The notes beneath the pieces were generated by a model, which saw only the letters and a program-made list of their open reading frames with translations, did no database searches and was not told the DNA's origin. The translations under genes and the position numbers were made by a program. From Candidatus Firestoneibacteriota bacterium (GTDB taxonomy: Bacteria; Oederibacteriota; D2-FULL-39-29; CAIOVX01), in assembly GCA_903861835.1 (NCBI GenBank), contig CAIOVX010000087.1, positions 1 through 64,000 on the forward strand: a stretch of DNA of 64,000 bases. Reading direction: 5' to 3'. Shown piece after piece: positions 1-64,000 of the stretch (position 1 is its first letter; every line of letters begins with the position of its first letter).

Positions 1-258
1 ATTGCGAAGTACAATGCTCGAATACTGGTCACGCTTAGCATTGACTTGAGCAGGAAAGCCGCAGCAAAGAAACGGTGGCGGCAGCACAACCCTAACTCCA
101 AGTTCAAGCAAGACATGAAGAGCTTTCATGAATATGGTGTCCAGCGCCGTCCTTACGGGCGTGTCACTGAACTCCAGCGGCGGTTCCACATACACATTCT
201 GCGCGGCTGCGGCAAAAGCAACCAGCGCCAGCGCCAATACCATCAATAACTTTCCCAT
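1..258 (-). CDS. Partial secreted STN-like protein running into a CCG cysteine-rich domain (possible chimera)
   Basis: The frame opens at an ATG at 258 with GGAGGGAG just upstream and stays open to base 1, giving 86 codons without a stop. Residues 1-20 are a signal peptide (MGKLLMVLALALVAFAAAAQ). Residues 28-44 (LEFSDTPVRTALDTIFM) resemble the start of a secretin/TonB short N-terminal (STN) domain. From about residue 46 the sequence changes character: the stretch VVLPPPFLCCGFPAQVNAKR is typical of the CCG cysteine-rich domain of GlcF/HdrB-like iron-sulfur oxidoreductases, which are cytoplasmic or membrane-peripheral. An exported STN protein joined to this domain is not a combination I know. 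The gene is last in the sigma/anti-sigma/TolB operon. A chimeric contig end with its junction near 120-130 is a strong alternative to a real fusion. Confidence 0.55.
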   Translation of the reverse strand, partial: MGKLLMVLALALVAFAAAAQNVYVEPPLEFSDTPVRTALDTIFMKALHVLLELGVRVVLPPPFLCCGFPAQVNAKRDQYSSIVLRN

Positions 259-294
259 AAGCTCCCTCCTTTTACTTAATACTTTTAAAGTGCT

Positions 295-1806
295 TTATCT
301 GCCTCCGGCCCCGAAATATTTAATAGAGGTGACCGGCTTAAACTCCCTTACTTTTCCGTTCTCGAAACTTATGGTGCCTATAAATTTATAGTCCCAGATC
401 TCATTTTTCGAAGAAGGATTGCTAAGCATCTCGGAAGGCTCACCCAGGGAAAGGATGACCTGTTCAGGGATCATTCCGATGAGCACATCCCTGCTCTTTA
501 TTGCCTCCCAGACCGACGCAGGCCAGTTTCTGGTCTTGACCGGATCTTCAAAAAAGAAGAAGCGGGAAAAGTCTTCAAGATAGCCGTCAATCTCGTTCAG
601 ATAAACGACAAAGAATTTTTTGCCTTCGATCTTAAGCTCTATTTCTATGGTGAAGCTGGCTTTGTCAGTCACGACTTCCTTGCCGGGAAGCAAAATCTTG
701 TTTCTGACGTTGCTCAGCTCGCATTCGGTAAGCTTGTTCAGTTTTTGTCCCGCGGAAGTCCAGATGTTCTTTCTCAGCCAGACCTTGCGCCCGACAAACT
801 CTTTTAACTTAAGAAGGGCTGCCATATTCTGTTTCTTTCTCACTTCCCAGGCTTTCAAGTCAACAACCACTTCCGGGACAGTCACCTGGCGCTGGTTCTT
901 GCCATCCGAGTCCGCAGACCATATTTGATAATTTTTAACATAACAAATCTTCTTGCCCGAAGGTGAAAACGCCGCGCCAAGCGGTGTGACCAGCGGAATC
1001 AGCTCTGACAGCTCGCCTGTATTAACGTCGCATTTGAAGAGGCTGAAGTTACGGCTATTCACCGATGGCGCCGGAAAAAGGATGCTATTGCCATCAGGCG
1101 ACCAGGCAAGGCCTGAACCTATATAGCCGTTCTTCGTAAGCTGCCTTTCTTCCCTGCTGTTTATATCTATTATATAGACGTTCTCGTTCTTGAATTCACT
1201 CTCCAGTTTCACATACGCCAGATATTTCATATCGGGAGACCAGGCAGCCGGGCTCAGCACGGTATTTTGAGTAATCTTGCCGCACCTAGCAACGACCTTG
1301 ATTTCGTTGTTTTTGTCCAGGTCTATTATATTTACGGTGGCCTGCTCTTTTACTACGGAAAAATAGGCAATCCTGTTGTATTGCGGAGAAAGCACCGGAT
1401 AAAGTTTGTCTTCCGCGGTATCGGTAATTTGTTTCGGGGCGCCCCCGTCATCATCCATAATCCAGAGTTGCTGCACGCCGTTCGCATCCCCTCCGGCAAA
1501 AGCCAGCTTGGTTCCGTCCCAGCTCCAGTAAGGATGGCGGTTCCAGCTCTTAGAGGTAAGCATTAGTTTATTCTGCGGAAGATCGGGCCGCACGACCCAG
1601 ACCTGTGTTCCAAACACCTTGCTGACAAACGCGTAGGCAATCCGCTCGTAGTTCTTTTCCGGGGACTTAACGGACCAGACCGGATACTCACAGCGGTCCT
1701 CGTCTGAAATCCTCCCGTCAGCCTGAAGCATCGGCGCTGTCGCGAAAAAAACCGCGAGAAAGATAAACCCCTGCAGACGACGGAAAGTGCTATTCAATTT
1801 CCCCAT
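295..1806 (-). CDS. Secreted TolB-like beta-propeller with C-terminal BamE-like domain
   Basis: This 503-residue protein has an N-terminal signal sequence ending near residue 29. Repeated PD40/WD40-like TolB motifs follow over about residues 90-330 (YWSWDGTKLAFAGG, AWSPDMKYLAYV, AWSPDGNSILF, FSPSGKKICYV). The C-terminal 63 residues, from VLIGMIPEQVILSLGEP through ISFENGKVREF, match the SmpA/OmlA (BamE) pattern of GM-x-x-x-x-V followed by a lattice of small-domain strands. TolB propellers bind partners in the periplasm and BamE belongs to the outer-membrane assembly machine, so a periplasmic or outer-membrane-associated role is inferred. It starts 4 nt after the anti-sigma gene stop with GGGAGATG upstream, so it is probably part of that sigma regulon. 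The exact function is not known. Confidence 0.75.
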   Translation of the reverse strand: MGKLNSTFRRLQGFIFLAVFFATAPMLQADGRISDEDRCEYPVWSVKSPEKNYERIAYAFVSKVFGTQVWVVRPDLPQNKLMLTSKSWNRHPYWSWDGTKLAFAGGDANGVQQLWIMDDDGGAPKQITDTAEDKLYPVLSPQYNRIAYFSVVKEQATVNIIDLDKNNEIKVVARCGKITQNTVLSPAAWSPDMKYLAYVKLESEFKNENVYIIDINSREERQLTKNGYIGSGLAWSPDGNSILFPAPSVNSRNFSLFKCDVNTGELSELIPLVTPLGAAFSPSGKKICYVKNYQIWSADSDGKNQRQVTVPEVVVDLKAWEVRKKQNMAALLKLKEFVGRKVWLRKNIWTSAGQKLNKLTECELSNVRNKILLPGKEVVTDKASFTIEIELKIEGKKFFVVYLNEIDGYLEDFSRFFFFEDPVKTRNWPASVWEAIKSRDVLIGMIPEQVILSLGEPSEMLSNPSSKNEIWDYKFIGTISFENGKVREFKPVTSIKYFGAGGR

Positions 1807-1810
1807 TATT

Positions 1811-2275
1811 TCATCTCCCTGTCTGGCTTGCGAGCGTCGCGAAACCTATGGCTGAAGAATTCAGAACGGATTCTACTGCTTCAGTGTCAAGGCCTGTCTG
1901 ACGCGAAATAGTTGCCTCGGGCACCATAACGCGGACAGCGGGGCGGTAAAAAACCAGTCCCGCGGCAAGCAGGAGCAGCAGCCCGACAGAAGCCGCAGCG
2001 AACCTTAAATTAAACGAGGGCAAACCTGCTTTTTCGCGCGCAAAATACGGCGTTCCGTCAAGAGCAACCTTAGCCATCACCCTGTCTTCAAACCCGGCGG
2101 GGGGCAGGTCACTGACCAACAGAGCAGATGCGGCGGAGACACTTCCCAGATACGAATATTTTGTCCGGCACGCAGGACAGGCACGAAGGTGTGCCCTCAC
2201 GGCGGACTGCTTAAGACCCTTCAGTTCCCCGTCAATAAGGGCACTCATATTGTTTTCGGTAAACCGGCAGAACAT
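1811..2275 (-). CDS. Zinc-finger anti-sigma factor (zf-HC2), membrane-anchored
   Basis: This is a 154-residue protein with an N-terminal zf-HC2 module: Cys3 and the motif HLRACPACR (H-x3-C-x2-C) that coordinates zinc and holds the sigma factor. One transmembrane helix lies at about residues 90-110 (FAAASVGLLLLLAAGLVFY) and a short extracytoplasmic tail follows. GGAGG four bases before the ATG supports the start. It follows the ECF sigma gene by 10 nt, the usual order for a sigma/anti-sigma pair. In the family the cytoplasmic domain sequesters the sigma factor until the anti-sigma factor is degraded or changes conformation; the signal cannot be read from this sequence. Confidence 0.88.
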   Translation of the reverse strand: MFCRFTENNMSALIDGELKGLKQSAVRAHLRACPACRTKYSYLGSVSAASALLVSDLPPAGFEDRVMAKVALDGTPYFAREKAGLPSFNLRFAAASVGLLLLLAAGLVFYRPAVRVMVPEATISRQTGLDTEAVESVLNSSAIGFATLASQTGR

Positions 2276-2285
2276 ATTTCCTCCG

Positions 2286-2861
2286 CTATAGCAGCTTTCT
2301 GAGCTTTTCCCCTACAATTATTCTCGCGTTATGTATCCTTGACTTGACCGTCCCAACCGAGATACCGAGAATCTCAGCTATTTCAGAATAGGAAAGCCCT
2401 TCAGAGTTCCTTAGGATCAGAGCGTCCTTTAGGGCATCCGGCAGTTCCTCTATTGCCTTCCCTGCCTTCTCTGCCAAATCCGCCCGTTCAACGAGGGCCA
2501 GAGGGTTTTCCCGCAGGTCCGGAAGCCGTTCCGTTCCTCCGCCGTCAAGAGCCGCGATTTTCATCTCCGGTTTCCTTGCCTGATTGTGACAGGTATTCAT
2601 TATAATCCGGTAAAACCAGGTAAAGAATCTGGACCGTCCCTTAAAAGCCGGTAGCGCCTTCCAGAGGCTCAGAAAAGCCTCCTGGCAAATATCTTCGCTT
2701 TCCGGGGAATTGCCGGTGTACCTTCTTACCAAAGACCAGACCGGATATTTGTATTTAACCACAAGCTCGGAGAAAGCATTTGTATCCCCGCGCCTGACGC
2801 GCGCTATAATTGACAGATCCAACTCGTTTTCCGCCGCCCTGTCAAACCGTGCTGCTCCCAC
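2286..2861 (-). CDS. ECF RNA polymerase sigma factor (sigma-70 family, group 4)
   Basis: Region 2 (YKYPVWSLVRRYTGNSPESE, DICQEAFLSLWKAL, FFTWFYRIIMNTCHNQARK) and region 4 (LPDALKDALILRNSEGLSYS, then EIAEILGISVGTVKSRIHNA) are both complete. The frame is open to a GTG at 2912, but the GTG at 2861 has AGAGG six bases upstream and begins just before the conserved region, giving 191 residues, so I prefer it. It heads the operon with the zf-HC2 anti-sigma factor, the TolB/BamE-like protein and the STN-like gene. It is one of three ECF/anti-sigma pairs in the window. A perfect 14-base palindrome lies about 55 bases upstream of the chosen start. Confidence 0.9.
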   Translation of the reverse strand: MGAARFDRAAENELDLSIIARVRRGDTNAFSELVVKYKYPVWSLVRRYTGNSPESEDICQEAFLSLWKALPAFKGRSRFFTWFYRIIMNTCHNQARKPEMKIAALDGGGTERLPDLRENPLALVERADLAEKAGKAIEELPDALKDALILRNSEGLSYSEIAEILGISVGTVKSRIHNARIIVGEKLRKLL

Positions 2862-2915
2862 GAGTGACCTCTTTTCAACTAAGTTAGTAACGAAAACCGT
2901 GAAGAAGTTCACTTT

Positions 2916-2929
2916 ATTTCCGCGGAAAT
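2916..2929. promoter_or_regulatory. Perfect palindrome upstream of ECF sigma operon
   Basis: ATTTCCGCGGAAAT is a perfect 14-base inverted repeat in the spacer between the antiporter stop and the sigma gene. It could be an operator or part of an autoregulated promoter; no convincing -35/-10 pair was identified around it. Confidence 0.3.
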
Positions 2930-2956
2930 CGCTATATCCCTATTCCTAAAAAGGCC

Positions 2957-4141
2957 TTACCAGGAAAGCAGGAAAAGCTCTTTTAAGCCATTTCTGTTCT
3001 GCTTGGAGACAAGGACAACAATTATTGCCAGCAGGATGTAGACGCCGGAGTAAACCAACCTGAAGGTGGGGTCGGTAAAGAAGAATTGCGTCGCAAAGAG
3101 GACAAAGAGAGTCAGAGCTTCAAGAAGAGAAAACTTTAGATTAGCCAGCACAATGAGCGCGAAAAGAGATTGAGCCGAAGTAAGCAGCAATTCTTCTACC
3201 TGCCTTGCGTCCATATGCATCGGGGCAAAAGATCCTGCCGAGAGAGAAAACGCTATCGGAAGCATTCCTACAAGCAGCGTCCACTGATTGACTTTTGAAG
3301 AAACAAGAATGCTCAGGCCTTCGCTTCCTTTCATCCTAAGAGCAAATATGATTGCCACTATGAACTCCGGAGCTTCCGAGGCCAGAGGCGCGACCCACTG
3401 AATTAAGAGGAATTTTTCTATCCCGAGTTTCGCGCCGCCGCTGATCAAGCCTTCCGCGAAAGGCTTGGCCGCCAGAAATATGGTCAGTCCTGAAAGAACA
3501 AACATTGAGATATTCACGAACAAACGGGTCTTACGCGGCGTTGCCGAGAAAAGCTCCGCAGGGCCCCCTTCCAACTCCGGCTCAGTCATCCCGGATTTAG
3601 AGGTTTTGTAGACATAAATAGCGTAGATGGCAATCAGTACCACGGAATCATAAAGCGCAATATTGCCTTTCAACGGGAAAAAGAAAGAATATAATGTGGC
3701 GAGCAGCAGCGCGAAGATCTCAACTCTGTGGTTTTTTGCGATGTTAATCGCGTTCTTCCCGGATTTAAGCCAGTAAAAAACTCCGACCGCGGCCCAGCCC
3801 GCTCCGATGAGCAGTCTGTTCGCTCCGGTCATATTCGCTGTCGCAAGCGGCAGGTAAGAGGGGTCTTTGCCGGCGGTCCAGGCAAGGTAAATATCAACCG
3901 TGTATTCCGGAAGAACGGTTATCAAGGCAAGCAGGGCAATAGCAAGTCCTTTGGAAACTTCCATCTGAAAAAGTTCGGCAGCCCAGGTCAGCATAAAAGC
4001 CGCTCCAAGCACACCGAGACCCGGAAGCACTATGTCAGCCGGGAAAGGAAGAGACAACTGCATTGCCCAAAGCAGCAGCCACTGCGCGCAAAGCAGCGAA
4101 GCCGCAAGCAGAAAGGTCCAAGACCTTAGGCGCCCTTTCAT
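2957..4141 (-). CDS. CaCA-family sodium/calcium antiporter-like membrane protein
   Basis: This 394-residue protein has about ten hydrophobic helices and the two internally related alpha-repeats of the CaCA superfamily. Alpha-1 covers about residues 64-115 (ITVLPEYTVDIYLAW then ATANMTGANRLLIG). Alpha-2 covers about 248-298 (PLASEAPEFIVAII then SSKVNQWTLLVG). The acidic residues in LPEY and APEF that form the ion site in the family are kept, although the flanking Gly-Thr/Ser residues of typical members are changed, so the ion specificity is open. The start overlaps the stop of the upstream RNase gene in an ATGA, showing translational coupling in the URO-D/RNase/antiporter operon. Confidence 0.8.
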   Translation of the reverse strand: MKGRLRSWTFLLAASLLCAQWLLLWAMQLSLPFPADIVLPGLGVLGAAFMLTWAAELFQMEVSKGLAIALLALITVLPEYTVDIYLAWTAGKDPSYLPLATANMTGANRLLIGAGWAAVGVFYWLKSGKNAINIAKNHRVEIFALLLATLYSFFFPLKGNIALYDSVVLIAIYAIYVYKTSKSGMTEPELEGGPAELFSATPRKTRLFVNISMFVLSGLTIFLAAKPFAEGLISGGAKLGIEKFLLIQWVAPLASEAPEFIVAIIFALRMKGSEGLSILVSSKVNQWTLLVGMLPIAFSLSAGSFAPMHMDARQVEELLLTSAQSLFALIVLANLKFSLLEALTLFVLFATQFFFTDPTFRLVYSGVYILLAIIVVLVSKQNRNGLKELFLLSW

Positions 4142-4788
4142 ATCCCAAGCCCCTGTTGATCGAGAGATTTAGTAATTTTAAAATGAAGTTTGGCAAACAT
4201 CTTAAGAGAATCCCTTCCTCTAAGCTTAATTAGCGCTGTTCCGGCATCCTTCACGTGTGTCGCGCCCTTAGGCAGTTCCATTCCAGCCTCGGACGAGAGT
4301 TTTTTAATTCCCTCAAGAAACGCAGCGCGCGCAAGTATAGAAGCCGCCGCTACCGGCAGGTATTTTTCCGCGCCGGTCTCCTGCTTCAGGAGTATCTTCT
4401 TCCCTTTCTCCATTAAAGCATCCTTTATTCTGTGCTCATCTGCGAATTTATCGGAAATAGCGTAATCACATTCAACTTCCGCGAGCAGGTTCTCTATTAC
4501 CCTTGCATGCCCCCAGGCAAGGAGCTTGTTGAGGTTCTTTATTCCGGCGTAAAGTTCGTTATATTTATCGGGGTTTATGACTACAACGGAATGCTTCGCA
4601 ATTTCTTTTATTTTTGACGCCATCTCGAGCGCCTTTTTATCCGAGACCAGCTTGCTGTCCCGCACATTCAGCGGCAAAAGTTTCTCCGCGGCGGCCGGAT
4701 CAACGAAAACACCTGCTATGACCAGAGGCCCGAAGTAATCCCCCTTGCCGGCTTCGTCAACGCCTATTACACGGTGCTGCGCTGTCAT
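4138..4788 (-). CDS. RNase H type 2 family enzyme with HIII-type signature
   Basis: It cleaves RNA in RNA-DNA hybrids during replication and repair. Residues 8-22 read IGVDEAGKGDYFGPL, the HIII-style form of the signature carrying the catalytic Asp-Glu. Further conserved blocks are DSKLVSDKKA, AAASILARAAFLEGI and ATHVKDAG. The chosen start at 4788 gives an ATGA overlap with the upstream URO-D gene and a GGGG ribosome-binding site; it yields 216 residues. That is short for RNase HIII, which usually carries an N-terminal TBP-like domain of about 80 residues that is absent here. The name HIII rests on the signature only; an RNase HII-like role is possible. Confidence 0.8.
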   Translation of the reverse strand: MTAQHRVIGVDEAGKGDYFGPLVIAGVFVDPAAAEKLLPLNVRDSKLVSDKKALEMASKIKEIAKHSVVVINPDKYNELYAGIKNLNKLLAWGHARVIENLLAEVECDYAISDKFADEHRIKDALMEKGKKILLKQETGAEKYLPVAAASILARAAFLEGIKKLSSEAGMELPKGATHVKDAGTALIKLRGRDSLKMFAKLHFKITKSLDQQGLGI

Positions 4789-5936
4789 TTGTATGCCCCA
4801 AACCGCCTGCACGCATCCAGCATAACACTAATGTTTTTCATAGGCGAAAGAGGGGCAAGATTATTCCCTTCTTTAAATATAAACTTTCCGCCTTGCATAA
4901 TTCCCGACTCAAGAATCCGCTTTGATTCAAGCAGTAATTCCTCTTCTGTCCCCGAAAGAACCAGAGCTACCCGCGGGCCGCCCTGTATCTCAACTCCGGG
5001 ACCAAGTTCTTTGCGAAGCCAGGCAAAATCCACGGGGAAACCGGTGTCAAAAGAGCGGACGAACATCTCATCCCTCAGCATTTTAAAGTGCCTTGTCGCA
5101 TCCCCGCAAAGGTGCATTCCTGCAGGGTTCTTGCCCGTTGATACCGCCGCAAAGAGCTTCTTGTGGCAAGGAAGCACAAACTCGCGGACCATCTCGCCGG
5201 ATAACATGGCAATACTGTCGTCGGCGTACCAAAAACTATCCGACTTAATCGGGTCTCCGTGAAACTTTCTGATGCCGCGGAACCTCTTTATGGTCGCTTC
5301 GGTGATAAAATCAAACAACTTCCGCACATAATCAGCATCTTCGTAGAAATCAGTGAGCAGCTCGCTTCCGCGGAGGTTCATGGCAACTGTCATTACCCCG
5401 TCTGTTCCGGCACCCAGTTTTCCGCCGCCTTTTACCGGCAAGCCTTCATACTTTACGCCTTCCTTCGCCTTTTTGTTAAAGTAATCTATATAGTCCTGAG
5501 CCGTCCTCAAAATCCCGCTTATAGGATCCGGGAACCCGCGGTCAAATAGCAGGTTCTTTTTGTCGCCAGCCAGGATTGGTTCCGTGTCCGGGCATTGCTC
5601 GTCCTTGAAACTAATCGGAGCCCCAAACCACGCGGCTTCCGCTACATTCTGAAGGTCAACATATGGCGACCACATCTCGTCCGGCAGCCCCATCTCGGAA
5701 TCATCCTCAAGATTCAGCCTCTTCCATTTTTCGAATTGCACCTGAATGTTAAGCATTATTTCCGGGCTTTCAAAATATTGTTTAAATGTTATTTTTTTAG
5801 GATTAAGCGCGGGGTCAAGCAAGAGCATTCTAGGGTTGCAGCTGATTTTGAGAGGAACCCGAATGGGCTTTCCCGCCCAGTAGGCCGCCCAAACTTCCCG
5901 CACTTCCTCATTGTGTTTTTTGAAGTCAATTGGCAT
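4785..5936 (-). CDS. Uroporphyrinogen decarboxylase-like (URO-D superfamily) protein, copy 1
   Basis: This 383-residue protein resembles the URO-D/MtaA/CmuA superfamily, which contains true haem-pathway decarboxylases and zinc-dependent methyl-corrinoid:thiol methyltransferases. The motif GMHLCGDATRHF near residue 275 matches the His-x-Cys metal-binding motif of the methyltransferase branch. Full-length URO-D activity is unlikely because no other haem gene is nearby. It leads the operon with the RNase HIII-like gene and antiporter, with GAGGG six bases before the ATG. The substrate is unknown. Copies 2 and 3 (9518-10543 and 45551-46621) differ strongly from it, so they are separate subfamilies and not recent duplicates. 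Confidence 0.75.
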   Translation of the reverse strand: MPIDFKKHNEEVREVWAAYWAGKPIRVPLKISCNPRMLLLDPALNPKKITFKQYFESPEIMLNIQVQFEKWKRLNLEDDSEMGLPDEMWSPYVDLQNVAEAAWFGAPISFKDEQCPDTEPILAGDKKNLLFDRGFPDPISGILRTAQDYIDYFNKKAKEGVKYEGLPVKGGGKLGAGTDGVMTVAMNLRGSELLTDFYEDADYVRKLFDFITEATIKRFRGIRKFHGDPIKSDSFWYADDSIAMLSGEMVREFVLPCHKKLFAAVSTGKNPAGMHLCGDATRHFKMLRDEMFVRSFDTGFPVDFAWLRKELGPGVEIQGGPRVALVLSGTEEELLLESKRILESGIMQGGKFIFKEGNNLAPLSPMKNISVMLDACRRFGAYK

Positions 5937-5960
5937 TTTATGCCCTCGTTGAATGTGACC

Positions 5961-6152
5961 GGTTTGTTTTGCTTTTAATTAGCAATCAGTAATTATCAAT
6001 TAGTAATCGCATTTACTGGTGCGCCCGGGCGGACTCGAACCGCCAACCACCTGTTTCGGAAACAGATACCCTATCCATTGGGCCACGGGCGCGGCTAGAA
6101 ACGATTGCTAATTACTTATTGCTAATTACTAATTAAAACCAAAAGAAACACC
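5961..6152. repeat. Imperfect long inverted repeat enclosing tRNA-Arg
   Basis: The left arm (5961-6009) and right arm (6102-6152) are near-complementary: both read from the outside as GGT..TTTT..TTTTAATTAG followed by repeated units of the type TAATTAGCAA, ending AATCG. The tRNA gene sits in the loop. Together with the glgP promoter this accounts for the 318-base gene-free stretch 5937-6254. Similar word-based inverted repeats with other words occur elsewhere in the window. Confidence 0.7.
6017..6092 (-). tRNA. tRNA-Arg (anticodon CCG)
   Basis: The minus strand folds into a full 76-nt cloverleaf. The acceptor stem is GCGCCCG/CGGGCGC, the D stem GCCC/GGGT, and the anticodon stem TCTGT/ACAGG with loop TTCCGAA. 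The T arm is GGCGG-TTCGAGT-CCGCC. Discriminator A and an encoded CCA end at 6017. The anticodon CCG reads CGG (Arg). It stands alone inside an inverted repeat, between the URO-D gene and glgP. Confidence 0.95.
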
Positions 6153-6188
6153 TTAAACAAATCTTAACAGTATTGGGGCAGAAATTCA

Positions 6189-6218
6189 TTGAGTATAAGA
6201 GCTTAAAAACTGTATAAT
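6189..6218 (+). promoter_or_regulatory. Sigma-70-type promoter of glgP
   Basis: TTGAGT at 6189-6194 and TATAAT at 6213-6218 are separated by 18 bases. Transcription would start about 30 bases before the glgP ATG, leaving room for the AAAGGA ribosome-binding site. Confidence 0.6.
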
Positions 6219-6254
6219 TCTACTGCATTTCGACCTCAAATAAAAGGAAAATCA

Positions 6255-8732
6255 ATGGCGGATAAAAAGAACGAAATTGACAGCGGCTGGCTGACTTTAA
6301 AGAAGAAAAGCACGAGCGAAAGCGTAAAGTTATCCTTCCTGCATAACCGCGAGTACACTTTCGCAAAAGACAAATATACTTCAACGCGCGCCGATCTCTT
6401 CAACTCTCTCGCCATCGCGGTAAGGGACAGGCTGGTAGAAAGATGGCTCTTAACTCAGGAAGGCTTTCACGATACCAATCCTAAGCGGGTCTATTACCTT
6501 TCAATGGAATTCCTCATCGGCAGGCTACTCGTTAATAACGCGCTAAACCTCGAGATACAGGACGCCGTAAAGAACGCGATGAGCGAACTCGGACTCCGCC
6601 TTGAAGATCTCGTGGAAGAAGAACACGATGCCGGGCTCGGAAACGGCGGGTTAGGGCGCCTTGCCGCCTGTTTTCTGGAATCCATGGCAACACTCGGCAT
6701 ACCGGGCAACGGCTACGGCATCAGGTACGAGTACGGCATCTTCAAACAGAAGATAGTTAACGGGGAGCAGGTGGAGTACCCCGATGAATGGCTGAAGCAC
6801 GGCTTTGCGTGGGAATTTATCCGGCCCGAATACGCGGTCCGGGTTAAATATTACGGCAAGACCGCAAAAGAATTCCACGACGGCAAGTTAAGCGTGAGTT
6901 GGACCGAGACAAATGATGTCCTGGCGATGCCTTACGATGTTCCCGTCGCGGGCTACAGGAATGACGTGGTAAACACTCTGCGCCTCTGGTCGGCAAGAAG
7001 CACCGAGGAGTTTGATCTTAAGAAGTTCAACATAGGCGATTACGAACGGGCAGTTTACGACAAGCTGACCTCTGAGAATATCTCAAAAGTTCTTTACCCC
7101 AACGACGATTACTACAGCGGCAGGGAACTGCGCCTTAAACAGGAGTATTTTTTTACTGCCGCCTCTATTTCAGATATTGTCCGGCGCTTTAAGAAGGATA
7201 ACGCAAATAATTTCGCGATTTTCCATGATAAAGTCGCCATACAGTTGAATGACACACATCCTGCGCTGGCTATCGCCGAACTTATGCGGGTGCTCGTAGA
7301 TGAAGAGCATCTGGAATGGAAGGACGCCTGGGAAACTACCAGGCAAACCTTCGCCTACACCAATCATACGGTAATGCCTGAAGCCCTGGAGAAATGGAGC
7401 GTTGAGCTCTTCGGACGCGTTCTGCCGCGCCACTTGGAAATAATATACGAGATAAACTCCAGATTCCTGCAGGAAGTTGAGAAGAAATTTCCGGGAGATC
7501 AGGCCAGAATAGCGCGTATGTCGCTCATAGAAAGGTCAAACCCGGATCTTGTTAGGATGGCTTTCCTCTGTATCGTCGGGAGTTCCAGCGTAAACGGAGT
7601 ATCAGTCCTTCATTCCGAACTGCTCAAAAACTTTGTTTTTAAAGATTTTTTTGATATGTATCCCGGCAAGTTCAATAACAAAACAAACGGAGTAACGCAG
7701 AGGCGCTGGCTCTGCGAAGCAAACCCGCGCCTTTCCTCGCTTATTTCAGAGACCATCGGGACAGGCTGGACCAAGGACCTGTCAAAGATAAAGGAGATAA
7801 AGGCTTTTTCCGATGAAGACGGCTTCATTGCGGCCTGGGGAGCCGTAAAAAAGAAGAATAAAGAAGAGTTTGCCACCTACCTTAAATATGTCTACGGGAC
7901 TGATATAGATCCGCTCTCCATTTTCGACATACAGGTAAAAAGGATTCACGAATATAAAAGGCAGGTGCTCTTTTGCCTTTACATACTATCCCAGTACCTT
8001 AAGTTAAAGGAGTTTCCCAACCTCCCGCTCGTGCCCCGCACTTTCATGATAGGCGGCAAGGCCGCGCCCGGCTATACCATGGCCAAGCTGATCATAAGAT
8101 TCGTTAATGCCGCAGCGCAACTCATCAACAACGACCCTGCCATCGGAGGGAAGATTAAACTCGTCTTCCTGGAGAACTATCAGGTCTCGCTTGCGCAGAT
8201 GATCTTCCCTGCTGCGGACCTTTCGGAGCAGATATCCACCGCCGGAACAGAGGCCTCAGGAACAGGCTGCATGAAATTTATGATGAATGGCGCTTTAACC
8301 ATTGCCACGCTGGACGGCGCCAATATAGAAATGGCGGAAGAAGCCGGGCAGGAAAACCTTTTCATCTTCGGCCTGAAGACTCCGGAAGTTGAGCTATTGA
8401 AAACACGGGGCTACGACATTAAGAAATATTTTGAGGCGCAGCCTATACTTAACGAAATATTTTCACTGATCAGGAGCGGTACTTTCCCGGGCGGCGCGGA
8501 TGGGGTATTTGAGCCTCTCCTGCAGTCGCTGCTCACCAAGGATAGGTTTTTCTGTATAGCCGATTTCGCCGCCTATTGCGAAGCGCAGGAGAAGGTCTCG
8601 GCGCTCTACAATGACAAGAAAGCTTGGACAAAGAAGAGTATTCTTAACGTGGCCGGGTCCGGCAAATTCTCAAGCGACAGGACAATAAGGGAGTACGCGA
8701 AGGAAGTATGGAAAGTGCCGGTGAAGCAATAA
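6255..8732 (+). CDS. glgP: Glycogen/starch alpha-glucan phosphorylase
   Basis: It releases glucose-1-phosphate from the non-reducing ends of glycogen or maltodextrins using pyridoxal phosphate. At 825 residues it has the length of the classical GT35 phosphorylases. Conserved blocks include VYYLSMEFLIGRLL, GLGNGGLGRLAACF, IQLNDTHPAL and FDIQVKRIHEYKRQ. The PLP-site block EASGTGCMKFMMNGALTI has Cys where most members have Asn; the PLP lysine is Lys674. It is the only protein gene on the plus strand, with its own promoter and SD, and is convergent with the exonuclease gene. A branching enzyme of family GH57 lies at 33 kb, so the organism probably stores glycogen. Confidence 0.97.
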   Translation: MADKKNEIDSGWLTLKKKSTSESVKLSFLHNREYTFAKDKYTSTRADLFNSLAIAVRDRLVERWLLTQEGFHDTNPKRVYYLSMEFLIGRLLVNNALNLEIQDAVKNAMSELGLRLEDLVEEEHDAGLGNGGLGRLAACFLESMATLGIPGNGYGIRYEYGIFKQKIVNGEQVEYPDEWLKHGFAWEFIRPEYAVRVKYYGKTAKEFHDGKLSVSWTETNDVLAMPYDVPVAGYRNDVVNTLRLWSARSTEEFDLKKFNIGDYERAVYDKLTSENISKVLYPNDDYYSGRELRLKQEYFFTAASISDIVRRFKKDNANNFAIFHDKVAIQLNDTHPALAIAELMRVLVDEEHLEWKDAWETTRQTFAYTNHTVMPEALEKWSVELFGRVLPRHLEIIYEINSRFLQEVEKKFPGDQARIARMSLIERSNPDLVRMAFLCIVGSSSVNGVSVLHSELLKNFVFKDFFDMYPGKFNNKTNGVTQRRWLCEANPRLSSLISETIGTGWTKDLSKIKEIKAFSDEDGFIAAWGAVKKKNKEEFATYLKYVYGTDIDPLSIFDIQVKRIHEYKRQVLFCLYILSQYLKLKEFPNLPLVPRTFMIGGKAAPGYTMAKLIIRFVNAAAQLINNDPAIGGKIKLVFLENYQVSLAQMIFPAADLSEQISTAGTEASGTGCMKFMMNGALTIATLDGANIEMAEEAGQENLFIFGLKTPEVELLKTRGYDIKKYFEAQPILNEIFSLIRSGTFPGGADGVFEPLLQSLLTKDRFFCIADFAAYCEAQEKVSALYNDKKAWTKKSILNVAGSGKFSSDRTIREYAKEVWKVPVKQ

Positions 8733-8733
8733 G

Positions 8734-8830
8734 GCAAATTCTAAATACTAAATTATAAAACAATTCAAAATGCAAGATTCAACAATAATATTTTGGGTTT
8801 GTTTGCTTTTTGTTTAGTATTTAGTGCTTA
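8734..8830. repeat. Imperfect inverted repeat between convergent genes
   Basis: Left words CTAAATACTAAATT (8742-8755) and right words TTTAGTATTTAGTGCTTA (8813-8830) are partly complementary across an AT-rich loop. It fills the gap between glgP and the convergent exonuclease gene and may act as a bidirectional terminator. No classic GC-rich hairpin with a T-run is present. Confidence 0.5.
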
Positions 8831-8831
8831 C

Positions 8832-9521
8832 TTAGAACATACTGTTATACATTTTCACGTATTTGAACGGGTCTCCGCCGTGGAACTTATTTAAGTCTTT
8901 AAGCGTCCTTAACCCGTCTTTGGCAAGTATGTCCAGGAAGAGAACAAGTATTTCACCGGTCGCGGCCACATCCCCCATCGCCCTGTGCTCGCTCTCGCAA
9001 TTTACATTAAGGCGCCGCCTGATGGACGGCAAGCTGTGCGACTTTTCCGCTGAATGGATCTTCCTTGAGAGCACAAGAGTGTCCAGCACGCTCTCCCTAT
9101 AACTTCTGTAATTAATCTGCTTCATTTTTTCAAGCAAAAACCCCATATCAAACGAGGCGTTATGCGCCACAAAAACCCCGTCTTTGGAAAATTCAAGAAA
9201 TTTCGGCAGGACCTCAGTTATCTTCGGCGCCTTAGCCACCATCTCATCGGTTATTCCGTTCACCGCCGTGGCTCCGGAAGATATGGGTCTGCAGGGATTT
9301 ACCAGTGTACTGAACTTATCTATTACTTTACCGTTCTTGATTCTAATTCCGGCTATTTCTATTATCTCATCTCCGAACTTGGCGCCAAGTCCCGTCGTTT
9401 CAAGATCAAAAACAACGAACTCCGCTTCTTCAAGCGGGGTATTCTTTGCCTTATCCTCTTTCTTTGGCTTGGGCGGCTGCTCGGGCATGCCTTCCATTTC
9501 CTGCTGTTTTTTGTCGTTCAT
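8832..9521 (-). CDS. DnaQ-like DEDDh 3'-5' exonuclease (DNA polymerase III epsilon-type)
   Basis: This 229-residue protein has the three exonuclease motifs: ExoI FVVFDLETTG (about residue 35), ExoII VAHNASFDMGF, and ExoIII EHRAMGDVAAT with the DEDDh histidine. A charged, Pro/Lys-rich tail of about 30 residues precedes the domain. It removes 3' nucleotides and may proofread or process DNA ends; free-standing epsilon-like and RNase T-like members cannot be told apart here. GGGG precedes the ATG. The ATG at 9521 overlaps the stop of the upstream URO-D gene (ATGA), so the two are cotranscribed despite unrelated functions. Confidence 0.9.
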   Translation of the reverse strand: MNDKKQQEMEGMPEQPPKPKKEDKAKNTPLEEAEFVVFDLETTGLGAKFGDEIIEIAGIRIKNGKVIDKFSTLVNPCRPISSGATAVNGITDEMVAKAPKITEVLPKFLEFSKDGVFVAHNASFDMGFLLEKMKQINYRSYRESVLDTLVLSRKIHSAEKSHSLPSIRRRLNVNCESEHRAMGDVAATGEILVLFLDILAKDGLRTLKDLNKFHGGDPFKYVKMYNSMF

Positions 9522-10543
9522 ATTCCCCTTTTTGCGGCTTCTGACATTGCTTTCATATTAATTTCCGGAGTGCCATACGGAACATCACAACCGGAACTCA
9601 GTATCCAAGGAACATTTCTTGCCGCGGAAATAGTTTCTTTGCATTTTTCCGCTACTTCGTCCGGCGAGGCCTTAAGCAGCCAGGACGGCTCTAAATTTCC
9701 GCGGAGACCTACCGGCTTCTTCGCTTTGCTGTTCAGCTCTAAAATACCGGCAAGATCGGCTTTCGCGTCAATATCAGCGCAATCTACTCCTATATCAAGC
9801 ACAGCGTCAAAGATCGGATAAACATTTCCGCAAATATGAATGACGGCGGCTTCAAGCCCTGTCTCGTGCACCCTTTTCATAAGTTTTTTGTGAACCGGCG
9901 CTATCAGTTCTTTATACATTTCCGGTGAAATGAAATCCGGACTGCAAAGCGCTTCTCCGAAAGCAACAACTTTCACGCCTGTTGTCTTAATGAGCGCTTC
10001 CGTGAAACGGAAGGTTATTTCAGAGGAAAACTCCAGCAGATCTTTAAGAAATCCCGGATTGTCAAAACTATCCATCATCAGAGAAGAAAGGCCGCGCAGC
10101 TGGCCTGCGGTTATAAACGGACCGCGAACCGTGGCTACAACAACCGCCCTGTCGCGGACGGCATCCTGAGCCTGTTTAACAGCCTTTAGGAAAAGAGGCA
10201 TCCTGCCGTCTGAATAAGGGTCCGGCACTTTTAGTTTTTTCAGGACTGAGATGTCTTCAAGCAGGTGTTCCGTCACCGCTGGAAGCCCTTTCTCAGGCTG
10301 CTGCGTCTTTGCTCCCATTGCCTCGGCTTCTGTAGCAACGCCGAGAGTTAACTGCACCCCGTCGAAACCAAGTACTTTATGGGCCCGCAGCATTGCTTCA
10401 GCCATTTTCCCCGCGTCCGAAGCAAACTCCTTCAGGGTGATTCCGGCGCCTTCACAGGCGGCAGTATGATAAATCGGCACAACCGGGACTATCCCGGTTT
10501 TTATGCCTTTAAAGGTGTTTAAGGTATCGGTGTATCGCGACAT
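9518..10543 (-). CDS. URO-D superfamily protein, MtaA/CmuA-like methyltransferase, copy 2
   Basis: This 341-residue protein is the closest of the three copies to MtaA/CmuA methylcobamide:coenzyme M methyltransferases. It has VIHICGNVYPI (His-x-Cys, near residue 236) and the C-terminal GCDVPYGTPEIN block that supplies the third zinc ligand (Cys near 319). It probably moves a methyl group between a corrinoid protein and a thiol. No corrinoid protein gene is in the window, so the partner is unknown. A strong promoter sits so close that the ATG is near +1, and there is no Shine-Dalgarno sequence, which suggests a leaderless transcript. It is followed in an ATGA overlap by the exonuclease gene. 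Confidence 0.85.
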   Translation of the reverse strand: MSRYTDTLNTFKGIKTGIVPVVPIYHTAACEGAGITLKEFASDAGKMAEAMLRAHKVLGFDGVQLTLGVATEAEAMGAKTQQPEKGLPAVTEHLLEDISVLKKLKVPDPYSDGRMPLFLKAVKQAQDAVRDRAVVVATVRGPFITAGQLRGLSSLMMDSFDNPGFLKDLLEFSSEITFRFTEALIKTTGVKVVAFGEALCSPDFISPEMYKELIAPVHKKLMKRVHETGLEAAVIHICGNVYPIFDAVLDIGVDCADIDAKADLAGILELNSKAKKPVGLRGNLEPSWLLKASPDEVAEKCKETISAARNVPWILSSGCDVPYGTPEINMKAMSEAAKRGI

Positions 10544-10548
10544 GGTTG

Positions 10549-10577
10549 ATTATATACGAATCACCGCAGGGTTTCAA
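10549..10577 (-). promoter_or_regulatory. Sigma-70 promoter giving a probable leaderless mRNA
   Basis: On the minus strand TTGAAA (10577-10572) and TATAAT (10554-10549) are separated by exactly 17 bases. Only five bases (CAACC) lie between the -10 box and the ATG at 10543, so the expected start site falls at or next to the A of the start codon. Confidence 0.65.
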
Positions 10578-10589
10578 TAAACTATTGAG

Positions 10590-10804
10590 GTTTGTAACGT
10601 GGGAACGTTCTTAACGTTTATAAGCCGTACTTCGTGCGTCTTGTTCTGTAAGGAATGATATCTTTCATGCCAGACTCCGTCTGGCATAGCAGAATAACGT
10701 TTGTAACGAAATCACGACCAGCGATGCGCCTAGACTGCTCTTTGACCTGTTAGTGATTTTGCCTTACGTTATAAACATTACAAACTTTACAAACGTTATA
10801 AACT
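10590..10804 (+). repeat. AACGTT-array two-hairpin intergenic element, copy 1
   Basis: The element has outer arrays of AACGTT/TATAA-type words in opposite orientation at its ends. Between them lie a small hairpin GTAC-TTC-GTGC (10627-10637), a conserved spacer (GTCTTGTTCTGTAAGGAA), and a nine-pair hairpin ATGCCAGAC-TCC-GTCTGGCAT (10667-10687). It fills the gap between the Spy-like gene and the URO-D copy 2 promoter. Copies 2 and 3 lie at 18950-19140 and, inverted, 22098-22222. Confidence 0.8.
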
Positions 10805-10811
10805 TCTTGCT

Positions 10812-11348
10812 TTACTGTTTCCCTTCCGGCCTATTTCTATCCCTTACCCCCTTCGCCATATCCGTAAGGTATTTATTGAACTGACGCTCGAATGCGATTA
10901 ACTTGATACGTTGTTTTACGGTGAGTCCTTCCTGGAGTTTCTTCCTGTACTCAATGTTTTTTTGGTGCAACTCGGTCTCAAGACTTTCAAACTCTTCAAG
11001 CTTCCGTCTCATGCCGTTCTCGTCAGCGTCCTTAGCGGCGCTCAACTTATTCAGTTCATCCGAGAGCTTATTCCTTTTGGAGGCATAGCTTTTTAGGACA
11101 TCTTCCAGTTCATAGTACGCAGTAAAGAACTTACCTGCCTGCTCCGGGGTAAGCTCCAAAACCCTCTTTAGTCTTGCTATCTTAAGATCCTCTATATTTG
11201 CTCTAAATTCGCCGTTCTCCCTGCTTATTTCAGGCCTTGAAGGCCTCGGGTAGGGCGTTTTTTTTCCTGCTTCAGGCGTTACAACCTCTTGCTGCGCCGC
11301 CGCGAAACCTGCCAGAAGCATCAAGAACATTACTGTTTTTAGCTTCAT
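10812..11348 (-). CDS. Secreted helical protein, Spy/CpxP-like
   Basis: This 178-residue protein starts with a signal peptide (MKLKTVMFLMLLAGFAAAQQ). The rest is highly charged and predicted helical. The segment ELTPEQAGKFFTAYYELEDV at about residue 65 has the LTPEQ motif typical of Spy/CpxP periplasmic chaperone-like proteins, followed by a long Lys/Glu-rich coil. The CpxP similarity is by pattern only. It follows gspD by 64 bases on the same strand, so it may be the last gene of the secretion locus and act on exported proteins. GGAGG precedes the ATG. Confidence 0.55.
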   Translation of the reverse strand: MKLKTVMFLMLLAGFAAAQQEVVTPEAGKKTPYPRPSRPEISRENGEFRANIEDLKIARLKRVLELTPEQAGKFFTAYYELEDVLKSYASKRNKLSDELNKLSAAKDADENGMRRKLEEFESLETELHQKNIEYRKKLQEGLTVKQRIKLIAFERQFNKYLTDMAKGVRDRNRPEGKQ

Positions 11349-11412
11349 ATCCCCTCCGCGCTTATTTAGTGATTAGACAGCGCAGTTTATTAAATGGTTT
11401 AATGCTCCTTAA

Positions 11413-13314
11413 TTACTTGGCGATTTTCTCCATCCTCCGCTCCATTGACCTAATGGTATCTCCGGACTCTTTGGCATTATCAATTATATGCGGCGTGAGA
11501 AAGATCAGCAGTTCATTCTTCTGAGTAATGGTGTCGCTGGAGTTGAAAAGAAAACCTATCAACGGGATATCTCCGAGTATCGGCACCTTGTTCTCGGTAA
11601 CGACGGTCTGGTCTGTCATTATTCCGCCAAGCACCATTGTCTCGCCGTCCTTGACCCGGACCGAAGTCACCGCATCGCGGTTATCAAGAACAGGGGCTCC
11701 AAAGTAGGTAGTCGCTGTTATTTTGCTGACATTCTGGTGTACGGTCATAGTTACAAAATTGTCCTGGTTTATGTGCGGGGTAACTTCCAGAGTCGTGCCG
11801 ACAGTATTGTAATTATAGGTGTAAATAACCTGCCCGCCGCTGGTGGTCTGGCTTCCTGTAACATTCGGAACCTGTTGACCTACCGTAACCGTCGCTTTCT
11901 GGTTGTCCAGCGTGAGGATCTTGGGCGCGGACTTAACATCAACTTTGGTTTCCTGCATCAGCGCGTGGATAACGGCGCTTGTGTTACCCTGCAGGAGCGC
12001 GTAAGAGAAATCAGGGTTCTTTCCGGAAAGCCCGAGCGTAGAAGCGAAGGTACCGGTATAGGTCATCCCTCCGATATTGGGCAGTCCGGGCAGGCTCCAT
12101 TCAACGCCCAGCGCCAGATCTTTTGTAAGGGCAACATCAACTACCAGCACTTCAACAAGTACCTGTGATTGTTTCCTGTCAAGCTGTTCAAGCGTAGTCC
12201 TTATCAACGCGAGGGTCTGCGGCGTCGCCACGGCAACCAGTGTGTTGCTGGTTGTTTCGGCAACGATAGTCACAGTTTCCCCCGGCTGCTGCGTTCCCCC
12301 GAGCCCGAACTGCGGGCCGCGGAACTGCTGGCTTGCCTGGGTAGTTACGGTAGAAGCATTGTTGAAGATTTGGTTCATTACGTTCGCAAGGTTCTTCGAA
12401 TCTCCGAACTTAAGAGGATAAATATTAACCGAGAGCGCCCTGGTTGAAGCTTTCTCCATACTGTCAATAATTGCAAGCAGCGTTTTAATATTTGAAAGGC
12501 TGTTTATCATTATTATTGAGTTTGAGGAATCGTTTGAGAGTATCATGCCCCAGAGCGGGACCATAGACGAAAGATCAGCCCGAATCTTTGAGGCCGTTAA
12601 ATTTTTCAAAGGAATAATCTGCAGAACCACATCGTCGCCTTCCGTCGCAAGCGCGGGATCAGAGTTCACAACTATGCGCAGGTTGCTCTGCCGAAGGCCG
12701 GCAACCGGAATTATTTTCATTACATTGCCGGTTATAACACCGGAATACCCCTTGCTGAGCAAGACCACATCGAGTATTTTAAAGGCCTCTTCCAGCGAAA
12801 CCTGCCCTTTGGAATAAACCGTGACATTGCCTGCTACCGGACCGATATGCTTAAAAGGGTCCTGTTTGGCCTGTTGCTGCTGTTGCTGCTGCGCGGCGAG
12901 GTAAGCCGGGTTTACCTGCTGAGCCGAGCTCTGTTGTGACTGCGGGTCGGTAATTACGCTGGTCGGAACATCCCCGCCGAGGTTTACCACGGTTATCCCG
13001 CTCGAGTTAGAGAGGAATTCCAGAAGTTTGGCAACATCCTCTTCCTTGAAGTTGAACTGCACCTTCTTTTTCCAGTCAACTCCCGGCATATCCTGGAATT
13101 TTTTATAAGGAATTGTCGGCATGCCGGTGTCGGCGGCCGGGGACGGATTCCCGACGGTTACGGGCGCCTTGGAAACGCTCACCGTTACCTTGTCGTTCTG
13201 TTCCGCCTGAACCGCATCAGGCTCCTGGACCATCCTTATAACATCCCTTTTCGCGGCGCAAGACGATAGCAGCAGAGCAGCAAGCAGCATTAGCAAACCG
13301 GTTCTTTTTCTCAT
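11413..13314 (-). CDS. gspD: Type II secretion secretin (GspD/PilQ family), lipoprotein
   Basis: It forms the outer-membrane channel of the type II secretion system. The ATG at 13314 has GGAG five bases upstream and yields a lipoprotein signal with lipobox LLSSC (Cys19); an upstream frame extension to 13338 runs through a repeat hairpin and is rejected. An N0-type domain begins near residue 65 (VQFNFKEEDVAKLLEFLSN), followed by a Gln-rich insertion (about 135-150, seven or more Gln in a row), N1/N2-like domains, and the secretin domain. The secretin blocks are VKSAPKILTLDNQKATVTVG, LEVTPHINQDNFVTMTV, VKDGETMVLGGIM and PILGDIPLIGFLF. It is 633 residues long and closes the main operon. Confidence 0.95.
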   Translation of the reverse strand: MRKRTGLLMLLAALLLSSCAAKRDVIRMVQEPDAVQAEQNDKVTVSVSKAPVTVGNPSPAADTGMPTIPYKKFQDMPGVDWKKKVQFNFKEEDVAKLLEFLSNSSGITVVNLGGDVPTSVITDPQSQQSSAQQVNPAYLAAQQQQQQQAKQDPFKHIGPVAGNVTVYSKGQVSLEEAFKILDVVLLSKGYSGVITGNVMKIIPVAGLRQSNLRIVVNSDPALATEGDDVVLQIIPLKNLTASKIRADLSSMVPLWGMILSNDSSNSIIMINSLSNIKTLLAIIDSMEKASTRALSVNIYPLKFGDSKNLANVMNQIFNNASTVTTQASQQFRGPQFGLGGTQQPGETVTIVAETTSNTLVAVATPQTLALIRTTLEQLDRKQSQVLVEVLVVDVALTKDLALGVEWSLPGLPNIGGMTYTGTFASTLGLSGKNPDFSYALLQGNTSAVIHALMQETKVDVKSAPKILTLDNQKATVTVGQQVPNVTGSQTTSGGQVIYTYNYNTVGTTLEVTPHINQDNFVTMTVHQNVSKITATTYFGAPVLDNRDAVTSVRVKDGETMVLGGIMTDQTVVTENKVPILGDIPLIGFLFNSSDTITQKNELLIFLTPHIIDNAKESGDTIRSMERRMEKIAK

Positions 13315-13323
13315 AAAGTCTCC

Positions 13324-13372
13324 TGTCATGAGCCCCACCGGCTTTGATGCCGGGGTGCCTCTGTTATTTAGC
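13324..13372. repeat. GGGGTG-tail hairpin repeat, copy 1
   Basis: A stem of the type CACCGGC-tttgat-GCCGGGGTG is followed by CCTCTGTT. It lies between the PilO-like gene and gspD, just upstream of the gspD ribosome-binding site. Related hairpins are at 16668-16700 and 16727-16760. Confidence 0.6.
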
Positions 13373-13382
13373 TGATCTAATG

Positions 13383-14414
13383 CTATTCCGCGGCATCCCT
13401 ATTCCTTCTTGATCGTCTCGAGGTCCTGTCTGGCGGATTGTCTGCTGCGGGAACTATGGCCGGCGCTTCCTTCTGTTCCATCCGGGACGCAGCAACGGCG
13501 GCAGCTGCAACTACAGCCGCCGCGGCTTCTTCTTTAGCCGCTGTCATAACTTTCACTATACCTGCAGGAATTTTCTCTTGTTCAAGCGAGTCGCCAAGTT
13601 TCCAGATAAATTTCTCGACTCCGAGAGTTACCTCAACATTATCTTCTTTAACTGCGGAACGGCCGCCATTCTTCTTTAAGTCAACGGTCACGCGCCGATT
13701 AAGAGAGTCCGTTATTATGATAATGTCGCTGTCCCTGTCGCTCATCTGCGCCGTTAGAGAATATTTTAGCACCGGGTCAGGCTCAGCTTCTTCCTCGACA
13801 GGAGGAGGCGCCTTAACATTAGAGGGCGTCTCCGAGAAAATGTCACGCCAATCGGCCTTAAACTTCTCCGGGTCGGCGAATACAGCTTTCGCGCCTGCCC
13901 CGGCGGTCAGAAAAGATACCGTGGCCGTTCCTTCAACCTGTCTCAGGCCCGAGTAAGAGCCGCCGGCAAGGGAACTGATTCTCCAGTTGTTGATTGCAAG
14001 AGGGGGCAAAGTATTTTCACAGAGGTAGAGGAACTTACCGTAAGTGATAACGTTGCAGGCGAAGCGCATCTGGAACGAAGAAATGCCGTTTACGCCGGCA
14101 GAGGCGGTGTCCTGAAAACTCTTTAATTTAATATCACTTTTTTCGGTAAGTTTTTCGAGGTAGTTCAGCAAATAAATTACCGGCTTTTCTTTCTGCTTTC
14201 CCGTATTAGTCCCCTCGGCCGCGGAAAGCTGTTTTTTCAGCAACCCGCCCTTCAAGGCAAGCTGGTCCGCTTCTCTTGAATAGGACTTGTAGGAAACGAA
14301 GGACGGTTCAAGGAGCTTTATGAAAATAACGGCAGGGATTCCGACGGCAATAACCACCGGAACGGCTATCCTCTCAAAGAGGCTCTTCTGCTTAACAACC
14401 GGTTTTTTGTCCAT
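13383..14414 (-). CDS. Type II secretion inner-membrane protein, GspM/PilO-like
   Basis: This 343-residue protein has a short cytoplasmic tail, one transmembrane helix (about residues 16-33), a coiled stretch, and a ferredoxin-like PilO/GspM-type region (ISSFQMRFACNVITYGKFLY, about residue 110-130). A later segment (about 220-285) resembles the homology region of PilP/GspC-type proteins (IIIITDSLNRRVTVDLKKNG). The C-terminus is Ala-rich. In the assembly platform such proteins contact GspL/PilN and may link to the secretin. The ATG overlaps the upstream stop as TAATG, showing coupling to the GspL-like gene. No separate GspC gene is present, so this protein may cover both roles; that is inference. 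Confidence 0.65.
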   Translation of the reverse strand: MDKKPVVKQKSLFERIAVPVVIAVGIPAVIFIKLLEPSFVSYKSYSREADQLALKGGLLKKQLSAAEGTNTGKQKEKPVIYLLNYLEKLTEKSDIKLKSFQDTASAGVNGISSFQMRFACNVITYGKFLYLCENTLPPLAINNWRISSLAGGSYSGLRQVEGTATVSFLTAGAGAKAVFADPEKFKADWRDIFSETPSNVKAPPPVEEEAEPDPVLKYSLTAQMSDRDSDIIIITDSLNRRVTVDLKKNGGRSAVKEDNVEVTLGVEKFIWKLGDSLEQEKIPAGIVKVMTAAKEEAAAAVVAAAAVAASRMEQKEAPAIVPAADNPPDRTSRRSRRNRDAAE

Positions 14415-15679
14415 TACTTTTCGCCCCTTTGGCGTATTTTCATCTGAAACTGCACGGAAAGTTTGGCGCCGGCTCCCGCGTCATTGGCAAACGCCAATTC
14501 AGCCGAATAGCCCGGCATTTTATTCAGGTTCTCAAGGAAGGTTGTTACTCCCTGCCTCGTAACCGAAGTTCCGCGAGCCGTGACATCTCCTCTGTTATCC
14601 GAGGTCAACTCGTTAAGCACAACCTCGGAAGGAACGGCCTTGCTGATATCAACCAGCACCCTGCTCCAGGATCTTCCCGAGAGGCCTCCAAGAGTTGAAA
14701 GTTCGGCGCAAAGATCCGAGCCCTGCTTTTCTGCTGCTTTAGCCATAAAGAAGAAGACTGCCGAGAGTACCACAAAAAGCGCCGAGATTGCAAAACTCAA
14801 CTTCCTAAGGTAAGAGAGCATACCTCCCGAGCGCCCGATCTTGGCGCTGTTACGGTTCAGGTCTATTTTCAGTTTTCCGTGTCCCGTTACAGCGGAAGCC
14901 ATTCCGGCGCAGATACCAAAATTCGCGGGTTCAACTCCGGCGGCTTTTAGTTCTGCCGCGATTTCCGGCGGCAAAGAGAGCAAAACAGTTTTGAAACCTG
15001 CCGTCTCAAGTTTTCCGTTTAGCTCTGCGGAGTTGGAGTAGATTGTCTCAAAAACTATGCCTGAGCGGCCTAGAGCCTCAACCGAAGCCTTTACGGCAGA
15101 AAGAATGTCCGGTTCTTCGGCTAAGAGCGCGCCTCTGGAAAAGAGCACCGCCTCTTTTCCTGCGGCCAGAATATCAAAGCGTGCTTTTGTGAGATAAACT
15201 GCCAGACAAATTCCTGATTTGGCGGGTCCTGTGAGCCTTAGAAGTTCGTAGAGGGCAACTGTGGACGGCGCAAGTATAACCGCGCGCTTTCCAAGAGTCT
15301 GAACCGGTTTCAGGAACGCCTTTACCTGCTCAGAAGAAACGGCCGAGAAGAATACCAGCGTCCTGCCTCCCGCGGAAGACATTGCCGCGGAATCCCAGAG
15401 CGCCCTATCCCTCTCAAAAGGAAGGCCTTCTTCGGATTCTCTCAGAATCTCGGCCTGGAGAGCCGCGCCCTCTGCTTTTATATCGAGAGTCCTTGCGACA
15501 CACTTGTCTCTGGGTAATATAACAGTCGTAGAGCCGCGAAGCGTCAGTTTATTGAATTCCGAAACTGAAAGTTCAGCCGCACGGCAAACCTTGAAGGAGT
15601 TTTTATCCTTCTTCTGCACCGAGAGCAGCCTCGCGGAGCCATTTTCCAGTTCAATTATATTTATGTTTTTTTCAAACAT
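14414..15679 (-). CDS. GspL-like type II secretion protein (PilM-PilN fusion architecture)
   Basis: The 421-residue protein has a cytoplasmic actin-fold-like PilM/GspL region at about residues 1-285. One transmembrane helix lies at about 296-316 (LSFAISALFVVLSAVFFFMA), followed by a periplasmic PilN-like region with a coiled start and the pattern VPSEVVLNELTSDNRGDVTA then FLENLNKMPGYSAELA. This is the GspL layout, in which the cytoplasmic part holds the GspE ATPase. The identification comes from architecture and position between gspK and the PilO-like gene. AAGGATG lies upstream of the ATG. Confidence 0.75.
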   Translation of the reverse strand: MFEKNINIIELENGSARLLSVQKKDKNSFKVCRAAELSVSEFNKLTLRGSTTVILPRDKCVARTLDIKAEGAALQAEILRESEEGLPFERDRALWDSAAMSSAGGRTLVFFSAVSSEQVKAFLKPVQTLGKRAVILAPSTVALYELLRLTGPAKSGICLAVYLTKARFDILAAGKEAVLFSRGALLAEEPDILSAVKASVEALGRSGIVFETIYSNSAELNGKLETAGFKTVLLSLPPEIAAELKAAGVEPANFGICAGMASAVTGHGKLKIDLNRNSAKIGRSGGMLSYLRKLSFAISALFVVLSAVFFFMAKAAEKQGSDLCAELSTLGGLSGRSWSRVLVDISKAVPSEVVLNELTSDNRGDVTARGTSVTRQGVTTFLENLNKMPGYSAELAFANDAGAGAKLSVQFQMKIRQRGEK

Positions 15680-15706
15680 TCAGCATCCTTTGGAGCAGCG
15701 GGAAGA

Positions 15707-16549
15707 TCATTCCTCCCACCAGTCCATCATGTAGATTATCTCGTGATTTTCCGACCAGTTCTCAACCACTGTATTTACAACCACCCTTATTGTATCATTC
15801 AAGATGGCTGTACATCTAACCCTGAATACCGGCGCCGAATAGGTAAAGTAGTTCACATTCGGCTGGATCATTCTCGGGGCCCGGTTCTGGATGAAGGTCC
15901 AGACGCCTCTGTCACGAAACGGACGCCTCTGTATCAGCTGGGGAGCAAGTGTCGGAGGACCCCCGAACTCCTCTATTTGGGTCTTCAAAACTATTAAAGA
16001 AGCAGTATTTACATTTACCGAGGCCGAACCGGGAGTCCCTATGGAATACACCGTAAAATAGGGCATTATCTTGAAGCAATCATCCACATCAAGTTCCGGG
16101 ACTAACCCAAGCTCTTCGACATGCAGGAGCAATCCGTGTTCCCGTCTCCATTTCATCACACCGCGCGCCTTAGTGGCCGCGTCTTTCAATCCAAGTTCCT
16201 CAAACATCCTCCGCATCAGGAACTCTGAAGCCGTATTTATGTTTGCCTTGCTCTTTTCATCTTCAATCGTAGCGGTATAAGAACCCTCTCCGAACTTTAC
16301 ATCCTTCTTGCCGTTGTTGAGAGAGTTAATGCCGTTAAGGTTTGAATACCTTGTTTGCCCCCTGTTTGTTTCAAAGACCATAGTGTTGGCTCCGGCCTTA
16401 GCCACATAGAAAGCCTTTACCCGAAATTCATAGTTTTTAACAGCCCGCTGCTGAAGCTTAACGTAGACCGTCAGCCCGGCTGAAATAACCATTAATATAG
16501 CGGAAATCCAGAGGGCTGCCATGGCTATGTAACCTCTTTCGTTACTCAA
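15707..16549 (-). CDS. gspK: Type II secretion minor pseudopilin GspK
   Basis: GspK caps the pseudopilus tip. The chosen TTG at 16549 has a GGGGG ribosome-binding site and gives a short leader MSNERG followed by YIAMAALWISAILM, the usual prepilin-peptidase site with a hydrophobic helix and, as expected for GspK, no Glu at position 5. The frame is open to 16639, but that extension is a translation of an intergenic repeat. The middle of the protein (KANINTASEFLMRRMFEEL, then VPELDVDDCFKIMPYFTVY and SVNVNTASLIVL) has the NINTA-type repeats and helix-hairpin-helix of GspK. Length is 280 residues, slightly short for the family. Confidence 0.88.
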   Translation of the reverse strand: MSNERGYIAMAALWISAILMVISAGLTVYVKLQQRAVKNYEFRVKAFYVAKAGANTMVFETNRGQTRYSNLNGINSLNNGKKDVKFGEGSYTATIEDEKSKANINTASEFLMRRMFEELGLKDAATKARGVMKWRREHGLLLHVEELGLVPELDVDDCFKIMPYFTVYSIGTPGSASVNVNTASLIVLKTQIEEFGGPPTLAPQLIQRRPFRDRGVWTFIQNRAPRMIQPNVNYFTYSAPVFRVRCTAILNDTIRVVVNTVVENWSENHEIIYMMDWWEE

Positions 16550-16667
16550 AGAACCCCCTAGACCAAAATTCGAAAAAGCAAACTCGAAATTCGAATTACT
16601 CTGCGCCTTGTGATCAAGAACGCCAAGAATAAGCACCAAATCTCAAATCGCAAACACCAAATGAGCC

Positions 16668-16700
16668 TCCCCGGCCTAAAGTCCGGGGTGTCTCTGCTGT
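16668..16700. repeat. GGGGTG-tail hairpin repeat, copy 2
   Basis: CCCCGG-cctaaagt-CCGGGG forms a six-pair hairpin followed by TGTCTCTG, matching the tail of copy 1. Confidence 0.6.
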
Positions 16701-16726
16701 AGTGTAAACATTATTCGTGCCAAATT

Positions 16727-16760
16727 CATCCCCGCCATGAATGGCGGGGTGTTCTTTGGC
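16727..16760. repeat. GGGGTG-tail hairpin repeat, copy 3
   Basis: CCCCGCC-atgaat-GGCGGGG forms a seven-pair hairpin followed by TGTTCTTTGG. It is inside the nested inverted-repeat region, 27 bases after copy 2. Confidence 0.6.
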
Positions 16761-16929
16761 ACAAGCGCATAAACAGCAAAAATACAAAACAGCAAGAAGC
16801 AAAAAACAACTACCCCGAAACGAGCCAAAACTTTCTTCTTTTATGTTTATGTGTTTATTTGTGATTTGGAGCTTGGGATTTGGTGCTTCATCCCGTTTCG
16901 AATTTCTTGCTTCAGGTTTCGAATTTGTC

Positions 16930-17628
16930 CTATCTTTCGTATCCTACAAGATTAACGCACGATTCCAGCACCGCGTATACCGGTTTAACTCCGCTGCTTT
17001 TGCCGGTAACCTTGAAATTAACCATCTGGGGCAGCAGATTGTGAAAACTCTTGGATTTCATTTTTATAAGCGCGTCCGTATCCCAACTGTCCAGCCAAAC
17101 TTGTTTTTTTCCGTCGTAGAAAGAAAAGGACACAGAGGAAATATTATCAAGCGCCTCTGTCTCTTCATTTTTCCACGGAGCGGTCGCAAAATCCCAGGAC
17201 GAACTCCTTTGAAAACACGGCTCCACTCCTTCAAGCGCAGGCGCGGCCGCGTAAGACACTTTCGCCCTATAGGACCTTCTCGGAAAGTATTCCGGCCAGT
17301 AAAGCGACACGGGCCTGGAATAGGTCATAAACTCAACCGCCCCCGCCGTGCCTTTGAAAACGAAATAGGACCTCTTTATAAGCGCCGCCATCGTCCCGGA
17401 GTTTTTGCCTAAGAATATGGGTTCCGAAGCCCCTGTAGCCCTTAAGTCCCGCGTTAAGTTCTTTACCATATTTCGGGCCGAGAGGTACGCTTCGCATTCC
17501 TTCCTGTAATTATCGTAGGCGCCAAGACCCGCCGAAAAAGTAGCGTACACTCCAGACATTATTAACACAATTATGCCGAGTCCCACTGTCAATTCAAGCA
17601 GAGTATAGCCGCGCTCTCTCAGTTCCAA
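16930..17628 (-). CDS. gspJ: Type II secretion minor pseudopilin GspJ
   Basis: The TTG start overlaps the gspI stop (…AATTGGAACTGA) and gives the leader MELRERG before YTLLELTVG, a prepilin-peptidase cleavage site with Glu at position 5 and a hydrophobic helix. The 232-residue protein has the size and C-terminal beta-rich pattern of GspJ. GspJ forms the pseudopilus tip complex with GspI and GspK, whose genes flank it. The assignment as GspJ rests on gene order and size, since the globular domain is poorly conserved. Confidence 0.85.
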   Translation of the reverse strand: MELRERGYTLLELTVGLGIIVLIMSGVYATFSAGLGAYDNYRKECEAYLSARNMVKNLTRDLRATGASEPIFLGKNSGTMAALIKRSYFVFKGTAGAVEFMTYSRPVSLYWPEYFPRRSYRAKVSYAAAPALEGVEPCFQRSSSWDFATAPWKNEETEALDNISSVSFSFYDGKKQVWLDSWDTDALIKMKSKSFHNLLPQMVNFKVTGKSSGVKPVYAVLESCVNLVGYER

Positions 17629-18011
17629 TTCTGCACCGCCGGCATCCTGGTAACAAAAAGACTTTCGAGATTCATTGAACGGGCATTACCGCGAACTTTG
17701 TAGGCAACACTTAGCTTAATATCAATGAGCGAATAAAAATTAGTTCTCTGGCTTACCGCTGACTGCTGCGACCAGGTGTAGCCGGGCCAGTCAACCCCGA
17801 AATCCCCGCTCTCGGACGCCTTGAACGCGTCGCGCCCGCCAAGCTGCTCCATTTCCTTTTGCGCTAAAGTTACTGCAATACTCTGCATTTTAATTTCTTC
17901 GACTGCCGCAAGGCCGGCTGCAATAGTTTGAATAGCTGCCACTATTACTATGCTTAGAATGGCTACCCCGACCAGAGCTTCGAGCAATATGTAGCCGGTT
18001 TTACTTTTCAT
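17619..18011 (-). CDS. gspI: Type II secretion minor pseudopilin GspI
   Basis: A short 130-residue prepilin with leader MKSKTG, then YILLEALVGVAILSIVIVA, containing the Gly/Tyr cleavage junction and Glu at position 5. The sequence LAAVEEIKMQSIAVTLAQKE is the typical GspI pattern ending in a glutamine-rich motif (…AQKEMEQL). It overlaps gspH by 11 bases and gspJ by 10 bases, so translation is coupled. In the pseudopilus it nucleates the tip complex with GspJ and GspK. Confidence 0.88.
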   Translation of the reverse strand: MKSKTGYILLEALVGVAILSIVIVAAIQTIAAGLAAVEEIKMQSIAVTLAQKEMEQLGGRDAFKASESGDFGVDWPGYTWSQQSAVSQRTNFYSLIDIKLSVAYKVRGNARSMNLESLFVTRMPAVQNWN

Positions 18012-18525
18012 AATTCAGCACTCTTACGGTCCCGGTAGTCGCCGCGAAGACCAGGGTGTAAACCTCGCCTTTCGCGCCTGCCAGTACAACGGACCCGCTC
18101 TCCGAGCTTCCATCCGGATAGAAGGTGATGTAGTCAGGAGCGGAAGAAGCCGTTGCTCCGGAAACCGAACGCGGAGTATTTATGCTTTTCAAGGTAACCT
18201 CAGCTATCAGATAAATCGGCCGGACATTTACCGGGATTTCATACTGCAAAGTGCCCCGGTTCATCTCTGACAGCGTCACGGTGTTGGCTCCCGGGTCAAA
18301 GGTAATTCTATAATTAACACCTTTTGCTTCTGCGAGGTTCCTGGCAAGGTCGGAGATTCCGGCTGTTTTTACAACTTCCAGATACGCCTTTCTTGCGGCA
18401 TAAAAGTTCCCGAACCAGACAGCGAGCACCGCCGTCATCGATATGATTATCGAAACGACAATGAGCATCTCAACCAGCGTGAAACCGCGCTTATCTGTTG
18501 TCAGACCAGTTCGTAATATCAGCAT
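18001..18525 (-). CDS. gspH: Type II secretion minor pseudopilin GspH
   Basis: It carries the prepilin motif KRGFTLVEMLIVVSIIISM and a globular beta-rich domain. The frame is open up to 18588, inside gspG. I choose the ATG at 18525 because AGGG lies six bases upstream and it leaves a 14-residue leader before the cleavage site, giving 174 residues and a 35-base overlap with gspG. An even shorter leader beginning at a non-ATG codon is possible. Name by position between gspG and gspI. Confidence 0.8.
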   Translation of the reverse strand: MLILRTGLTTDKRGFTLVEMLIVVSIIISMTAVLAVWFGNFYAARKAYLEVVKTAGISDLARNLAEAKGVNYRITFDPGANTVTLSEMNRGTLQYEIPVNVRPIYLIAEVTLKSINTPRSVSGATASSAPDYITFYPDGSSESGSVVLAGAKGEVYTLVFAATTGTVRVLNYEK

Positions 18526-18928
18526 CAGGGCCCTGTCCGCCTTCTTTTGTATCCCTGCCGTAAGAGCAGAGGTCGTAGCCGTTCGCATTATTTAAGCCCG
18601 GGCACATATAGATATAGGTTCCGCTCCACGGGTCATTCCCCACTCTTTTCTTAAGATACGGCCCTTTCCAGTTTGTGGGAACCGGCTGGCTGGTCGGCGC
18701 GTTATAAAGCGCGTCCAAGCCCTGCTCCGTAGTTGGATAAAAACCATTGTCCGCTTCATACGCATCAAGCGCGAGTTCCATAGTCGCGATATCTGATTTC
18801 GCCGCCGCTATTCTCGCATCCTCGGTCCTGCCGAAAAATCTCGGCGCGAGCGTTGAGGCGAGAATAACGATAATTACAACCACCGTAAGTATTTCAATCA
18901 AGGTAAATCCTCTTTCTTTTTTGAACAT
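18491..18928 (-). CDS. gspG: Type II secretion major pseudopilin GspG
   Basis: This 145-residue major pseudopilin has leader MFKKERG, then FTLIEILTVVVIIVILASTL with Glu at position 5. The body matches GspG closely: ALDAYEADNGFYPTTEQGLD, WKGPYLKKRVGNDPWSGTY, and the C-terminal loop YGRDTKEGGQGPDADITNW that binds calcium in the family. GGAGG four bases before the ATG marks the start. It heads the pseudopilin block and is separated from gspF by the repeat element at 18950-19140. Confidence 0.96.
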   Translation of the reverse strand: MFKKERGFTLIEILTVVVIIVILASTLAPRFFGRTEDARIAAAKSDIATMELALDAYEADNGFYPTTEQGLDALYNAPTSQPVPTNWKGPYLKKRVGNDPWSGTYIYMCPGLNNANGYDLCSYGRDTKEGGQGPDADITNWSDNR

Positions 18929-18949
18929 AAAGCCTCCATATAAGTATTG

Positions 18950-19140
18950 TTTATAACGTTTGTAACGTTCTTAACGTTTATAAGCCGCACTTTGTGCGTC
19001 TTGTTCTGCAAGGAAGAATATTATTCATGCCAGACTCCGTCTGGCATAGCAGAATAACGTTTAACATTTGCCGCGTAAATCAAAACGCTCTTAACGCCTT
19101 ACGTTACAAACCTTACAAACGTTATGAACGTTATAAACCG
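18950..19140 (+). repeat. AACGTT-array two-hairpin intergenic element, copy 2
   Basis: It has the same order as copy 1: an AACGTT array, hairpin GCAC-TTT-GTGC (18987-18997), spacer GTCTTGTTCTGCAAGGAA, hairpin ATGCCAGAC-TCC-GTCTGGCAT (19027-19047), then AGCAGAATAACGTTT and a closing array of inverted words. The first hairpin keeps its pairing relative to copy 1 by changing a T-G pair to C-G. It lies between gspF and gspG and fills the whole gap. Confidence 0.8.
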
Positions 19141-20241
19141 CTATTTAACAATCGAACTCAAGCCCAATATCGGAAGTAATACCGCGATTACCACAAAACC
19201 CACGCCGGCGGCCATAACAAGTATCATTATTGGCTCAAGCATAATAACAATCCTTCTGGTAATCAATTCCATCTCTTTTTCGTGATACGCGGCAACCCGG
19301 CTCATCACATCTTCAAGCTTGCCGGTCTCTTCCCCTACTTGAATCATTTGAATGACCGACTTTGGAAAGAACGGAACATCCTTAAGCGCCTGGGAAAGGT
19401 TTGACCCTCTTTCAACGCTTTTAGCCGCGGCTTTGATATATTTGGAGAGCACCGCGTTCCCGATGGTCTCACCGGTTATGGAAAGCGCCTGCAGCATAGG
19501 GACTCCGCTTCCCGCCATAATGCTGAGAGAAAAAGAGAACCTGGTCAAGAGCGCTTTGCGCATTGCCATCCCGAAGAGCGGAATGTATAAAACTGCCGTG
19601 TCAATAACCTCTCTGCCTTTTTCCGTGCGGGAGTATCTGGTATACATTATTATTACGGCAATGATAACAGCCAGAATCACCCACCAGTAGCCGGTGAAAA
19701 AAGAACTTATTCCCATCAGGATAACAGTGGGCAGAGGCAGGGCCTGCTTGAACTCCGAGAAGAGATTAACAAAGGTAGGCAGGATAGCTACCAGGATAAA
19801 GACCAACACGGAAACGCCGACAAAGAGCATTATCAAAGGATAAATCATCATCGTAGAAATCTTGGACTGAAAATCCTCTTCCCATTCCAGCTGATCCGCG
19901 TACTTCCCCAGTGTTTTCTCAAACAAGCCCGTAACCTCTCCGACCTTTATGAGTCCAATCATCAGCGGCGGGAAAGTTTCAGGATATTCGGCAAGGCATT
20001 CAGAGAAGGGAGTGCCTCCCTTTATCTTATCCTTGATCTTGCCGATAATGACCTTGAGCCGGGATTCTTCCATACTGTCCCAGAGAGTATTCATTGCCTG
20101 ATAGAGCGGAACACCTGCGCCTGACATCGTGGCCAACTGGCGCGTGAAAGCGCTGAGGTCCCGGACGCTAACCTTCGGGACATAAAGGGAATTCAGCCGC
20201 TTGACCGCGGCTTTTATTGTTTCAAGCGCTCCGTCAGCCAA
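19141..20241 (-). CDS. gspF: Type II secretion inner-membrane platform protein GspF
   Basis: It is the polytopic platform protein that couples the GspE ATPase to pseudopilus growth. Two repeated T2SSF domains are visible: LSAFTRQLATMSGAGVPLYQ through VTGLFEKTLGKYADQLEWEE, and LLTRFSFSLSIMAGSGVPML through VGEETGKLEDVMSRVAAYHE. Three hydrophobic helices lie after each half. The TTG start at 20241 has AGGAGG nine bases upstream and overlaps gspE by 8 bases, giving 366 residues. With this start the usual N-terminal segment of about 45 residues seen in most GspF proteins is absent. The ATG at 20250 is the alternative but lies right against the SD. Confidence 0.92.
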   Translation of the reverse strand: MADGALETIKAAVKRLNSLYVPKVSVRDLSAFTRQLATMSGAGVPLYQAMNTLWDSMEESRLKVIIGKIKDKIKGGTPFSECLAEYPETFPPLMIGLIKVGEVTGLFEKTLGKYADQLEWEEDFQSKISTMMIYPLIMLFVGVSVLVFILVAILPTFVNLFSEFKQALPLPTVILMGISSFFTGYWWVILAVIIAVIIMYTRYSRTEKGREVIDTAVLYIPLFGMAMRKALLTRFSFSLSIMAGSGVPMLQALSITGETIGNAVLSKYIKAAAKSVERGSNLSQALKDVPFFPKSVIQMIQVGEETGKLEDVMSRVAAYHEKEMELITRRIVIMLEPIMILVMAAGVGFVVIAVLLPILGLSSIVK

Positions 20242-21748
20242 CGTCCTCATCCTCCTGCGTGACCTTAATAACCTCGTCAATAGTGGTAATACCTTTCCTG
20301 ACGCGCTCAAACCCGTCATCACGGAGCGATCTCATTCCGAACTCCCTGGCCTTGTTCTTTATGTCGCCGGTCATCGCGTGCTCCATCACCATCTTTTTAA
20401 GCGGCTCGTTCATAGTAAACAACTCATAAATACCGCTCCTGCCGTAATAACCCGTGTTTAGGCATTTCTCGCAGCCGGCGCCCTTCATAAATTTGTCGCC
20501 CGGTTTTCTTTCAAACCTGAAATCCGCAAGATAATCATTGCCGGGATCATAAGGCTTACCGCAGCTGTCGCACACAACGCGGACCAGCCTTTGCGCCATT
20601 ATTCCGATTACGGAAGAAGCCACGAGGTACGGCTCAATCCCCATATCTATAAGCCGGGTTATTGAACCTGCCGCGTCATTCGTGTGCAGCGTAGCAAAGA
20701 CCAGATGGCCGGTAAGAGACGCCCTGATGGCTATCTCGGCGGTCTCAAGGTCCCTGATCTCTCCTATCATTATGATATCCGGATCATGCCGCAATATGTG
20801 GCGGAGGCCCTTCGCAAAAGTCAGCCCGATCTTTGTATTGACCTGTATCTGATTAATACCGCTCAAGTGATATTCAACAGGTTCTTCTACCGTTATAATT
20901 TTTACGCTGGCGGAGTTAATTCTTGATAATGCCGAATAGAGAGTGGTCGTCTTGCCGCTGCCTGTCGGGCCGGTCACCAAAAAGATGCCGTGAGGACGGG
21001 CAATAATGCTTTCAAATATTTTATGCGTGTCCGGAAGCATGCCGAGCTGCTCTAACCCAAAGAGTATCCCTGCTTTATCAAGTATCCTCATCACGACACC
21101 CTCGCCGTAGAGTGTGGGGATGACGGATACGCGGCAGTCTATCTGCTTGTTGCCTGCCTTAAGCTCAATCCTTCCGTCTTGCGGAAGCCTGCGCTCGGCT
21201 ATATTCATCTCGGACATAATTTTTATTCTGGATACAATCGCGCCGCGGAAATATTTCAGTTCCGCGGGCATAGGGACATCGCGGAGCACTCCGTCCACGC
21301 GGAACCTGACCTGAAGCTCGCGTTCAAACGGTTCAAGATGAATATCGGTCGCCCTTTCTTTCAGGGCTTCAAGGAAAAGTTGGTTGACGAATTGTATAAC
21401 GGAGGCGTCCTGCGCCATTGCGGTCTCGTCTATCTGCTCAGCTTCCGGCCCGGACCTGTCAAGCGAGGCGCCGCTCTCGGCTATCATCCTGGCAACCGTA
21501 TCAGCGCCGACTCCGTAATGCTTCTTGATGGCAAGTGTTATCTCTTCTTCGGGGGTTTCAAGCGGAGTGACAGGTTTATTAAAAATGAGCCTTATTTCGT
21601 CGAGCACCTGCAGGTTGTGTTTATCGGTCACGGCAACAACGACAGCCCCGTTCTCTTCTTTTACCGGAATAGCCTTGAATTTGTTGGCAAATTTCAGAGG
21701 AAGTTTGGCTATAAGTCTTGTGTCAATCTCAACATTAGATAGCTTCAT
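20234..21748 (-). CDS. gspE: Type II secretion ATPase GspE
   Basis: This 504-residue hexameric ATPase drives pseudopilus assembly. It has an N-terminal MshEN-type domain (about 1-90, LPLKFANKFKAIPVKEENGA), then SVIQFVNQLFLEALKERATD, Walker A GPTGSGKTTT near Lys265, Asp box and Walker B (ILRHDPDIIMIGEIRDLETA), and His box. A four-cysteine zinc site (CDSCGKPY, then CEKCLNTGYYGRSG) is typical of GspE/PilB. It is the first gene of the secretion locus; the upstream spacer is entirely repeats and no clear promoter was found. Confidence 0.96.
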   Translation of the reverse strand: MKLSNVEIDTRLIAKLPLKFANKFKAIPVKEENGAVVVAVTDKHNLQVLDEIRLIFNKPVTPLETPEEEITLAIKKHYGVGADTVARMIAESGASLDRSGPEAEQIDETAMAQDASVIQFVNQLFLEALKERATDIHLEPFERELQVRFRVDGVLRDVPMPAELKYFRGAIVSRIKIMSEMNIAERRLPQDGRIELKAGNKQIDCRVSVIPTLYGEGVVMRILDKAGILFGLEQLGMLPDTHKIFESIIARPHGIFLVTGPTGSGKTTTLYSALSRINSASVKIITVEEPVEYHLSGINQIQVNTKIGLTFAKGLRHILRHDPDIIMIGEIRDLETAEIAIRASLTGHLVFATLHTNDAAGSITRLIDMGIEPYLVASSVIGIMAQRLVRVVCDSCGKPYDPGNDYLADFRFERKPGDKFMKGAGCEKCLNTGYYGRSGIYELFTMNEPLKKMVMEHAMTGDIKNKAREFGMRSLRDDGFERVRKGITTIDEVIKVTQEDEDVG

Positions 21749-21947
21749 TCATTCTACACCTCATTTGGGGTGCTCCTTTTGACAAAAAACATCGAATGAT
21801 GCCGCGATTTAGACCCTTATGGGAGCCGCAAAGTTTTAAAATAACCTTACAAAACCTATACATTAAACAATTGGAAGGGCACTTCCTTCACTCTCGTTAG
21901 GTTTATAACGTTACTAACGTTCTTAACGTTTATAACGTAAACCTTAA

Positions 21948-22072
21948 CAAGCACTAAATTCTAAACTCTAAATTCTAAACAAAGTGCAAAAGGCAATGAA
22001 ACAAAGCAATTAATTGCTCCTTTTCTTTTTCTTTTTGCATTTTATTTAGGATTTAGTGCTTAGTGCTTGCAC
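21948..22072. repeat. Imperfect inverted repeat of CTAAATTCTAAA words
   Basis: The left arm (21950-21993) is built of GCACTAAATTCTAAACTC-type words ending AAGTGCAAAAGG. The right arm (22031-22072) reads CTTTTTGCATTTTATTTAGG and then TTAGTGCTTAGTGCTTGCAC, the approximate complement. The centre has GCAATTAATTGC, a perfect 12-base palindrome. It lies between two AACGTT arrays. Confidence 0.65.
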
Positions 22073-22097
22073 TTTGGCCTTTATTCTTTCACTCTAC

Positions 22098-22222
22098 CTT
22101 AACGTTACAAACGTTATTTTGCTATGCCGGACGAAGTACGGCATTATTAATATCCTACCTCACAAAACAGGACACACGAAGTGTGGCCTATAAACCTTAT
22201 AAACCTTACAAACCTTAAGAAC
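22098..22222 (-). repeat. AACGTT-array two-hairpin element, copy 3 (inverted)
   Basis: It is the reverse complement of the order seen in copies 1 and 2. AACGTTACAAACGTT comes first, then hairpin ATGCCGGAC-GAA-GTACGGCAT (22124-22144, one mismatch), spacer, hairpin CACAC-GAA-GTGTG (22173-22185), then TATAAACCTTA words. Both hairpins differ in sequence from the other copies yet remain paired, which suggests conservation of structure. Confidence 0.7.
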
Positions 22223-22231
22223 TTTTGTCTT

Positions 22232-24445
22232 TTACTTTAGCCCTTTCTTCCAAACCCCTCCCCCAAATGTCGCCACATACATGTTCCCGCCTTCGGTATC
22301 GTAGAGTACCCTTTGCGGGCTTGCGAAAGGAAAATCCGTTTCAGACCAGGAAGCCCCGCCGTCAAAAGTCTCAAGCAGGCCTCTTCCTTCAGAAGTAAGC
22401 AGCAGGTGCTTTGTATTACGCGGGTCTATACAGGGCTTAAATGGATAGACAACACCGGGCGTGATCTCTTTTGTAATGTTCTTCCAGGTTTTTCCGGCGT
22501 CAACTGTTTTGAACACGCCGCCATAGATCACTTTTTTCAAACTGCCCATCGCCGCAAGATAAATAGTATCCGGATCATTCGGATCTATATCAAACTCCAC
22601 CGGCCAGAGAAGCGGGGTGCCGTCACACTCGCTCGCGACCAGTTCCCAGTTTTCTCCGCGGTCCTTTGAGCGAAAGAGTCCGCCAGGAACGGGATAATCA
22701 TTTGTTCCTTTAATCCTGTGGGCGGTTATAAGACAATAGAGCGTTCCGTTCCTGTCTTTCGCGATAGTATAAACATCCGTATTATCGACGGCTTTTTTGT
22801 GCTCAGAATTATTCTTTACGACCAGGCCGTTAGATTTTTTCACCCAGGTCTTTCCGCGGTCAAGTGATTTATAAACACCGTCAGAATACATCACGGCATA
22901 CAGGGCATTATCCGCGCGGTCAAAGAGCAGTTTTGTGCAGGCAACCTTCGGCAGGCCGTCAGAGATCACCGTCCAGGTTTTGGCGTAATCCGAGCTTTTT
23001 AGCACTCCTCCGGGATATTTGGTGCCTTCGCAGTTTGACCAATGGGGAATATCGTGCTCGTTTGAAGCCGCACCGTAAATAACGCCCGGGAGGTCAGGAT
23101 CAAAGGCCAGATCATAGACCGTGTTAGGCCAGGCGCTCCCGGTTATAGCGATGGACCAGCTCTTACCTGAATCTTCGCTCCTCGCAAATCCGATATCCGT
23201 ATAACAGATGTAATGGAGGTTCCGGTTATTCGGATCAATATAATAATTCCAGCTGGAGGACTCTTCCAACCCCTGCGTCTGCCAGGCAGCTCCCTTTACG
23301 GGAGTTCCTTCCTGCAGCAGTTTCGTGTAGGCATAGTTCCAAATCTTCCCTCCGTCAAGCGTCACCATGAGCTCTCCCATGCCGCAACCGGCCAGGATAT
23401 CAGGATTTGAAGGGCAAACACTTGTGCCCTGAGTGAGCGGCCCTGAATAACCCTTTCCGTACTCGTAGGTAATCCACCCGAGCTTGACATTTTTATAATT
23501 GTTCGGTTTGTACACATTATTCCAGGAATTCCCGGAGTCAGTTGATTTATATATATCAAAGAGTTCCTTGTTGGTCACATACACTGTGTCAGGAAAGGAC
23601 TCCGCCGTATAAACCGCGAAGGGGCTTGGCGCGGCCCTTATTCCCGGAGCAGTCAATTCCCAGTTCCCACCCCTGTCCGACGAACGCCAGAGTTCTCGTC
23701 CCGCAAGGCAGTAGAGTATGCATTTCCCTTCAGCGCTGCCTCCGGCAAAACTTTTCATACCCGGTTTGCTGAACTTTGAAATCCAGGTTTTTCCGCCGTC
23801 AGTTGACCTAAAAATACCGTTCTTTGTAGCTGCAAAGAAGGACTTCTTATCATTGCCGGAGCTCTGATCTGTAAGGAAATTCAGCGAAATTCCGGTAACA
23901 CCCTCACAGGCGTTCCAGGATTTTCCCCCGTCAAGACTTAAAAAAGCGCCTTTGTCCGTGCCGAAAAACATAGTGTCCGGAGTTTCTCTATCCAAGTAAA
24001 TTCTAAGCACGCTGTCGGCTGTCGGCATTTTATCCGCTAAAAGTTTCCAGGAAACTCCGCCGTCCCTGCTGACCCTGATACCATAGGGGTCGCTGAAACT
24101 TTTCCCGGCGCAATAGAGGGTCCCTGCCTCTTTAGGATGAAAGACAGGCGCGCACGGGAGTATCGCGTACAACTGCTTCCAATCAACGGTCTTCCAGGAC
24201 TTGCCGGAATCATTGCTGATGTAGAAACCGCTCATATCCCCGCCAAGCGCCATTTTCGAGGGATCAACCGGCGAGATAGCCGTTGTCTGCATACCCGCGG
24301 CCTGCCCGATGCCTGTCTCACTCCAACCCCGGCACACTTGCCCTGCTTGTGAGGCTTGGGGCAGACAGCAGCTTTTATTTGCGGAGCAGCCTAAAAGAAG
24401 TACTGCAAGAAAAGAAGAAAGGAACAATGAGAGTTTACCAGACAC
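22232..24445 (-). CDS. Lipoprotein with 13 Asp-box (BNR/sortilin-type) repeats
   Basis: The protein has 737 residues and is built almost wholly of Asp-box hairpins of the form S-x-D-x-G-x-T/S-W. I count thirteen, from SNDSGKSWKTV near the N-terminus through STDGGKTWISK, STDSGNSWNNV, SLDRGKTWVKK to TFDGGASWSET. Such repeats form one or two large beta-propellers, as in sialidases, sortilin/VPS10 and photosystem assembly factor Ycf48. No sialidase active-site motif was recognised. The GTG at 24445 has GGAGG four bases upstream and gives lipobox LLLGC (Cys20), so the protein is exported and lipidated. It is followed by the gspE spacer and may be secreted, though linkage to that system is only by position. 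Confidence 0.8.
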   Translation of the reverse strand: MSGKLSLFLSSFLAVLLLGCSANKSCCLPQASQAGQVCRGWSETGIGQAAGMQTTAISPVDPSKMALGGDMSGFYISNDSGKSWKTVDWKQLYAILPCAPVFHPKEAGTLYCAGKSFSDPYGIRVSRDGGVSWKLLADKMPTADSVLRIYLDRETPDTMFFGTDKGAFLSLDGGKSWNACEGVTGISLNFLTDQSSGNDKKSFFAATKNGIFRSTDGGKTWISKFSKPGMKSFAGGSAEGKCILYCLAGRELWRSSDRGGNWELTAPGIRAAPSPFAVYTAESFPDTVYVTNKELFDIYKSTDSGNSWNNVYKPNNYKNVKLGWITYEYGKGYSGPLTQGTSVCPSNPDILAGCGMGELMVTLDGGKIWNYAYTKLLQEGTPVKGAAWQTQGLEESSSWNYYIDPNNRNLHYICYTDIGFARSEDSGKSWSIAITGSAWPNTVYDLAFDPDLPGVIYGAASNEHDIPHWSNCEGTKYPGGVLKSSDYAKTWTVISDGLPKVACTKLLFDRADNALYAVMYSDGVYKSLDRGKTWVKKSNGLVVKNNSEHKKAVDNTDVYTIAKDRNGTLYCLITAHRIKGTNDYPVPGGLFRSKDRGENWELVASECDGTPLLWPVEFDIDPNDPDTIYLAAMGSLKKVIYGGVFKTVDAGKTWKNITKEITPGVVYPFKPCIDPRNTKHLLLTSEGRGLLETFDGGASWSETDFPFASPQRVLYDTEGGNMYVATFGGGVWKKGLK

Positions 24446-24510
24446 AGTGCCTCCGAAAACAGGGAGAAGCAGTAGCTTCTTTATTATACAACTCAAAGAC
24501 GCCCATTAAA

Positions 24511-24539
24511 AGAAAAAAGGGGCGGATTGCTCCGCCCCC
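24511..24539 (-). terminator. Rho-independent terminator after htrA
   Basis: GGGGCGGA-TTGC-TCCGCCCC forms an eight-pair stem. On the minus strand it is followed directly by TTTTTTCT. It ends the envelope-stress operon. Confidence 0.9.
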
Positions 24540-24556
24540 TCAAAAGTTCTGACTCC

Positions 24557-26065
24557 TTATTCCTTGGAGAGCACAACATACCTGCTCGTGCCTTCACGCT
24601 CTACAAGAATCAAAACACCTGCTTTCAGATCGGCATCGGCAACAGCCTTTGCAAACTCATCGGCAGTCTTAACAGCTGTTCTGTCAACTTCCTTGATAAT
24701 ATCACCTTCGGTTATATCCGCATTATCCGCTACGCTGTTATCTTCCACACCGGTTACGACTACCCCGCCCCAGCTCTTAAGGCCATACTGAGACGCCATA
24801 TTTTCCGTCAATGTCCTTACGGTGACTCCTATACTCGAGGACTTCTTGGCAGCATCTTCCTTCTTCTCGCTGCCTTTTACTTCAGCGGTTTTTTCACCCC
24901 AGGGAGCAAGCACTAACTTTATCTCTTTCTCTTTGCCGCTCCGGTTAACGGTAAGAACTATCTGATCCCCGACTTCAAGCGAGGCAATCGCTCCTGCCAG
25001 CTGCTTTCCGCTGCTGACATCCGTTCCATCCAGTTTAATAACCACATCCCCGGAAAGCAGGCCCGCGGCTTTTCCAGGACCTTTTTCGTCAACCTCAGGA
25101 ATAAGGACGCCGTTTTTTATACCGAGTTTCTTCGCCAGCTTGCCGTCAATATCCTGGAGTCTTATTCCTACCCAGGGAGTCTCGGTAACGGTTTTCTTGC
25201 CTTTGACGAGCTCGTCCAGCAGTTTCTTAACGTCTTTGATAGGAATTGCAAATCCGAGGCCCATATTGCCGACATTGCCGGTGCTGAAATCCCCCGCTAT
25301 GGCCATATTGACGCCTATCACCTCGCCTTCAATATTTAAGAGCGGACCGCCGGAGTTCCCGGGGTTAATGGCCGCGTCGGTCTGTATGATATTGGGTATT
25401 CTTTTTATTGCCCCGTTGAGTTCCGGGTTATCAAAGAGTCTTCCTTTGGCGCTGACTATACCCATAGTAACTGTATTTGAATAGCCGAAAGGGTTGCCTA
25501 TGGCGATGACTATGTCTCCGACAAAAGTCTTGTCAGAATCCCCCAGCGCGGCAGCCGGAAACTTCTTGTCGGATTTTATCTTGACTACCGCTACATCGTG
25601 GCGCTTATCATAGCCTTTAACTTCCGCGTCATAAACAGTTTCGTCATACATCGTGACCTTAACGCTGTCCGCATCTTCAACGACGTGATAGTTGGTTATC
25701 ACATAGCCGTCGGAAGTGATAACAAATCCGGAGCCCATACCCGAAGATTTATGCTGCGGGAGTTTCTGCTTCTTTTTTGGAGTATCTTCGTCGTTGCTCC
25801 CGTTATCTCCCTTAAAAAACTTCCTTAGATCATTCGGAAACTCAAAATCAAAGCCAAATCTGCCGCCGGACACCTTCTCGGATGACTTCTTCTCCACCAC
25901 GATCAGCACAACGGACGGGTTGACCTGTTTTGCCACTTCCCGAAGATTGCTCTGCATCGCTTTCAGCTCGGCAGAGGCTTCCACCTTTGCAAAAGCCGGC
26001 AAGGAGAGCGCAAGGGCCAGGCATAAAGCCGCCGAAAAAAAGACCATCCTCTTAAGGTTATTCAT
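24557..26065 (-). CDS. htrA: Periplasmic serine protease HtrA/DegP with two PDZ domains
   Basis: It degrades or refolds damaged envelope proteins. With the ATG at 26065 (AGGAGG nine bases upstream; the ATG at 26071 is too close) it has 502 residues and a signal peptide. The catalytic triad is His127 (ITNYHVVEDA), Asp157 (KRHDVAVVKI) and Ser238 (NPGNSGGPLL). PDZ1 begins near VLIPEVDEKGPGKAAGLLSG and PDZ2 near GVVVTGVEDNSVADNADITE. A charged loop near residues 60-110 resembles the LA loop of DegP. It is the last gene of the sigma/anti-sigma operon and is probably a target of that pathway. Confidence 0.95.
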   Translation of the reverse strand: MNNLKRMVFFSAALCLALALSLPAFAKVEASAELKAMQSNLREVAKQVNPSVVLIVVEKKSSEKVSGGRFGFDFEFPNDLRKFFKGDNGSNDEDTPKKKQKLPQHKSSGMGSGFVITSDGYVITNYHVVEDADSVKVTMYDETVYDAEVKGYDKRHDVAVVKIKSDKKFPAAALGDSDKTFVGDIVIAIGNPFGYSNTVTMGIVSAKGRLFDNPELNGAIKRIPNIIQTDAAINPGNSGGPLLNIEGEVIGVNMAIAGDFSTGNVGNMGLGFAIPIKDVKKLLDELVKGKKTVTETPWVGIRLQDIDGKLAKKLGIKNGVLIPEVDEKGPGKAAGLLSGDVVIKLDGTDVSSGKQLAGAIASLEVGDQIVLTVNRSGKEKEIKLVLAPWGEKTAEVKGSEKKEDAAKKSSSIGVTVRTLTENMASQYGLKSWGGVVVTGVEDNSVADNADITEGDIIKEVDRTAVKTADEFAKAVADADLKAGVLILVEREGTSRYVVLSKE

Positions 26066-26067
26066 AA

Positions 26068-26778
26068 TCATCTGCCTCCTGAAACTGCGTCCGGCGCAAG
26101 ATTACCTGCCGGCAGCGTTTCTTCTATGAGTTCAAATTCTACCCTTGTGTTTCTTAGCCCGTTTCCGGACACAGAACCCGCTTTTATCCCGTAAGGGGAA
26201 GCGCTCCTGATTGAGCCGACGCTTCTTAAATCGTTCATAAACATATCCAGGCGTCCAGGATCAAGTTCTAAAACATATCTTTTAGGAATAACGCGCGCGC
26301 CGCCGTTTTGCGCAAAGCTGCCGGTTTCGGCAACCGCCGAAGCATCATATTTCTTCTTCATTTCCTCTATTTTTTCTCCGGCCTTAGCCATCTCTCCTGC
26401 CGGAATCACCACTTTTGTAAGGGAAACCTTTGCCGCCGCTTCAGGGCCGGCTCGAAATATTAATCCGCCCGCTATTAGCCCGATAAGAACTCCTGAAGCC
26501 AGCACCGCGGTATTCCGGAGAGTAAAGACCGGCCCAAGCTTCTTCCACAAAGGAAGTTCCGCGCCGTCAAGTTTCGCTTCAAGACCGCGGTAAAACTCCT
26601 CAGGGATATCCTCTTCGGAGACATTTTTAAGCGCAGCCGCATTCTCTTTCATTTGCAGAAGTTCAGCAGCGCACTTCCCGCATTTCAGGAGATGCAGGCG
26701 CACGCTCTCAGCCGCCCCGCGGGAAAGTTCGCTGTCCATATATTCACTCAACAGTTTCCTGGTTTCGTTACAGCTCAT
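26068..26778 (-). CDS. Zinc-finger anti-sigma factor (zf-HC2), second pair
   Basis: The 236-residue protein has an N-terminal zf-HC2 domain: Cys3, and HLLKCGKCAAELL (H-x3-C-x2-C). A transmembrane helix lies at about residues 92-110 (NTAVLASGVLIGLIAGGLIF), followed by an extracytoplasmic domain of about 120 residues, which could sense envelope state. GAGG lies upstream of the ATG and the gene overlaps the sigma gene by 11 bases. It ends in an ATGA overlap with an alternative htrA start. The pairing with HtrA suggests that misfolded proteins act on this anti-sigma factor, but the signal is not known. Confidence 0.88.
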   Translation of the reverse strand: MSCNETRKLLSEYMDSELSRGAAESVRLHLLKCGKCAAELLQMKENAAALKNVSEEDIPEEFYRGLEAKLDGAELPLWKKLGPVFTLRNTAVLASGVLIGLIAGGLIFRAGPEAAAKVSLTKVVIPAGEMAKAGEKIEEMKKKYDASAVAETGSFAQNGGARVIPKRYVLELDPGRLDMFMNDLRSVGSIRSASPYGIKAGSVSGNGLRNTRVEFELIEETLPAGNLAPDAVSGGR

Positions 26779-27388
26779 GCTCTTTCACCTCTGCGCTCTT
26801 CCCGGCAAGCCTGCGGCGCAATTCCTGCCGGCCGCGCGATAATCTTGATTTAACGGTCCCGATAGAGATGCGAAGCAGCCTCGCTATCTCTTCGTATTTG
26901 TAACTTTCAATATCCCTAAGTACCAGAACAGCCCTGAAAGGTTCTTCCAGCCCCGCAAGAGCGTTCTTTATCTGCCTGTCGCGCTCCGCAGCTTCAAACA
27001 ACTCCTCCGGACCAGCGTTGACTCTTCGGCTGTCCTGCGAAACATCGTCATAGATCTCACCGGCCCCCGAGAGGCAATCGCTCCTTCTGGAACGGAGCCT
27101 GTTTAAACTCGTATTGACGGCTATCTTTCTCAACCAGTATTTAAAGGGGACTTCCCCGCGGTACTGGCGTATCTTCGTAAAGGCCTTGACGAAAGCGTCC
27201 TGGGAGGCCTCAAGAGCGTCCTCGCGGCTGCCCAGAATGCGGAAGGCCGCCGAAAAAGCCAGCGCGCTGTGAATTTTGACGAGCGCGTGAAAAGCCTCGC
27301 GGTCCTTTGAACGCCTCACCCGCTCTACCAGCCCTTTTTCGTAATTCGCGGAGGCCTCTTCTATTACGTTCTGCTTCTTTTCTTCCAT
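26768..27388 (-). CDS. ECF RNA polymerase sigma factor, second pair
   Basis: This 206-residue sigma-70 group-4 protein has region 2 (LAFSAAFRILGSREDALEAS, QDAFVKAFTKIRQY, PFKYWLRKIAVNTSLNRLRS) and region 4 (LEEPFRAVLVLRDIESYKYE, then EIARLLRISIGTVKSRLSRG). Its ATG overlaps the lepB stop (TGATG). The order lepB, sigma, anti-sigma, htrA resembles the RpoE/RseA/DegP envelope stress arrangement. A second ECF/anti-sigma pair lies upstream in the same operon. Confidence 0.92.
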   Translation of the reverse strand: MEEKKQNVIEEASANYEKGLVERVRRSKDREAFHALVKIHSALAFSAAFRILGSREDALEASQDAFVKAFTKIRQYRGEVPFKYWLRKIAVNTSLNRLRSRRSDCLSGAGEIYDDVSQDSRRVNAGPEELFEAAERDRQIKNALAGLEEPFRAVLVLRDIESYKYEEIARLLRISIGTVKSRLSRGRQELRRRLAGKSAEVKEHEL

Positions 27389-28317
27389 CAGAATATTCTA
27401 AACCTCGGCAGCGGCCAGAGCCGTATCAGGGGAGTTCCGACTATATCCTTTGAAGAGACAAAGCCCCAAAATCTCGAGTCATCGCTCTCGTCCCTGTTAT
27501 CGCCCATCATAAAATAGGCGTTGTATTTGAGCGCTACCGGACCAAAATCCTTCGGGAGCAGAGGCTGGGGAAACCCGTATTCCGTTTCCCTCAATTTCTT
27601 CAGACCCTCAGGGAGCAGATTTCCGTATACCCTTTGAATAAACCACTTTTGCTCGCCTGCTTTTCCGGTTGCCACATTTACACCGTTAAGAAAAACTTCA
27701 CCGCCCTTTATTCCGAAAGCATCGCCTTTTTTGGGGACCGTTACGGGACCGAAATTGTCCCTATTGCCGTAATAGGGATAGTACGGCGAGCCCTTCCTGA
27801 TAATATTCTTCCCGTCGAAATACTGAATGTACTCTTCTTCCTGTTTAACTCCGTTAAGATAAAGGACTTTATCCTTTAGTTCTATAGTATCACCGGGAAG
27901 GCCAACGCATCTCTTAACGAAATCCCGCTGCGACCTTGATACCTTCAGTTCCCCGCTTGCTTCGTCGGCCACGACGTAATGCGACTGGCCGTTCATATCT
28001 TTCTGCTTAACCGGGTTCAACTCGTGATGAAAGAAGATAATTATATCTCCGTGCTTGAGCTCCCTAAAAGGCAGTATCTTGGTGTCGGTAAAGGGAACCC
28101 TGGTCCCGAGCACAAATTTATTGGCAAAAAGATAGTCGCCTACCAGCAGGGTCGATTCCATTGACCCGGAAGGAATGCTGTAGGCCGAGACCACAAAATA
28201 CCGTATCAGGAGAGCCACTACCACGGCCCAGACGATGTCCTTTGTGTGCTGTTTTAGCACTCCCTTTACGGTGTCCGGAGTCTTTGCTTTATCCTGAATA
28301 CTTTTCTCTTCCGCCAT
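27388..28317 (-). CDS. lepB: Signal peptidase I (LepB)
   Basis: It cleaves signal peptides from exported preproteins in the inner membrane. The ATG at 28317 with AAGGAAA upstream gives 309 residues; an ORF extension to 28401 lacks a ribosome-binding site. One transmembrane helix (about residues 27-47) precedes the catalytic Ser52 in AYSIPSGSMESTLL. The general base is Lys135 in RDFVKRCVGLPGD. Boxes D and E are FMMGDNRDESDDSRFWGFV. The enzyme is longer than the usual 200-220 residues because of insertions in domain II. It sits between DUF2752 and the second sigma gene, so expression appears linked to envelope stress. Confidence 0.95.
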   Translation of the reverse strand: MAEEKSIQDKAKTPDTVKGVLKQHTKDIVWAVVVALLIRYFVVSAYSIPSGSMESTLLVGDYLFANKFVLGTRVPFTDTKILPFRELKHGDIIIFFHHELNPVKQKDMNGQSHYVVADEASGELKVSRSQRDFVKRCVGLPGDTIELKDKVLYLNGVKQEEEYIQYFDGKNIIRKGSPYYPYYGNRDNFGPVTVPKKGDAFGIKGGEVFLNGVNVATGKAGEQKWFIQRVYGNLLPEGLKKLRETEYGFPQPLLPKDFGPVALKYNAYFMMGDNRDESDDSRFWGFVSSKDIVGTPLIRLWPLPRFRIF

Positions 28318-28432
28318 TTTTCCTTCCTTTCCGTGTGACACGGAGCAGACCAATTTTGTTCCTTCAAACCCTATCAAAGCAGAAAAAGCCTTAATATTCA
28401 AGCATTCATTGGCTCAGGAGTTCCGCGAAGGT

Positions 28433-28840
28433 TCAGCAGGAAGGCGCAAACAAATCATAAGGATAGCCGGGAATATTTCTTATTATCAGGAAAGCAAGAG
28501 CCAGCAGGATGAGCGCCAAATATAACTGCCACCCGAATTTTATTTCAGGCAGTATTCTTTTGCCTGTATAGCCGTTAACAAGCGCAGCTGTTGCGACATA
28601 AAGAAGGAATATTATCCCGGGCACAACGAAAATATTCATAGAGAGCGAACGGGCTAACTCGCCGCGAGCAATAAACCATACAGCCCTGGTAGCCCCGCAA
28701 CTGACGCAGAAAAAACCGGTAACCCTGCTAAATAAACAACCCGGAAGCAGTGTAAAAACCGCGGCAGGAAGCAAGCGGAATAGAACAATCCCTCCCACAA
28801 GGATAGAGAGAAGCGCCCAGGCAAGACCGCGGCTTTTCAT
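28433..28840 (-). CDS. DUF2752 small membrane protein
   Basis: This 135-residue protein has about three to four hydrophobic segments and the DUF2752 signature GFFCVSCGATRAVWFIARGE (C-x2-C-G-x-T-R). The function of the family is unknown. It lies 4 bases after the upstream anti-sigma gene and upstream of lepB in the same direction, so it is part of the envelope-stress operon. In other bacteria DUF2752 genes occur near developmental and envelope genes, but this is general knowledge only. Confidence 0.8.
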   Translation of the reverse strand: MKSRGLAWALLSILVGGIVLFRLLPAAVFTLLPGCLFSRVTGFFCVSCGATRAVWFIARGELARSLSMNIFVVPGIIFLLYVATAALVNGYTGKRILPEIKFGWQLYLALILLALAFLIIRNIPGYPYDLFAPSC

Positions 28841-28844
28841 TTAA

Positions 28845-29375
28845 TTAATCCATCAGGTCAGCCGTCATCTCGGCAACCAGTCGGTCCTTTTCCTCAGAGG
28901 AGAGAACCTCCGCAACGTTCGAAGCGTCAGACAGAAGCTGGTACTCTTCTATTGCGGCTGCAAACCATTCAGGATTAGAACTTGCTTTTCGCACCGCAGA
29001 TTCCTCGGTAACGAGACCGGCATTTCTCACTCTTGCAAGCCGCCTCATTCTGCCTGCGCCAAAAGGGGCAAGGAGTATCAGAAGCAACAGCGCCAGAGAT
29101 ATAGAAGCGGTCAGGGGTTTGCGCAGGAAGGCATACCAGGGAGTCTGAATTAAGAGTTTTTTGCGCAGTTTTGGAAGATAGCTCTTCCAGAACTCGGCGC
29201 CCGGATCCTCGACCGTAAGCGAAGAGGCCGCATCAATGAGTTTCGTATAAGACACCATTTCAGCCGCGCAAGCCGGGCAGGAAGCCATATGCACTTCCAT
29301 TTCTTTGGCACTTTTCCCTTCAAGGCACCCTTCGGCATATTCTCCTATATATTCAGCTGTCATTTTACAGTCCAT
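28845..29375 (-). CDS. Zinc-finger anti-sigma factor (zf-HC2), third pair
   Basis: The 176-residue protein has the zf-HC2 motif HMASCPACAAEM (H-x3-C-x2-C) with Cys3 in MDCKMTAEYI, then a transmembrane helix at about residues 89-105 (SISLALLLLILLAPFG). A C-terminal extracytoplasmic helical tail of about 65 residues is rich in acidic residues. GAGAGG precedes the ATG, and the start overlaps the sigma gene by 11 bases. It is the partner of the ECF sigma at 29365-29937. Confidence 0.88.
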   Translation of the reverse strand: MDCKMTAEYIGEYAEGCLEGKSAKEMEVHMASCPACAAEMVSYTKLIDAASSLTVEDPGAEFWKSYLPKLRKKLLIQTPWYAFLRKPLTASISLALLLLILLAPFGAGRMRRLARVRNAGLVTEESAVRKASSNPEWFAAAIEEYQLLSDASNVAEVLSSEEKDRLVAEMTADLMD

Positions 29376-29937
29376 AGTTTCCTCTCATCGCTTTTTTCAT
29401 CTTCTGTACCGCGTTGAAGAAGTTAGCCTTGGCCCCGCCGGAAGTCAAGCCTGTCGCTGCCGCTATCTCCTCAAACTTCAGCCCCTCATATATACGCAGC
29501 ACAAAGACCGCCCGCTGGCGCACCGGCAAAAGCTCCGTCATTCTTTTTAGCGCCGCCTTCAGCTCTTCTTTCTCAAGCTCTTCCCCGCCCTGGCCTAAAC
29601 TCATATCGCGCAGTTTAGAGGCCGAGTCCAGCGGTTCAGTGAACCGGGCAGTTTTTTTCCTTGTCATACAAACATTAAAAGTAATTCTGTAAAGCCAGGT
29701 AAAAAAAAACTTTCGTTCCTTCAGCTTTTTAAGCGCCCTATAGGCTTTAATGAAGGCTTCCTGTGAAGCCTCCTCGGCATCGTGATGATTGCCGAGAACG
29801 CGAAGAGCCAGAAAATAAACCTTCTCTTTGTGCTTCAATACCAGCCTGTTAAAGGCCTCTTCGTTACCCTGAAGGAACTGCCCTATCAATCCGGCGTCTT
29901 CCTGTCCGCTATTTTCCTTAACCTCATCATTAGACAT
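29365..29937 (-). CDS. ECF RNA polymerase sigma factor, third pair
   Basis: The 190-residue protein carries sigma region 2 (VYFLALRVLGNHHDAEEASQ, EAFIKAYRALKKL, FFTWLYRITFNVCMTRKKT) and region 4 (LPVRQRAVFVLRIYEGLKFE, then EIAAATGLTSGGAKANFFNA). The ATG has GGCGGAGAAAG upstream. It heads the seven-gene operon that ends with htrA and has a good sigma-70-type promoter, so its basal transcription is probably driven by the housekeeping sigma factor. The helix-turn-helix has an unusual GGAKANFFNA in place of the more common VKSRLxRA. Confidence 0.92.
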   Translation of the reverse strand: MSNDEVKENSGQEDAGLIGQFLQGNEEAFNRLVLKHKEKVYFLALRVLGNHHDAEEASQEAFIKAYRALKKLKERKFFFTWLYRITFNVCMTRKKTARFTEPLDSASKLRDMSLGQGGEELEKEELKAALKRMTELLPVRQRAVFVLRIYEGLKFEEIAAATGLTSGGAKANFFNAVQKMKKAMRGNYGL

Positions 29938-29976
29938 CTTTCTCCGCCAAATGGTTCAAAGCGCTATAACACTCCA

Positions 29977-30005
29977 ATTATAGCCACAGAACATGAAAAT
30001 AACAA
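29977..30005 (-). promoter_or_regulatory. Sigma-70-type promoter of the envelope-stress operon
   Basis: On the minus strand TTGTTA (30005-30000) and TATAAT (29982-29977) are separated by 17 bases. The start site would lie about 33 bases before the sigma gene ATG at 29937. Confidence 0.6.
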
Positions 30006-30019
30006 GAATGATGGAGAGT

Positions 30020-30886
30020 CTAATCCAGCCTTACCCGAAGCGCCGCATATTGAGTAGTCGCCGCTGAATAATTCAGCTTCATTCCGCAGGAAAGCGAAAA
30101 CCTGCTGACGCTTATTTCAACACCGAAGGAGAAACAATTCAATATATTCAAGGTGGTTCCGGAGTCATAACAGACTCCTGCCATAAGCGCCAGGAACTCT
30201 TCCGGCAGCACGGAAACACCAAAAGCGTAAACCGGGGAACCGGCGTTTTTAAACTCAGCGTCAAGATCCGCTTTTATGACTCCGGAAGAAAAGCCCAAAC
30301 CCGCCTTGACCAGCACGGGCAGGTCCTGATAAGTTCCAGCATTTACCAGACAAGCGCCGAAAGAAAGGCACTCCAATATATTCAGCAGCGCGGAAAAGTC
30401 GTAGAGGACCCTAAACGCCTCGCTTCCGTCAAGATTTTCATACGGGAATTTCATATTAAATCCGAGAGAAATATCTTTTGTAAGCCCCTTCGAAACGGAG
30501 AGAACTGGAACTGCCTGGTACGGAGAGAAGGTCCCCAAGGAAAGACCAAGACTGTCCCGCCTATCCTGCGTCCCGGTCCAAAGATAAAGGACTGAGATTG
30601 CGAGCGCAGTCGAATCACCTAGCTGCCTTATAGCGGAGGCCTCCTCATACCTGGAACCGGCGTAGTATTCGGTGTGAGAAAAAGTAAGACTGGTCCCCTT
30701 CATAAAAGCGAGCCCTGCAGGTGAGAAAAAGACAGTATCCGGTTCGGCAGGCAGCCCTGTTAGCGCCCCTCCCATCGCAGCATACCTGGCTCCGGGAAAG
30801 AAACGCATAAACGCAAGCTCCGTTGTCGCCGAAATACCAAGAGCTGCCACGCACAGCATTAGCGCAAAAACAGCGACACGTCTCAT
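30020..30886 (-). CDS. PorV/PorQ-like outer-membrane beta-barrel protein
   Basis: The 288-residue protein begins with a signal peptide and then a PorV/PorQ (UPF0164-like) N-terminus: FMRFFPGARYAAMGGALTGL and FSPAGLAFMKGTSLTFSHTE. The rest shows the alternating pattern of a transmembrane beta barrel. Family members are outer-membrane proteins, and PorV/PorQ in Bacteroidota belong to type IX secretion. No other Por genes are seen here. It follows ligA and has GGGGG upstream of the ATG. Confidence 0.7.
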   Translation of the reverse strand: MRRVAVFALMLCVAALGISATTELAFMRFFPGARYAAMGGALTGLPAEPDTVFFSPAGLAFMKGTSLTFSHTEYYAGSRYEEASAIRQLGDSTALAISVLYLWTGTQDRRDSLGLSLGTFSPYQAVPVLSVSKGLTKDISLGFNMKFPYENLDGSEAFRVLYDFSALLNILECLSFGACLVNAGTYQDLPVLVKAGLGFSSGVIKADLDAEFKNAGSPVYAFGVSVLPEEFLALMAGVCYDSGTTLNILNCFSFGVEISVSRFSLSCGMKLNYSAATTQYAALRVRLD

Positions 30887-30909
30887 ATATGAAACCCCCT
30901 AAAATTAGC

Positions 30910-30930
30910 GCGGGCGCCATAAAGCGCCCG
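30910..30930 (-). terminator. Possible terminator hairpin after ligA
   Basis: GGGCGC-cataaa-GCGCCC forms a six-pair stem. On the minus strand the following bases (GCGCTAATTTTAGG) have only a weak T-stretch. Confidence 0.4.
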
Positions 30931-30958
30931 GAATTTGTTTCTGTGTAAAAAGACAATC

Positions 30959-32983
<2,025 letters not shown>

Positions 32984-33107
32984 CTACTGAAAAATGCTTA
33001 AAAGGATTACAAGTGAATTTTATGCGGGTGAGACATGTGCAGATGTGAACAATATCTGTTTCCCTGTTTGTTGTGCTGTATCAGCTATTAGTTATCAGTT
33101 ATTGCTC

Positions 33108-34679
33108 TTATCCGTATACCCTGTAATCTATCTCCGGGAAGATATTATCCCTATACTCAATCCCCGAGAGATATTCCGGATCAACCCTACCGCTCTTTAG
33201 GCTGTCATAGAGGCGCGTGAATCTTACAATGTGCTCTTTCGTGCGGCGCACCGCGTAATTGACGTTTGTGCCGGTCTTCATTATAAACGCCCAGTCAGAA
33301 GACTGCGCAAGCAGAAGTTCCCTCGCCGCCTGGTTGAGCGCGCGCTTTTCAAGGTTGCCCGGAGAGTTGAATTTTTCAGCCAGCTCGCACATCCTGTCAG
33401 CCGCTTTGTGCAGGTGCCTGTAAACCCAGTCGTTCCCGCATTCCAACCAGACCTCGTGATAACCCTTGTAGCCCCAGCTCGATTCGCAGGGGGCGCAGAC
33501 TTGATTCACGGGATACTCCGCCAGATACTCCGACGGAGTTATCATTTTAATAGTATCCTGATCGTAGTGCATCTTCCTGAAAAGGAAATTCAAAAAGTCA
33601 GGTCCTTCATACCACCAATGCCCGTAAAGTTCCGCGTCATAAGGAGAGATAATCAACGGCTTTCTATCCATGCCGGAAGCGAGCCACTCTATCTGTTTAC
33701 CGCGGTTAAAGAGGAAGTTGCCCGCGTGCTCGGCGGTTCTGTCCAGCGCAACTTGCGGATCGTAGGGTTCCTTCTGCGGCGTCTCACCCGTTATTTTGTA
33801 ATACTTTAGGCCGGTAAAGGTTCTGGTTCCGTCCGAATTAATGTAGGGTTTGATATACTCATACTCAAGATCAAAGCCGACATCGCGATAAAAGTCGCGG
33901 TAGTCGGTGTCGCCGGGATAACCCTCTTTTGCGCTCCAGACCTGCTTGCTGGATTCAACATCCCTGCCGAAAGCCGCAACACCGGACGGACAGAAGACCG
34001 GAGCAAATATTCCGTACTTAGGGCGGGGAACTCCGTACATGATACCGTGCGTGTCCACAAAGAAGAACTTGATTCCGTGATCTTTTAGCGTGTAGTCAAC
34101 TCCCGGAAAATAAGCGCACTCGGCGAGCCAGATGCCGTTGGGTTTTCTTCCAAGGTGTTTTTCATGCGTGTCAACCGCCACCTTAATCTGGGCATTGATG
34201 GCCTTCTGGTTGATCATCAGCGGCAAATAGCCGTGAGTCGCGCAGCAGGTGATAATCTCAAGTTTTCCGGCATCCTGAATTTTCCGGAAAGCATTCACAA
34301 GGTTCTTGCCGTAACTTAAGAAATAATCCCTGGCTTCAACAAATTTCCAGTTATACATCTCAGCCGTCTTTCTGAACTCCGGCTGATACTCGGTGCGCTT
34401 CTTTTCTTTAGCCGTTAAATCTATGAGTTTTTCGATGTAGTGAAGAGCCCGGTCCTGAAGCAGCGGATCCGAAAGCATTGAAAGCAGAGGCGGTGTGAGC
34501 GACATCGTGACGCGAAAATCCACTCCGTCCTTTATCAGCCTCTCATAGACCAGCAAGAGCGGTATGTAGGTCTCAAAAATTGCTTCATAAAGCCAATCTT
34601 CTTCAAGGAAATCAGCGTGTTCCGGATGCCTTACATAGGGCAGGTGAGCATGGAGGACAACTGAAAGATAACCTTTCAT
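33108..34679 (-). CDS. GH57 glycogen branching enzyme (DUF1957 type)
   Basis: The 523-residue enzyme matches the GH57 1,4-alpha-glucan branching enzyme group of archaea and deep-branching bacteria. The N-terminus LSVVLHAHLPYVRHPEH has the GH57 His motif. Glu187 in NGIWLAECAYFPGV is the predicted nucleophile and Asp348 in SPYDAELYGHWW the acid/base. The C-terminal DUF1957 region is rich in Cys and Trp (CAPCESSWGYKGYHEVW). The start overlaps the DUF4912 gene stop (AAATAAATG), and both fit glycogen branching with glgP as the degradative partner. Confidence 0.9.
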   Translation of the reverse strand: MKGYLSVVLHAHLPYVRHPEHADFLEEDWLYEAIFETYIPLLLVYERLIKDGVDFRVTMSLTPPLLSMLSDPLLQDRALHYIEKLIDLTAKEKKRTEYQPEFRKTAEMYNWKFVEARDYFLSYGKNLVNAFRKIQDAGKLEIITCCATHGYLPLMINQKAINAQIKVAVDTHEKHLGRKPNGIWLAECAYFPGVDYTLKDHGIKFFFVDTHGIMYGVPRPKYGIFAPVFCPSGVAAFGRDVESSKQVWSAKEGYPGDTDYRDFYRDVGFDLEYEYIKPYINSDGTRTFTGLKYYKITGETPQKEPYDPQVALDRTAEHAGNFLFNRGKQIEWLASGMDRKPLIISPYDAELYGHWWYEGPDFLNFLFRKMHYDQDTIKMITPSEYLAEYPVNQVCAPCESSWGYKGYHEVWLECGNDWVYRHLHKAADRMCELAEKFNSPGNLEKRALNQAARELLLAQSSDWAFIMKTGTNVNYAVRRTKEHIVRFTRLYDSLKSGRVDPEYLSGIEYRDNIFPEIDYRVYG

Positions 34680-35846
34680 TTATTTGGCCTCCTTTGTGTA
34701 TTTGGACACGTCAATCGTATAGGCCCGGGTAAACCGGCTGCCGGCTGACCTTGCTTCTATGGTTATGGTGCGCTCCCCGTCATTTAAGTTGAATCTTGTG
34801 CCAAAGGTTCCGTCAGACGCGAGTTTTACCGGCTTACCGTTCATCGTAACTGCCGCGTCAGATTCTGTCGCACCGTAGATAATTATTTCGGCGCCGACAC
34901 GCAGCCAGAATAGCGGAGCGTTCCCCTGCCCGCCTCCGGGACTTGACCAGCTTGAGAGCCAGCCGGAGGAACCGGCGTGAAAAGCATCCGAACTGCCCTG
35001 AGGGTTTCTTTTACCTGCCGTACTTCCTTCTAAGGCGCCCGCCGCGCCCGTGTTTCCGGTTACTGCCTTGCCCCCAAAACCGGTCTGATGCCATTCCTTG
35101 GGATAGCTTCTTTTCATTAATTCCGCCGAGATATTCCATTCTTCATCCAGCACCGAAGCAACTGAATCGGCCGGAGTTTTGATAGTATTAGACCTTGTGT
35201 AGGGAGTGAATTTTCCGTCAGGGATCAAAAGTCCTATTTCAGCAACCCATCTGCGGTTGGGATCTCCGGCATGAAGGTACCACGAAGAAGCTCCCTCTGA
35301 AATTCTCACATCTAAATGCCTGTTGCCATTCCTGCCGTCAAAGATCACGTTCGTAACATCATAGACTCTTAGCAGCGTCACTCCGGCGTCGAAACTGCCC
35401 GAAAGGCGGCTTCTCATTGAAGCGACAGCATCACGGTTTACTTCCCAGTAAGCAAAGAGCCAATGGGAATCCCTGGCCATAAGGACTATGCGGGTTTCGC
35501 CGTAAAAAGACGGGAATAATGAGTTGTAATCCTCGTCAGGTATAAAGACCGAGAAAGGTTTTTCACTTAAGATGCCGGAAGGAATTCTCTGTTCGGCTTT
35601 TTTTTCCGGCGTTTCTGCACTCTGTTCTTCTTCCAAAACCGGAGCCGTCTTCACCGCCGGCGTTTCCGGCGTTTTCTTTAAAATAGTTCTCTCGGCAGCT
35701 TCAGGCGCTTTGCCGGCGAGCTTCGCTCTGGCTTTGGCCAAAAGAGCCGCTGCCGGTTTTATTATTTTCTTGCCCGAAGGAAGCTTTAGGCCTCCTTCAG
35801 CGGCACCGCCTGGAACCGCTTTGCTTGGTTTTCTTACGAAATCCAT
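34680..35846 (-). CDS. DUF4912 protein with C-terminal Ig/CBM-like domain
   Basis: The 388-residue protein has an N-terminal Ala/Lys/Glu-rich segment, then a DUF4912 domain at about residues 115-235 (LMARDSHWLFAYWEVNRDAV, then SWYLHAGDPNRRWVAEIGLL). DUF4912 is often linked to GH57 enzymes and resembles a glycan-binding fold. After a linker rich in Gly/Ser/Thr a second domain begins near residue 305 (FWLRVGAEIIIYGATESDAA), an Ig/CBM-like sandwich. AAGGAG lies upstream of the ATG. It is directly upstream of the branching enzyme and may act as its substrate-binding partner. The function is inferred from the neighbour. Confidence 0.75.
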   Translation of the reverse strand: MDFVRKPSKAVPGGAAEGGLKLPSGKKIIKPAAALLAKARAKLAGKAPEAAERTILKKTPETPAVKTAPVLEEEQSAETPEKKAEQRIPSGILSEKPFSVFIPDEDYNSLFPSFYGETRIVLMARDSHWLFAYWEVNRDAVASMRSRLSGSFDAGVTLLRVYDVTNVIFDGRNGNRHLDVRISEGASSWYLHAGDPNRRWVAEIGLLIPDGKFTPYTRSNTIKTPADSVASVLDEEWNISAELMKRSYPKEWHQTGFGGKAVTGNTGAAGALEGSTAGKRNPQGSSDAFHAGSSGWLSSWSSPGGGQGNAPLFWLRVGAEIIIYGATESDAAVTMNGKPVKLASDGTFGTRFNLNDGERTITIEARSAGSRFTRAYTIDVSKYTKEAK

Positions 35847-35854
35847 GTGTCTCC

Positions 35855-37084
35855 TTAAAATAGTTCCAGCTGAGCCTGCCGCGCAAGCTCTCCTTCGTCA
35901 AAAAGCACTATCTTCCCGGAAACACCGTCATAACCGGGATAGATCCGCAGATCTCCCTTCCTGGACTTTATGATGCCTTCCGCAACTGCCAAAGGGGCTA
36001 TCCTTCGGACCTCCTGCTCAGGCAAGTCCAGAAGCAGGTCAAACTCGCTGCCGGCTTTTTCAACAAGCCGAAGATAGGCATCCCTGACCCGCTGCGAGCC
36101 CGAGTCCGTGTTGAGGCAGGAAGCCAGTATTTCATCTAGAGGCATAACATTCCTGAAGGGCAGGTATTTCCCGTAGGCCTCATTCTCTGTCCGGTCCGCC
36201 AGTTCTTCTACCCGCTGGAGCACTCCCGGTTTTACGGGGCCGCGGCAAACCGTGCAGTTATGTCCGGTACTCCTGCTTTCAAGCGGCGTGTAATAAGTTC
36301 CGCATTCCTTGTGACCGCTCAGGTAATGCTTTCCTTCCTCCGGGAAAAACTCAATGGTATAGAGCAGTTTATCCCGGTGCTTGTACTGCAAGGCGTTCTT
36401 TATCTCAAAATAGTGAAGCGCAGTGTCAAAGACACAGGCTTCCCTGCCGATAGTCCACGGTGAATGCGCGTTAGAGCCGGAAATCATTGTAACACGGTCA
36501 AGGCAGGAGAGCCTCGCGCCCATTTTCGGGTCGGCGGAAAGCCCGGTTTCCGCGGCGAAAATATATTTTGTGTATTGCCCGAAGCATTCCTCCAAAGAAC
36601 CATACCCTCCGCTGCCGAGAACCGAGAAGCCCGGAGCAAAGATATGCGATGGCACGACAAAACAATCCATAGAGACATCGCAGACTATCCTTACGAGTTC
36701 GGAAGCTTCTAGATTCAGTAGAGGGCGCCCTCCGGTGTTAAGATCGCCGTATTTAGAAAGAACCTTATTGATCCGCTCGATATGCTCAAAACCCGGGGAA
36801 AATATCTGCAACTGTATCTTTTTACTTCCGTTCATCCCGCCGTAAACGCAGTTTACTTCACCCGACAGGATGAAATGCGAGTCGTTAAACTTAAAAAGGC
36901 CGTCGCCGAGCGGTTTAAGCTTTCTTTTGAGTTCGGAGAGCCAGAGAGGATGTGTGATGTCCCCCGCGGAAAGAAGATCAAGACCTTTGTATTGCGCCCA
37001 CTTAGAGAGGGATTCAAGGTCCATGTCGCGGGAAGCGCCAAGACTATGCTTGCTGTGTATATGAAAATCAGCCCTAAATTTCAT
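35855..37084 (-). CDS. Endonuclease Q-like PHP-domain nuclease
   Basis: The 409-residue protein opens with a PHP-domain metal motif (ADFHIHSKHS) and contains DITHPLWLSEL, VVPSHIFAP and ISGSNAHSPW. Its C-terminal half has TIEFFPEEGKHYLSGHKECG and then HNCTVCRGPVKPGVLQRVEE, the zinc-binding region of EndoQ, which nicks 5' of deaminated bases (hypoxanthine, uracil, xanthine) and abasic sites. EndoQ is known from archaea and scattered bacteria. The last residues RQAQLELF fit the bacterial sliding-clamp motif QLxLF, where archaeal EndoQ has a PCNA-binding box. It leads the DUF4912/GH57 operon, without an obvious functional link. Confidence 0.87.
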   Translation of the reverse strand: MKFRADFHIHSKHSLGASRDMDLESLSKWAQYKGLDLLSAGDITHPLWLSELKRKLKPLGDGLFKFNDSHFILSGEVNCVYGGMNGSKKIQLQIFSPGFEHIERINKVLSKYGDLNTGGRPLLNLEASELVRIVCDVSMDCFVVPSHIFAPGFSVLGSGGYGSLEECFGQYTKYIFAAETGLSADPKMGARLSCLDRVTMISGSNAHSPWTIGREACVFDTALHYFEIKNALQYKHRDKLLYTIEFFPEEGKHYLSGHKECGTYYTPLESRSTGHNCTVCRGPVKPGVLQRVEELADRTENEAYGKYLPFRNVMPLDEILASCLNTDSGSQRVRDAYLRLVEKAGSEFDLLLDLPEQEVRRIAPLAVAEGIIKSRKGDLRIYPGYDGVSGKIVLFDEGELARQAQLELF

Positions 37085-37119
37085 TTGGAAATTCCCAGTT
37101 AGAATGTGGCATCGTGTAG

Positions 37120-37148
37120 ATTATATACCATTTAAAGTGAAAGGAAAA
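37120..37148 (-). promoter_or_regulatory. Probable promoter of the EndoQ operon
   Basis: On the minus strand TATAAT (37125-37120) lies about 35 bases before the ATG at 37084. A weak -35 (TTTTCC, 37148-37143) lies 17 bases further upstream. It is in the only sizeable gap before the EndoQ, DUF4912 and GH57 genes. Confidence 0.45.
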
Positions 37149-37198
37149 ATGATTTTTTCGTCAGAGCAGCCCGGCCGCAGGAGACGCAGCTGCGGAGA

Positions 37199-38413
37199 TT
37201 AAAACTTATTTATTACGGCGCCTGCCGGAAGTTTCGGATAAAAATAGGTGGACTTGTGCGGCATACGTTCAAGTTTCACGGCCGTCTTCCTTATATCTGC
37301 CGGGGAAATGGCAGGAACCAGGAAAGCGGCTTCAAAGCGCTTTGAATCCGCAGCCGTTAGGGTCTCCCGTAAATCCCTTATATATGCGATATCTTTAACG
37401 GGCGGCAGGGCTTTGAGCACAAGGTGATGAAGCACGCTGGTAGAGAGTCTTTTCCAGGCGGCTGACCTTTTAAGCGCTATTTTAAGGGGGATGTTGCGGG
37501 TCCGGGGTTTCAGGGAATAGCATTTTCCGCCGGTGTAGAATACGAGTTCTTTCTTGGAAGCCGTTGGAGCGCAGGGAGTAACGGAAAAATCTTTACCCAG
37601 CCGCTCAAGAAGCACTTTAAGGGTAACTGGAGTTGAAAACTTCACGACCCTGTGCGTCGGGCAAACCGCCAGGCCAAAATCCTGCATTGAGACAAGCGCA
37701 AAAAGCGTAAAATTCCAGGGAGCCTCGGGACGCCTGCCGTACTTCTTCTCATTTTCTTTTCTGTAGGCTAACGCGGTTTCGTATCTGTGATGCCCGTCTG
37801 CTATAAATATTCTCCGGCGCTTCATAAACGAAACTATTCCTGAGACCGCTGCGAGCTCCGTAATCCTCCAGATTTTTCCTTTTACGCGCTGCCCGCCGTC
37901 TCGCAGTGTAAATTTCAGGCCGGGCTTTGATTTTTTAATTACCGACCAATTGAACTTCCCGTCATAAACCCCGAAAATAGGACTCGTATGAGCTTTGCAG
38001 GCCCGTAAAAGCTTTAGCCGGTCCTGCTTGTGCTTCGGGAAGGTTTCCTCGTGAGGCAACACCTGTTTTTTTGAGAACTCTTCCGCCTTAACCAGCGCGT
38101 AAAAACCTGTGCGTTTAAAGAGCCGTCCGTCCGACTTAAAAGTTTGTTCAAGCAGATAAAAAGCAGGCTGTTCATCGCGCGTCAGGATGCCTTTAGAAAC
38201 CCACCCGGCAAGCTCGCGCGCCGCTCCGCGGTATTTCGCGTCAGTCTTGCCTTTTCTGAAATCCGCCCTGACGATATTGAAAGGTGAAGCCGCGTAATAG
38301 GCCTCCCTGAGTTTGGGGGAAATAACATCATAGGGAAGAGTAAGCATCCTGCTCAGGTTTCCTGCCGTTTTGGCATTATATGTGAGGCCCCTAAAGGGCG
38401 CTATCTGCGGCAA
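37199..38413 (-). CDS. DUF1015 family protein
   Basis: The 404-residue protein matches DUF1015: it starts PQIAPFRGLTYNAK, then LPYDVISPKLREAYYAASPF and, near residue 200, FIADGHHRYETALAYRKE, the family's most conserved block with a His-Asp-Gly motif. Some DUF1015 relatives in archaea have been linked to serine kinase activity, but the biochemical role in bacteria is not settled. The start is TTG with GGGAGAGG four bases upstream. It sits between EndoQ and thioredoxin and is separated from the trxA transcript by a terminator. Confidence 0.85.
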   Translation of the reverse strand: MPQIAPFRGLTYNAKTAGNLSRMLTLPYDVISPKLREAYYAASPFNIVRADFRKGKTDAKYRGAARELAGWVSKGILTRDEQPAFYLLEQTFKSDGRLFKRTGFYALVKAEEFSKKQVLPHEETFPKHKQDRLKLLRACKAHTSPIFGVYDGKFNWSVIKKSKPGLKFTLRDGGQRVKGKIWRITELAAVSGIVSFMKRRRIFIADGHHRYETALAYRKENEKKYGRRPEAPWNFTLFALVSMQDFGLAVCPTHRVVKFSTPVTLKVLLERLGKDFSVTPCAPTASKKELVFYTGGKCYSLKPRTRNIPLKIALKRSAAWKRLSTSVLHHLVLKALPPVKDIAYIRDLRETLTAADSKRFEAAFLVPAISPADIRKTAVKLERMPHKSTYFYPKLPAGAVINKF

Positions 38414-38425
38414 TGAACCTCTCCC

Positions 38426-38460
38426 AAAAAAACTCCCTTGCTGTGCAAGGGAGTTTTTTT
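38426..38460. terminator. Bidirectional Rho-independent terminator after trxA
   Basis: AAAAAAACTCCCTTGC-TGT-GCAAGGGAGTTTTTTT is a perfect 16-pair inverted repeat with A-run and T-run on either side, so it can work in both directions. Its position downstream of trxA fits termination of the minus-strand trxA transcript. Confidence 0.92.
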
Positions 38461-38478
38461 CCTTTCCGGCTGTCGTTA

Positions 38479-38799
38479 TTAAACGACGGCCGCATCAATG
38501 CGCTTTTTCAATGATTCCTTAGGCTGAACACCCACCATCTGTTCCAGCACCTTCCCGTCCTTGAAAATCATCACGGTAGGAATGCTTCTGATGCCGTACT
38601 TTGCCGCAATGCCAGGGTTATCGTCAACATTTACCTTGCCCACTTTAACCTTACCCTCGTATTCCTTGGCAAGTTCTTCTATGGTCGGCCCCAGCATTCT
38701 GCACGGCCCGCACCATTCAGCCCAGAAATCCACCAACACAGGTGCAGCTGATTTCAGCACATCCGCTTCAAAATTCGCATCCGTAAAAGTCAACGCCAT
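38479..38799 (-). CDS. trxA: Thioredoxin
   Basis: It reduces disulfides in the cytoplasm. The 106-residue protein has the active site [13 protein letters not shown] and the cis-proline stretch [13 protein letters not shown]. The ATG at 38799 is chosen because the upstream GTG (38814) would place the GGAGG sequence inside the gene instead of before it; the spacing from GGAGG to this ATG is eight bases. It is transcribed toward a terminator 20 bases after the stop, and follows the lipoprotein gene by 57 bases. Confidence 0.97.
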
Positions 38800-38856
38800 T
38801 TTTATACCCTCCACTGCTATTTTAACCGCCTTAGCTAAAATGTTGTATGATACAGG

Positions 38857-39609
38857 TCAGTTATTCTGTTTTGCCGCTTTTGCCTTCTCCAGCGCGTCTT
38901 TAGCCAGCTGGCACGCTTTGTCCGCGCCTTCTTTCGCCTTTTGGAAATTGGCGTTTTCCATGTCCGTCTTAGCCGCCGCGAGCGTATCGGCCGCAGTCTT
39001 CATTATATCCGCCAGCGAAGCTTCAGCACCGGCGTCCTTGGCGGCAATAACCGCCGCATTGGCCTTCGCCATAGAATCATTGGCCTTCTCAACGTCGTCT
39101 ATCGCTTTTCTGGTTTCGCTGCAGGCGTTTGCAGCCAACGACTTTGCCGCTGCATATCTCTTTAAACGCACATTATTGTTTGCGTCCCAAAGATTATCTT
39201 TGATTTCCTTTATCTTCTTGCCGTAGGTCTTATCCAGTCCGACCTCGGTCGCGAAGACCAGGCTTTTTTCCGTCTCGGCTATAAGCTTCTGAACCTCTCC
39301 GGGAAGTTCCTTAACGTCAGTTGCCAGCTGCGAAGCTTTCAAGGCCAGCTCCTGCGCCTTAACGTAATCGTCCTTTCCGAGTAAATCTTTGGCTGCGGCA
39401 AGGTTCGACAACGCGTCAGAGAAGGTATCCTGCATATCGTTTTTTGTCGGAACAACCTCGGCTGATTTAAGATCGCTTTGCGCTCTTTCCACTGCAGCCG
39501 ACGCGGAATCATAAGCGGCTTTATCAGATGGTTTTATGTACTTCGAACAACCCGCGGCCATGAACAGGGTCAGCCCGGCCGCCACGCTGAAACTTACGGC
39601 CTTATGCAT
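38857..39609 (-). CDS. Helical lipoprotein of unknown function
   Basis: The ATG at 39609 has GGAGG four bases upstream and gives a signal with lipobox MAAGC (Cys21). The remaining 230 residues are almost entirely helical and Ala/Lys/Asp-rich, with heptad-like repeats (SAAVERAQSDLKSAEVV, KANAAVIAAKDAGAEASLAD) similar in style to DUF4398 and other coiled lipoproteins. No catalytic motif was seen. It follows the slipin/NfeD genes in the same direction and may be a periplasmic structural component. Confidence 0.7.
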   Translation of the reverse strand: MHKAVSFSVAAGLTLFMAAGCSKYIKPSDKAAYDSASAAVERAQSDLKSAEVVPTKNDMQDTFSDALSNLAAAKDLLGKDDYVKAQELALKASQLATDVKELPGEVQKLIAETEKSLVFATEVGLDKTYGKKIKEIKDNLWDANNNVRLKRYAAAKSLAANACSETRKAIDDVEKANDSMAKANAAVIAAKDAGAEASLADIMKTAADTLAAAKTDMENANFQKAKEGADKACQLAKDALEKAKAAKQNN

Positions 39610-39638
39610 TATTCCTCCGTCTCTACAGCTCAAGATGT

Positions 39639-40514
39639 CTATTCCTTTGTTTTCTTCAAACCCTGCTCGAGATTTCCTATCAAGGGCCTGAGCATGGTTG
39701 TAAATTCCATGGGGAAAATATATTTAGTGGAAGGCGAGTTGCCAAGCGCCTTAAGCGTCTCAAGATACTGCAAACTCATGGTCTTCTCGTCTATGCTCTT
39801 CGCGGCTCCGAAAATATTCGCAAGCGCCTGGGCATAGCCTTCCGCTTCCAGCATCTGAGCCTGTTTTTTGCCTTCCGCTTTAAGAATCGCAGACTGCTTT
39901 TCGCCTTCGGCGATTGTTATCGCGGCCTGCTTGGTGCCGTCAGACTCCGTAACAACAGCTCTTCTGTGCCTTTCTGCCGCCATCTGCTTGGTCATCGCGG
40001 TCTGGACTTCTACCGGGGGCTGAATCTCTCTTATTTCCACGGAAGTTACCTTCACACCCCACCTGCCGGTCACCTCGTCAAGCTTGGTCCTCAAAACATC
40101 GTTTATCTGTTCCCTCTTCGCGAGCACATCATCCAAAGCGATATCTCCGACTACAGCGCGAAGCGTGGTCGTCGCTATTCCCTGCGCGGCTCCGGCAAAG
40201 TTCCTGACCTGTATTACCGAGGCCGAAGGATCAACCACCTTCCAATATATAAGGAAGTCCACCGAGATGGGCGCATTATCCTTCGTTATGCAGGTCTGCT
40301 CAGGTATTTCAAGATAGGATTCGCGCAGGTCAACTTCTACCACTTTATCTATAATCGGTATAACAATCACAATGCCCGGCCCCTTCTCGCCCTGGGTCCT
40401 GCCCAGGCGAAAGAGCACCAGTCTTTTGTATTCGGGCACAATCCTTACAATATTTACAATCATAATAAACGCAACAACAGCCAGCACTAAGACTAAAAAT
40501 ATGCCTGAAGTCAT
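39639..40514 (-). CDS. SPFH/stomatin-like slipin (band 7) membrane protein
   Basis: A 291-residue slipin: a short N-terminal hydrophobic helix (SGIFLVLVLAVVAFIMIVNI), then the SPFH domain (RLVLFRLGRTQGEKGPGIVI, TKDNAPISVDFLIYWKV, RAVVGDIALDDVLAKREQIN) and a coiled C-terminus with repeated EGEKQSAILKAEGKKQAQML. Slipins form oligomers in membrane microdomains and work with NfeD proteases. Its gene starts 17 bases after the nfeD stop, AGGAGG lies before the ATG. Confidence 0.92.
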   Translation of the reverse strand: MTSGIFLVLVLAVVAFIMIVNIVRIVPEYKRLVLFRLGRTQGEKGPGIVIVIPIIDKVVEVDLRESYLEIPEQTCITKDNAPISVDFLIYWKVVDPSASVIQVRNFAGAAQGIATTTLRAVVGDIALDDVLAKREQINDVLRTKLDEVTGRWGVKVTSVEIREIQPPVEVQTAMTKQMAAERHRRAVVTESDGTKQAAITIAEGEKQSAILKAEGKKQAQMLEAEGYAQALANIFGAAKSIDEKTMSLQYLETLKALGNSPSTKYIFPMEFTTMLRPLIGNLEQGLKKTKE

Positions 40515-40530
40515 ACTTCCTCCTGCCTGC

Positions 40531-41814
40531 CTATTCTTTAGCGGATCTTTCTGCCGGCTCCACTATAAGTTTGATTCCTTCCACCCGCAGCACCTTGACT
40601 CTTTCGCCTTTCAAAACCGGTTTGCCGTCAGCTGAAGCTGCCGACCAATCTTCTTTGTTCACAAAGACTATTCCAACCGGATCTATTGTCAGCTTAACTT
40701 CGCCGAAAGCCCCGACTAAGCTCTTTATGCCTATAACCACCCGGTTTTTAAGGGCTTTTATTCCAAGGCTGATGATTATAGCAAAAAACAGGGCGCTAAT
40801 CACTACCATTGTAACGACTACCATAATAGACATCTTAAAATACGGCAGCATCGGAGAAAAAAGCATAAGAGAACCCGCAAAGAGCGCTACGATTCCGCCC
40901 GCGGCCAGCGCACCGTGCGCGGTGGCTTTAATTTCCAGGACGAAAAGCGCGACAGCCAGAACAAGCAGTATTACGCCTGCCGTGCTTATTGAAAGCGCCG
41001 TAAAAGAAAAACAGGCCAAAAGAACGCAGACCCCGCCGGCCAGCCCGGGGAAAATGGCTCCCGGCGAAAAGAGCTCAAAGATGATACCGTAGAGACCTAC
41101 CAGAAAAAGTATATACGCGATTGTAGGATCTCCCAGTGAATTCTGAAATTCCTCGCGCCAGTTCATCTTTAGTCTTACTATTTTGGCATTCTTTGTACGA
41201 ACCGTAACTTCCGGTCCGCTTAAGAGTTTAAACTTCTTCCCGTCTATTTTCTCAAGCAACGAGGCAGTATCCTCGGCTATGGCATCCGTAACACCGAGCT
41301 TTAACGCTTCAGTTTCCGTAACTGACACGCTCTTCCGGACAGCCTCATCGGCCCAGGCAATATTTCTGCCGCGCTTTCCCGCAAGCGATCTTATATACGC
41401 CGCTGCGTCATTTGTTATTTTCTCGGACGCCAGCTTCCCGTCAACATAGACCGGATGGGCCGCGCCCATATTCGTGCCTGAGGCCATCGCGACATAATCA
41501 GCGGCCAGGGCAATGAAAAGCCCTGCCGAGGCCGACCTCGCTCCCTTCGGCGCGACGTGAACTATCACGGGAACTTTGGAATCGAGCATCTTCTTGATGA
41601 TATCCCGCATTGAATCGTTCATGCCTCCCGGAGTGTCAAGTTCCAGCACAACACACTCCGCTTTAAGCTTTTCCGCTTCTAAGATGCATCTTTCCAGGTA
41701 GGCAGCTGAGGGCTGGCTAATAGCCCCGTGGAACTCCGCGACCGCAACCGTCCCGGCAAAGAGCGAAGAATAACCTCCAAGCAGGAAGAAGAGAGTGAAC
41801 AGTTTTAGTTTCAT
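40531..41814 (-). CDS. NfeD-family membrane-bound ClpP-class serine protease
   Basis: The 427-residue protein has a signal peptide, an N-terminal ClpP-like protease domain, four to five transmembrane helices (about 230-355) and a C-terminal OB-fold NfeD domain (VGAFGEVKLTIDPVGIVFVN). The nucleophile is Ser96 in KGARSASAGLFIALAADYV. A lysine of the following helix (EAVRKSVSVTETEAL) is the likely general base. In known pairs it cleaves stomatin-like partners, here the slipin gene directly downstream. The start lies in an ATGA overlap with the coaX stop. Confidence 0.9.
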   Translation of the reverse strand: MKLKLFTLFFLLGGYSSLFAGTVAVAEFHGAISQPSAAYLERCILEAEKLKAECVVLELDTPGGMNDSMRDIIKKMLDSKVPVIVHVAPKGARSASAGLFIALAADYVAMASGTNMGAAHPVYVDGKLASEKITNDAAAYIRSLAGKRGRNIAWADEAVRKSVSVTETEALKLGVTDAIAEDTASLLEKIDGKKFKLLSGPEVTVRTKNAKIVRLKMNWREEFQNSLGDPTIAYILFLVGLYGIIFELFSPGAIFPGLAGGVCVLLACFSFTALSISTAGVILLVLAVALFVLEIKATAHGALAAGGIVALFAGSLMLFSPMLPYFKMSIMVVVTMVVISALFFAIIISLGIKALKNRVVIGIKSLVGAFGEVKLTIDPVGIVFVNKEDWSAASADGKPVLKGERVKVLRVEGIKLIVEPAERSAKE

Positions 41815-42533
41815 ATTTTAATCCTCTTCACGGCGGCAAGATACGCCCCGTAAATTGCCAGTGAGGGATCAAGGACATCAGCGGCAGTTATTGAGTCAGC
41901 AAGCAGAGGGGCAAAACCGCCCGTAAGAACTGTTTTTGCTCTGAACTTTTTCTTAGCGAGCCGTAAGACGCCTTCGGCCAGGGAGCTTAAGCCCCAGTAA
42001 GCGCCGTTTCTGATGGCCGCTTCAGTGTCAAGCGCCTCAAACCCGGTGGGCTTTCCGTATCTGACCTTTGGCAGCAGGGCCGTCTTCTTTTCAAGGTATT
42101 CAGTGAAAAGCGGGGCGCCCGGCATTATCAAACCTCCGGCGAACTCGCCTTTCCGGTTAACGATATTCAAGGTAGTGGCGGTTCCAAGATCCAGGACCGC
42201 AACAGGCCGGCCGTACTTTTCTCCGGCGGCAAAAGCTGCAAGCAGGCGGTCTATGCCGAGGCTCTCCTGCTTCTTGTAAAGGTTCCTAATGGGAACATCC
42301 CTGTTTTCTAATTCGAGAGCCGCCGGGAGAGTTTTTCTCAGCGCCGAAGAAAGCGCCGGTACCACCGAGAAAAAGACGACAGGATTCTTCCGCGACTTTG
42401 CAAAGGATCCGGCAAGCAGGACTCCTCTTTTAGTGGCCGGAAATATTTTCAGCGCTTTCTGCGCTTTAGCCTCTGCCAGCCAGACTTTAACGGCTGTGTT
42501 GCCTATGTTCACAATAATGAGTTTAATTGACAT
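41811..42533 (-). CDS. coaX: Type III pantothenate kinase-like protein with Asp-to-Asn change
   Basis: CoaX phosphorylates pantothenate as the first step of coenzyme A synthesis. The ORF has the expected blocks GIDRLLAAFAAGEKYGRPV, AVLDLGTATTLNIVNRKGEF and AGGLIMPG. The ATG at 42533 gives 240 residues. Its first motif reads LIIVNIGNTAVK, with Asn9 where CoaX proteins normally have Asp (DxGNT); the DNA codon is AAC. The other two acidic residues, in GIDR and LDLGTA, are present. Activity is therefore open. The gene is overlapped by birA upstream and by nfeD downstream. Confidence 0.82.
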   Translation of the reverse strand: MSIKLIIVNIGNTAVKVWLAEAKAQKALKIFPATKRGVLLAGSFAKSRKNPVVFFSVVPALSSALRKTLPAALELENRDVPIRNLYKKQESLGIDRLLAAFAAGEKYGRPVAVLDLGTATTLNIVNRKGEFAGGLIMPGAPLFTEYLEKKTALLPKVRYGKPTGFEALDTEAAIRNGAYWGLSSLAEGVLRLAKKKFRAKTVLTGGFAPLLADSITAADVLDPSLAIYGAYLAAVKRIKI

Positions 42534-43500
42534 CTCCCGTAACCGCCTTTTTAACTGTGCCGTCGGCAAGCCTTATCAAGAGCGAACAATCAGCGTCGAT
42601 ATCTTCCGCAACACCTTCTATGACTTCGCTCCCTGACTGGATCCTGACTTTTTTCCCGAGAGTAGCGCACTTTCTCTTCCATTTTCGGATTATCGGTTCC
42701 GGACCTTCCTGTTTAAAAAGATCGTAATATTCCTCCAAACACTTTAAGACTTCAGCCAGCAATTTCACGCGTGAGACCTCTTTCTGCAGCTCAATCTTAA
42801 GCGAAGTGGCCCTGGCGCGGACTGATTCAGGCAGATCGTTCTTTGAGAGGTTGACATTTATGCCTATGCCGATGATGAGGTAGTTTACGGCATCCATCTC
42901 CGCTTTCATTTCAGTAAGAATGCCGCAAATTTTTTTGCCGTTCAGCAAGACATCGTTCGGCCATTTAAGTTCAGGGTCTTCTCCTGTAACTTTTTTTACC
43001 GCGTCATGCACCGCCAGACCGGCAATGAAGGTCAACTTAGGCGAGTGATAAGGGCTTATCTTCGGGCGCAGTATGACGGAAAACCAGAGCCCGGTCTTTT
43101 CCGGAGAGATCCAGGTCCTGCCGAGCCGCCCCTTTCCCGCGGTCTGTTTCTCCGCGGTAACAACCGTTCCTTCCGGAACTTCTTTTTCAGTGAGCCGGGC
43201 TGCCATATCATTTGTCGATCCAATCTCGTTAAAACAGTAGAGTTCCCTGCCGATGTACTTTGTAGAGAGCGCGTGCTCTATTTCCGCCGGCAGGAGCAGG
43301 TCCGGCGCGGTAAGCAGCCGGTAGCCGAGATTCGTGTGGCTCTCGAATACATACCCCTGATCAATCAGTGAATGAATATGCTTCCAGATGGCCGTCCGGC
43401 TGACCTTGAATTTTTTGCTGAGCGCCTCGCCTGAAAGGTATTTTTCCCCGGAGGTGCGAAGCAGCGAGAGTATTTCTTCTTCCGTGCCGCCCTTTCTCAC
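42523..43500 (-). CDS. birA: Bifunctional biotin--[acetyl-CoA-carboxylase] ligase/biotin repressor
   Basis: The 325-residue protein has an N-terminal winged helix (residues about 10-60, GEALSKKFKVSRTAIWKHIH) and a ligase domain with the GxGRxGR-like loop (ETAGKGRLGRTW, here TAGKGRLGRTWISPE) and KWPNDVLLNGKKICGILTEM. It attaches biotin to carrier proteins and may regulate biotin genes. The C-terminal SH3-like domain is present (KVRIQSGSEVIEGVAEDID). GTG start in a GTGA overlap with the DUF3467 gene upstream. Confidence 0.94.
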   Translation of the reverse strand: MRKGGTEEEILSLLRTSGEKYLSGEALSKKFKVSRTAIWKHIHSLIDQGYVFESHTNLGYRLLTAPDLLLPAEIEHALSTKYIGRELYCFNEIGSTNDMAARLTEKEVPEGTVVTAEKQTAGKGRLGRTWISPEKTGLWFSVILRPKISPYHSPKLTFIAGLAVHDAVKKVTGEDPELKWPNDVLLNGKKICGILTEMKAEMDAVNYLIIGIGINVNLSKNDLPESVRARATSLKIELQKEVSRVKLLAEVLKCLEEYYDLFKQEGPEPIIRKWKRKCATLGKKVRIQSGSEVIEGVAEDIDADCSLLIRLADGTVKKAVTGDVN

Positions 43501-43757
43501 GCTTTTATCTCCCCAAATTGCTCTTCATATTTCCTGAGATTCTCAGCGAGCGCCGCGGCTAAACTCTTCATATGGGCAGGCGACGTTATAATCCTGGCGC
43601 TCACCTTGTTCTTACTCTGTTGCGGCAAGACAAAAGCGAAATCGATCATAAACTCCGTGGGAGTATGCGCTATAGCGGCAAAGTTGGCATAAATACCCTT
43701 CGCAGTTTGCTCGTCTATATCCAGGTTTATCGGTGAATTTCCGTTGCCTCCGGCCAT
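43497..43757 (-). CDS. DUF3467 family protein
   Basis: The 86-residue protein has the compact DUF3467 pattern (NLDIDEQTAKGIYANFAAI, then TEFMIDFAFVLPQQ and KVSARIITSPAHMKSLAAAL). The family is small, soluble and of unknown role, often next to biosynthesis genes. GGAGG four bases before the ATG; it overlaps birA in GTGA. Confidence 0.8.
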   Translation of the reverse strand: MAGGNGNSPINLDIDEQTAKGIYANFAAIAHTPTEFMIDFAFVLPQQSKNKVSARIITSPAHMKSLAAALAENLRKYEEQFGEIKA

Positions 43758-43790
43758 AATGCCTCCTAAAACAGTTAATCAGGCTTGAGC

Positions 43791-44849
43791 TTAGACAGCT
43801 CTTTGCCTCTGAATTTTCCAAATTTCTGATACCTGGCTTTTGTCCGACACATAGACATTATCATATAAATTGACGGTAGTGCAACAATGGCTTGGCAGTA
43901 TCCGGACCCGATCCCCCGGTAAAAGCGAACCCTGGGTAAGCTTAAGCCGCGTGTGCTCCTCATTCAGCTTCTCAATGCTTCCTGTTTTATCAAGCAACGC
44001 TGGCATACCAAACTCCGAAGTTAACGCCTTGTGTCCCGCATCCGCCGTGTACACACCCTTACCCCTTGAGGCCAGGACAGTAGTATGAACGCACAGGGCA
44101 GGAATAAATTCTTTCCTTATAGCCGCGTACTTGGCGTCCATAAAGACATAGGAGCCCGGCTGAATATCTGTAACGCCGGAATTTTTGCCGGTCAGATCAT
44201 AGGTGCCGGTGCCTCCGGCGGAAACAATTTGGCATTTTATATTCTCGTTTAAAAGAAGTTTTCGAGCGCCGGCCAGAAGCTCAACCGCCGCTGACGCCGT
44301 TTTTATCCTTTCTTCCCGGTCAGAAATCAGCACGGCATGCCCCTCATAGCCTTGCAGGCCTTTGAATTCTATATTTGGACAGGCAAGAACCTTTTTCACA
44401 AAATGAACGGTATCCTCTCCGGGTTTTCTGCCGGCCCGGTTCATGCCTATGTCGACCTCTACCAGCACTTTCAATTTAACGCCTGCCGCTCCGGCGAGCT
44501 TGTCAAGCAGCCTGAGGTTGTTTTCAGAATCCACACAGAGCAGGACTTCAGGAGCAAGGTCGCAAAGGCTCAAGAATCTTTCTATCTTAGCCTGCTCAAC
44601 CAGCTGGTTCGCGAGCAAGACGCTTTTTATTCCGCCTTTAACCAGCGCCTCCGTTTCGTCTATCGTCTGCGCGGTAATTCCTACGGCTCCCGCTTTTATC
44701 TGCAGGCGGGCTATCTCAAGACATTTGTGGGTTTTGAAATGCGGTCTGATGCCGATATGGTTCTTCCTGCCGAAATCGGCCATCAGCTTGATGTTTTGCT
44801 TTAGCAGTTCAAGGTCGAGCACCAGGGCGGGCGTTATGATTTCTTTCAT
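43791..44849 (-). CDS. PLP-dependent fold-III enzyme (D-threonine aldolase/D-serine dehydratase-like)
   Basis: The 352-residue protein has an alanine racemase-like N-terminal TIM barrel with the PLP lysine Lys39 in RPHFKTHKCLEI, and a C-terminal beta domain with the metal site LPSHCCTTVNLYDN (His-x-Cys) found in D-serine dehydratase and D-threonine aldolase. It acts on D-amino acids by deamination or aldol cleavage; the substrate cannot be read. It starts in an ATGA overlap with the PfpI gene. Together they may form a small amino-acid or carbonyl-stress unit, by inference. Confidence 0.85.
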   Translation of the reverse strand: MKEIITPALVLDLELLKQNIKLMADFGRKNHIGIRPHFKTHKCLEIARLQIKAGAVGITAQTIDETEALVKGGIKSVLLANQLVEQAKIERFLSLCDLAPEVLLCVDSENNLRLLDKLAGAAGVKLKVLVEVDIGMNRAGRKPGEDTVHFVKKVLACPNIEFKGLQGYEGHAVLISDREERIKTASAAVELLAGARKLLLNENIKCQIVSAGGTGTYDLTGKNSGVTDIQPGSYVFMDAKYAAIRKEFIPALCVHTTVLASRGKGVYTADAGHKALTSEFGMPALLDKTGSIEKLNEEHTRLKLTQGSLLPGDRVRILPSHCCTTVNLYDNVYVSDKSQVSEIWKIQRQRAV

Positions 44850-45370
44850 TTCTGCTCCAGAGCGGCAATGACAGCCCTGCAGAAGTCCGGCAGGTCATCC
44901 GGATTTCTTGAGGTTATGAGGTTGCCGTCTATAACAACTTCTTTGTCCACAAAATTTGCCCCTGCGGCGACCATATCATCCTTTACGGCCATAAAAGCCG
45001 TGGCTGTTTTTCCTTTAAGTATTCCCGCGGAAACCAGCACCGAGCCGGCGTGGCAGATTGCGGCGATAACCTTGCCTGCCTTATAAGAATCAGACACCAG
45101 TTTAACCGGCGCTTTGAAGCGCCTTATGAAATCAGGAGCCCAGCCGCCGGGAATGATTACGGCGTCAATTGAATTAAAATCCACCTTATCGGCCGTGGTT
45201 GTTGTCTTAATCGGATAGCCGAACTTTCCGTGATAGAGCTCCGCGCTGCCGGTTCCCGCGACGATCACTTCGGCGCCTTCTTCCTTGAACCTGTAGTAAG
45301 GATACATAACTTCCATGTCCTGGAACTGCTCAGCCACGAGAATTACTATGCGCTTTCCTTTAAGAGACAT
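44846..45370 (-). CDS. DJ-1/PfpI family glutamine amidotransferase-like protein
   Basis: The 174-residue protein has the DJ-1/PfpI fold, with the nucleophile Cys106 in AAICHAGSVLVSAGIL, Glu14 in VAEQFQDME, and the family loop VIIPGGWAPD. Members act as deglycases, chaperones or proteases; biochemical role cannot be decided. AGGGAGG precedes the ATG. It is the first gene of a two-gene operon with the PLP enzyme, downstream of a repeat spacer. Confidence 0.9.
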   Translation of the reverse strand: MSLKGKRIVILVAEQFQDMEVMYPYYRFKEEGAEVIVAGTGSAELYHGKFGYPIKTTTTADKVDFNSIDAVIIPGGWAPDFIRRFKAPVKLVSDSYKAGKVIAAICHAGSVLVSAGILKGKTATAFMAVKDDMVAAGANFVDKEVVIDGNLITSRNPDDLPDFCRAVIAALEQK

Positions 45371-45390
45371 TGTCCCTCCCTGTTAATCAG

Positions 45391-45548
45391 AATCTCAAAA
45401 CACAAATCACAAATTCCAAGCACCAAATCCCAAATAATAACAAAACAACATAAAAGAAAAGGCAGAAACTACAATTTCTTTGTCGTTTTACTTATTCCTG
45501 TTTTTGGTCTTTATTTGGTGCTTGTGATTTGAGATTTGGTGCTTGTTT
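45391..45548. repeat. Imperfect inverted repeat of CAAATCACAAATTCC words
   Basis: The left arm (45391-45446) reads AATCTCAAAACACAAATCAC then AATTCCAAGCACCAAATCCC. The right arm (45499-45548) has TTTATTTGGTGCTTGTGATT then TGAGATTTGGTGCTTG, its approximate complement. The right arm ends against the stop of the third URO-D gene. The same words occur in the 16.6 kb repeat. Confidence 0.65.
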
Positions 45549-45550
45549 TA

Positions 45551-46621
45551 TTAATACTTTCCCAATTCCTTCGCCAACCTAATAAACTCCTGAAATTGCG
45601 TCAGGGAGACGCTGTCCGGAATTGAATGATCCGTTGCCACGATGTAGCCGCCGTTCGTTTTCATCATAGGAATCAAATGGCGCATCTCGTCCCACATCAT
45701 TTGCGGTATCTTGTAGGACATAGCGTTAAGCCCGCCCATAAAGGTCAGTTTATCTCCGAACTCTTTCTTTAGTTTCTCCGGGTCCATACCGGCCTTGACT
45801 TCAAGCGGGTTAAGCATATCAAGCCCCATCCCAACCAGGTCGGGAACGAACGGCATCACATCTCCGCAGGAATGCAGGTGCGCTTTCATTCCGTTAGCAT
45901 GCGCGAATTCTATGCACTGCTTGTGGAAGGGCTTGAGAAGCTCACGGTACATATCAAGCGAGAAAAACTGGTTATATTTGTAGCCCATATCATCATACCA
46001 GAAAACTTCGTCGAACTTATAACCTTCATCCAGAATCAGTTTTATCTGGCTCAGGTTCAGTTCCAGGTGAGCCCTGAACATATCCTGCATCCATTCCGGG
46101 TCTTCTATAAGAGTCATCAATACCCGTTCAGTGCCGACCATCCAGGAATGCGTCACATCAAATCCAAACCAGTTTACGAGGCCCATCCAGGCGCCTGCTT
46201 CCCTGTTCTTTTTGTAGTTAGCTTTTAAAAAATCCCATTCGATGCGGTCTTTTGAGGGAGTCATCCGCGCCTTAGCCTTTTCCCAGGAGTCGCGGGAGGT
46301 TATTGTAAAGTCAATAAACTCGGGGGTGCTGCCGGCGTGCTTCCAGTTCTTCATCGTAACGCCCCATTTCGACTTCTTTATTATGTAGTCGTTCGTTTCT
46401 TCAACAACTTCCTGCGGGTAACGCGGTGAATTGTCGCAGATATGCCAGCGGCAGTACTTATCCATACCGAAGAAGTCCTGAAAATCGGCGCCTTTCGGCA
46501 TGCCTTCTCTTTCCCATCTCTCAATGGCTGTCGGCCAGGGATTATCGATTATCGGGCATCGGTCGGCTTCCTTATGTTCAACTATCAATTTCACTCTCTC
46601 TCTTGTTGTCAGTTCTTTCAT
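45551..46621 (-). CDS. URO-D superfamily protein, copy 3
   Basis: This 356-residue protein has the URO-D fold: SKWGVTMKNWKHAGSTPE, WFGFDVTHSW, and the metal motif AHLHSCGDVMPF near residue 250. The C-terminus lacks the GC-x-VP-x-x-TP block of MtaA and instead has VATDHSIPDSVSLTQFQEFI, as in a separate branch of corrinoid methyltransferase relatives. GGAG precedes the ATG. It follows the DUF401 permease gene by 9 bases, so the permease may import a substrate for it; this is inference only. Confidence 0.78.
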   Translation of the reverse strand: MKELTTRERVKLIVEHKEADRCPIIDNPWPTAIERWEREGMPKGADFQDFFGMDKYCRWHICDNSPRYPQEVVEETNDYIIKKSKWGVTMKNWKHAGSTPEFIDFTITSRDSWEKAKARMTPSKDRIEWDFLKANYKKNREAGAWMGLVNWFGFDVTHSWMVGTERVLMTLIEDPEWMQDMFRAHLELNLSQIKLILDEGYKFDEVFWYDDMGYKYNQFFSLDMYRELLKPFHKQCIEFAHANGMKAHLHSCGDVMPFVPDLVGMGLDMLNPLEVKAGMDPEKLKKEFGDKLTFMGGLNAMSYKIPQMMWDEMRHLIPMMKTNGGYIVATDHSIPDSVSLTQFQEFIRLAKELGKY

Positions 46622-46630
46622 CGTGAACTC

Positions 46631-47899
46631 CTATAATGCCGAATGTTTCAGCAATGCCAGGCAGAATGCCATTGCCGGCAGGAACGGAACCAGCAGAAAG
46701 AGGTACGGGTAGCCTTCTATGATTTCAACCTCAAAATACCCGCAAGATAGAACATAACACAGGTGCACCGGCGAAAGCAAGACTCCGGCATAACCGCTGA
46801 TAAAGGCGAAGGAAAGCATAGGAATATTATAACCTGTCCCTTGCGCCAGAAACGGCAGGATAAGAGGGAAGGCGATGCCGACATAGGCCTGGACTACCCC
46901 TGTGAGGAGGCCTGCGATAAACGGCAGAGCGAAAACGATCAGTAACGGACTGACCTTCGCGAAAAGGAAATAGAAATTCAACTGTCCGATAGCACCCGAG
47001 ATATCCAGCATGTTCTTAAAATACATAACGCCGAATATAAGCAGAAGTATCTCAACGGAGAGAGCTTTCTTCAGAAGAGCCGGGAACAGCCTAAGTTCTA
47101 TGCGGTAACTTATCTGCAAAGTAATAATTACCGCAAGAAGCGCGGGAATAAACAGCCTGTTGTTAAGCAGGACGGCCGCCGCAATGAAAAGCACGGGAAG
47201 AGTTCCCTCGAGAATACTCAAGATATGCTGTTTAAAACTGTTGCCGTCTTTAGGCATATCAGCGGGTTTTGGCACCTTGTTAAATGAGACAAACCAGCCG
47301 GTGACCAGCATAAAGACCACAAGCGGCCACTGGCAGGAAACAAAAGAGGAGATGGCCACTCCTGTAATTGCCGAAGCCAGTAGCAGGCCGGGATAAAGAG
47401 GCAAGATCGGTTCCCAGATATGTCTGAACCAGTAATTCGCAAAAGCCTTTTTTGAGGACTTCATATAGGAGCCTTTCAGGGCTTCCCCGACCATAGGAGC
47501 GGAAAACCTCGCGCCGCCGGCAGAAGGGAGTACCCCGAGCAGCACGGGGAAAAAAACGGCAACTTTCCTCGGGTCCCGAAGCAGGTGCCCGGCGGAACCT
47601 ATCATCCGGTCAAAAACGCCGGCTGTCCTCATTACCGATTCAAGCAGGCCAATCAGGTAAAGAATTAACATGAGTTCCACGGTTATGAATGAGCCGGTCT
47701 TGGGATCAGGTTCAAAGACCGTGCGGAGAATATTGCGGAAGAGTTCAACATAATCTATGCCAAAGAGCGGCACCAGGAATAAAGCGGAGAGTATCAGTGA
47801 AAGGCCCAGAGAGAGTTTCAACCGGAGCGCAAGGATTATCAGGATAAAAATAAAACCTATCTTGAAGATTATCCAGAAGTCCGGAGCGGCAACGATCAT
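46631..47899 (-). CDS. DUF401 family membrane permease
   Basis: The 422-residue polytopic protein has about ten to twelve hydrophobic helices and the DUF401 pattern (FITVELMLILYLIGLLESVM, FFPVLLGVLPSAGGARFSAP, AYVGIAFPLILPFLAQGTGY). DUF401 is related to the ion-transporter superfamily that includes gluconate and C4-dicarboxylate permeases. The substrate is unknown. The gene is directly downstream of argS (4-base gap) and upstream of URO-D copy 3. Confidence 0.82.
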   Translation of the reverse strand: MIVAAPDFWIIFKIGFIFILIILALRLKLSLGLSLILSALFLVPLFGIDYVELFRNILRTVFEPDPKTGSFITVELMLILYLIGLLESVMRTAGVFDRMIGSAGHLLRDPRKVAVFFPVLLGVLPSAGGARFSAPMVGEALKGSYMKSSKKAFANYWFRHIWEPILPLYPGLLLASAITGVAISSFVSCQWPLVVFMLVTGWFVSFNKVPKPADMPKDGNSFKQHILSILEGTLPVLFIAAAVLLNNRLFIPALLAVIITLQISYRIELRLFPALLKKALSVEILLLIFGVMYFKNMLDISGAIGQLNFYFLFAKVSPLLIVFALPFIAGLLTGVVQAYVGIAFPLILPFLAQGTGYNIPMLSFAFISGYAGVLLSPVHLCYVLSCGYFEVEIIEGYPYLFLLVPFLPAMAFCLALLKHSAL

Positions 47900-47902
47900 T
47901 GG

Positions 47903-49615
47903 CTACATCCTTGACGGGGCAGAAACCCCCAGGAGGTCCAGCCCTTTCTTTATCACCTTGCGAACGGCATTGATGAGCACCAGCCTGGCAAGCGTGAGCT
48001 CCAGATCTTCGGTAACAACCCTGTGCTTGTTATAAAAAGAATGAAACAGCCCGGCAAGCTCCTCAAGGTACTTTGGCACCAGATGCGGGGCGCTTTCAAG
48101 CGCTGCATGAAGCAGGGTGTCCGGCAGATTATTTATCTTCTTGAGCAGTTCCAGTTCTTCAGGCTCTTTGAGCAGGGAGAGTTTCACTTCCGAAGCTTTC
48201 TTGGGCTCAATCCCCGAAGTTTTGGCGTGTTCAATAACATTGAAGATCCTTGCGTGGGCATACTGGACGTAAAAAACTGGATTCTCGTCAGTATGCTTTT
48301 TAGCAAGGTCCATATCAAAATCCAGGTGGCTCTCAAGGCTGCGGCGGAGGAAAAAGTATTTTGCCGCATCCGGACCGACATCTTCCACCAGCTCATCCAT
48401 AGTAATAAAGCTGCCCTTGCGCTTGCTCATTTTGAAGGGCTGCCCGTCCTTGATTAGATTTACCTGCTGAGCAATAAGCACCGAAAAATCTTCAGTTTTA
48501 TGACCGAGCGCGATTACAGCCGCCCTCATTCTCGGAATATACCCGTGATGGTCAGGCCCCCAGATGTTTATAAGTTTGTCGGCCCTGTCAAATTTCTCCT
48601 TATGATAGGCAATATCTGCCGACAAGTAGGTTAGCTCGCCGTCTTTCTTGATGAGCACCCTGTCTTTGTCATCCCCGGCGTTTACCGCAGTGGACATAAA
48701 CCAGACAGCGCCGTCCTCTTCCTTGAGCAGCCCCTTTTCCGCGAGCATTGCCGCCGCCGCTTTAACTTTATTGTTTACCGGGTAGCGTTTCAGGATTGGA
48801 AGGTCAGGAAGCTTCTTTTCTTCAGGCGCGTGAAGCAGGAGTTCAGGATACCACAAATCGAATTCAACGCCGTACGAAGAAAGGCTTTTACCCTGATCGT
48901 TAACCATCCAGCCAAGCCCTTTCGACTTAAAAATAGAAATCCTTTTCTCTTCCGGGAAAACAAGATATTTGTCCCCATCCTCGCTCTTTATCCTGCCTGC
49001 AATATCTTTAACATATTCCCCGGCGTAGCAGTCTTCCGGAAATACTATCTTTTTGCCGAATAGTTCTTCGTAGCGCAGGCTTATTGACTTTCCAAATATA
49101 TTGGTCTGGTTGCCAACATCGTTGATGTAGAACTCTTTGGTAACCGAGAAACCGGCGTTCTTGAGAAGGTTGGCCAGGCAGCTGCCTACTGCCGCAGCCC
49201 TCGCGTTAACTACGTTAAGCGGGCCTACCGGATTAGCGCTGACAAATTCTATATTTATCCGGGTACCGCGCCCTGCGTCTGACTCTGCGAAACTCTCGCT
49301 TTCATCAACCTTTAACAACAGGTCAAAGAGGTGCCCTTCGCTAAGAAAAAAATTAATGAACCCGGCGCCGGCTATCTCGCATTTTGAGACCATAGTTTTA
49401 TCGACTATTAGGCGCGCGAGTATCTTCTCCGCGGCTTCACGGGGATTTATTTTAGTGCGCTTCGCTATCTGCATGACGAAATTGGTTGATAGATCCCCAA
49501 ACTTCAAGTGCCGGGGAACATCAAACCCTATTTCTATGCCGTCGGATTCAAACCCGGCTTCACTTGCTGCTTTTTTTAGCGCGCTTTTTAGGTTTTGCCT
49601 TACTTTTTCCAGCAT
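47903..49615 (-). CDS. argS: Arginyl-tRNA synthetase with altered HIGH motif
   Basis: The ATG at 49615, inside rsfS, gives 570 residues, a normal length, and is preferred over the ORF extension to 49696. It has the ArgS N-terminal domain (FDVPRHLKFGDLSTNFVMQI). The class-I catalytic block, usually ANPTGPLHVGHGR, reads SANPVGPLNVVNARAAAVGS, so both histidines of the HIGH motif (positions 134 and 137) are Asn. The KMSKS loop is present as FKMSKRKGSF. The C-terminal DALR anticodon domain follows (ARIFNVIEHAKTSGI, VLINAVRKVIKKGLDLLGV). The change may be a lineage feature. It is presumably the essential arginyl-tRNA ligase. Confidence 0.93.
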   Translation of the reverse strand: MLEKVRQNLKSALKKAASEAGFESDGIEIGFDVPRHLKFGDLSTNFVMQIAKRTKINPREAAEKILARLIVDKTMVSKCEIAGAGFINFFLSEGHLFDLLLKVDESESFAESDAGRGTRINIEFVSANPVGPLNVVNARAAAVGSCLANLLKNAGFSVTKEFYINDVGNQTNIFGKSISLRYEELFGKKIVFPEDCYAGEYVKDIAGRIKSEDGDKYLVFPEEKRISIFKSKGLGWMVNDQGKSLSSYGVEFDLWYPELLLHAPEEKKLPDLPILKRYPVNNKVKAAAAMLAEKGLLKEEDGAVWFMSTAVNAGDDKDRVLIKKDGELTYLSADIAYHKEKFDRADKLINIWGPDHHGYIPRMRAAVIALGHKTEDFSVLIAQQVNLIKDGQPFKMSKRKGSFITMDELVEDVGPDAAKYFFLRRSLESHLDFDMDLAKKHTDENPVFYVQYAHARIFNVIEHAKTSGIEPKKASEVKLSLLKEPEELELLKKINNLPDTLLHAALESAPHLVPKYLEELAGLFHSFYNKHRVVTEDLELTLARLVLINAVRKVIKKGLDLLGVSAPSRM

Positions 49616-49964
49616 CCTTCGTCTTTTTCTCCTTTGTGAATAATGCGTCGCCCCAGAGCCGCTCGAGAGCGTAAAACTCTCTCGTAGTCTGCTCAAAAAC
49701 GTGCACCACTACATCACTGTAATCCAGCAGAGACCAGTTGCTCCCGCGGTCCTGCTCGCGGTGAGTAGCCCAGACACCTTCAAGCCTCAGTTCTTTCTCA
49801 ATATTGTCCGCAATTGCTTCGCAGTGCGGAGAGGAATCCCCGCTTACGATCACAAAATAATCCGCGATGTAATTAAGACCCTTCAGATCCAGTATTGAAA
49901 TATTCTCACCCTTCTTGTCTTCCGCAAGCTCTATGATTCTGTTAACAAGCCGTTTCCCTTCCAT
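49560..49964 (-). CDS. rsfS: Ribosome silencing factor RsfS
   Basis: It blocks association of ribosomal subunits under nutrient limitation by binding L14. The 134-residue protein has ISILDLKGLNYIADYFVIVS, GVWATHREQDRGSNWSLLDY and VVVHVFEQTTREFYALERLW, the full RsfS core, plus a Lys-rich tail of about 20 residues. The ATG overlaps the LCP stop (TAATG). The order nadD, yqeK, LCP, rsfS is common in bacteria. Confidence 0.95.
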   Translation of the reverse strand: MEGKRLVNRIIELAEDKKGENISILDLKGLNYIADYFVIVSGDSSPHCEAIADNIEKELRLEGVWATHREQDRGSNWSLLDYSDVVVHVFEQTTREFYALERLWGDALFTKEKKTKDAGKSKAKPKKRAKKSSK

Positions 49965-50815
49965 TATTCCTCCCTGATGTGTTCTTGCTTCCTGAGCGCG
50001 GTTCTGGTCTCTCGCGCATCCGTCTTCCAGTAACTTATCCCGTTAATATTCACCGGCTCACCGGGAAGGGTCTCCATCCTTGCGTCGCTGAGCCTGTAAT
50101 TCCTGAAAACCGTATAGAGCCTTATAACATTCCCGACAGGCAGGTTCGTCTTTACATTTCTTTTTATAATAGAATATACCTTCGGTATCTTCTCCGGAGT
50201 CAGACGCGTCTTGGCCTTATCGAGGAAGGCCGCCACAAATTTCTGCTGCCGCTCAATTCTGCCGATATCCGCGGCAGGATCGCTCCTGAACCTTAGATAT
50301 TTCACTGCGGCTTTCCCGTCCAGTTTCTGCAGCCCGGGTTTGAAATCAATGTATAACCCGCCCGCCGTATCCGTGTAACGCATGCTTTTCTTTATGTCCA
50401 GCTTGATTCCGCCGAAAAGATCAACAATTTCCTCAACTGCCCCGTAATCCACCATAAAATAATACAGAATAGAAAGCCCTGCCAATTTCTCAACTTCCTT
50501 TCTCACCTCGTCAGCCGCGGCCGCATGCCCTCTTTTCACGAAGACGGAGGCGTAGATAGAGTTGATCTTCATCTCGCGCCCGCCGTAATTCACGAGAGTA
50601 TCCCTGGGGATAGAGAAGAAGGTTATCTTCACTGCCTTCAAATCCATTACCGCGGCCATAATGGTGTCGGAATGCCTGCTGTTTTTCTCAACTTCATCAG
50701 CGCCCAGCAGCAGGATATTCATGCCGTTGTCGCGCGCTGAAAAATAATACACGGTTATTGCCGCTGTTCCGAGCAGCAGCGCGATTATGAGAAACCATTT
50801 TATCAATTTACGCAT
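49964..50815 (-). CDS. LytR-CpsA-Psr (LCP) family protein
   Basis: The 283-residue protein has one N-terminal transmembrane helix, then the LCP domain: NILLLGADEVEKNSRHSDTI, FSIPRDTLVNY, GGIKLDIKKSMRYTDTA, GLYIDFKPGLQKLDGKAAVK and KYLRFRSDPAADIGRIERQQ. LCP enzymes attach polymers (teichoic acid, capsule or others) to the cell wall in Gram-positive bacteria; the acceptor in this diderm is not known. It lies between yqeK and rsfS and overlaps yqeK by 13 bases. Confidence 0.92.
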   Translation of the reverse strand: MRKLIKWFLIIALLLGTAAITVYYFSARDNGMNILLLGADEVEKNSRHSDTIMAAVMDLKAVKITFFSIPRDTLVNYGGREMKINSIYASVFVKRGHAAAADEVRKEVEKLAGLSILYYFMVDYGAVEEIVDLFGGIKLDIKKSMRYTDTAGGLYIDFKPGLQKLDGKAAVKYLRFRSDPAADIGRIERQQKFVAAFLDKAKTRLTPEKIPKVYSIIKRNVKTNLPVGNVIRLYTVFRNYRLSDARMETLPGEPVNINGISYWKTDARETRTALRKQEHIREE

Positions 50816-51375
50816 TTTTTTACAAATGATTCCAGCACCTTTATCGACAGGTGGTGAAGCCTTTTCTCCTTACGCGCGACGAAAACAATGCCGGCTAGAA
50901 GCGCCGAAAGCATTGCCGCGTCAAGGCTTTTCTTTGAAAGAGCGCGCAACTCCTTGACTCCTTTATAGGAGCGCCCGGGTTCAATCTTATCCGCCAGAAA
51001 GACGGCTTTTGCGAGCCCGTCCATAGCTGCGCTCCCGATCACATGGTTGCTTACAGCTTCCAGCACAGAACGGTCTTTAACCCTAAAGAGCCTCTTTGCT
51101 ATCTCTTCCCCTACCTTCGCATGCCAGAGAGCCGGTATGCGCTTTTCTTCCGCAGTGTAGCGTATGCGGCGAAGAAACGGCTCAACCTCCGGCGAAGTAA
51201 AGTTTTTGCCCGCATCATGCAGCAGGCCGGCAAGCTGGGCCTTTCTTCCCGACAACCCGTGCAGCTCTGCCAGCCGGCGCGCAGTCTCTGCCACGCGCAG
51301 TACATGTCCGTATTTTTCGCGGCTTAGGTTCCTTTTCAGGAATGCCTTTATGTCAGTGTTTGTATAGTTTTTCAT
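50803..51375 (-). CDS. yqeK: YqeK-type HD-domain phosphohydrolase
   Basis: The 190-residue protein has the YqeK HD motif (GLLHDAGKNFTSPEV), with N-terminal His in KYGHVLRVAETARRLAELHG and ALWHAKVGEEIAKRLF, SNHVIGSAAM, ADKIEPGRSYKG. Members of this family hydrolyse Ap4A symmetrically. It overlaps nadD by 23 bases. The ATG at 51375 is preferred over the TTG at 51381. Confidence 0.93.
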   Translation of the reverse strand: MKNYTNTDIKAFLKRNLSREKYGHVLRVAETARRLAELHGLSGRKAQLAGLLHDAGKNFTSPEVEPFLRRIRYTAEEKRIPALWHAKVGEEIAKRLFRVKDRSVLEAVSNHVIGSAAMDGLAKAVFLADKIEPGRSYKGVKELRALSKKSLDAAMLSALLAGIVFVARKEKRLHHLSIKVLESFVKKCVN

Positions 51376-51934
51376 CCGCAATGTACTTTTCTACTTCCCT
51401 GGGGACCATGTAATGTATGCTTTTGCCGGATCTTATCAGGCTCCTAATTTCGGTTGAGGAAACCTCTATATCTCTTACATTCAGAAAGTGCCCCACGTTC
51501 CTGACTTTTTTCTCAATGGTATCGTGCTCCGGCCTTGTCATAACTACGAACTCACATTCATTTATAAGCTCATTAATATCTTTCCAGGTGTGCAGAGCCG
51601 GCAGTATATCTGCGCCAACAATAAAAAAGAGCCTGGCGTCAGGGTGCTTCGCCTTGAAATAGCGCACAGTATCTATGGAGTACGATTTCCCCGCCCTCTT
51701 AAGTTCAACATCGGAGAGCGTAAAACCCGGGTTGTCGCGAATGGCCAGCTTAACCATCGCCTGCCTGTGTTTTGCCTCAAGCATGTCACTGCCCACTTTA
51801 TGAGGCGGCGTTCCGCAAGGGATAAAATACATTTTCTCAAGTTTCAATTTGGTAAGTATGTCCTGGGCAACTATAAGATGGCCCAGGTGCACAGGATTAA
51901 AAGTGCCGCCGAATAAACCGATTCTCTTGTTCAA
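51353..51934 (-). CDS. nadD: Nicotinate-nucleotide adenylyltransferase NadD
   Basis: It joins nicotinate mononucleotide and ATP in NAD synthesis. The 193-residue protein has the nucleotidyl-transferase motif GGTFNPVHLGHLIVAQ, the block KMYFIPCGTPPHK and the C-terminal ISSTEIRSLI-type motif (here EVSSTEIRSLIRSGKSIHYM). TTG start with GGGGG upstream. It is the first gene of the nadD/yqeK/LCP/rsfS/argS block. Confidence 0.95.
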   Translation of the reverse strand: MNKRIGLFGGTFNPVHLGHLIVAQDILTKLKLEKMYFIPCGTPPHKVGSDMLEAKHRQAMVKLAIRDNPGFTLSDVELKRAGKSYSIDTVRYFKAKHPDARLFFIVGADILPALHTWKDINELINECEFVVMTRPEHDTIEKKVRNVGHFLNVRDIEVSSTEIRSLIRSGKSIHYMVPREVEKYIADEKLYKH

Positions 51935-51964
51935 TGTGCCCCCTTTGCTAAAAACAGCAAGACC

Positions 51965-54748
51965 TTAATAAAGGTGCCCCAGGCTGATATAGAATATACC
52001 TTCCGAAGCCCTATCCGTCCTTCTTCCCAAATCCAGCCGGAGTACGACAGGAGCGCTCATGAGAGGGAAAACATGAACGCGCAGTCCTAACCCGACGCTA
52101 TTTCTGAAACTTCCCGCCGCGAGTCCGCCGAAGCCGTCACAGACAACCCCGGTATCCGAGAAAACGCCGAGGGCAATTTTCTTTAGGAGAAGCCAGTTGA
52201 GCGGCGCGAACCCGTAGTCAATATTGTCGATTAGGGTTATTCTCGCTTCAAGGTTCCAGAGCAGGATGTTATTACCCTGCATGTCGTTATTCGGGAAACC
52301 GCGCAGGGTAAACATACCGCCGAGGCCGTACTCGTTTCGTTCAGTATCAGCAGAGATTCCCGCGTAAAACCTGTTGGCGAGCAACGTCTCCCTATTAACG
52401 CAGAAATAGTCCCTTCTTTCAAGGTCAAGTTCGGTAAATCTCTTAGCTCCGCCCAAGATATAATCACCGTGGACGAGACGGGCTGCGAAGGCGCCGCCTG
52501 AGCATGGTTCAGTAACATTATACGCAAGATGGTCTTCTGTCCAGGCCATGCCCGCCGAACTGACGGGGCGCGCATACTGATCGCCCGGCACGCCGGAGGA
52601 GTAAGATCTGGTCTCTATCCCGGCGCTGACAAATAACTCAAACCTTCTGAACCTGTCGACCGGAAAAGTCAAAGGTATTGTCAAAGCCGTGTCTTCAATC
52701 CAGTAGTCAGCGGGGTTTTTATCCGCGCCGGTCTCTTCAAAATAATTCCGCCAGGAAGAAAAGACAAGGCCAAAACCCGGAAGCCCTGAAGCATTCTGAT
52801 ACGCGGCAGTTATCCCGCTCTGCAGACCATTAATGTTGATTCCATAGACGCTAATGCTGTTTTCTCCCAGAAGATCGCTTGCCTGCGTAATCCCTCCTCC
52901 CATAAGGCCTGCGGAGGAATCATAGCCCAAAAGGAAAAAAAGAACATCCGGCGTTATAGCAGGTTCATACTTCCTGGATGGAAGGTTGCCGAACTTTACC
53001 TCCGAAGCTTCAGGTACAAGTGCTTCCGCGGAGGCAACAGCGGGCGCAACCCTGCGAAGTGAAGTTTCGTCCGGATATTTCATCCGGTAAAGATTGTTGC
53101 AGCCCTGCTCAAAGTACGAGAAGACCACTTGCCCCGTTGCAGGAGAATACTCCGGGGAAAAACATCCTCCCGACACGGAGGTAATCTGTCTAAAAGCTGC
53201 GTCTGCCGGATCAAAAAGGTACAGGTCAAAGATACCGTTCATATCGCTCGAACAAAGCACCTTTCCACCCGCGCCAACGCAGGGGTTTATTGTGTTGAAG
53301 GAAGCAGGCGTCAGCACTTTCTCCGACCGCTTCCCCGAAAGGAGTCCCGAAAGTTTTACCAGGAGGCGTTTGCCGCCCCGCCTTGAAACGTAAAACACCG
53401 AATCGCCGCCGTCCGTCACGACAGGCTCAGAGTCGTCATAACGGTCAGCCGTAAGCTGTTCAAACCCGCTCCCGTCCGGGCGCGCGGCATAAAGGTCGGA
53501 GGTGCCTTTCACTTCACCTGCGAAGATTAAGCGATCTCCTGAAAACACCGGAGAATAAACCGCGTCAAGACCGCAGTCAAAAGAAGTAATTATCCTTCTG
53601 TCTGAAAGCGAGTAGAGCCTGAGTTGCTGCTTGCCTGCGAGTTTTGCCGCGAAGACCAGGAAGCGCCCATCCGCAGATACCGCGGGGCCGCCCGAACCGG
53701 CAATGCTGTCGAAATCGTAGCCTATGAGTTCAAAATCATAGCTATTTTTGAGGTCAAGGCATCTTAGACTCTGATAATTATTCCTGTCAGAAATGTAGTA
53801 AACTTTTGAACCGTCCGGAGAATACGCCGGGGCGGTGTTGTTTACCTGCATCTGCCTTGTAGCCCCTGTGAGCGGAGAAGAAAAATCAGAAGCCCGCTGC
53901 TTCCCGACCGCCTGGGCCCAGTATTTATCCTTGAGCCAGTACTGCCATTTTAAGTTCAGTTCATCCTGCGTCACGCCGACCGCGTTAAAAATAGCCTGAT
54001 CGCAGGTCATGGAGATCACATTAAACTCGCGCATTATAGCGCCTATCTTCTCTTCACCGTACTTTTCTGAAATAAAATCAAAGAAGGACTTTGATTCTTT
54101 ATACATCTCTACAACATTTCTGCCGTCGGAGTAGGAAAACCCTCCCAGCATATCAAGGGAATGTGTCATGTTGTTGATTGTCGCATCGCGGAGCAGCATA
54201 TCGGTGACGGATCGGTCCTCGTCTACAGGTTCGTGATCAGCCATCCCTTCCATAAACCACTGCGGAAGCAATACTGACCGCGCTAGCTTATAGGATTTTC
54301 CGAAGCCGCCGTAAAGGACTTCAAATTGGAACCTGTGCGTCAGTTCGTGCTCTATGACATGCGCAAAGTAATCGCGGTTTGTGAAAACCGGAAGAACCAC
54401 CCTGTCCTTAAGAGGTTCTGTAAACCCGCCCACACCTTCGGTAATAAGCTCCGGAGTAATGTTCGTCTGTTCAAAGTCAATGCGGTTGCGGTAGATGAAA
54501 ATTTTTATTTTCTCGTCCGGCACAACCTTTAATCTCTTAGTAAGACGCCCGTAAGCAGCTTCGGCTATGAGAGCCGCTTCCCTGGCGGGACTTTCAGAAC
54601 CCAAGGTAAAATAGACAAGAAAATCATTAGTTTCTATTACCTGCCATTCGAGGCTCCGGTAAACGGCCTTATTCTTTCCAAAGGAGAAAGAGAGCAGCGG
54701 AAGGGAAAAGAGCAGCGCAAAGAGGCAGAGCAGGAACTTTTTTTTCAA
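51965..54748 (-). CDS. Outer-membrane fusion of peptidase MA-like, TolB propeller and Omp85-like barrel
   Basis: The TTG at 54748 has GGGGG four bases upstream and gives a 927-residue protein with a signal peptide (KKKFLLCLFALLFSLPLLSF). First domain: a gluzincin-type peptidase MA region with zinc ligands His134, His138 (VIEHELTHRFQFE) and Glu167 in PQWFMEGMADHE. Second (about 280-580): TolB/PD40 propeller repeats (APAYSPDGSKVYYISDRN, PAVSADGRFLVFAA, FSPEYSPATGQVVFSYFE). Third (about 600-927): an Omp85/surface antigen beta barrel ending in FYISLGHLY. The inferred role is an outer-membrane protease or assembly factor. It follows the FmdB zinc-ribbon gene by 10 bases. Confidence 0.82.
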   Translation of the reverse strand: MKKKFLLCLFALLFSLPLLSFSFGKNKAVYRSLEWQVIETNDFLVYFTLGSESPAREAALIAEAAYGRLTKRLKVVPDEKIKIFIYRNRIDFEQTNITPELITEGVGGFTEPLKDRVVLPVFTNRDYFAHVIEHELTHRFQFEVLYGGFGKSYKLARSVLLPQWFMEGMADHEPVDEDRSVTDMLLRDATINNMTHSLDMLGGFSYSDGRNVVEMYKESKSFFDFISEKYGEEKIGAIMREFNVISMTCDQAIFNAVGVTQDELNLKWQYWLKDKYWAQAVGKQRASDFSSPLTGATRQMQVNNTAPAYSPDGSKVYYISDRNNYQSLRCLDLKNSYDFELIGYDFDSIAGSGGPAVSADGRFLVFAAKLAGKQQLRLYSLSDRRIITSFDCGLDAVYSPVFSGDRLIFAGEVKGTSDLYAARPDGSGFEQLTADRYDDSEPVVTDGGDSVFYVSRRGGKRLLVKLSGLLSGKRSEKVLTPASFNTINPCVGAGGKVLCSSDMNGIFDLYLFDPADAAFRQITSVSGGCFSPEYSPATGQVVFSYFEQGCNNLYRMKYPDETSLRRVAPAVASAEALVPEASEVKFGNLPSRKYEPAITPDVLFFLLGYDSSAGLMGGGITQASDLLGENSISVYGININGLQSGITAAYQNASGLPGFGLVFSSWRNYFEETGADKNPADYWIEDTALTIPLTFPVDRFRRFELFVSAGIETRSYSSGVPGDQYARPVSSAGMAWTEDHLAYNVTEPCSGGAFAARLVHGDYILGGAKRFTELDLERRDYFCVNRETLLANRFYAGISADTERNEYGLGGMFTLRGFPNNDMQGNNILLWNLEARITLIDNIDYGFAPLNWLLLKKIALGVFSDTGVVCDGFGGLAAGSFRNSVGLGLRVHVFPLMSAPVVLRLDLGRRTDRASEGIFYISLGHLY

Positions 54749-54758
54749 GAAACCCCCG

Positions 54759-54989
54759 TCAGTGCCCGCAAGAAGAGCAGTGCTTCTTCTTGCAGGTTCC
54801 TCCGCAATCGCAGGAATGGCCTGCTGAGCCGGAGAAAACCGCCCCTGACTTAAAACCAAAAACAGACATTTTCTTCCGTGCGCCGGCGGAGCCGCACGCA
54901 GGACATTTCACCTTTGATAGCGCGCTTCCGAAAACCAGATCCTCAAAATCCGCGCCGCATTTTCCGCACCTAAATTCGAATACCGGCAA
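54759..54989 (-). CDS. FmdB-type zinc-ribbon protein
   Basis: The 76-residue protein has the FmdB zinc ribbon (VFEFRCGKCGADFEDLV, then VKCPACGSAGARKKM, i.e. two CxxC pairs) and a Gly/Ser/Cys-rich tail (HSCDCGGTCKKKHCSSCGH). Members are small regulators of unknown partner. TTG start close to the sppA stop, with a weak ribosome-binding site, so the start is less certain. Confidence 0.8.
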   Translation of the reverse strand: MPVFEFRCGKCGADFEDLVFGSALSKVKCPACGSAGARKKMSVFGFKSGAVFSGSAGHSCDCGGTCKKKHCSSCGH

Positions 54990-54990
54990 A

Positions 54991-55974
54991 TTATTTGCCG
55001 TACATATAGCTTAAACCGTTGCCGTGGAATACTCCGCGGAAACGCTCTTCAGCGGATTTGTCGCCGAAAATTCTTTCAAGAAAGGTAACATCCTTTTTCG
55101 GGGTGACTACAACCGGTTCGCCGCTGATTCCGCAGGCTTTCGCCGTCCAGTTAACTGCGTCCTCCTGAGTTCCCAGCTCATCAACAAAACCGTACTGCAG
55201 CGCCTGACTTCCGGAAAATATTCTGCCGTCGGCATATTTCTTAATCTCGGCGATAACCTGTTCTCTGCTGACCTGCTCTTTATCGCCAAGTTTGTTCGCC
55301 TTTTTTATTTTAGCGGCAAAAACAGCTCCCCGGCCTTCCACGACCGCGTCAACAAACTGGGAATAAACGTCATCTATAACGCCCTGAAGCAGCTGCCGCT
55401 CCTCGGTAGTCATCTTGCGCATCGAGGAACCGGTGTCCTTGAACTTGCCGCTCTTGATAACCTCTTCCTTCACCCCTATCTTATTCAGCAATTCCTCAAG
55501 GTTAAGGTTTTCCATTATTACACCGATGCTGCCGGTTAGCGTGCCGGGATTGGAAAATATCCTGTCGCCGTAACACCCCAAATAATAGCCTCCCGAAGCC
55601 GCGAGCGTACCGAAAGAAACAACCAGCTTTTTATTATAACCCTCTTTCTTCTTGTATTTCTTCAACTCGGCTACTATTTCCTGACAGGCCGAAACTCCTC
55701 CGCCCGGAGAATCTATGCGAAGGACCACAGCTTTGATTGACTGGTCTTTTCCGTATTTTTCAAGAAGATCTATCGTCTTTGAGGAGGAAAAGATTGGCCC
55801 GGAAACCGTAAGCAGCGCTATCTTTTCATTGGAGAATTTTCCCGCAAACCTGCCTCCGCCTGAAATACTGTTCTCTCCGATTGAACCCATCAGGGCTCTA
55901 AGCGCGATAAAGAGAAGCAGCAGGCAAACAAAAACCGCCGCTGCGCGAATTATCATTTTCCTGTTCTTTTCCAT
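54991..55974 (-). CDS. sppA: Signal peptide peptidase SppA (short form)
   Basis: It degrades cleaved signal peptides in the membrane. The 327-residue protein has one N-terminal transmembrane helix (residues 8-31), IDSPGGGVSACQEIV, the nucleophile Ser127 in TLAASGGYYLG, TGSIGVIMENLNL, and the KSGKFKDTGS region that carries the general-base lysine. GGAGGATAA precedes the ATG. It lies between rpsA and fmdB. Confidence 0.94.
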   Translation of the reverse strand: MEKNRKMIIRAAAVFVCLLLLFIALRALMGSIGENSISGGGRFAGKFSNEKIALLTVSGPIFSSSKTIDLLEKYGKDQSIKAVVLRIDSPGGGVSACQEIVAELKKYKKKEGYNKKLVVSFGTLAASGGYYLGCYGDRIFSNPGTLTGSIGVIMENLNLEELLNKIGVKEEVIKSGKFKDTGSSMRKMTTEERQLLQGVIDDVYSQFVDAVVEGRGAVFAAKIKKANKLGDKEQVSREQVIAEIKKYADGRIFSGSQALQYGFVDELGTQEDAVNWTAKACGISGEPVVVTPKKDVTFLERIFGDKSAEERFRGVFHGNGLSYMYGK

Positions 55975-55998
55975 TTATCCTCCGGCGCTTCTTTTCGC

Positions 55999-57681
55999 CT
56001 ATTGCGGCTTCTTTAATATATCACCAAAAGTAGACCTGGCTCCTGACTCGTTCTGGTATTTTTTAAGTTCGTGTTTATCAACCTCAAAGAGCGCCTGTTT
56101 TATGCTCAGACTTATCTTCCGGCCTTCCTTATCAAGCTTTATGACTTTAGCCCGCTTTTCTTCTCCTGCTTTTACGGCCCCCTCCGCGCTATCCACGGGT
56201 TCAGCGGCAAGCTCGGAAATATGAATAAAAGCGTCAAGCCCGTCTTCAAGCTCGCAAAAAACCCCGAAGGATACCGTGCGAACAACTTTGCAGGAAACTA
56301 CGGTGCCCTCAGCGTATTTTGAGGGTATCTCCGAGAGCCAGGGGTCCGGCAAAAGCTGTTTCATCCCGAGATGAACCTTTCTGTTTGCTTTGTCAAGATT
56401 TAAGACAACCGCCTCCAGCTTTTCGCCTTTCCTGTAAAGCGCCTTAACTTCGTTGATTCTTTTTATCCACGAGATCTCTTCTTTATTGAGAATGCCTTCC
56501 ACCCCGCCTTCAAGTTCCAGAAAAACAGAGGTTGCGGAAGAACCCGTCACAGAGCCTGTAACTTTCAGCCCGGGAGTAAATTTCTCTTCTGCGCCGGAGA
56601 AAGGATCCATTTCAAGCTGCTTTAAGCCAAATAGTATCTTTCTGTTGTTCTTATCAATATTCAGCACTTTAACCCGGACGCTGTCGCCAATGGCGACGAG
56701 TTCCGAGGGGTTCTTCACTTTTCTGGTCCAGGAAAGATCAGAAATATGAAGGAGTCCTTCGATGCCCTCTTCTAGTCTAATAAAAGCGCCGTAGTCAACT
56801 ATGTTTACTATCTTGCCGTGTATTTCCGAACCAATGGGGAATTTCTGCTCTATAGTCAGCCACGGGTCGTCCTGAAGCTGCTTCAGTCCGAAAGAGACCC
56901 TGTTTTTTTCGCGGTCTATTCTTACAACCTTAACCTCTACTTCACTCTCAAGCGCGAGGAGTTCAGCCGGATGGTTCACTTTTCCCCACGACATATCCGA
57001 GATATGGAGCAGGCCTGTGACTTCTCCTATATCGATGAAAGCGCCGTAGGAAGTGATGCTCTTGACCGTCCCCTTTCTAACTTCACCTTCGGTAAGCGAA
57101 GCCCAAGTATCCTGCCTGAGACGCCTGCTCTTGTCCTGGGCCGCGAGCTTATGGGAAACAACTATCTCGCCGCGGTTCCTGCCAAACTTTATTATCTTGA
57201 AGGGAAGCTTGGCTCCGGCTCCACCGGTATTCTCTTCGGGAAGGTATTGTGAATGGGGAAGGAAAGCTTCAGCCCCGATGTCAACCAGAAAGCCGCCCTT
57301 GATTTCCTGAACAATCCTGCCTTCCACCACCTCGCGGTTCCTGTAGGCCTTTTCAAGGAAATCAATATAGTTCAGCCTGTCAGCCTGAAGTTTTGAGAGT
57401 ATTACGGTCCCGCTTCCGTCGCTGAACCTGTCTACCACGGCGCTTACGACATCACCCGGTTTGACTGAAATGCTTCCGTCCGGCAATAGAAATTCATTTA
57501 TTGGTATTAAGCCGTCGGATTTGTAGCCTACATCGACAATAACGTGCTCTTTGCCTATCCGGAGGACCTTCGCCTTGACCTGCTTGCCTTCCTCAAGTTC
57601 CGAGAAAGCAGCAGCCATCATTTCGCTCATTGTCAGGTTGTCTTCAGACCGGCCGTTATTGTTAATCTCGTCGTTTGGCAT
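55999..57681 (-). CDS. rpsA: 30S ribosomal protein S1
   Basis: The 560-residue protein has six S1 (OB-fold) repeats, from EEGKQVKAKVLRIGKEHVIV to VVSCKVVRTVSFGVFCELED, each with the G-x-V-x-x-I/V-x-x-F/Y-G-A/V-F pattern (GTVKSITSYGAFIDIG, GKIVNIVDYGAFIRLEEG, GSVTGSSATSVFLELEGG). S1 helps unwind mRNA and recruit it to the ribosome. CGGAGAG precedes the ATG. It follows ispH by 55 bases in the common plsC-ispH-rpsA arrangement (cmk is absent). Confidence 0.94.
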   Translation of the reverse strand: MPNDEINNNGRSEDNLTMSEMMAAAFSELEEGKQVKAKVLRIGKEHVIVDVGYKSDGLIPINEFLLPDGSISVKPGDVVSAVVDRFSDGSGTVILSKLQADRLNYIDFLEKAYRNREVVEGRIVQEIKGGFLVDIGAEAFLPHSQYLPEENTGGAGAKLPFKIIKFGRNRGEIVVSHKLAAQDKSRRLRQDTWASLTEGEVRKGTVKSITSYGAFIDIGEVTGLLHISDMSWGKVNHPAELLALESEVEVKVVRIDREKNRVSFGLKQLQDDPWLTIEQKFPIGSEIHGKIVNIVDYGAFIRLEEGIEGLLHISDLSWTRKVKNPSELVAIGDSVRVKVLNIDKNNRKILFGLKQLEMDPFSGAEEKFTPGLKVTGSVTGSSATSVFLELEGGVEGILNKEEISWIKRINEVKALYRKGEKLEAVVLNLDKANRKVHLGMKQLLPDPWLSEIPSKYAEGTVVSCKVVRTVSFGVFCELEDGLDAFIHISELAAEPVDSAEGAVKAGEEKRAKVIKLDKEGRKISLSIKQALFEVDKHELKKYQNESGARSTFGDILKKPQ

Positions 57682-57736
57682 TGTAACTCTCCGTTAAACT
57701 TATTGACGGGGCGCTTACGAAAGGGGCAGGAAGACC

Positions 57737-58570
57737 TTAGAGTTTTTTGATACTTTCCGCGACTTCTTTGATGATCCAGTCCGGTGTGGAAGCTCCGGCC
57801 GTTACACCGGCCGTCTTTTTGCCCCGGAACCAGGCAGTTTGTAATTCGGACGCGGACTCTATGTGCCTCGTCTCTACACCTGTTGTCTCGCAAACTTCCG
57901 CCAAATGCTTTGTGTTTGCGCTGTTTTTACCGCCAACAACAATCATTATATCAACTTCACCCGCCAACTTCAAGGCGGAATCCTGGCGCTCGTGAGTGGC
58001 ATTGCAGATGGTATTGAGTATCCTGAATTCCATTGATTTTCCGCTTAACACGTTCATGATCGCCAGAAAATTGCTTCCTGACTGAGTGGTCTGAACCACT
58101 ATTCCCATTTTTCGCACCGAGCGTATTTTTGCGGCCTCTTCGGCCGTTCCCACGACAATCGTCCGTTTTCCCCCGTACCCCTTTATTCCTATGACCTCAG
58201 GATGCTCGGCTTCGCCTATTATTACCGGAGTATAGCCGTCGCGCTCCAGTTGCCTGACGTATTCCTGCGGTTTCTTTACGAAGGGGCAGGTGGCGTCAAT
58301 TACTTTCAGTTTTTTGGTTTTAAACTGCCTTTCCACTCCCGGGGGAACTCCGTGCGTCCTTATGATGATAGTGCTGCCTGACTTTACCTTCTTCAAATCT
58401 TCAACTGCTTTTATACCTTTTACGTCAAAATCTTTTACGACCTGGGGATTGTGAATGATGGGGCCATAGGTATAAACACTTCCGGAGACGCTGTTGGCTT
58501 TCAAGGCGGTATTGATAGCCCTTTTTACACCAAAGCAGAAACCCGCGTGTCTTGATAATTTTACTTTCAT
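57737..58570 (-). CDS. ispH: 4-hydroxy-3-methylbut-2-enyl diphosphate reductase IspH (LytB)
   Basis: It makes IPP and DMAPP in the last step of the MEP pathway with a 4Fe-4S cluster. The 277-residue protein has the three conserved cysteines: SRHAGFCFGVKRA, IDATCPFVKKP and LNTICNATHERQD. It also has the HERQD motif and THGVPPGVE. The ATG overlaps the plsC stop (ATGA). Its partner enzymes of the MEP pathway are not in the window. Confidence 0.97.
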   Translation of the reverse strand: MKVKLSRHAGFCFGVKRAINTALKANSVSGSVYTYGPIIHNPQVVKDFDVKGIKAVEDLKKVKSGSTIIIRTHGVPPGVERQFKTKKLKVIDATCPFVKKPQEYVRQLERDGYTPVIIGEAEHPEVIGIKGYGGKRTIVVGTAEEAAKIRSVRKMGIVVQTTQSGSNFLAIMNVLSGKSMEFRILNTICNATHERQDSALKLAGEVDIMIVVGGKNSANTKHLAEVCETTGVETRHIESASELQTAWFRGKKTAGVTAGASTPDWIIKEVAESIKKL

Positions 58571-59199
58571 CGCGCCTCCACGGAACTCTTGAGGAGTGCA
58601 ATATGCTCCATTATCCTGTCGACGGCCAGTTGATAGGTAACCTTTTCGTCGGGCAGGCCATAAATATCAGAGAGCTCCACAGCCGGCCCAAAGTTGACGC
58701 TCATTCTTGTGAAGAGTTTTGGAACTTTTTTGCCTTTCGGGAGAGCAGCAGCGCTTCCTGAAATATAGCAGGGGATAACAGCGGCGCGCGCTTCAAACAT
58801 CAGCATTCCTACGCCCGCCTTTCCTTTCTGCAAGGCTCCGTCAGGACTCCTCGTCCCTTCCGGAAAAGCAATTACTGCCCCGCCTTTCTTTAGGACACCT
58901 TTTACCTTCTCGTAACCTCCGCGGAAGCCGGTCCCGCGGTTCAAGGGTATCGCGTGGATGGAACGCAGGAGCGCTCCGGCAAGCGGGTTTGTAAAAAGCG
59001 TGTCCCTGGCCATATACCAGGTAGGTCTGGACCAGATAGAAAGACCCACGGCAGGAGGATCGAACATGCTCGCGTGGTTAGAAAGTATCAGCAGACTGCC
59101 CTTCTTTGGGATATTTTCAAGGCCGGTGACCGAGAAACGGAAGAAAGAGCGGTAAAAGACTGCCGAGACCAGCCGACCGATGTAAAACATTAGGTTCAT
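58567..59199 (-). CDS. plsC: 1-acyl-sn-glycerol-3-phosphate acyltransferase (PlsC family)
   Basis: It makes phosphatidic acid in membrane lipid synthesis. The 210-residue protein has motif I LSNHASMFDPPAV (H-x4-D) and motif III AFPEGTRSPDG, plus a conserved VIPCYISGSA stretch. A short hydrophobic N-terminus anchors it in the membrane. Three candidate starts (TTG 59214, ATG 59199, ATG 59190) are all without a clear ribosome-binding site; 59199 is chosen provisionally. It overlaps ispH in an ATGA. Confidence 0.93.
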   Translation of the reverse strand: MNLMFYIGRLVSAVFYRSFFRFSVTGLENIPKKGSLLILSNHASMFDPPAVGLSIWSRPTWYMARDTLFTNPLAGALLRSIHAIPLNRGTGFRGGYEKVKGVLKKGGAVIAFPEGTRSPDGALQKGKAGVGMLMFEARAAVIPCYISGSAAALPKGKKVPKLFTRMSVNFGPAVELSDIYGLPDEKVTYQLAVDRIMEHIALLKSSVEAR

Positions 59200-59251
59200 A
59201 TGAAAATAATACAATAAGACTACCGCTAATACAATAGAAATACAAGGTTGT

Positions 59252-59290
59252 TCATAACGTTTTTAACGTTCGTAACGTTCTTAACGTAAA
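59252..59290. repeat. AACGTT array without hairpins
   Basis: Four AACGTT or near-AACGTT words (TAACGTTTTTAACGTTCGTAA and on) separated by four to five bases lie between plsC and the terminator of the secreted paralogue. It is the same word array as in the two-hairpin elements but lacks the hairpins. Confidence 0.6.
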
Positions 59291-59291
59291 C

Positions 59292-59322
59292 AAAAAAAGG
59301 GCCGCGGAGAACCGCGGCCCTT
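59292..59322 (-). terminator. Rho-independent terminator, first of a duplicated pair
   Basis: GGGCCGCGG-AGAA-CCGCGGCCC is a nine-pair stem. On the minus strand it is followed by a run of seven T. It ends the 59342-59938 gene transcript. Confidence 0.92.
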
Positions 59323-59341
59323 GTGTTCGCAAAATTTATCC

Positions 59342-59938
59342 TTATTCTGTTTTCTTTTCTTTCTTCGCATCCGGCTTCGCAGTCTTATCATCGCCGCCGC
59401 CATTCAGTTTCTCAAGATCATCAGCGCCCATAAGCTGTATGTTTCCTATGTACAACTCGTTAATCAATTTCCCGTTAATGTTCCACTGTTTCAATTTTGT
59501 TTTCCAGTCTATCGCCGCGCCGTTATTTGAGCACGCGCCGGTAAGTTCAACCTCTATGGCATGCTTGCCGGGAGCGAACATCAAAGGCTGATCAAACCTG
59601 CTCTTATAATCGCTTCCTTGGGGTTTTACTGTAAGGATTAAACCCATCGGGGTTTTACCCGGGTTAATATACTCGAACCTTAAGAAATCAAAACCGTCCC
59701 AAACACCTTTCTTCGGCTGAAACTCGCCGAAACACACTTCCTCGGGGTATTTCGCAGCTTCCACTTTCAAACTCACTCCGCCCTTGGAAAAGGACTTCTC
59801 TTCAGAAAGATTCATTGTGCAATTGTTCGTGTCGTTCGGCAGCTCTCCCTTCTCGACACTCAGCAGATTTGCCTTCTTAGCAAAAGCCAAACCTGAAATC
59901 AGCAATATCGCCGCAAGAAAAACCATCATCTTTCTCAT
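59342..59938 (-). CDS. Secreted jelly-roll-like protein, tandem paralogue A
   Basis: The 198-residue protein has a signal peptide (MRKMMVFLAAILLISGLAFA). The body has WDGFDFLRFEYINPGKTP and FAPGKHAIEVELTGACSNNG, then LYIGNIQLMGADDLEKLNGG, a pattern similar to carbohydrate-binding/galactose-binding-like jelly rolls. The tail is Lys/Asp-rich. It is about two-thirds identical to the neighbour at 60076-60675, with unchanged stretches in GGVSLKVEA and the whole C-terminal half. CAGGAGG precedes the ATG, and a likely promoter lies at 59987-60013. No function is known; the galactose operon nearby suggests sugar binding but this is inference. Confidence 0.7.
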   Translation of the reverse strand: MRKMMVFLAAILLISGLAFAKKANLLSVEKGELPNDTNNCTMNLSEEKSFSKGGVSLKVEAAKYPEEVCFGEFQPKKGVWDGFDFLRFEYINPGKTPMGLILTVKPQGSDYKSRFDQPLMFAPGKHAIEVELTGACSNNGAAIDWKTKLKQWNINGKLINELYIGNIQLMGADDLEKLNGGGDDKTAKPDAKKEKKTE

Positions 59939-59986
59939 ACTGCCTCCTGTTTTAAATCATGACATTTAGGTAGAAACTATTAACAT

Positions 59987-60013
59987 GTTATACCAGTTCA
60001 TTATACATTTCAA
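59987..60013 (-). promoter_or_regulatory. Possible promoter of paralogue A
   Basis: On the minus strand TTGAAA (60013-60008) is 15 bases from TATAAC (59992-59987), which has an extended -10 TGG just before it. The spacing is short, but the site lies in the gap after the terminator of paralogue B. Confidence 0.4.
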
Positions 60014-60024
60014 CACCTTTTTTG

Positions 60025-60054
60025 AAAAAAAGGGCCGCGGAAAACCGCGGCCCC
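60025..60054 (-). terminator. Rho-independent terminator, second of a duplicated pair
   Basis: GGGCCGCGG-AAAA-CCGCGGCCC is the same nine-pair stem as at 59292-59322, with a different loop and seven T on the minus strand. It ends the paralogue B transcript. Confidence 0.92.
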
Positions 60055-60075
60055 GTGAATACCTGTTCCTACCTG

Positions 60076-60675
60076 CTATTCCTTTGCAGGTTTCGCGTCT
60101 TTCTTTGCCGGCTTCTCATCGCCGCCGCCGTTCAGTTTTTCAAGGTCATCCGCGCCCAAAAGCTGGACGTTCCCTATATAGAGCGGCCCGTTCAGTTTCC
60201 CGTTAATGTTCCACTGTACCAGCTTCTTCTTCCAGTCTATCGCGGCGCCATTATTGGAACAGGCTCCGGTAAGTTCAACTTCTATAGCATGCTTGCCGGG
60301 AGCAAACATAAGCGGCTGGTCTAATCTGGTCTGATAATCACTGCCTGCCGGCTTAACCGTGAGAATCATCCCCACTGGAGCCTTGCCCGGATTTGAATAC
60401 TCGAATCTTAAATAATCAAAACCGTCCCATACGCCTTTTTTAGGCTGGTATTCCCCAAAATAGACAGCAGTCTCAGAAGGATATTTTGGCGCTTCCACCT
60501 TTAAACTTACGCCGCCCTTACTAAATGCAACTTCTTCCGAAAGGTTGACTATAACTCCTCCGCCAACATCATTGGGAAGTTCTCCTTTCTCGACATTCAT
60601 AACATTAGCTTTCTTAGCAGCAGCCAGACCAAATACCAGAAACAGAACAGCGGTGACAAGCATTAACTTTTTCAT
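60076..60675 (-). CDS. Secreted jelly-roll-like protein, tandem paralogue B
   Basis: This 199-residue protein has a signal peptide (MKKLMLVTAVLFLVFGLAAA) and the same body as paralogue A, with GVWDGFDYLRFEYSNPGKAP and YIGNVQLLGADDLEKLNGGG, ending in a Lys-rich tail. The two differ mainly in the N-terminal third (VGGGVIVNLSEEVAFSKGG) and in loops. Single sets of conserved Cys occur (GACSNNG). GGAGG lies before the ATG. It is upstream of A, downstream of galK, and separated from A by a terminator and possible promoter, so each is its own unit. Confidence 0.7.
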   Translation of the reverse strand: MKKLMLVTAVLFLVFGLAAAKKANVMNVEKGELPNDVGGGVIVNLSEEVAFSKGGVSLKVEAPKYPSETAVYFGEYQPKKGVWDGFDYLRFEYSNPGKAPVGMILTVKPAGSDYQTRLDQPLMFAPGKHAIEVELTGACSNNGAAIDWKKKLVQWNINGKLNGPLYIGNVQLLGADDLEKLNGGGDEKPAKKDAKPAKE

Positions 60676-60794
60676 ATTTCCTCCTTTTTTGCGCCTCCGA
60701 GCGCTTTGACTGTTAATAATCTACCACTATTTTCAATTCCTTTCACTATAATAAACAAGTTTCTTCCTATTTCCTTCACGCTTAAACTTCGAAC

Positions 60795-61961
60795 TTAGAA
60801 GACTTCCCCGGCACCGTCAGCGGAATTGACGACCCAGAACTCCGGAGTCAATCCTGTTCTTTTAGGATATTCTTGTGCTAATTTGTCTTCCAGCTCCTTT
60901 ATCGCGGAATTCCTTACCATACTTATAGTACATCCTCCAAAACCCCCGCCGATTATCCTGGTGCCGTAAACGCCTTCAACGCTGTCGGAAATATCCGCCA
61001 TGGCGTTTATTTCCGGGCAGCTTATTTCAAAGATATCCCTCATGCTGCGGAAAGATTCGCGCTGGATCCTGCCTATTGCTTCAAGGTCGTTGCTTTTCAG
61101 GGCTTCCGCGGCTTTTTTCACCCTGTCTATTTCGTAAATCACATGCTCCGCCCTTTTGCGGGCCGGCAGCGGGACTTTACCCTTATTCTTTTCAAATACT
61201 TCAATGCTTACATCCCGGAGCCCACGGACTTTGGGGTCAAGTTTCCTGAATATTTCCGCCGCCTGCGTGCACTGCTGCCTTCTGAGATTATACTCGGAGC
61301 CGGCAAGAGTACGCTCTTTCTTTGTATCCGCGATAAAAAAGGAAATATCCTCAAACTTCATAGGAATAAGTTCGTAGCTCAAGTCCGCGCAATCCAAAAA
61401 GAGCAGGTGCCCCTTTTTGCTCATTGCCGACGCGAACTGATCCATAATTCCGCACATCACGCCGACAAATTTGTTCTCGGCCTTCTGGCAATACTTTACG
61501 AGTTCAATATCGGAAAGTTTAACGCCCTGCATCGCCCTGATTGCCGTGCAGACCGCAACTTCCAGCGCCGCCGAGGAACTCATGCCTCCGCCCTGCGGGA
61601 TATTTCCGCCAAAAACCATGTTCATGCCTTTAAGATGGAAACCGTCCTCCAGCAGGACACTGAACACTCCCATGAGATAATTCGCCCATTTCTGATTTTC
61701 GCTGAACTTAAGCGAACCAAGTTTAATTTCAAAGGGCTGCTTATAGTCAACTGAATAGAGCGACAGAATATCGTCTTGCCTGACTGAAGCCGCGACAAGT
61801 ATTTCCCGGTCAACCGCGCAGGGAAGTACAAAACCCAGGTTGTAATCGGTATGCCCCCCGATAACATTTATCCTTCCCGGTCCGCCAAAAACACGCGGCT
61901 CCCCCGCCGAAGGGTAGAGCGCTTTAAAGCGATTCTTCAACGCGTTAATGTTTTCCTTCAT
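60795..61961 (-). CDS. galK: Galactokinase with changed GEHTDYN motif
   Basis: It phosphorylates galactose at C1. The 388-residue protein has the GHMP-kinase blocks GGGMSSSAALEV, CGIMDQFASAMSKKG with the catalytic Asp, and RIIGGGFGGCTISM. The N-terminal signature usually reads APGRVNLIGEHTDYN; here GGPGRINVIGGHTDYN, so the Glu that contacts the sugar in the family is Gly36 while Arg30 is kept. The ATG overlaps the galT stop (ATGA). The substitution may change sugar specificity; a non-galactose GHMP kinase is an alternative. Confidence 0.9.
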   Translation of the reverse strand: MKENINALKNRFKALYPSAGEPRVFGGPGRINVIGGHTDYNLGFVLPCAVDREILVAASVRQDDILSLYSVDYKQPFEIKLGSLKFSENQKWANYLMGVFSVLLEDGFHLKGMNMVFGGNIPQGGGMSSSAALEVAVCTAIRAMQGVKLSDIELVKYCQKAENKFVGVMCGIMDQFASAMSKKGHLLFLDCADLSYELIPMKFEDISFFIADTKKERTLAGSEYNLRRQQCTQAAEIFRKLDPKVRGLRDVSIEVFEKNKGKVPLPARKRAEHVIYEIDRVKKAAEALKSNDLEAIGRIQRESFRSMRDIFEISCPEINAMADISDSVEGVYGTRIIGGGFGGCTISMVRNSAIKELEDKLAQEYPKRTGLTPEFWVVNSADGAGEVF

Positions 61962-62947
61962 TTCTTTCCTTTTCTTCCGGTCTTTATTTTCCTTAGTTCG
62001 GCGGCCTTTTCCTCTGCCAGTGTATCGTTAATAAAAGACCCGGCTCCCGCCTCGCATCCCGCAAGATACTTCAGTTTCTTCGCGGTCCGAAGCGGCGGAT
62101 AAAACTCCACGTGCCAGTGGAAGGAATCATGTTTCTTTCCGTCAGTCGGCGCCTGGTGCATTACCATTATATAGGGGAAAGAGATGCCGAAAAGACCGTC
62201 GTACTTAAGCAGCAGAGTTTTCAATATTTCCGCGAAGCCCTGCAGGTCTTTTTCCGAGAATTCCGCCAAAGAAGCGCGATGCTTCTTTGACATTATATGA
62301 ACTTCGTAAGGGTACCTTGCGTAAAAAGGTATGAAGGCAGTCATCTCCTTGTTCTCGCAGACAATCCTTTTGGCGTCTTTCTTTTCCTGCTTCAGAATGT
62401 CGCAGAAGAGGCAGCGCCCTGTCTTCCTCTTATGTTTTTTTGCGGCAGAAAGTTCTTTCTCAATTTTTGGCGGGATATATGGGAAAGCATATATCTGCCC
62501 GTGCGGGTGGTGCAGAGTAACCCCGTTTGCCTCTCCCTTATTTTCAAAGATAAAGACATATTTTACGAAATCCCTGCGGCCCAGATCTTCATACCTGTCC
62601 TTCCAAACCTTTACCAGTTTGTAAATCTCGTCAACCGGTTGGCCGGCAAGTGCCGCGGCATGCTTTGAAGTAAAAACAACAACCTCACATATGCCTCTCG
62701 CCGGCTTTACCGGTGAGAGTTTTGTCGGTTTTACAGCCGGGAGGGGAGCGTTCTGCTGAAGAGACGGAAACTTATTCTCAAAAACGGCAATTTCATAAGA
62801 TTCAGAGGGTATCTCAGTAGGAAACTTCCCTTTTTTAGTCGGACAGAGAGGGCAAAAATCTGCAGGCGGCAGGAACGTGCGGTCCTGCCTGTGGGTGGCA
62901 GTAATTACCCACTCCTCCAGCATTGGATTCCATCTGAGTTCTGACAT
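61958..62947 (-). CDS. galT: Galactose-1-phosphate uridylyltransferase (GalT/HIT family)
   Basis: The 329-residue enzyme exchanges UMP between UDP-glucose and galactose-1-phosphate. It has the catalytic His of HHPHGQIYAFPYIPP and the N-terminal zinc cysteine pair CPLCPTKKG, a second CLFCDILK, and TRPAVVVDFG-like patterns (here GICEVVVFTSKH). The start has GGAGGG upstream. It forms the Leloir block with galK and galE. Because of its short length it also fits bacterial ADP-glucose/UTP-dependent transferases, so GalT is the favoured name. Confidence 0.9.
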   Translation of the reverse strand: MSELRWNPMLEEWVITATHRQDRTFLPPADFCPLCPTKKGKFPTEIPSESYEIAVFENKFPSLQQNAPLPAVKPTKLSPVKPARGICEVVVFTSKHAAALAGQPVDEIYKLVKVWKDRYEDLGRRDFVKYVFIFENKGEANGVTLHHPHGQIYAFPYIPPKIEKELSAAKKHKRKTGRCLFCDILKQEKKDAKRIVCENKEMTAFIPFYARYPYEVHIMSKKHRASLAEFSEKDLQGFAEILKTLLLKYDGLFGISFPYIMVMHQAPTDGKKHDSFHWHVEFYPPLRTAKKLKYLAGCEAGAGSFINDTLAEEKAAELRKIKTGRKGKK

Positions 62948-62976
62948 TAAATTCCCTCCGGAAACCTGCTCGCGCT

Positions 62977-63912
62977 TCAGTTCCTTTCGGACTTAAAATA
63001 TTCTACCGTCTCGCCGATTCCCTCGTCTAGACCTGTCAGCGGTTTCCAGCCGAGCACCTTCTTTGCTTTCCGCCAGTTAAGCAGGCTCTTTCTTATATCC
63101 CCGGCGCGATGGGGGCCGTAATTGGGGTTTGCTTTCATTCCAAACACTTTGGTAATTCTGGAGTAAAGTTGATTCACATCGGTGGCAATGCCTGTTCCTA
63201 TATTGAACCCGCCTGTTGCCGCAGACCTAAGCGCCAGGAGATTTGCCCTCGCGACATCTTTGCAATAAACATAATCCCTTATGTATTTTCCGTCGCCGTT
63301 GATTACGCAGGTTTCCCTGCGCAGCAGTTTTTTGCAAAAGATCGCCACCACTCCGGCCTCTCCGTGAGGGTCCTGTCTCGGGCCGTAAACATTGGAATAA
63401 CGCAGCGCCGTATAGCGAAGCCCGTACTCGTTGAAATAAAATCTGAGATACCATTCCATCACAGCCTTTGAAATACCATAGGGAGAATCAGGATTGAGGG
63501 GATAGGATTCGTTTGCCGGACACTTCGCGCTGCCTCCATAGACCGTGCCGCCGGAAGACGCAAAGATAAATTTTTTAACCTTATTTCTGGCCGCGTAATC
63601 GAGCAGGTTAAGGGCGCCTGTGATATTAATCCCGGCGTCCTCCAAAGGAAGCCGGACAGACCTGGAGACGCTGATCTGGGCGGCTTCGTGTATTATGTAG
63701 TGCGGAGAAAACTTTTTCAAAGCAGGAAGCAGTGCCGGAGCAGTTATATCCACGCGCGTGAATTTCGCCTTCGGATTAACATTCTTTCTTTTGCCGCTGC
63801 TTAAATTATCAAAAACCGCGACCTGATACCCGTTCTTTATAAGCAAGTCCGTAATATGCGAGCCAATGAAACCTGCCCCGCCTGTGACAACCACGCGCTC
63901 TTTAGCCGCCAT
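62977..63912 (-). CDS. galE: UDP-glucose 4-epimerase-like NAD-dependent epimerase
   Basis: The 311-residue extended SDR protein has the NAD-binding motif VTGGAGFIGSHITDLLI (residues 9-25), the catalytic YGISKAVMEW (Tyr-x3-Lys), GGTVYGGSAKCPANESYPLN, and TALRYSNVYGPRQDP. It probably interconverts UDP-glucose and UDP-galactose. GGGGG lies five bases before the ATG. It is the first gene of the galE-galT-galK unit. Substrate choice among UDP-sugars is by context. Confidence 0.9.
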   Translation of the reverse strand: MAAKERVVVTGGAGFIGSHITDLLIKNGYQVAVFDNLSSGKRKNVNPKAKFTRVDITAPALLPALKKFSPHYIIHEAAQISVSRSVRLPLEDAGINITGALNLLDYAARNKVKKFIFASSGGTVYGGSAKCPANESYPLNPDSPYGISKAVMEWYLRFYFNEYGLRYTALRYSNVYGPRQDPHGEAGVVAIFCKKLLRRETCVINGDGKYIRDYVYCKDVARANLLALRSAATGGFNIGTGIATDVNQLYSRITKVFGMKANPNYGPHRAGDIRKSLLNWRKAKKVLGWKPLTGLDEGIGETVEYFKSERN

Positions 63913-63954
63913 TCACGCCCCCTGTTTTAATTCTTGTAATCCTGTCTTCAATTA

Positions 63955-64000
63955 TTCCGGTTAAGCTTTACGGTCTTCTGTCTTCCGTCCTCTGTCTTCC
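63955..64000. repeat. GTCTTC word array at the window edge
   Basis: GTCTTCTGTCTTCCGTCCTC and the following TGTCTTCC are a run of related 6-8 base words that continue to the end of the window. It looks like one arm of another intergenic inverted repeat; the other arm would be outside. Confidence 0.5.

Follow-up and report, generated by a model that had tools for sequence, protein, structure and literature searches.

The open reading frame between 35,855 bp and 37,084 bp of the window, as we call the whole 64,000-nucleotide stretch of DNA that was analysed, lies on the minus strand, starts with ATG and, its stop codon being included in these coordinates, encodes a 409 amino acid EndoQ homologue with a PHP domain, a zinc ribbon, a C-terminal helical part and a clamp tail. 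A phmmer search of the PDB matched it to the PfuEndoQ structures 7k30 and 5zb8 (E ~1e-45), and alignments and the structure match covered its segment between 36,419 bp and 37,084 bp (minus strand). An AlphaFold2 model made with 68 homologues had a mean pLDDT of 94.5; the best PDB matches of the predicted fold were 5zb8 and 7k30 (TM-score 0.87–0.88, 30% identity), and the predicted structure contained the PHP domain, the zinc ribbon and the C-terminal helical part that make up this fold in EndoQ. The zinc ribbon (36,245 bp–36,313 bp, minus strand) reads H258-x2-C261 ... C277-x2-C280, with C261, C277 and C280 at least 97% conserved; that of PfuEndoQ has four Cys (PMC4357722). The homologue scored 139 bits against the NCBIfam model TIGR00375, below the cut-off of 326.6. 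As none of the 384 sampled bacterial genomes reached this cut-off, it marks archaeal-type members of the family. The source genome (2.18 Mb, 98% complete) contained a single EndoQ copy.

Analysis of the region between 33,108 bp and 38,814 bp revealed EndoQ to have a DUF1015 protein on one side and, on the other, a DUF4912 protein and then a GH57 branching enzyme, neighbours that show no obvious connection with DNA repair. The gene for the DUF4912/Glucodextran_B protein (34,680 bp–35,846 bp, minus strand) starts 8 bases past the EndoQ stop codon and is probably co-transcribed with EndoQ, although no functional link between the two is known. The order DUF1015-EndoQ-DUF4912-GH57 was preserved in two other species of the genus, and searches of 72,556 plasmid and 50,697 phage records gave no EndoQ relatives; recent mobile acquisition of EndoQ was therefore rejected. 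The dN/dS of EndoQ was 0.05–0.08 in the three closest species, comparisons with the window gene being close to saturation at synonymous sites, showing that the gene is under strong purifying selection in this genus. Together with the conserved gene order, this indicates that it is not decaying.

Translation of the open reading frame confirmed that the protein ends ...ELARQAQLELF, so that its last five residues (405–409; 35,858 bp–35,872 bp, minus strand) are, as an earlier note had proposed, a bacterial beta-clamp-binding motif at the extreme C-terminus. QLELF conforms to the QLxLF type of this motif, defined as Q-aliphatic-x-[L/M]-[F/L] in a 2024 review (PMC11139829), and is conserved in the genus and across bacteria beyond chance. 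Among the 224 open reading frames of at least 60 amino acids in the window, a match to Q[LIVM]x[LM][FL] within the final 14 residues was unique to EndoQ. The same QLELF ending was found in the three other species of the genus (81–83% identity), where its codons differed synonymously only (for example CAG CTG GAA CTA TTT versus CAA CTT GAG TTG TTT) and the residues just upstream varied (RQA, RYS, KYS). EndoQs of relatives in the same phylum ended in QMTMF, QMKLF, QLDLF, QLSLI and similar sequences. In the AlphaFold2 model the tail was accessible and flexible, as it follows a short helix (residues 397–404) at the extreme C-terminus and its last 9 residues had a mean pLDDT of ~59. The tail was also considered as a PIP box and rejected as such: Q403xxL406xxF409 is a chance partial fit, Q403 gives way to Tyr elsewhere in the genus and there is no PCNA in the genome.

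A survey of C-termini extended the tail well beyond this genus. The ending recurred in a set of 80 named genome loci that included one archaeal locus and drew on Omnitrophota, Patescibacteria, Nitrospirota, Aminicenantes, Myxococcota, Elusimicrobiota and other groups; it was preceded by a linker that varied in both length and sequence. With expected counts obtained by shuffling the last 20 residues, and bearing in mind that related sequences are not independent trials, the canonical Q[LIVM]x[LM][FL] was present within the last 14 residues of 98 of the 177 bacterial EndoQ homologues (0.4 expected) and the loose form QxxLF in 136 of them (8.1 expected). Among 89 archaeal homologues the canonical motif was absent and the loose form occurred in 18. 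The plain PIP box Qxx[LIM]xx[FYW] showed the reverse distribution, with 59/89 archaeal (0.4 expected) and 11/177 bacterial EndoQs, which bears out the proposal that a PCNA box stands where the archaeal protein ends. Several archaeal EndoQs (loci L116–L126 and L132) ended in TLDxW or ETLDAYF, which resembles a PIP box that lacks its initial Gln. A looser PIP expression, used for tree labels, was widened after inspection of the data; the counts given as evidence use the fixed expressions only. In a family-spread bacterial sample chosen blind to the tail, the canonical motif was found in 38 of 72 EndoQs (0.2 expected). Clamp-type tails were present in only two of 543 neighbouring open reading frames, one of which encoded a UvrD helicase beside EndoQ. 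A docking tail is thus general in bacterial EndoQ and matched to the host's type of clamp, with approximately 20–25% of bacterial EndoQs having no recognisable clamp tail. The tail is conserved in relatives, and the docking tag of one repair family tracks the host clamp across two domains of life. EndoQ itself was present in 115 of the 384 sampled genomes and, outside the window's phylum, in ~87 of ~339 (about a quarter), contradicting the earlier description of it as rare in bacteria.

A maximum-likelihood tree of 79 EndoQ cores was built with the tails left out; it is unrooted and its bootstrap did not converge. The bacterial EndoQs formed two separate groups that were united in none of 200 bootstrap trees. 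The large group was placed among DPANN-type archaeal sequences with PIP boxes, and the small group (L209–L212) adjoined euryarchaeal EndoQs; two of its four members ended in RQLSLF and two had no tail. As both groups include clamp tails, the tail most likely arose in bacteria at least twice, which on present data would make it a clear case of refitting to an unrelated replication machine. The suggestion that an archaeal-type enzyme had been adapted to the bacterial clamp therefore held in part: the tail follows the type of clamp in the host, but the direction of transfer between domains is not shown by an unrooted tree with an unconverged bootstrap. In another family of the same order, EndoQ was absent from five of five sampled genomes (G004–G008); the window's genus has kept the gene, with an altered site.

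The source genome encodes one DnaN, and no PCNA was found in it. In the peptide pocket of this DnaN, 13 of 18 positions (position list from PMC11139829) were identical to Escherichia coli; the five that differed were R246Q, V247I, V360I, V344A and M364V. As judged from its sequence, the cognate DnaN has an intact pocket for a QLxLF peptide, and the EndoQ homologue very probably binds it through QLELF. This would resemble the clamp-binding proteins Pol II, Pol IV and Pol III alpha (PMC11139829), which also have a flexible C-terminal QLxLF tail of the highest-affinity class; the bodies of those proteins are polymerases, whereas that of the window protein has the fold of a PHP-family lesion endonuclease. 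The C-terminal PIP box of Thermococcus kodakarensis EndoQ binds PCNA1 with a KD of 55 nM (PMC4858679), and the Pyrococcus abyssi homologue Pab0431 was reported in 2013 to co-precipitate with PCNA (PMC3820547). These archaeal proteins share the fold and the place of the tail with the window protein but pair a PIP box (Qxxhxxaa) with PCNA and have an intact SDAH motif and catalytic His, as opposed to QLxLF and DnaN. That bacterial EndoQ homologues carry C-terminal beta-clamp consensus sequences was remarked by Shiraishi et al. in 2016 (PMC4858679), so the idea has been published in outline. Their remark concerned a few homologues, without a survey, and is extended here by motif counts across the two domains and by the two-group tree; the window's genus also differs from those homologues in its substituted active site. 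In the literature searched, no statement of actual DnaN binding by a bacterial EndoQ was found. The EndoQ of Bacillus pumilus is active according to 2017 work, as cited in PMC6202378.

The earlier note had taken the window protein to be an ordinary EndoQ repair enzyme. Comparison with 271 other homologues did not agree with this, as the genus lacks two otherwise invariant active-site residues. Among columns at least 97% conserved, the window protein deviated at three (H91Q, D205N and Y253H). Residue 91 (codon CAG, 36,812 bp–36,814 bp, minus strand) is Gln where 270 of the 271 have His, and residue 205, in the SDAH motif (codon AAC, 36,470 bp–36,472 bp, minus strand), is Asn where 270 of the 271 have Asp. 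The protein consequently lacks the full conserved PHP active-site set. Seven other active-site residues (H8, H10, D42, E76, H147, E179 and H207) were retained. Both H91Q and D205N were present in all four species of the genus, as were changes at ~15 otherwise conserved positions, several of them near the active site; besides H91Q and D205N, the genus shares D118G, T150A, W152G, S159G and N203G. This replacement at the level of a genus is new here.

We infer that residues 91 and 205 correspond to PHP metal-ligand positions 6 and 8. When EndoQ was aligned by profile to E. coli YcdX to locate the nine PHP ligands, the match past motif I was too weak, so this assignment is based on PMC4357722 and PMC3666897 together with agreement in order and spacing. 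The discoverers of EndoQ called the SDAH motif the most conserved and listed the conserved His H84 of the Pfu enzyme as likely important (PMC4357722). Loss at position 6 is among the commonest in variant PHP domains (PMC3666897). In the PolC of Geobacillus kaustophilus, Asn at position 8 is the sole change, and the domain binds metals yet is inactive (PMC3666897); the nuclease activities of PolX are impaired by PHP-ligand substitutions (PMC6616362). Wild-type PfuEndoQ (5zb8) has SDAH, whereas the 7k30–7k33 constructs have SNAH and, according to its entry description, 7k30 contains a dU substrate, so the SNAH protein is presumably an engineered inactive form. D205N matches the change in PfuEndoQ of the substrate-bound crystals and in the inactive PolC PHP domain. 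Variant PHP domains of DNA polymerase III alpha and PolC (PMC3666897, PMC3919608) likewise keep the scaffold and lose metal ligands, but they have a structural role inside a polymerase, whereas in the window protein, a repair protein that stands alone, the PHP domain is the catalytic one.

These observations incline us to the view that the locus encodes a clamp-tethered EndoQ-fold protein which, in this genus, would bind deaminated or abasic lesions but not cut them. The flexible QLELF tail, equivalent in bacteria to the tail by which archaeal EndoQ binds PCNA, would dock in the hydrophobic peptide pocket of the cell's own DnaN and so place the protein at DNA being replicated or repaired. There the clamp-bound protein, to judge from its family, would scan for deaminated or abasic sites. 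In most bacteria EndoQ would next nick the DNA 5′ to the lesion; in the window's genus, with Gln91, Asn205 and their remodelled neighbours, the lesion would be recognised and held at the clamp and incised poorly or not at all. A held lesion may then pass to UDG or other enzymes; the source genome encodes one UDG-superfamily protein and no EndoV was found in it. The substitutions and their PfuEndoQ and PolC parallels suggest that incision has probably been lost or strongly reduced in this genus. A lesion-holding role is put forward tentatively, and it is a rather speculative proposal that a naturally incision-dead, clamp-tethered EndoQ might serve to read deaminated or abasic DNA, handing the site to a UDG-like enzyme or controlling repair at the fork. 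Such a reader would keep hold of the base once flipped out, which is what PfuEndoQ in its SNAH form seems to do in crystals. EndoQ binding to dI-DNA has been reported to depend on Mg2+ (PMC4357722), so the loss of ligands might also weaken lesion binding. The genus can be regarded as a natural experiment in which the docking of EndoQ on the clamp is separated from its cutting.

An altered site under purifying selection may mean no cutting, cutting with altered metal use or another activity. Were Gln91 and Asn205 still to coordinate metal, the protein would be an ordinary active EndoQ on the clamp that nicks on the 5′ side of deaminated bases and may prefer a different metal. We consider this unlikely, although it would agree with the intact zinc ribbon and other ligands, with the strong selection and with the reported binding of metal by Asn at PHP position 8 (PMC3666897), and an active single copy in a genome without EndoV would offer the obvious route for hypoxanthine. 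The seven retained residues, superfluous in a simply dead site, also count against the incision-dead reading. Against an active enzyme stand the retention of H91 and D205 each in 270 of 271 homologues, the accompanying changes at T150, W152, N203 and D118, and the inactivity of the PolC with Asn at position 8. Conversion of the PHP site to a different phosphoesterase chemistry, in a protein that retained its clamp tail, appears improbable: the ~15 changes shared by four species do resemble re-specialisation more than decay, but the neighbouring genes suggest no substrate and the predicted fold is unchanged.

A decaying pseudogene would account for the loss of two invariant residues, yet the gene is full-length in four species with a dN/dS of 0.05–0.08, conserved order and a confidently predicted fold, and this explanation, barely credible, was rejected. 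Short motifs do arise by chance, and QLELF could be such a match or serve a partner other than DnaN. This is very improbable given two tails in 543 neighbouring open reading frames against 98 in 177 bacterial EndoQs, the tail in two separate bacterial groups, purely synonymous change within the genus and archaea that lack the motif and have a PIP box in its place; a chance origin was rejected on these motif and neighbour counts and on the scan of the window's open reading frames. Along with the altered active site of the genus, the fusions described below are the parts worth following.

The survey also revealed 33 loci (L103, L105, L107, L108, L021, L029, L030 and L239–L264) in which EndoQ and a UvrD/Rep-type helicase form one fusion protein, approximately one third of the EndoQ-bearing genomes in the broad bacterial sample. 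In each of the 33 the helicase part matched that of L105 or L107, the former being UvrD by Pfam. In these fusions the clamp motif was relocated to the helicase end: the canonical motif ended 19 of 28 complete fusions and a 5- or 6-residue form 22 of 28 (at most 0.3 expected). A QxxLF-type motif also directly followed the EndoQ part in 13 of 33 (2.6 expected). No description of an EndoQ-UvrD fusion was found in the literature searched, and such fusions with the motif at their end are new here. The position of the motif lends independent support to the tail as a putative working docking site, and the fusions link EndoQ to strand unwinding at the clamp. They suggest how bacteria might complete EndoQ-initiated repair by nicking, unwinding and resynthesis at the clamp. 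One divergent fusion of 1325 amino acids (L264, from G468, in a family that also includes G604) had H91R, D205N and H207Y and represents a lineage in which the EndoQ site has been altered independently; its linker contained QQDLF and QLMLF, and its tail no motif. In a Nitrospirota locus (L101, 5583 bp–8816 bp), a separate EndoQ ending in QGTLF and a UvrD helicase ending in PQMGLF were separated by 9 bases; the pair is unfused here, and both proteins have a clamp-like tail.
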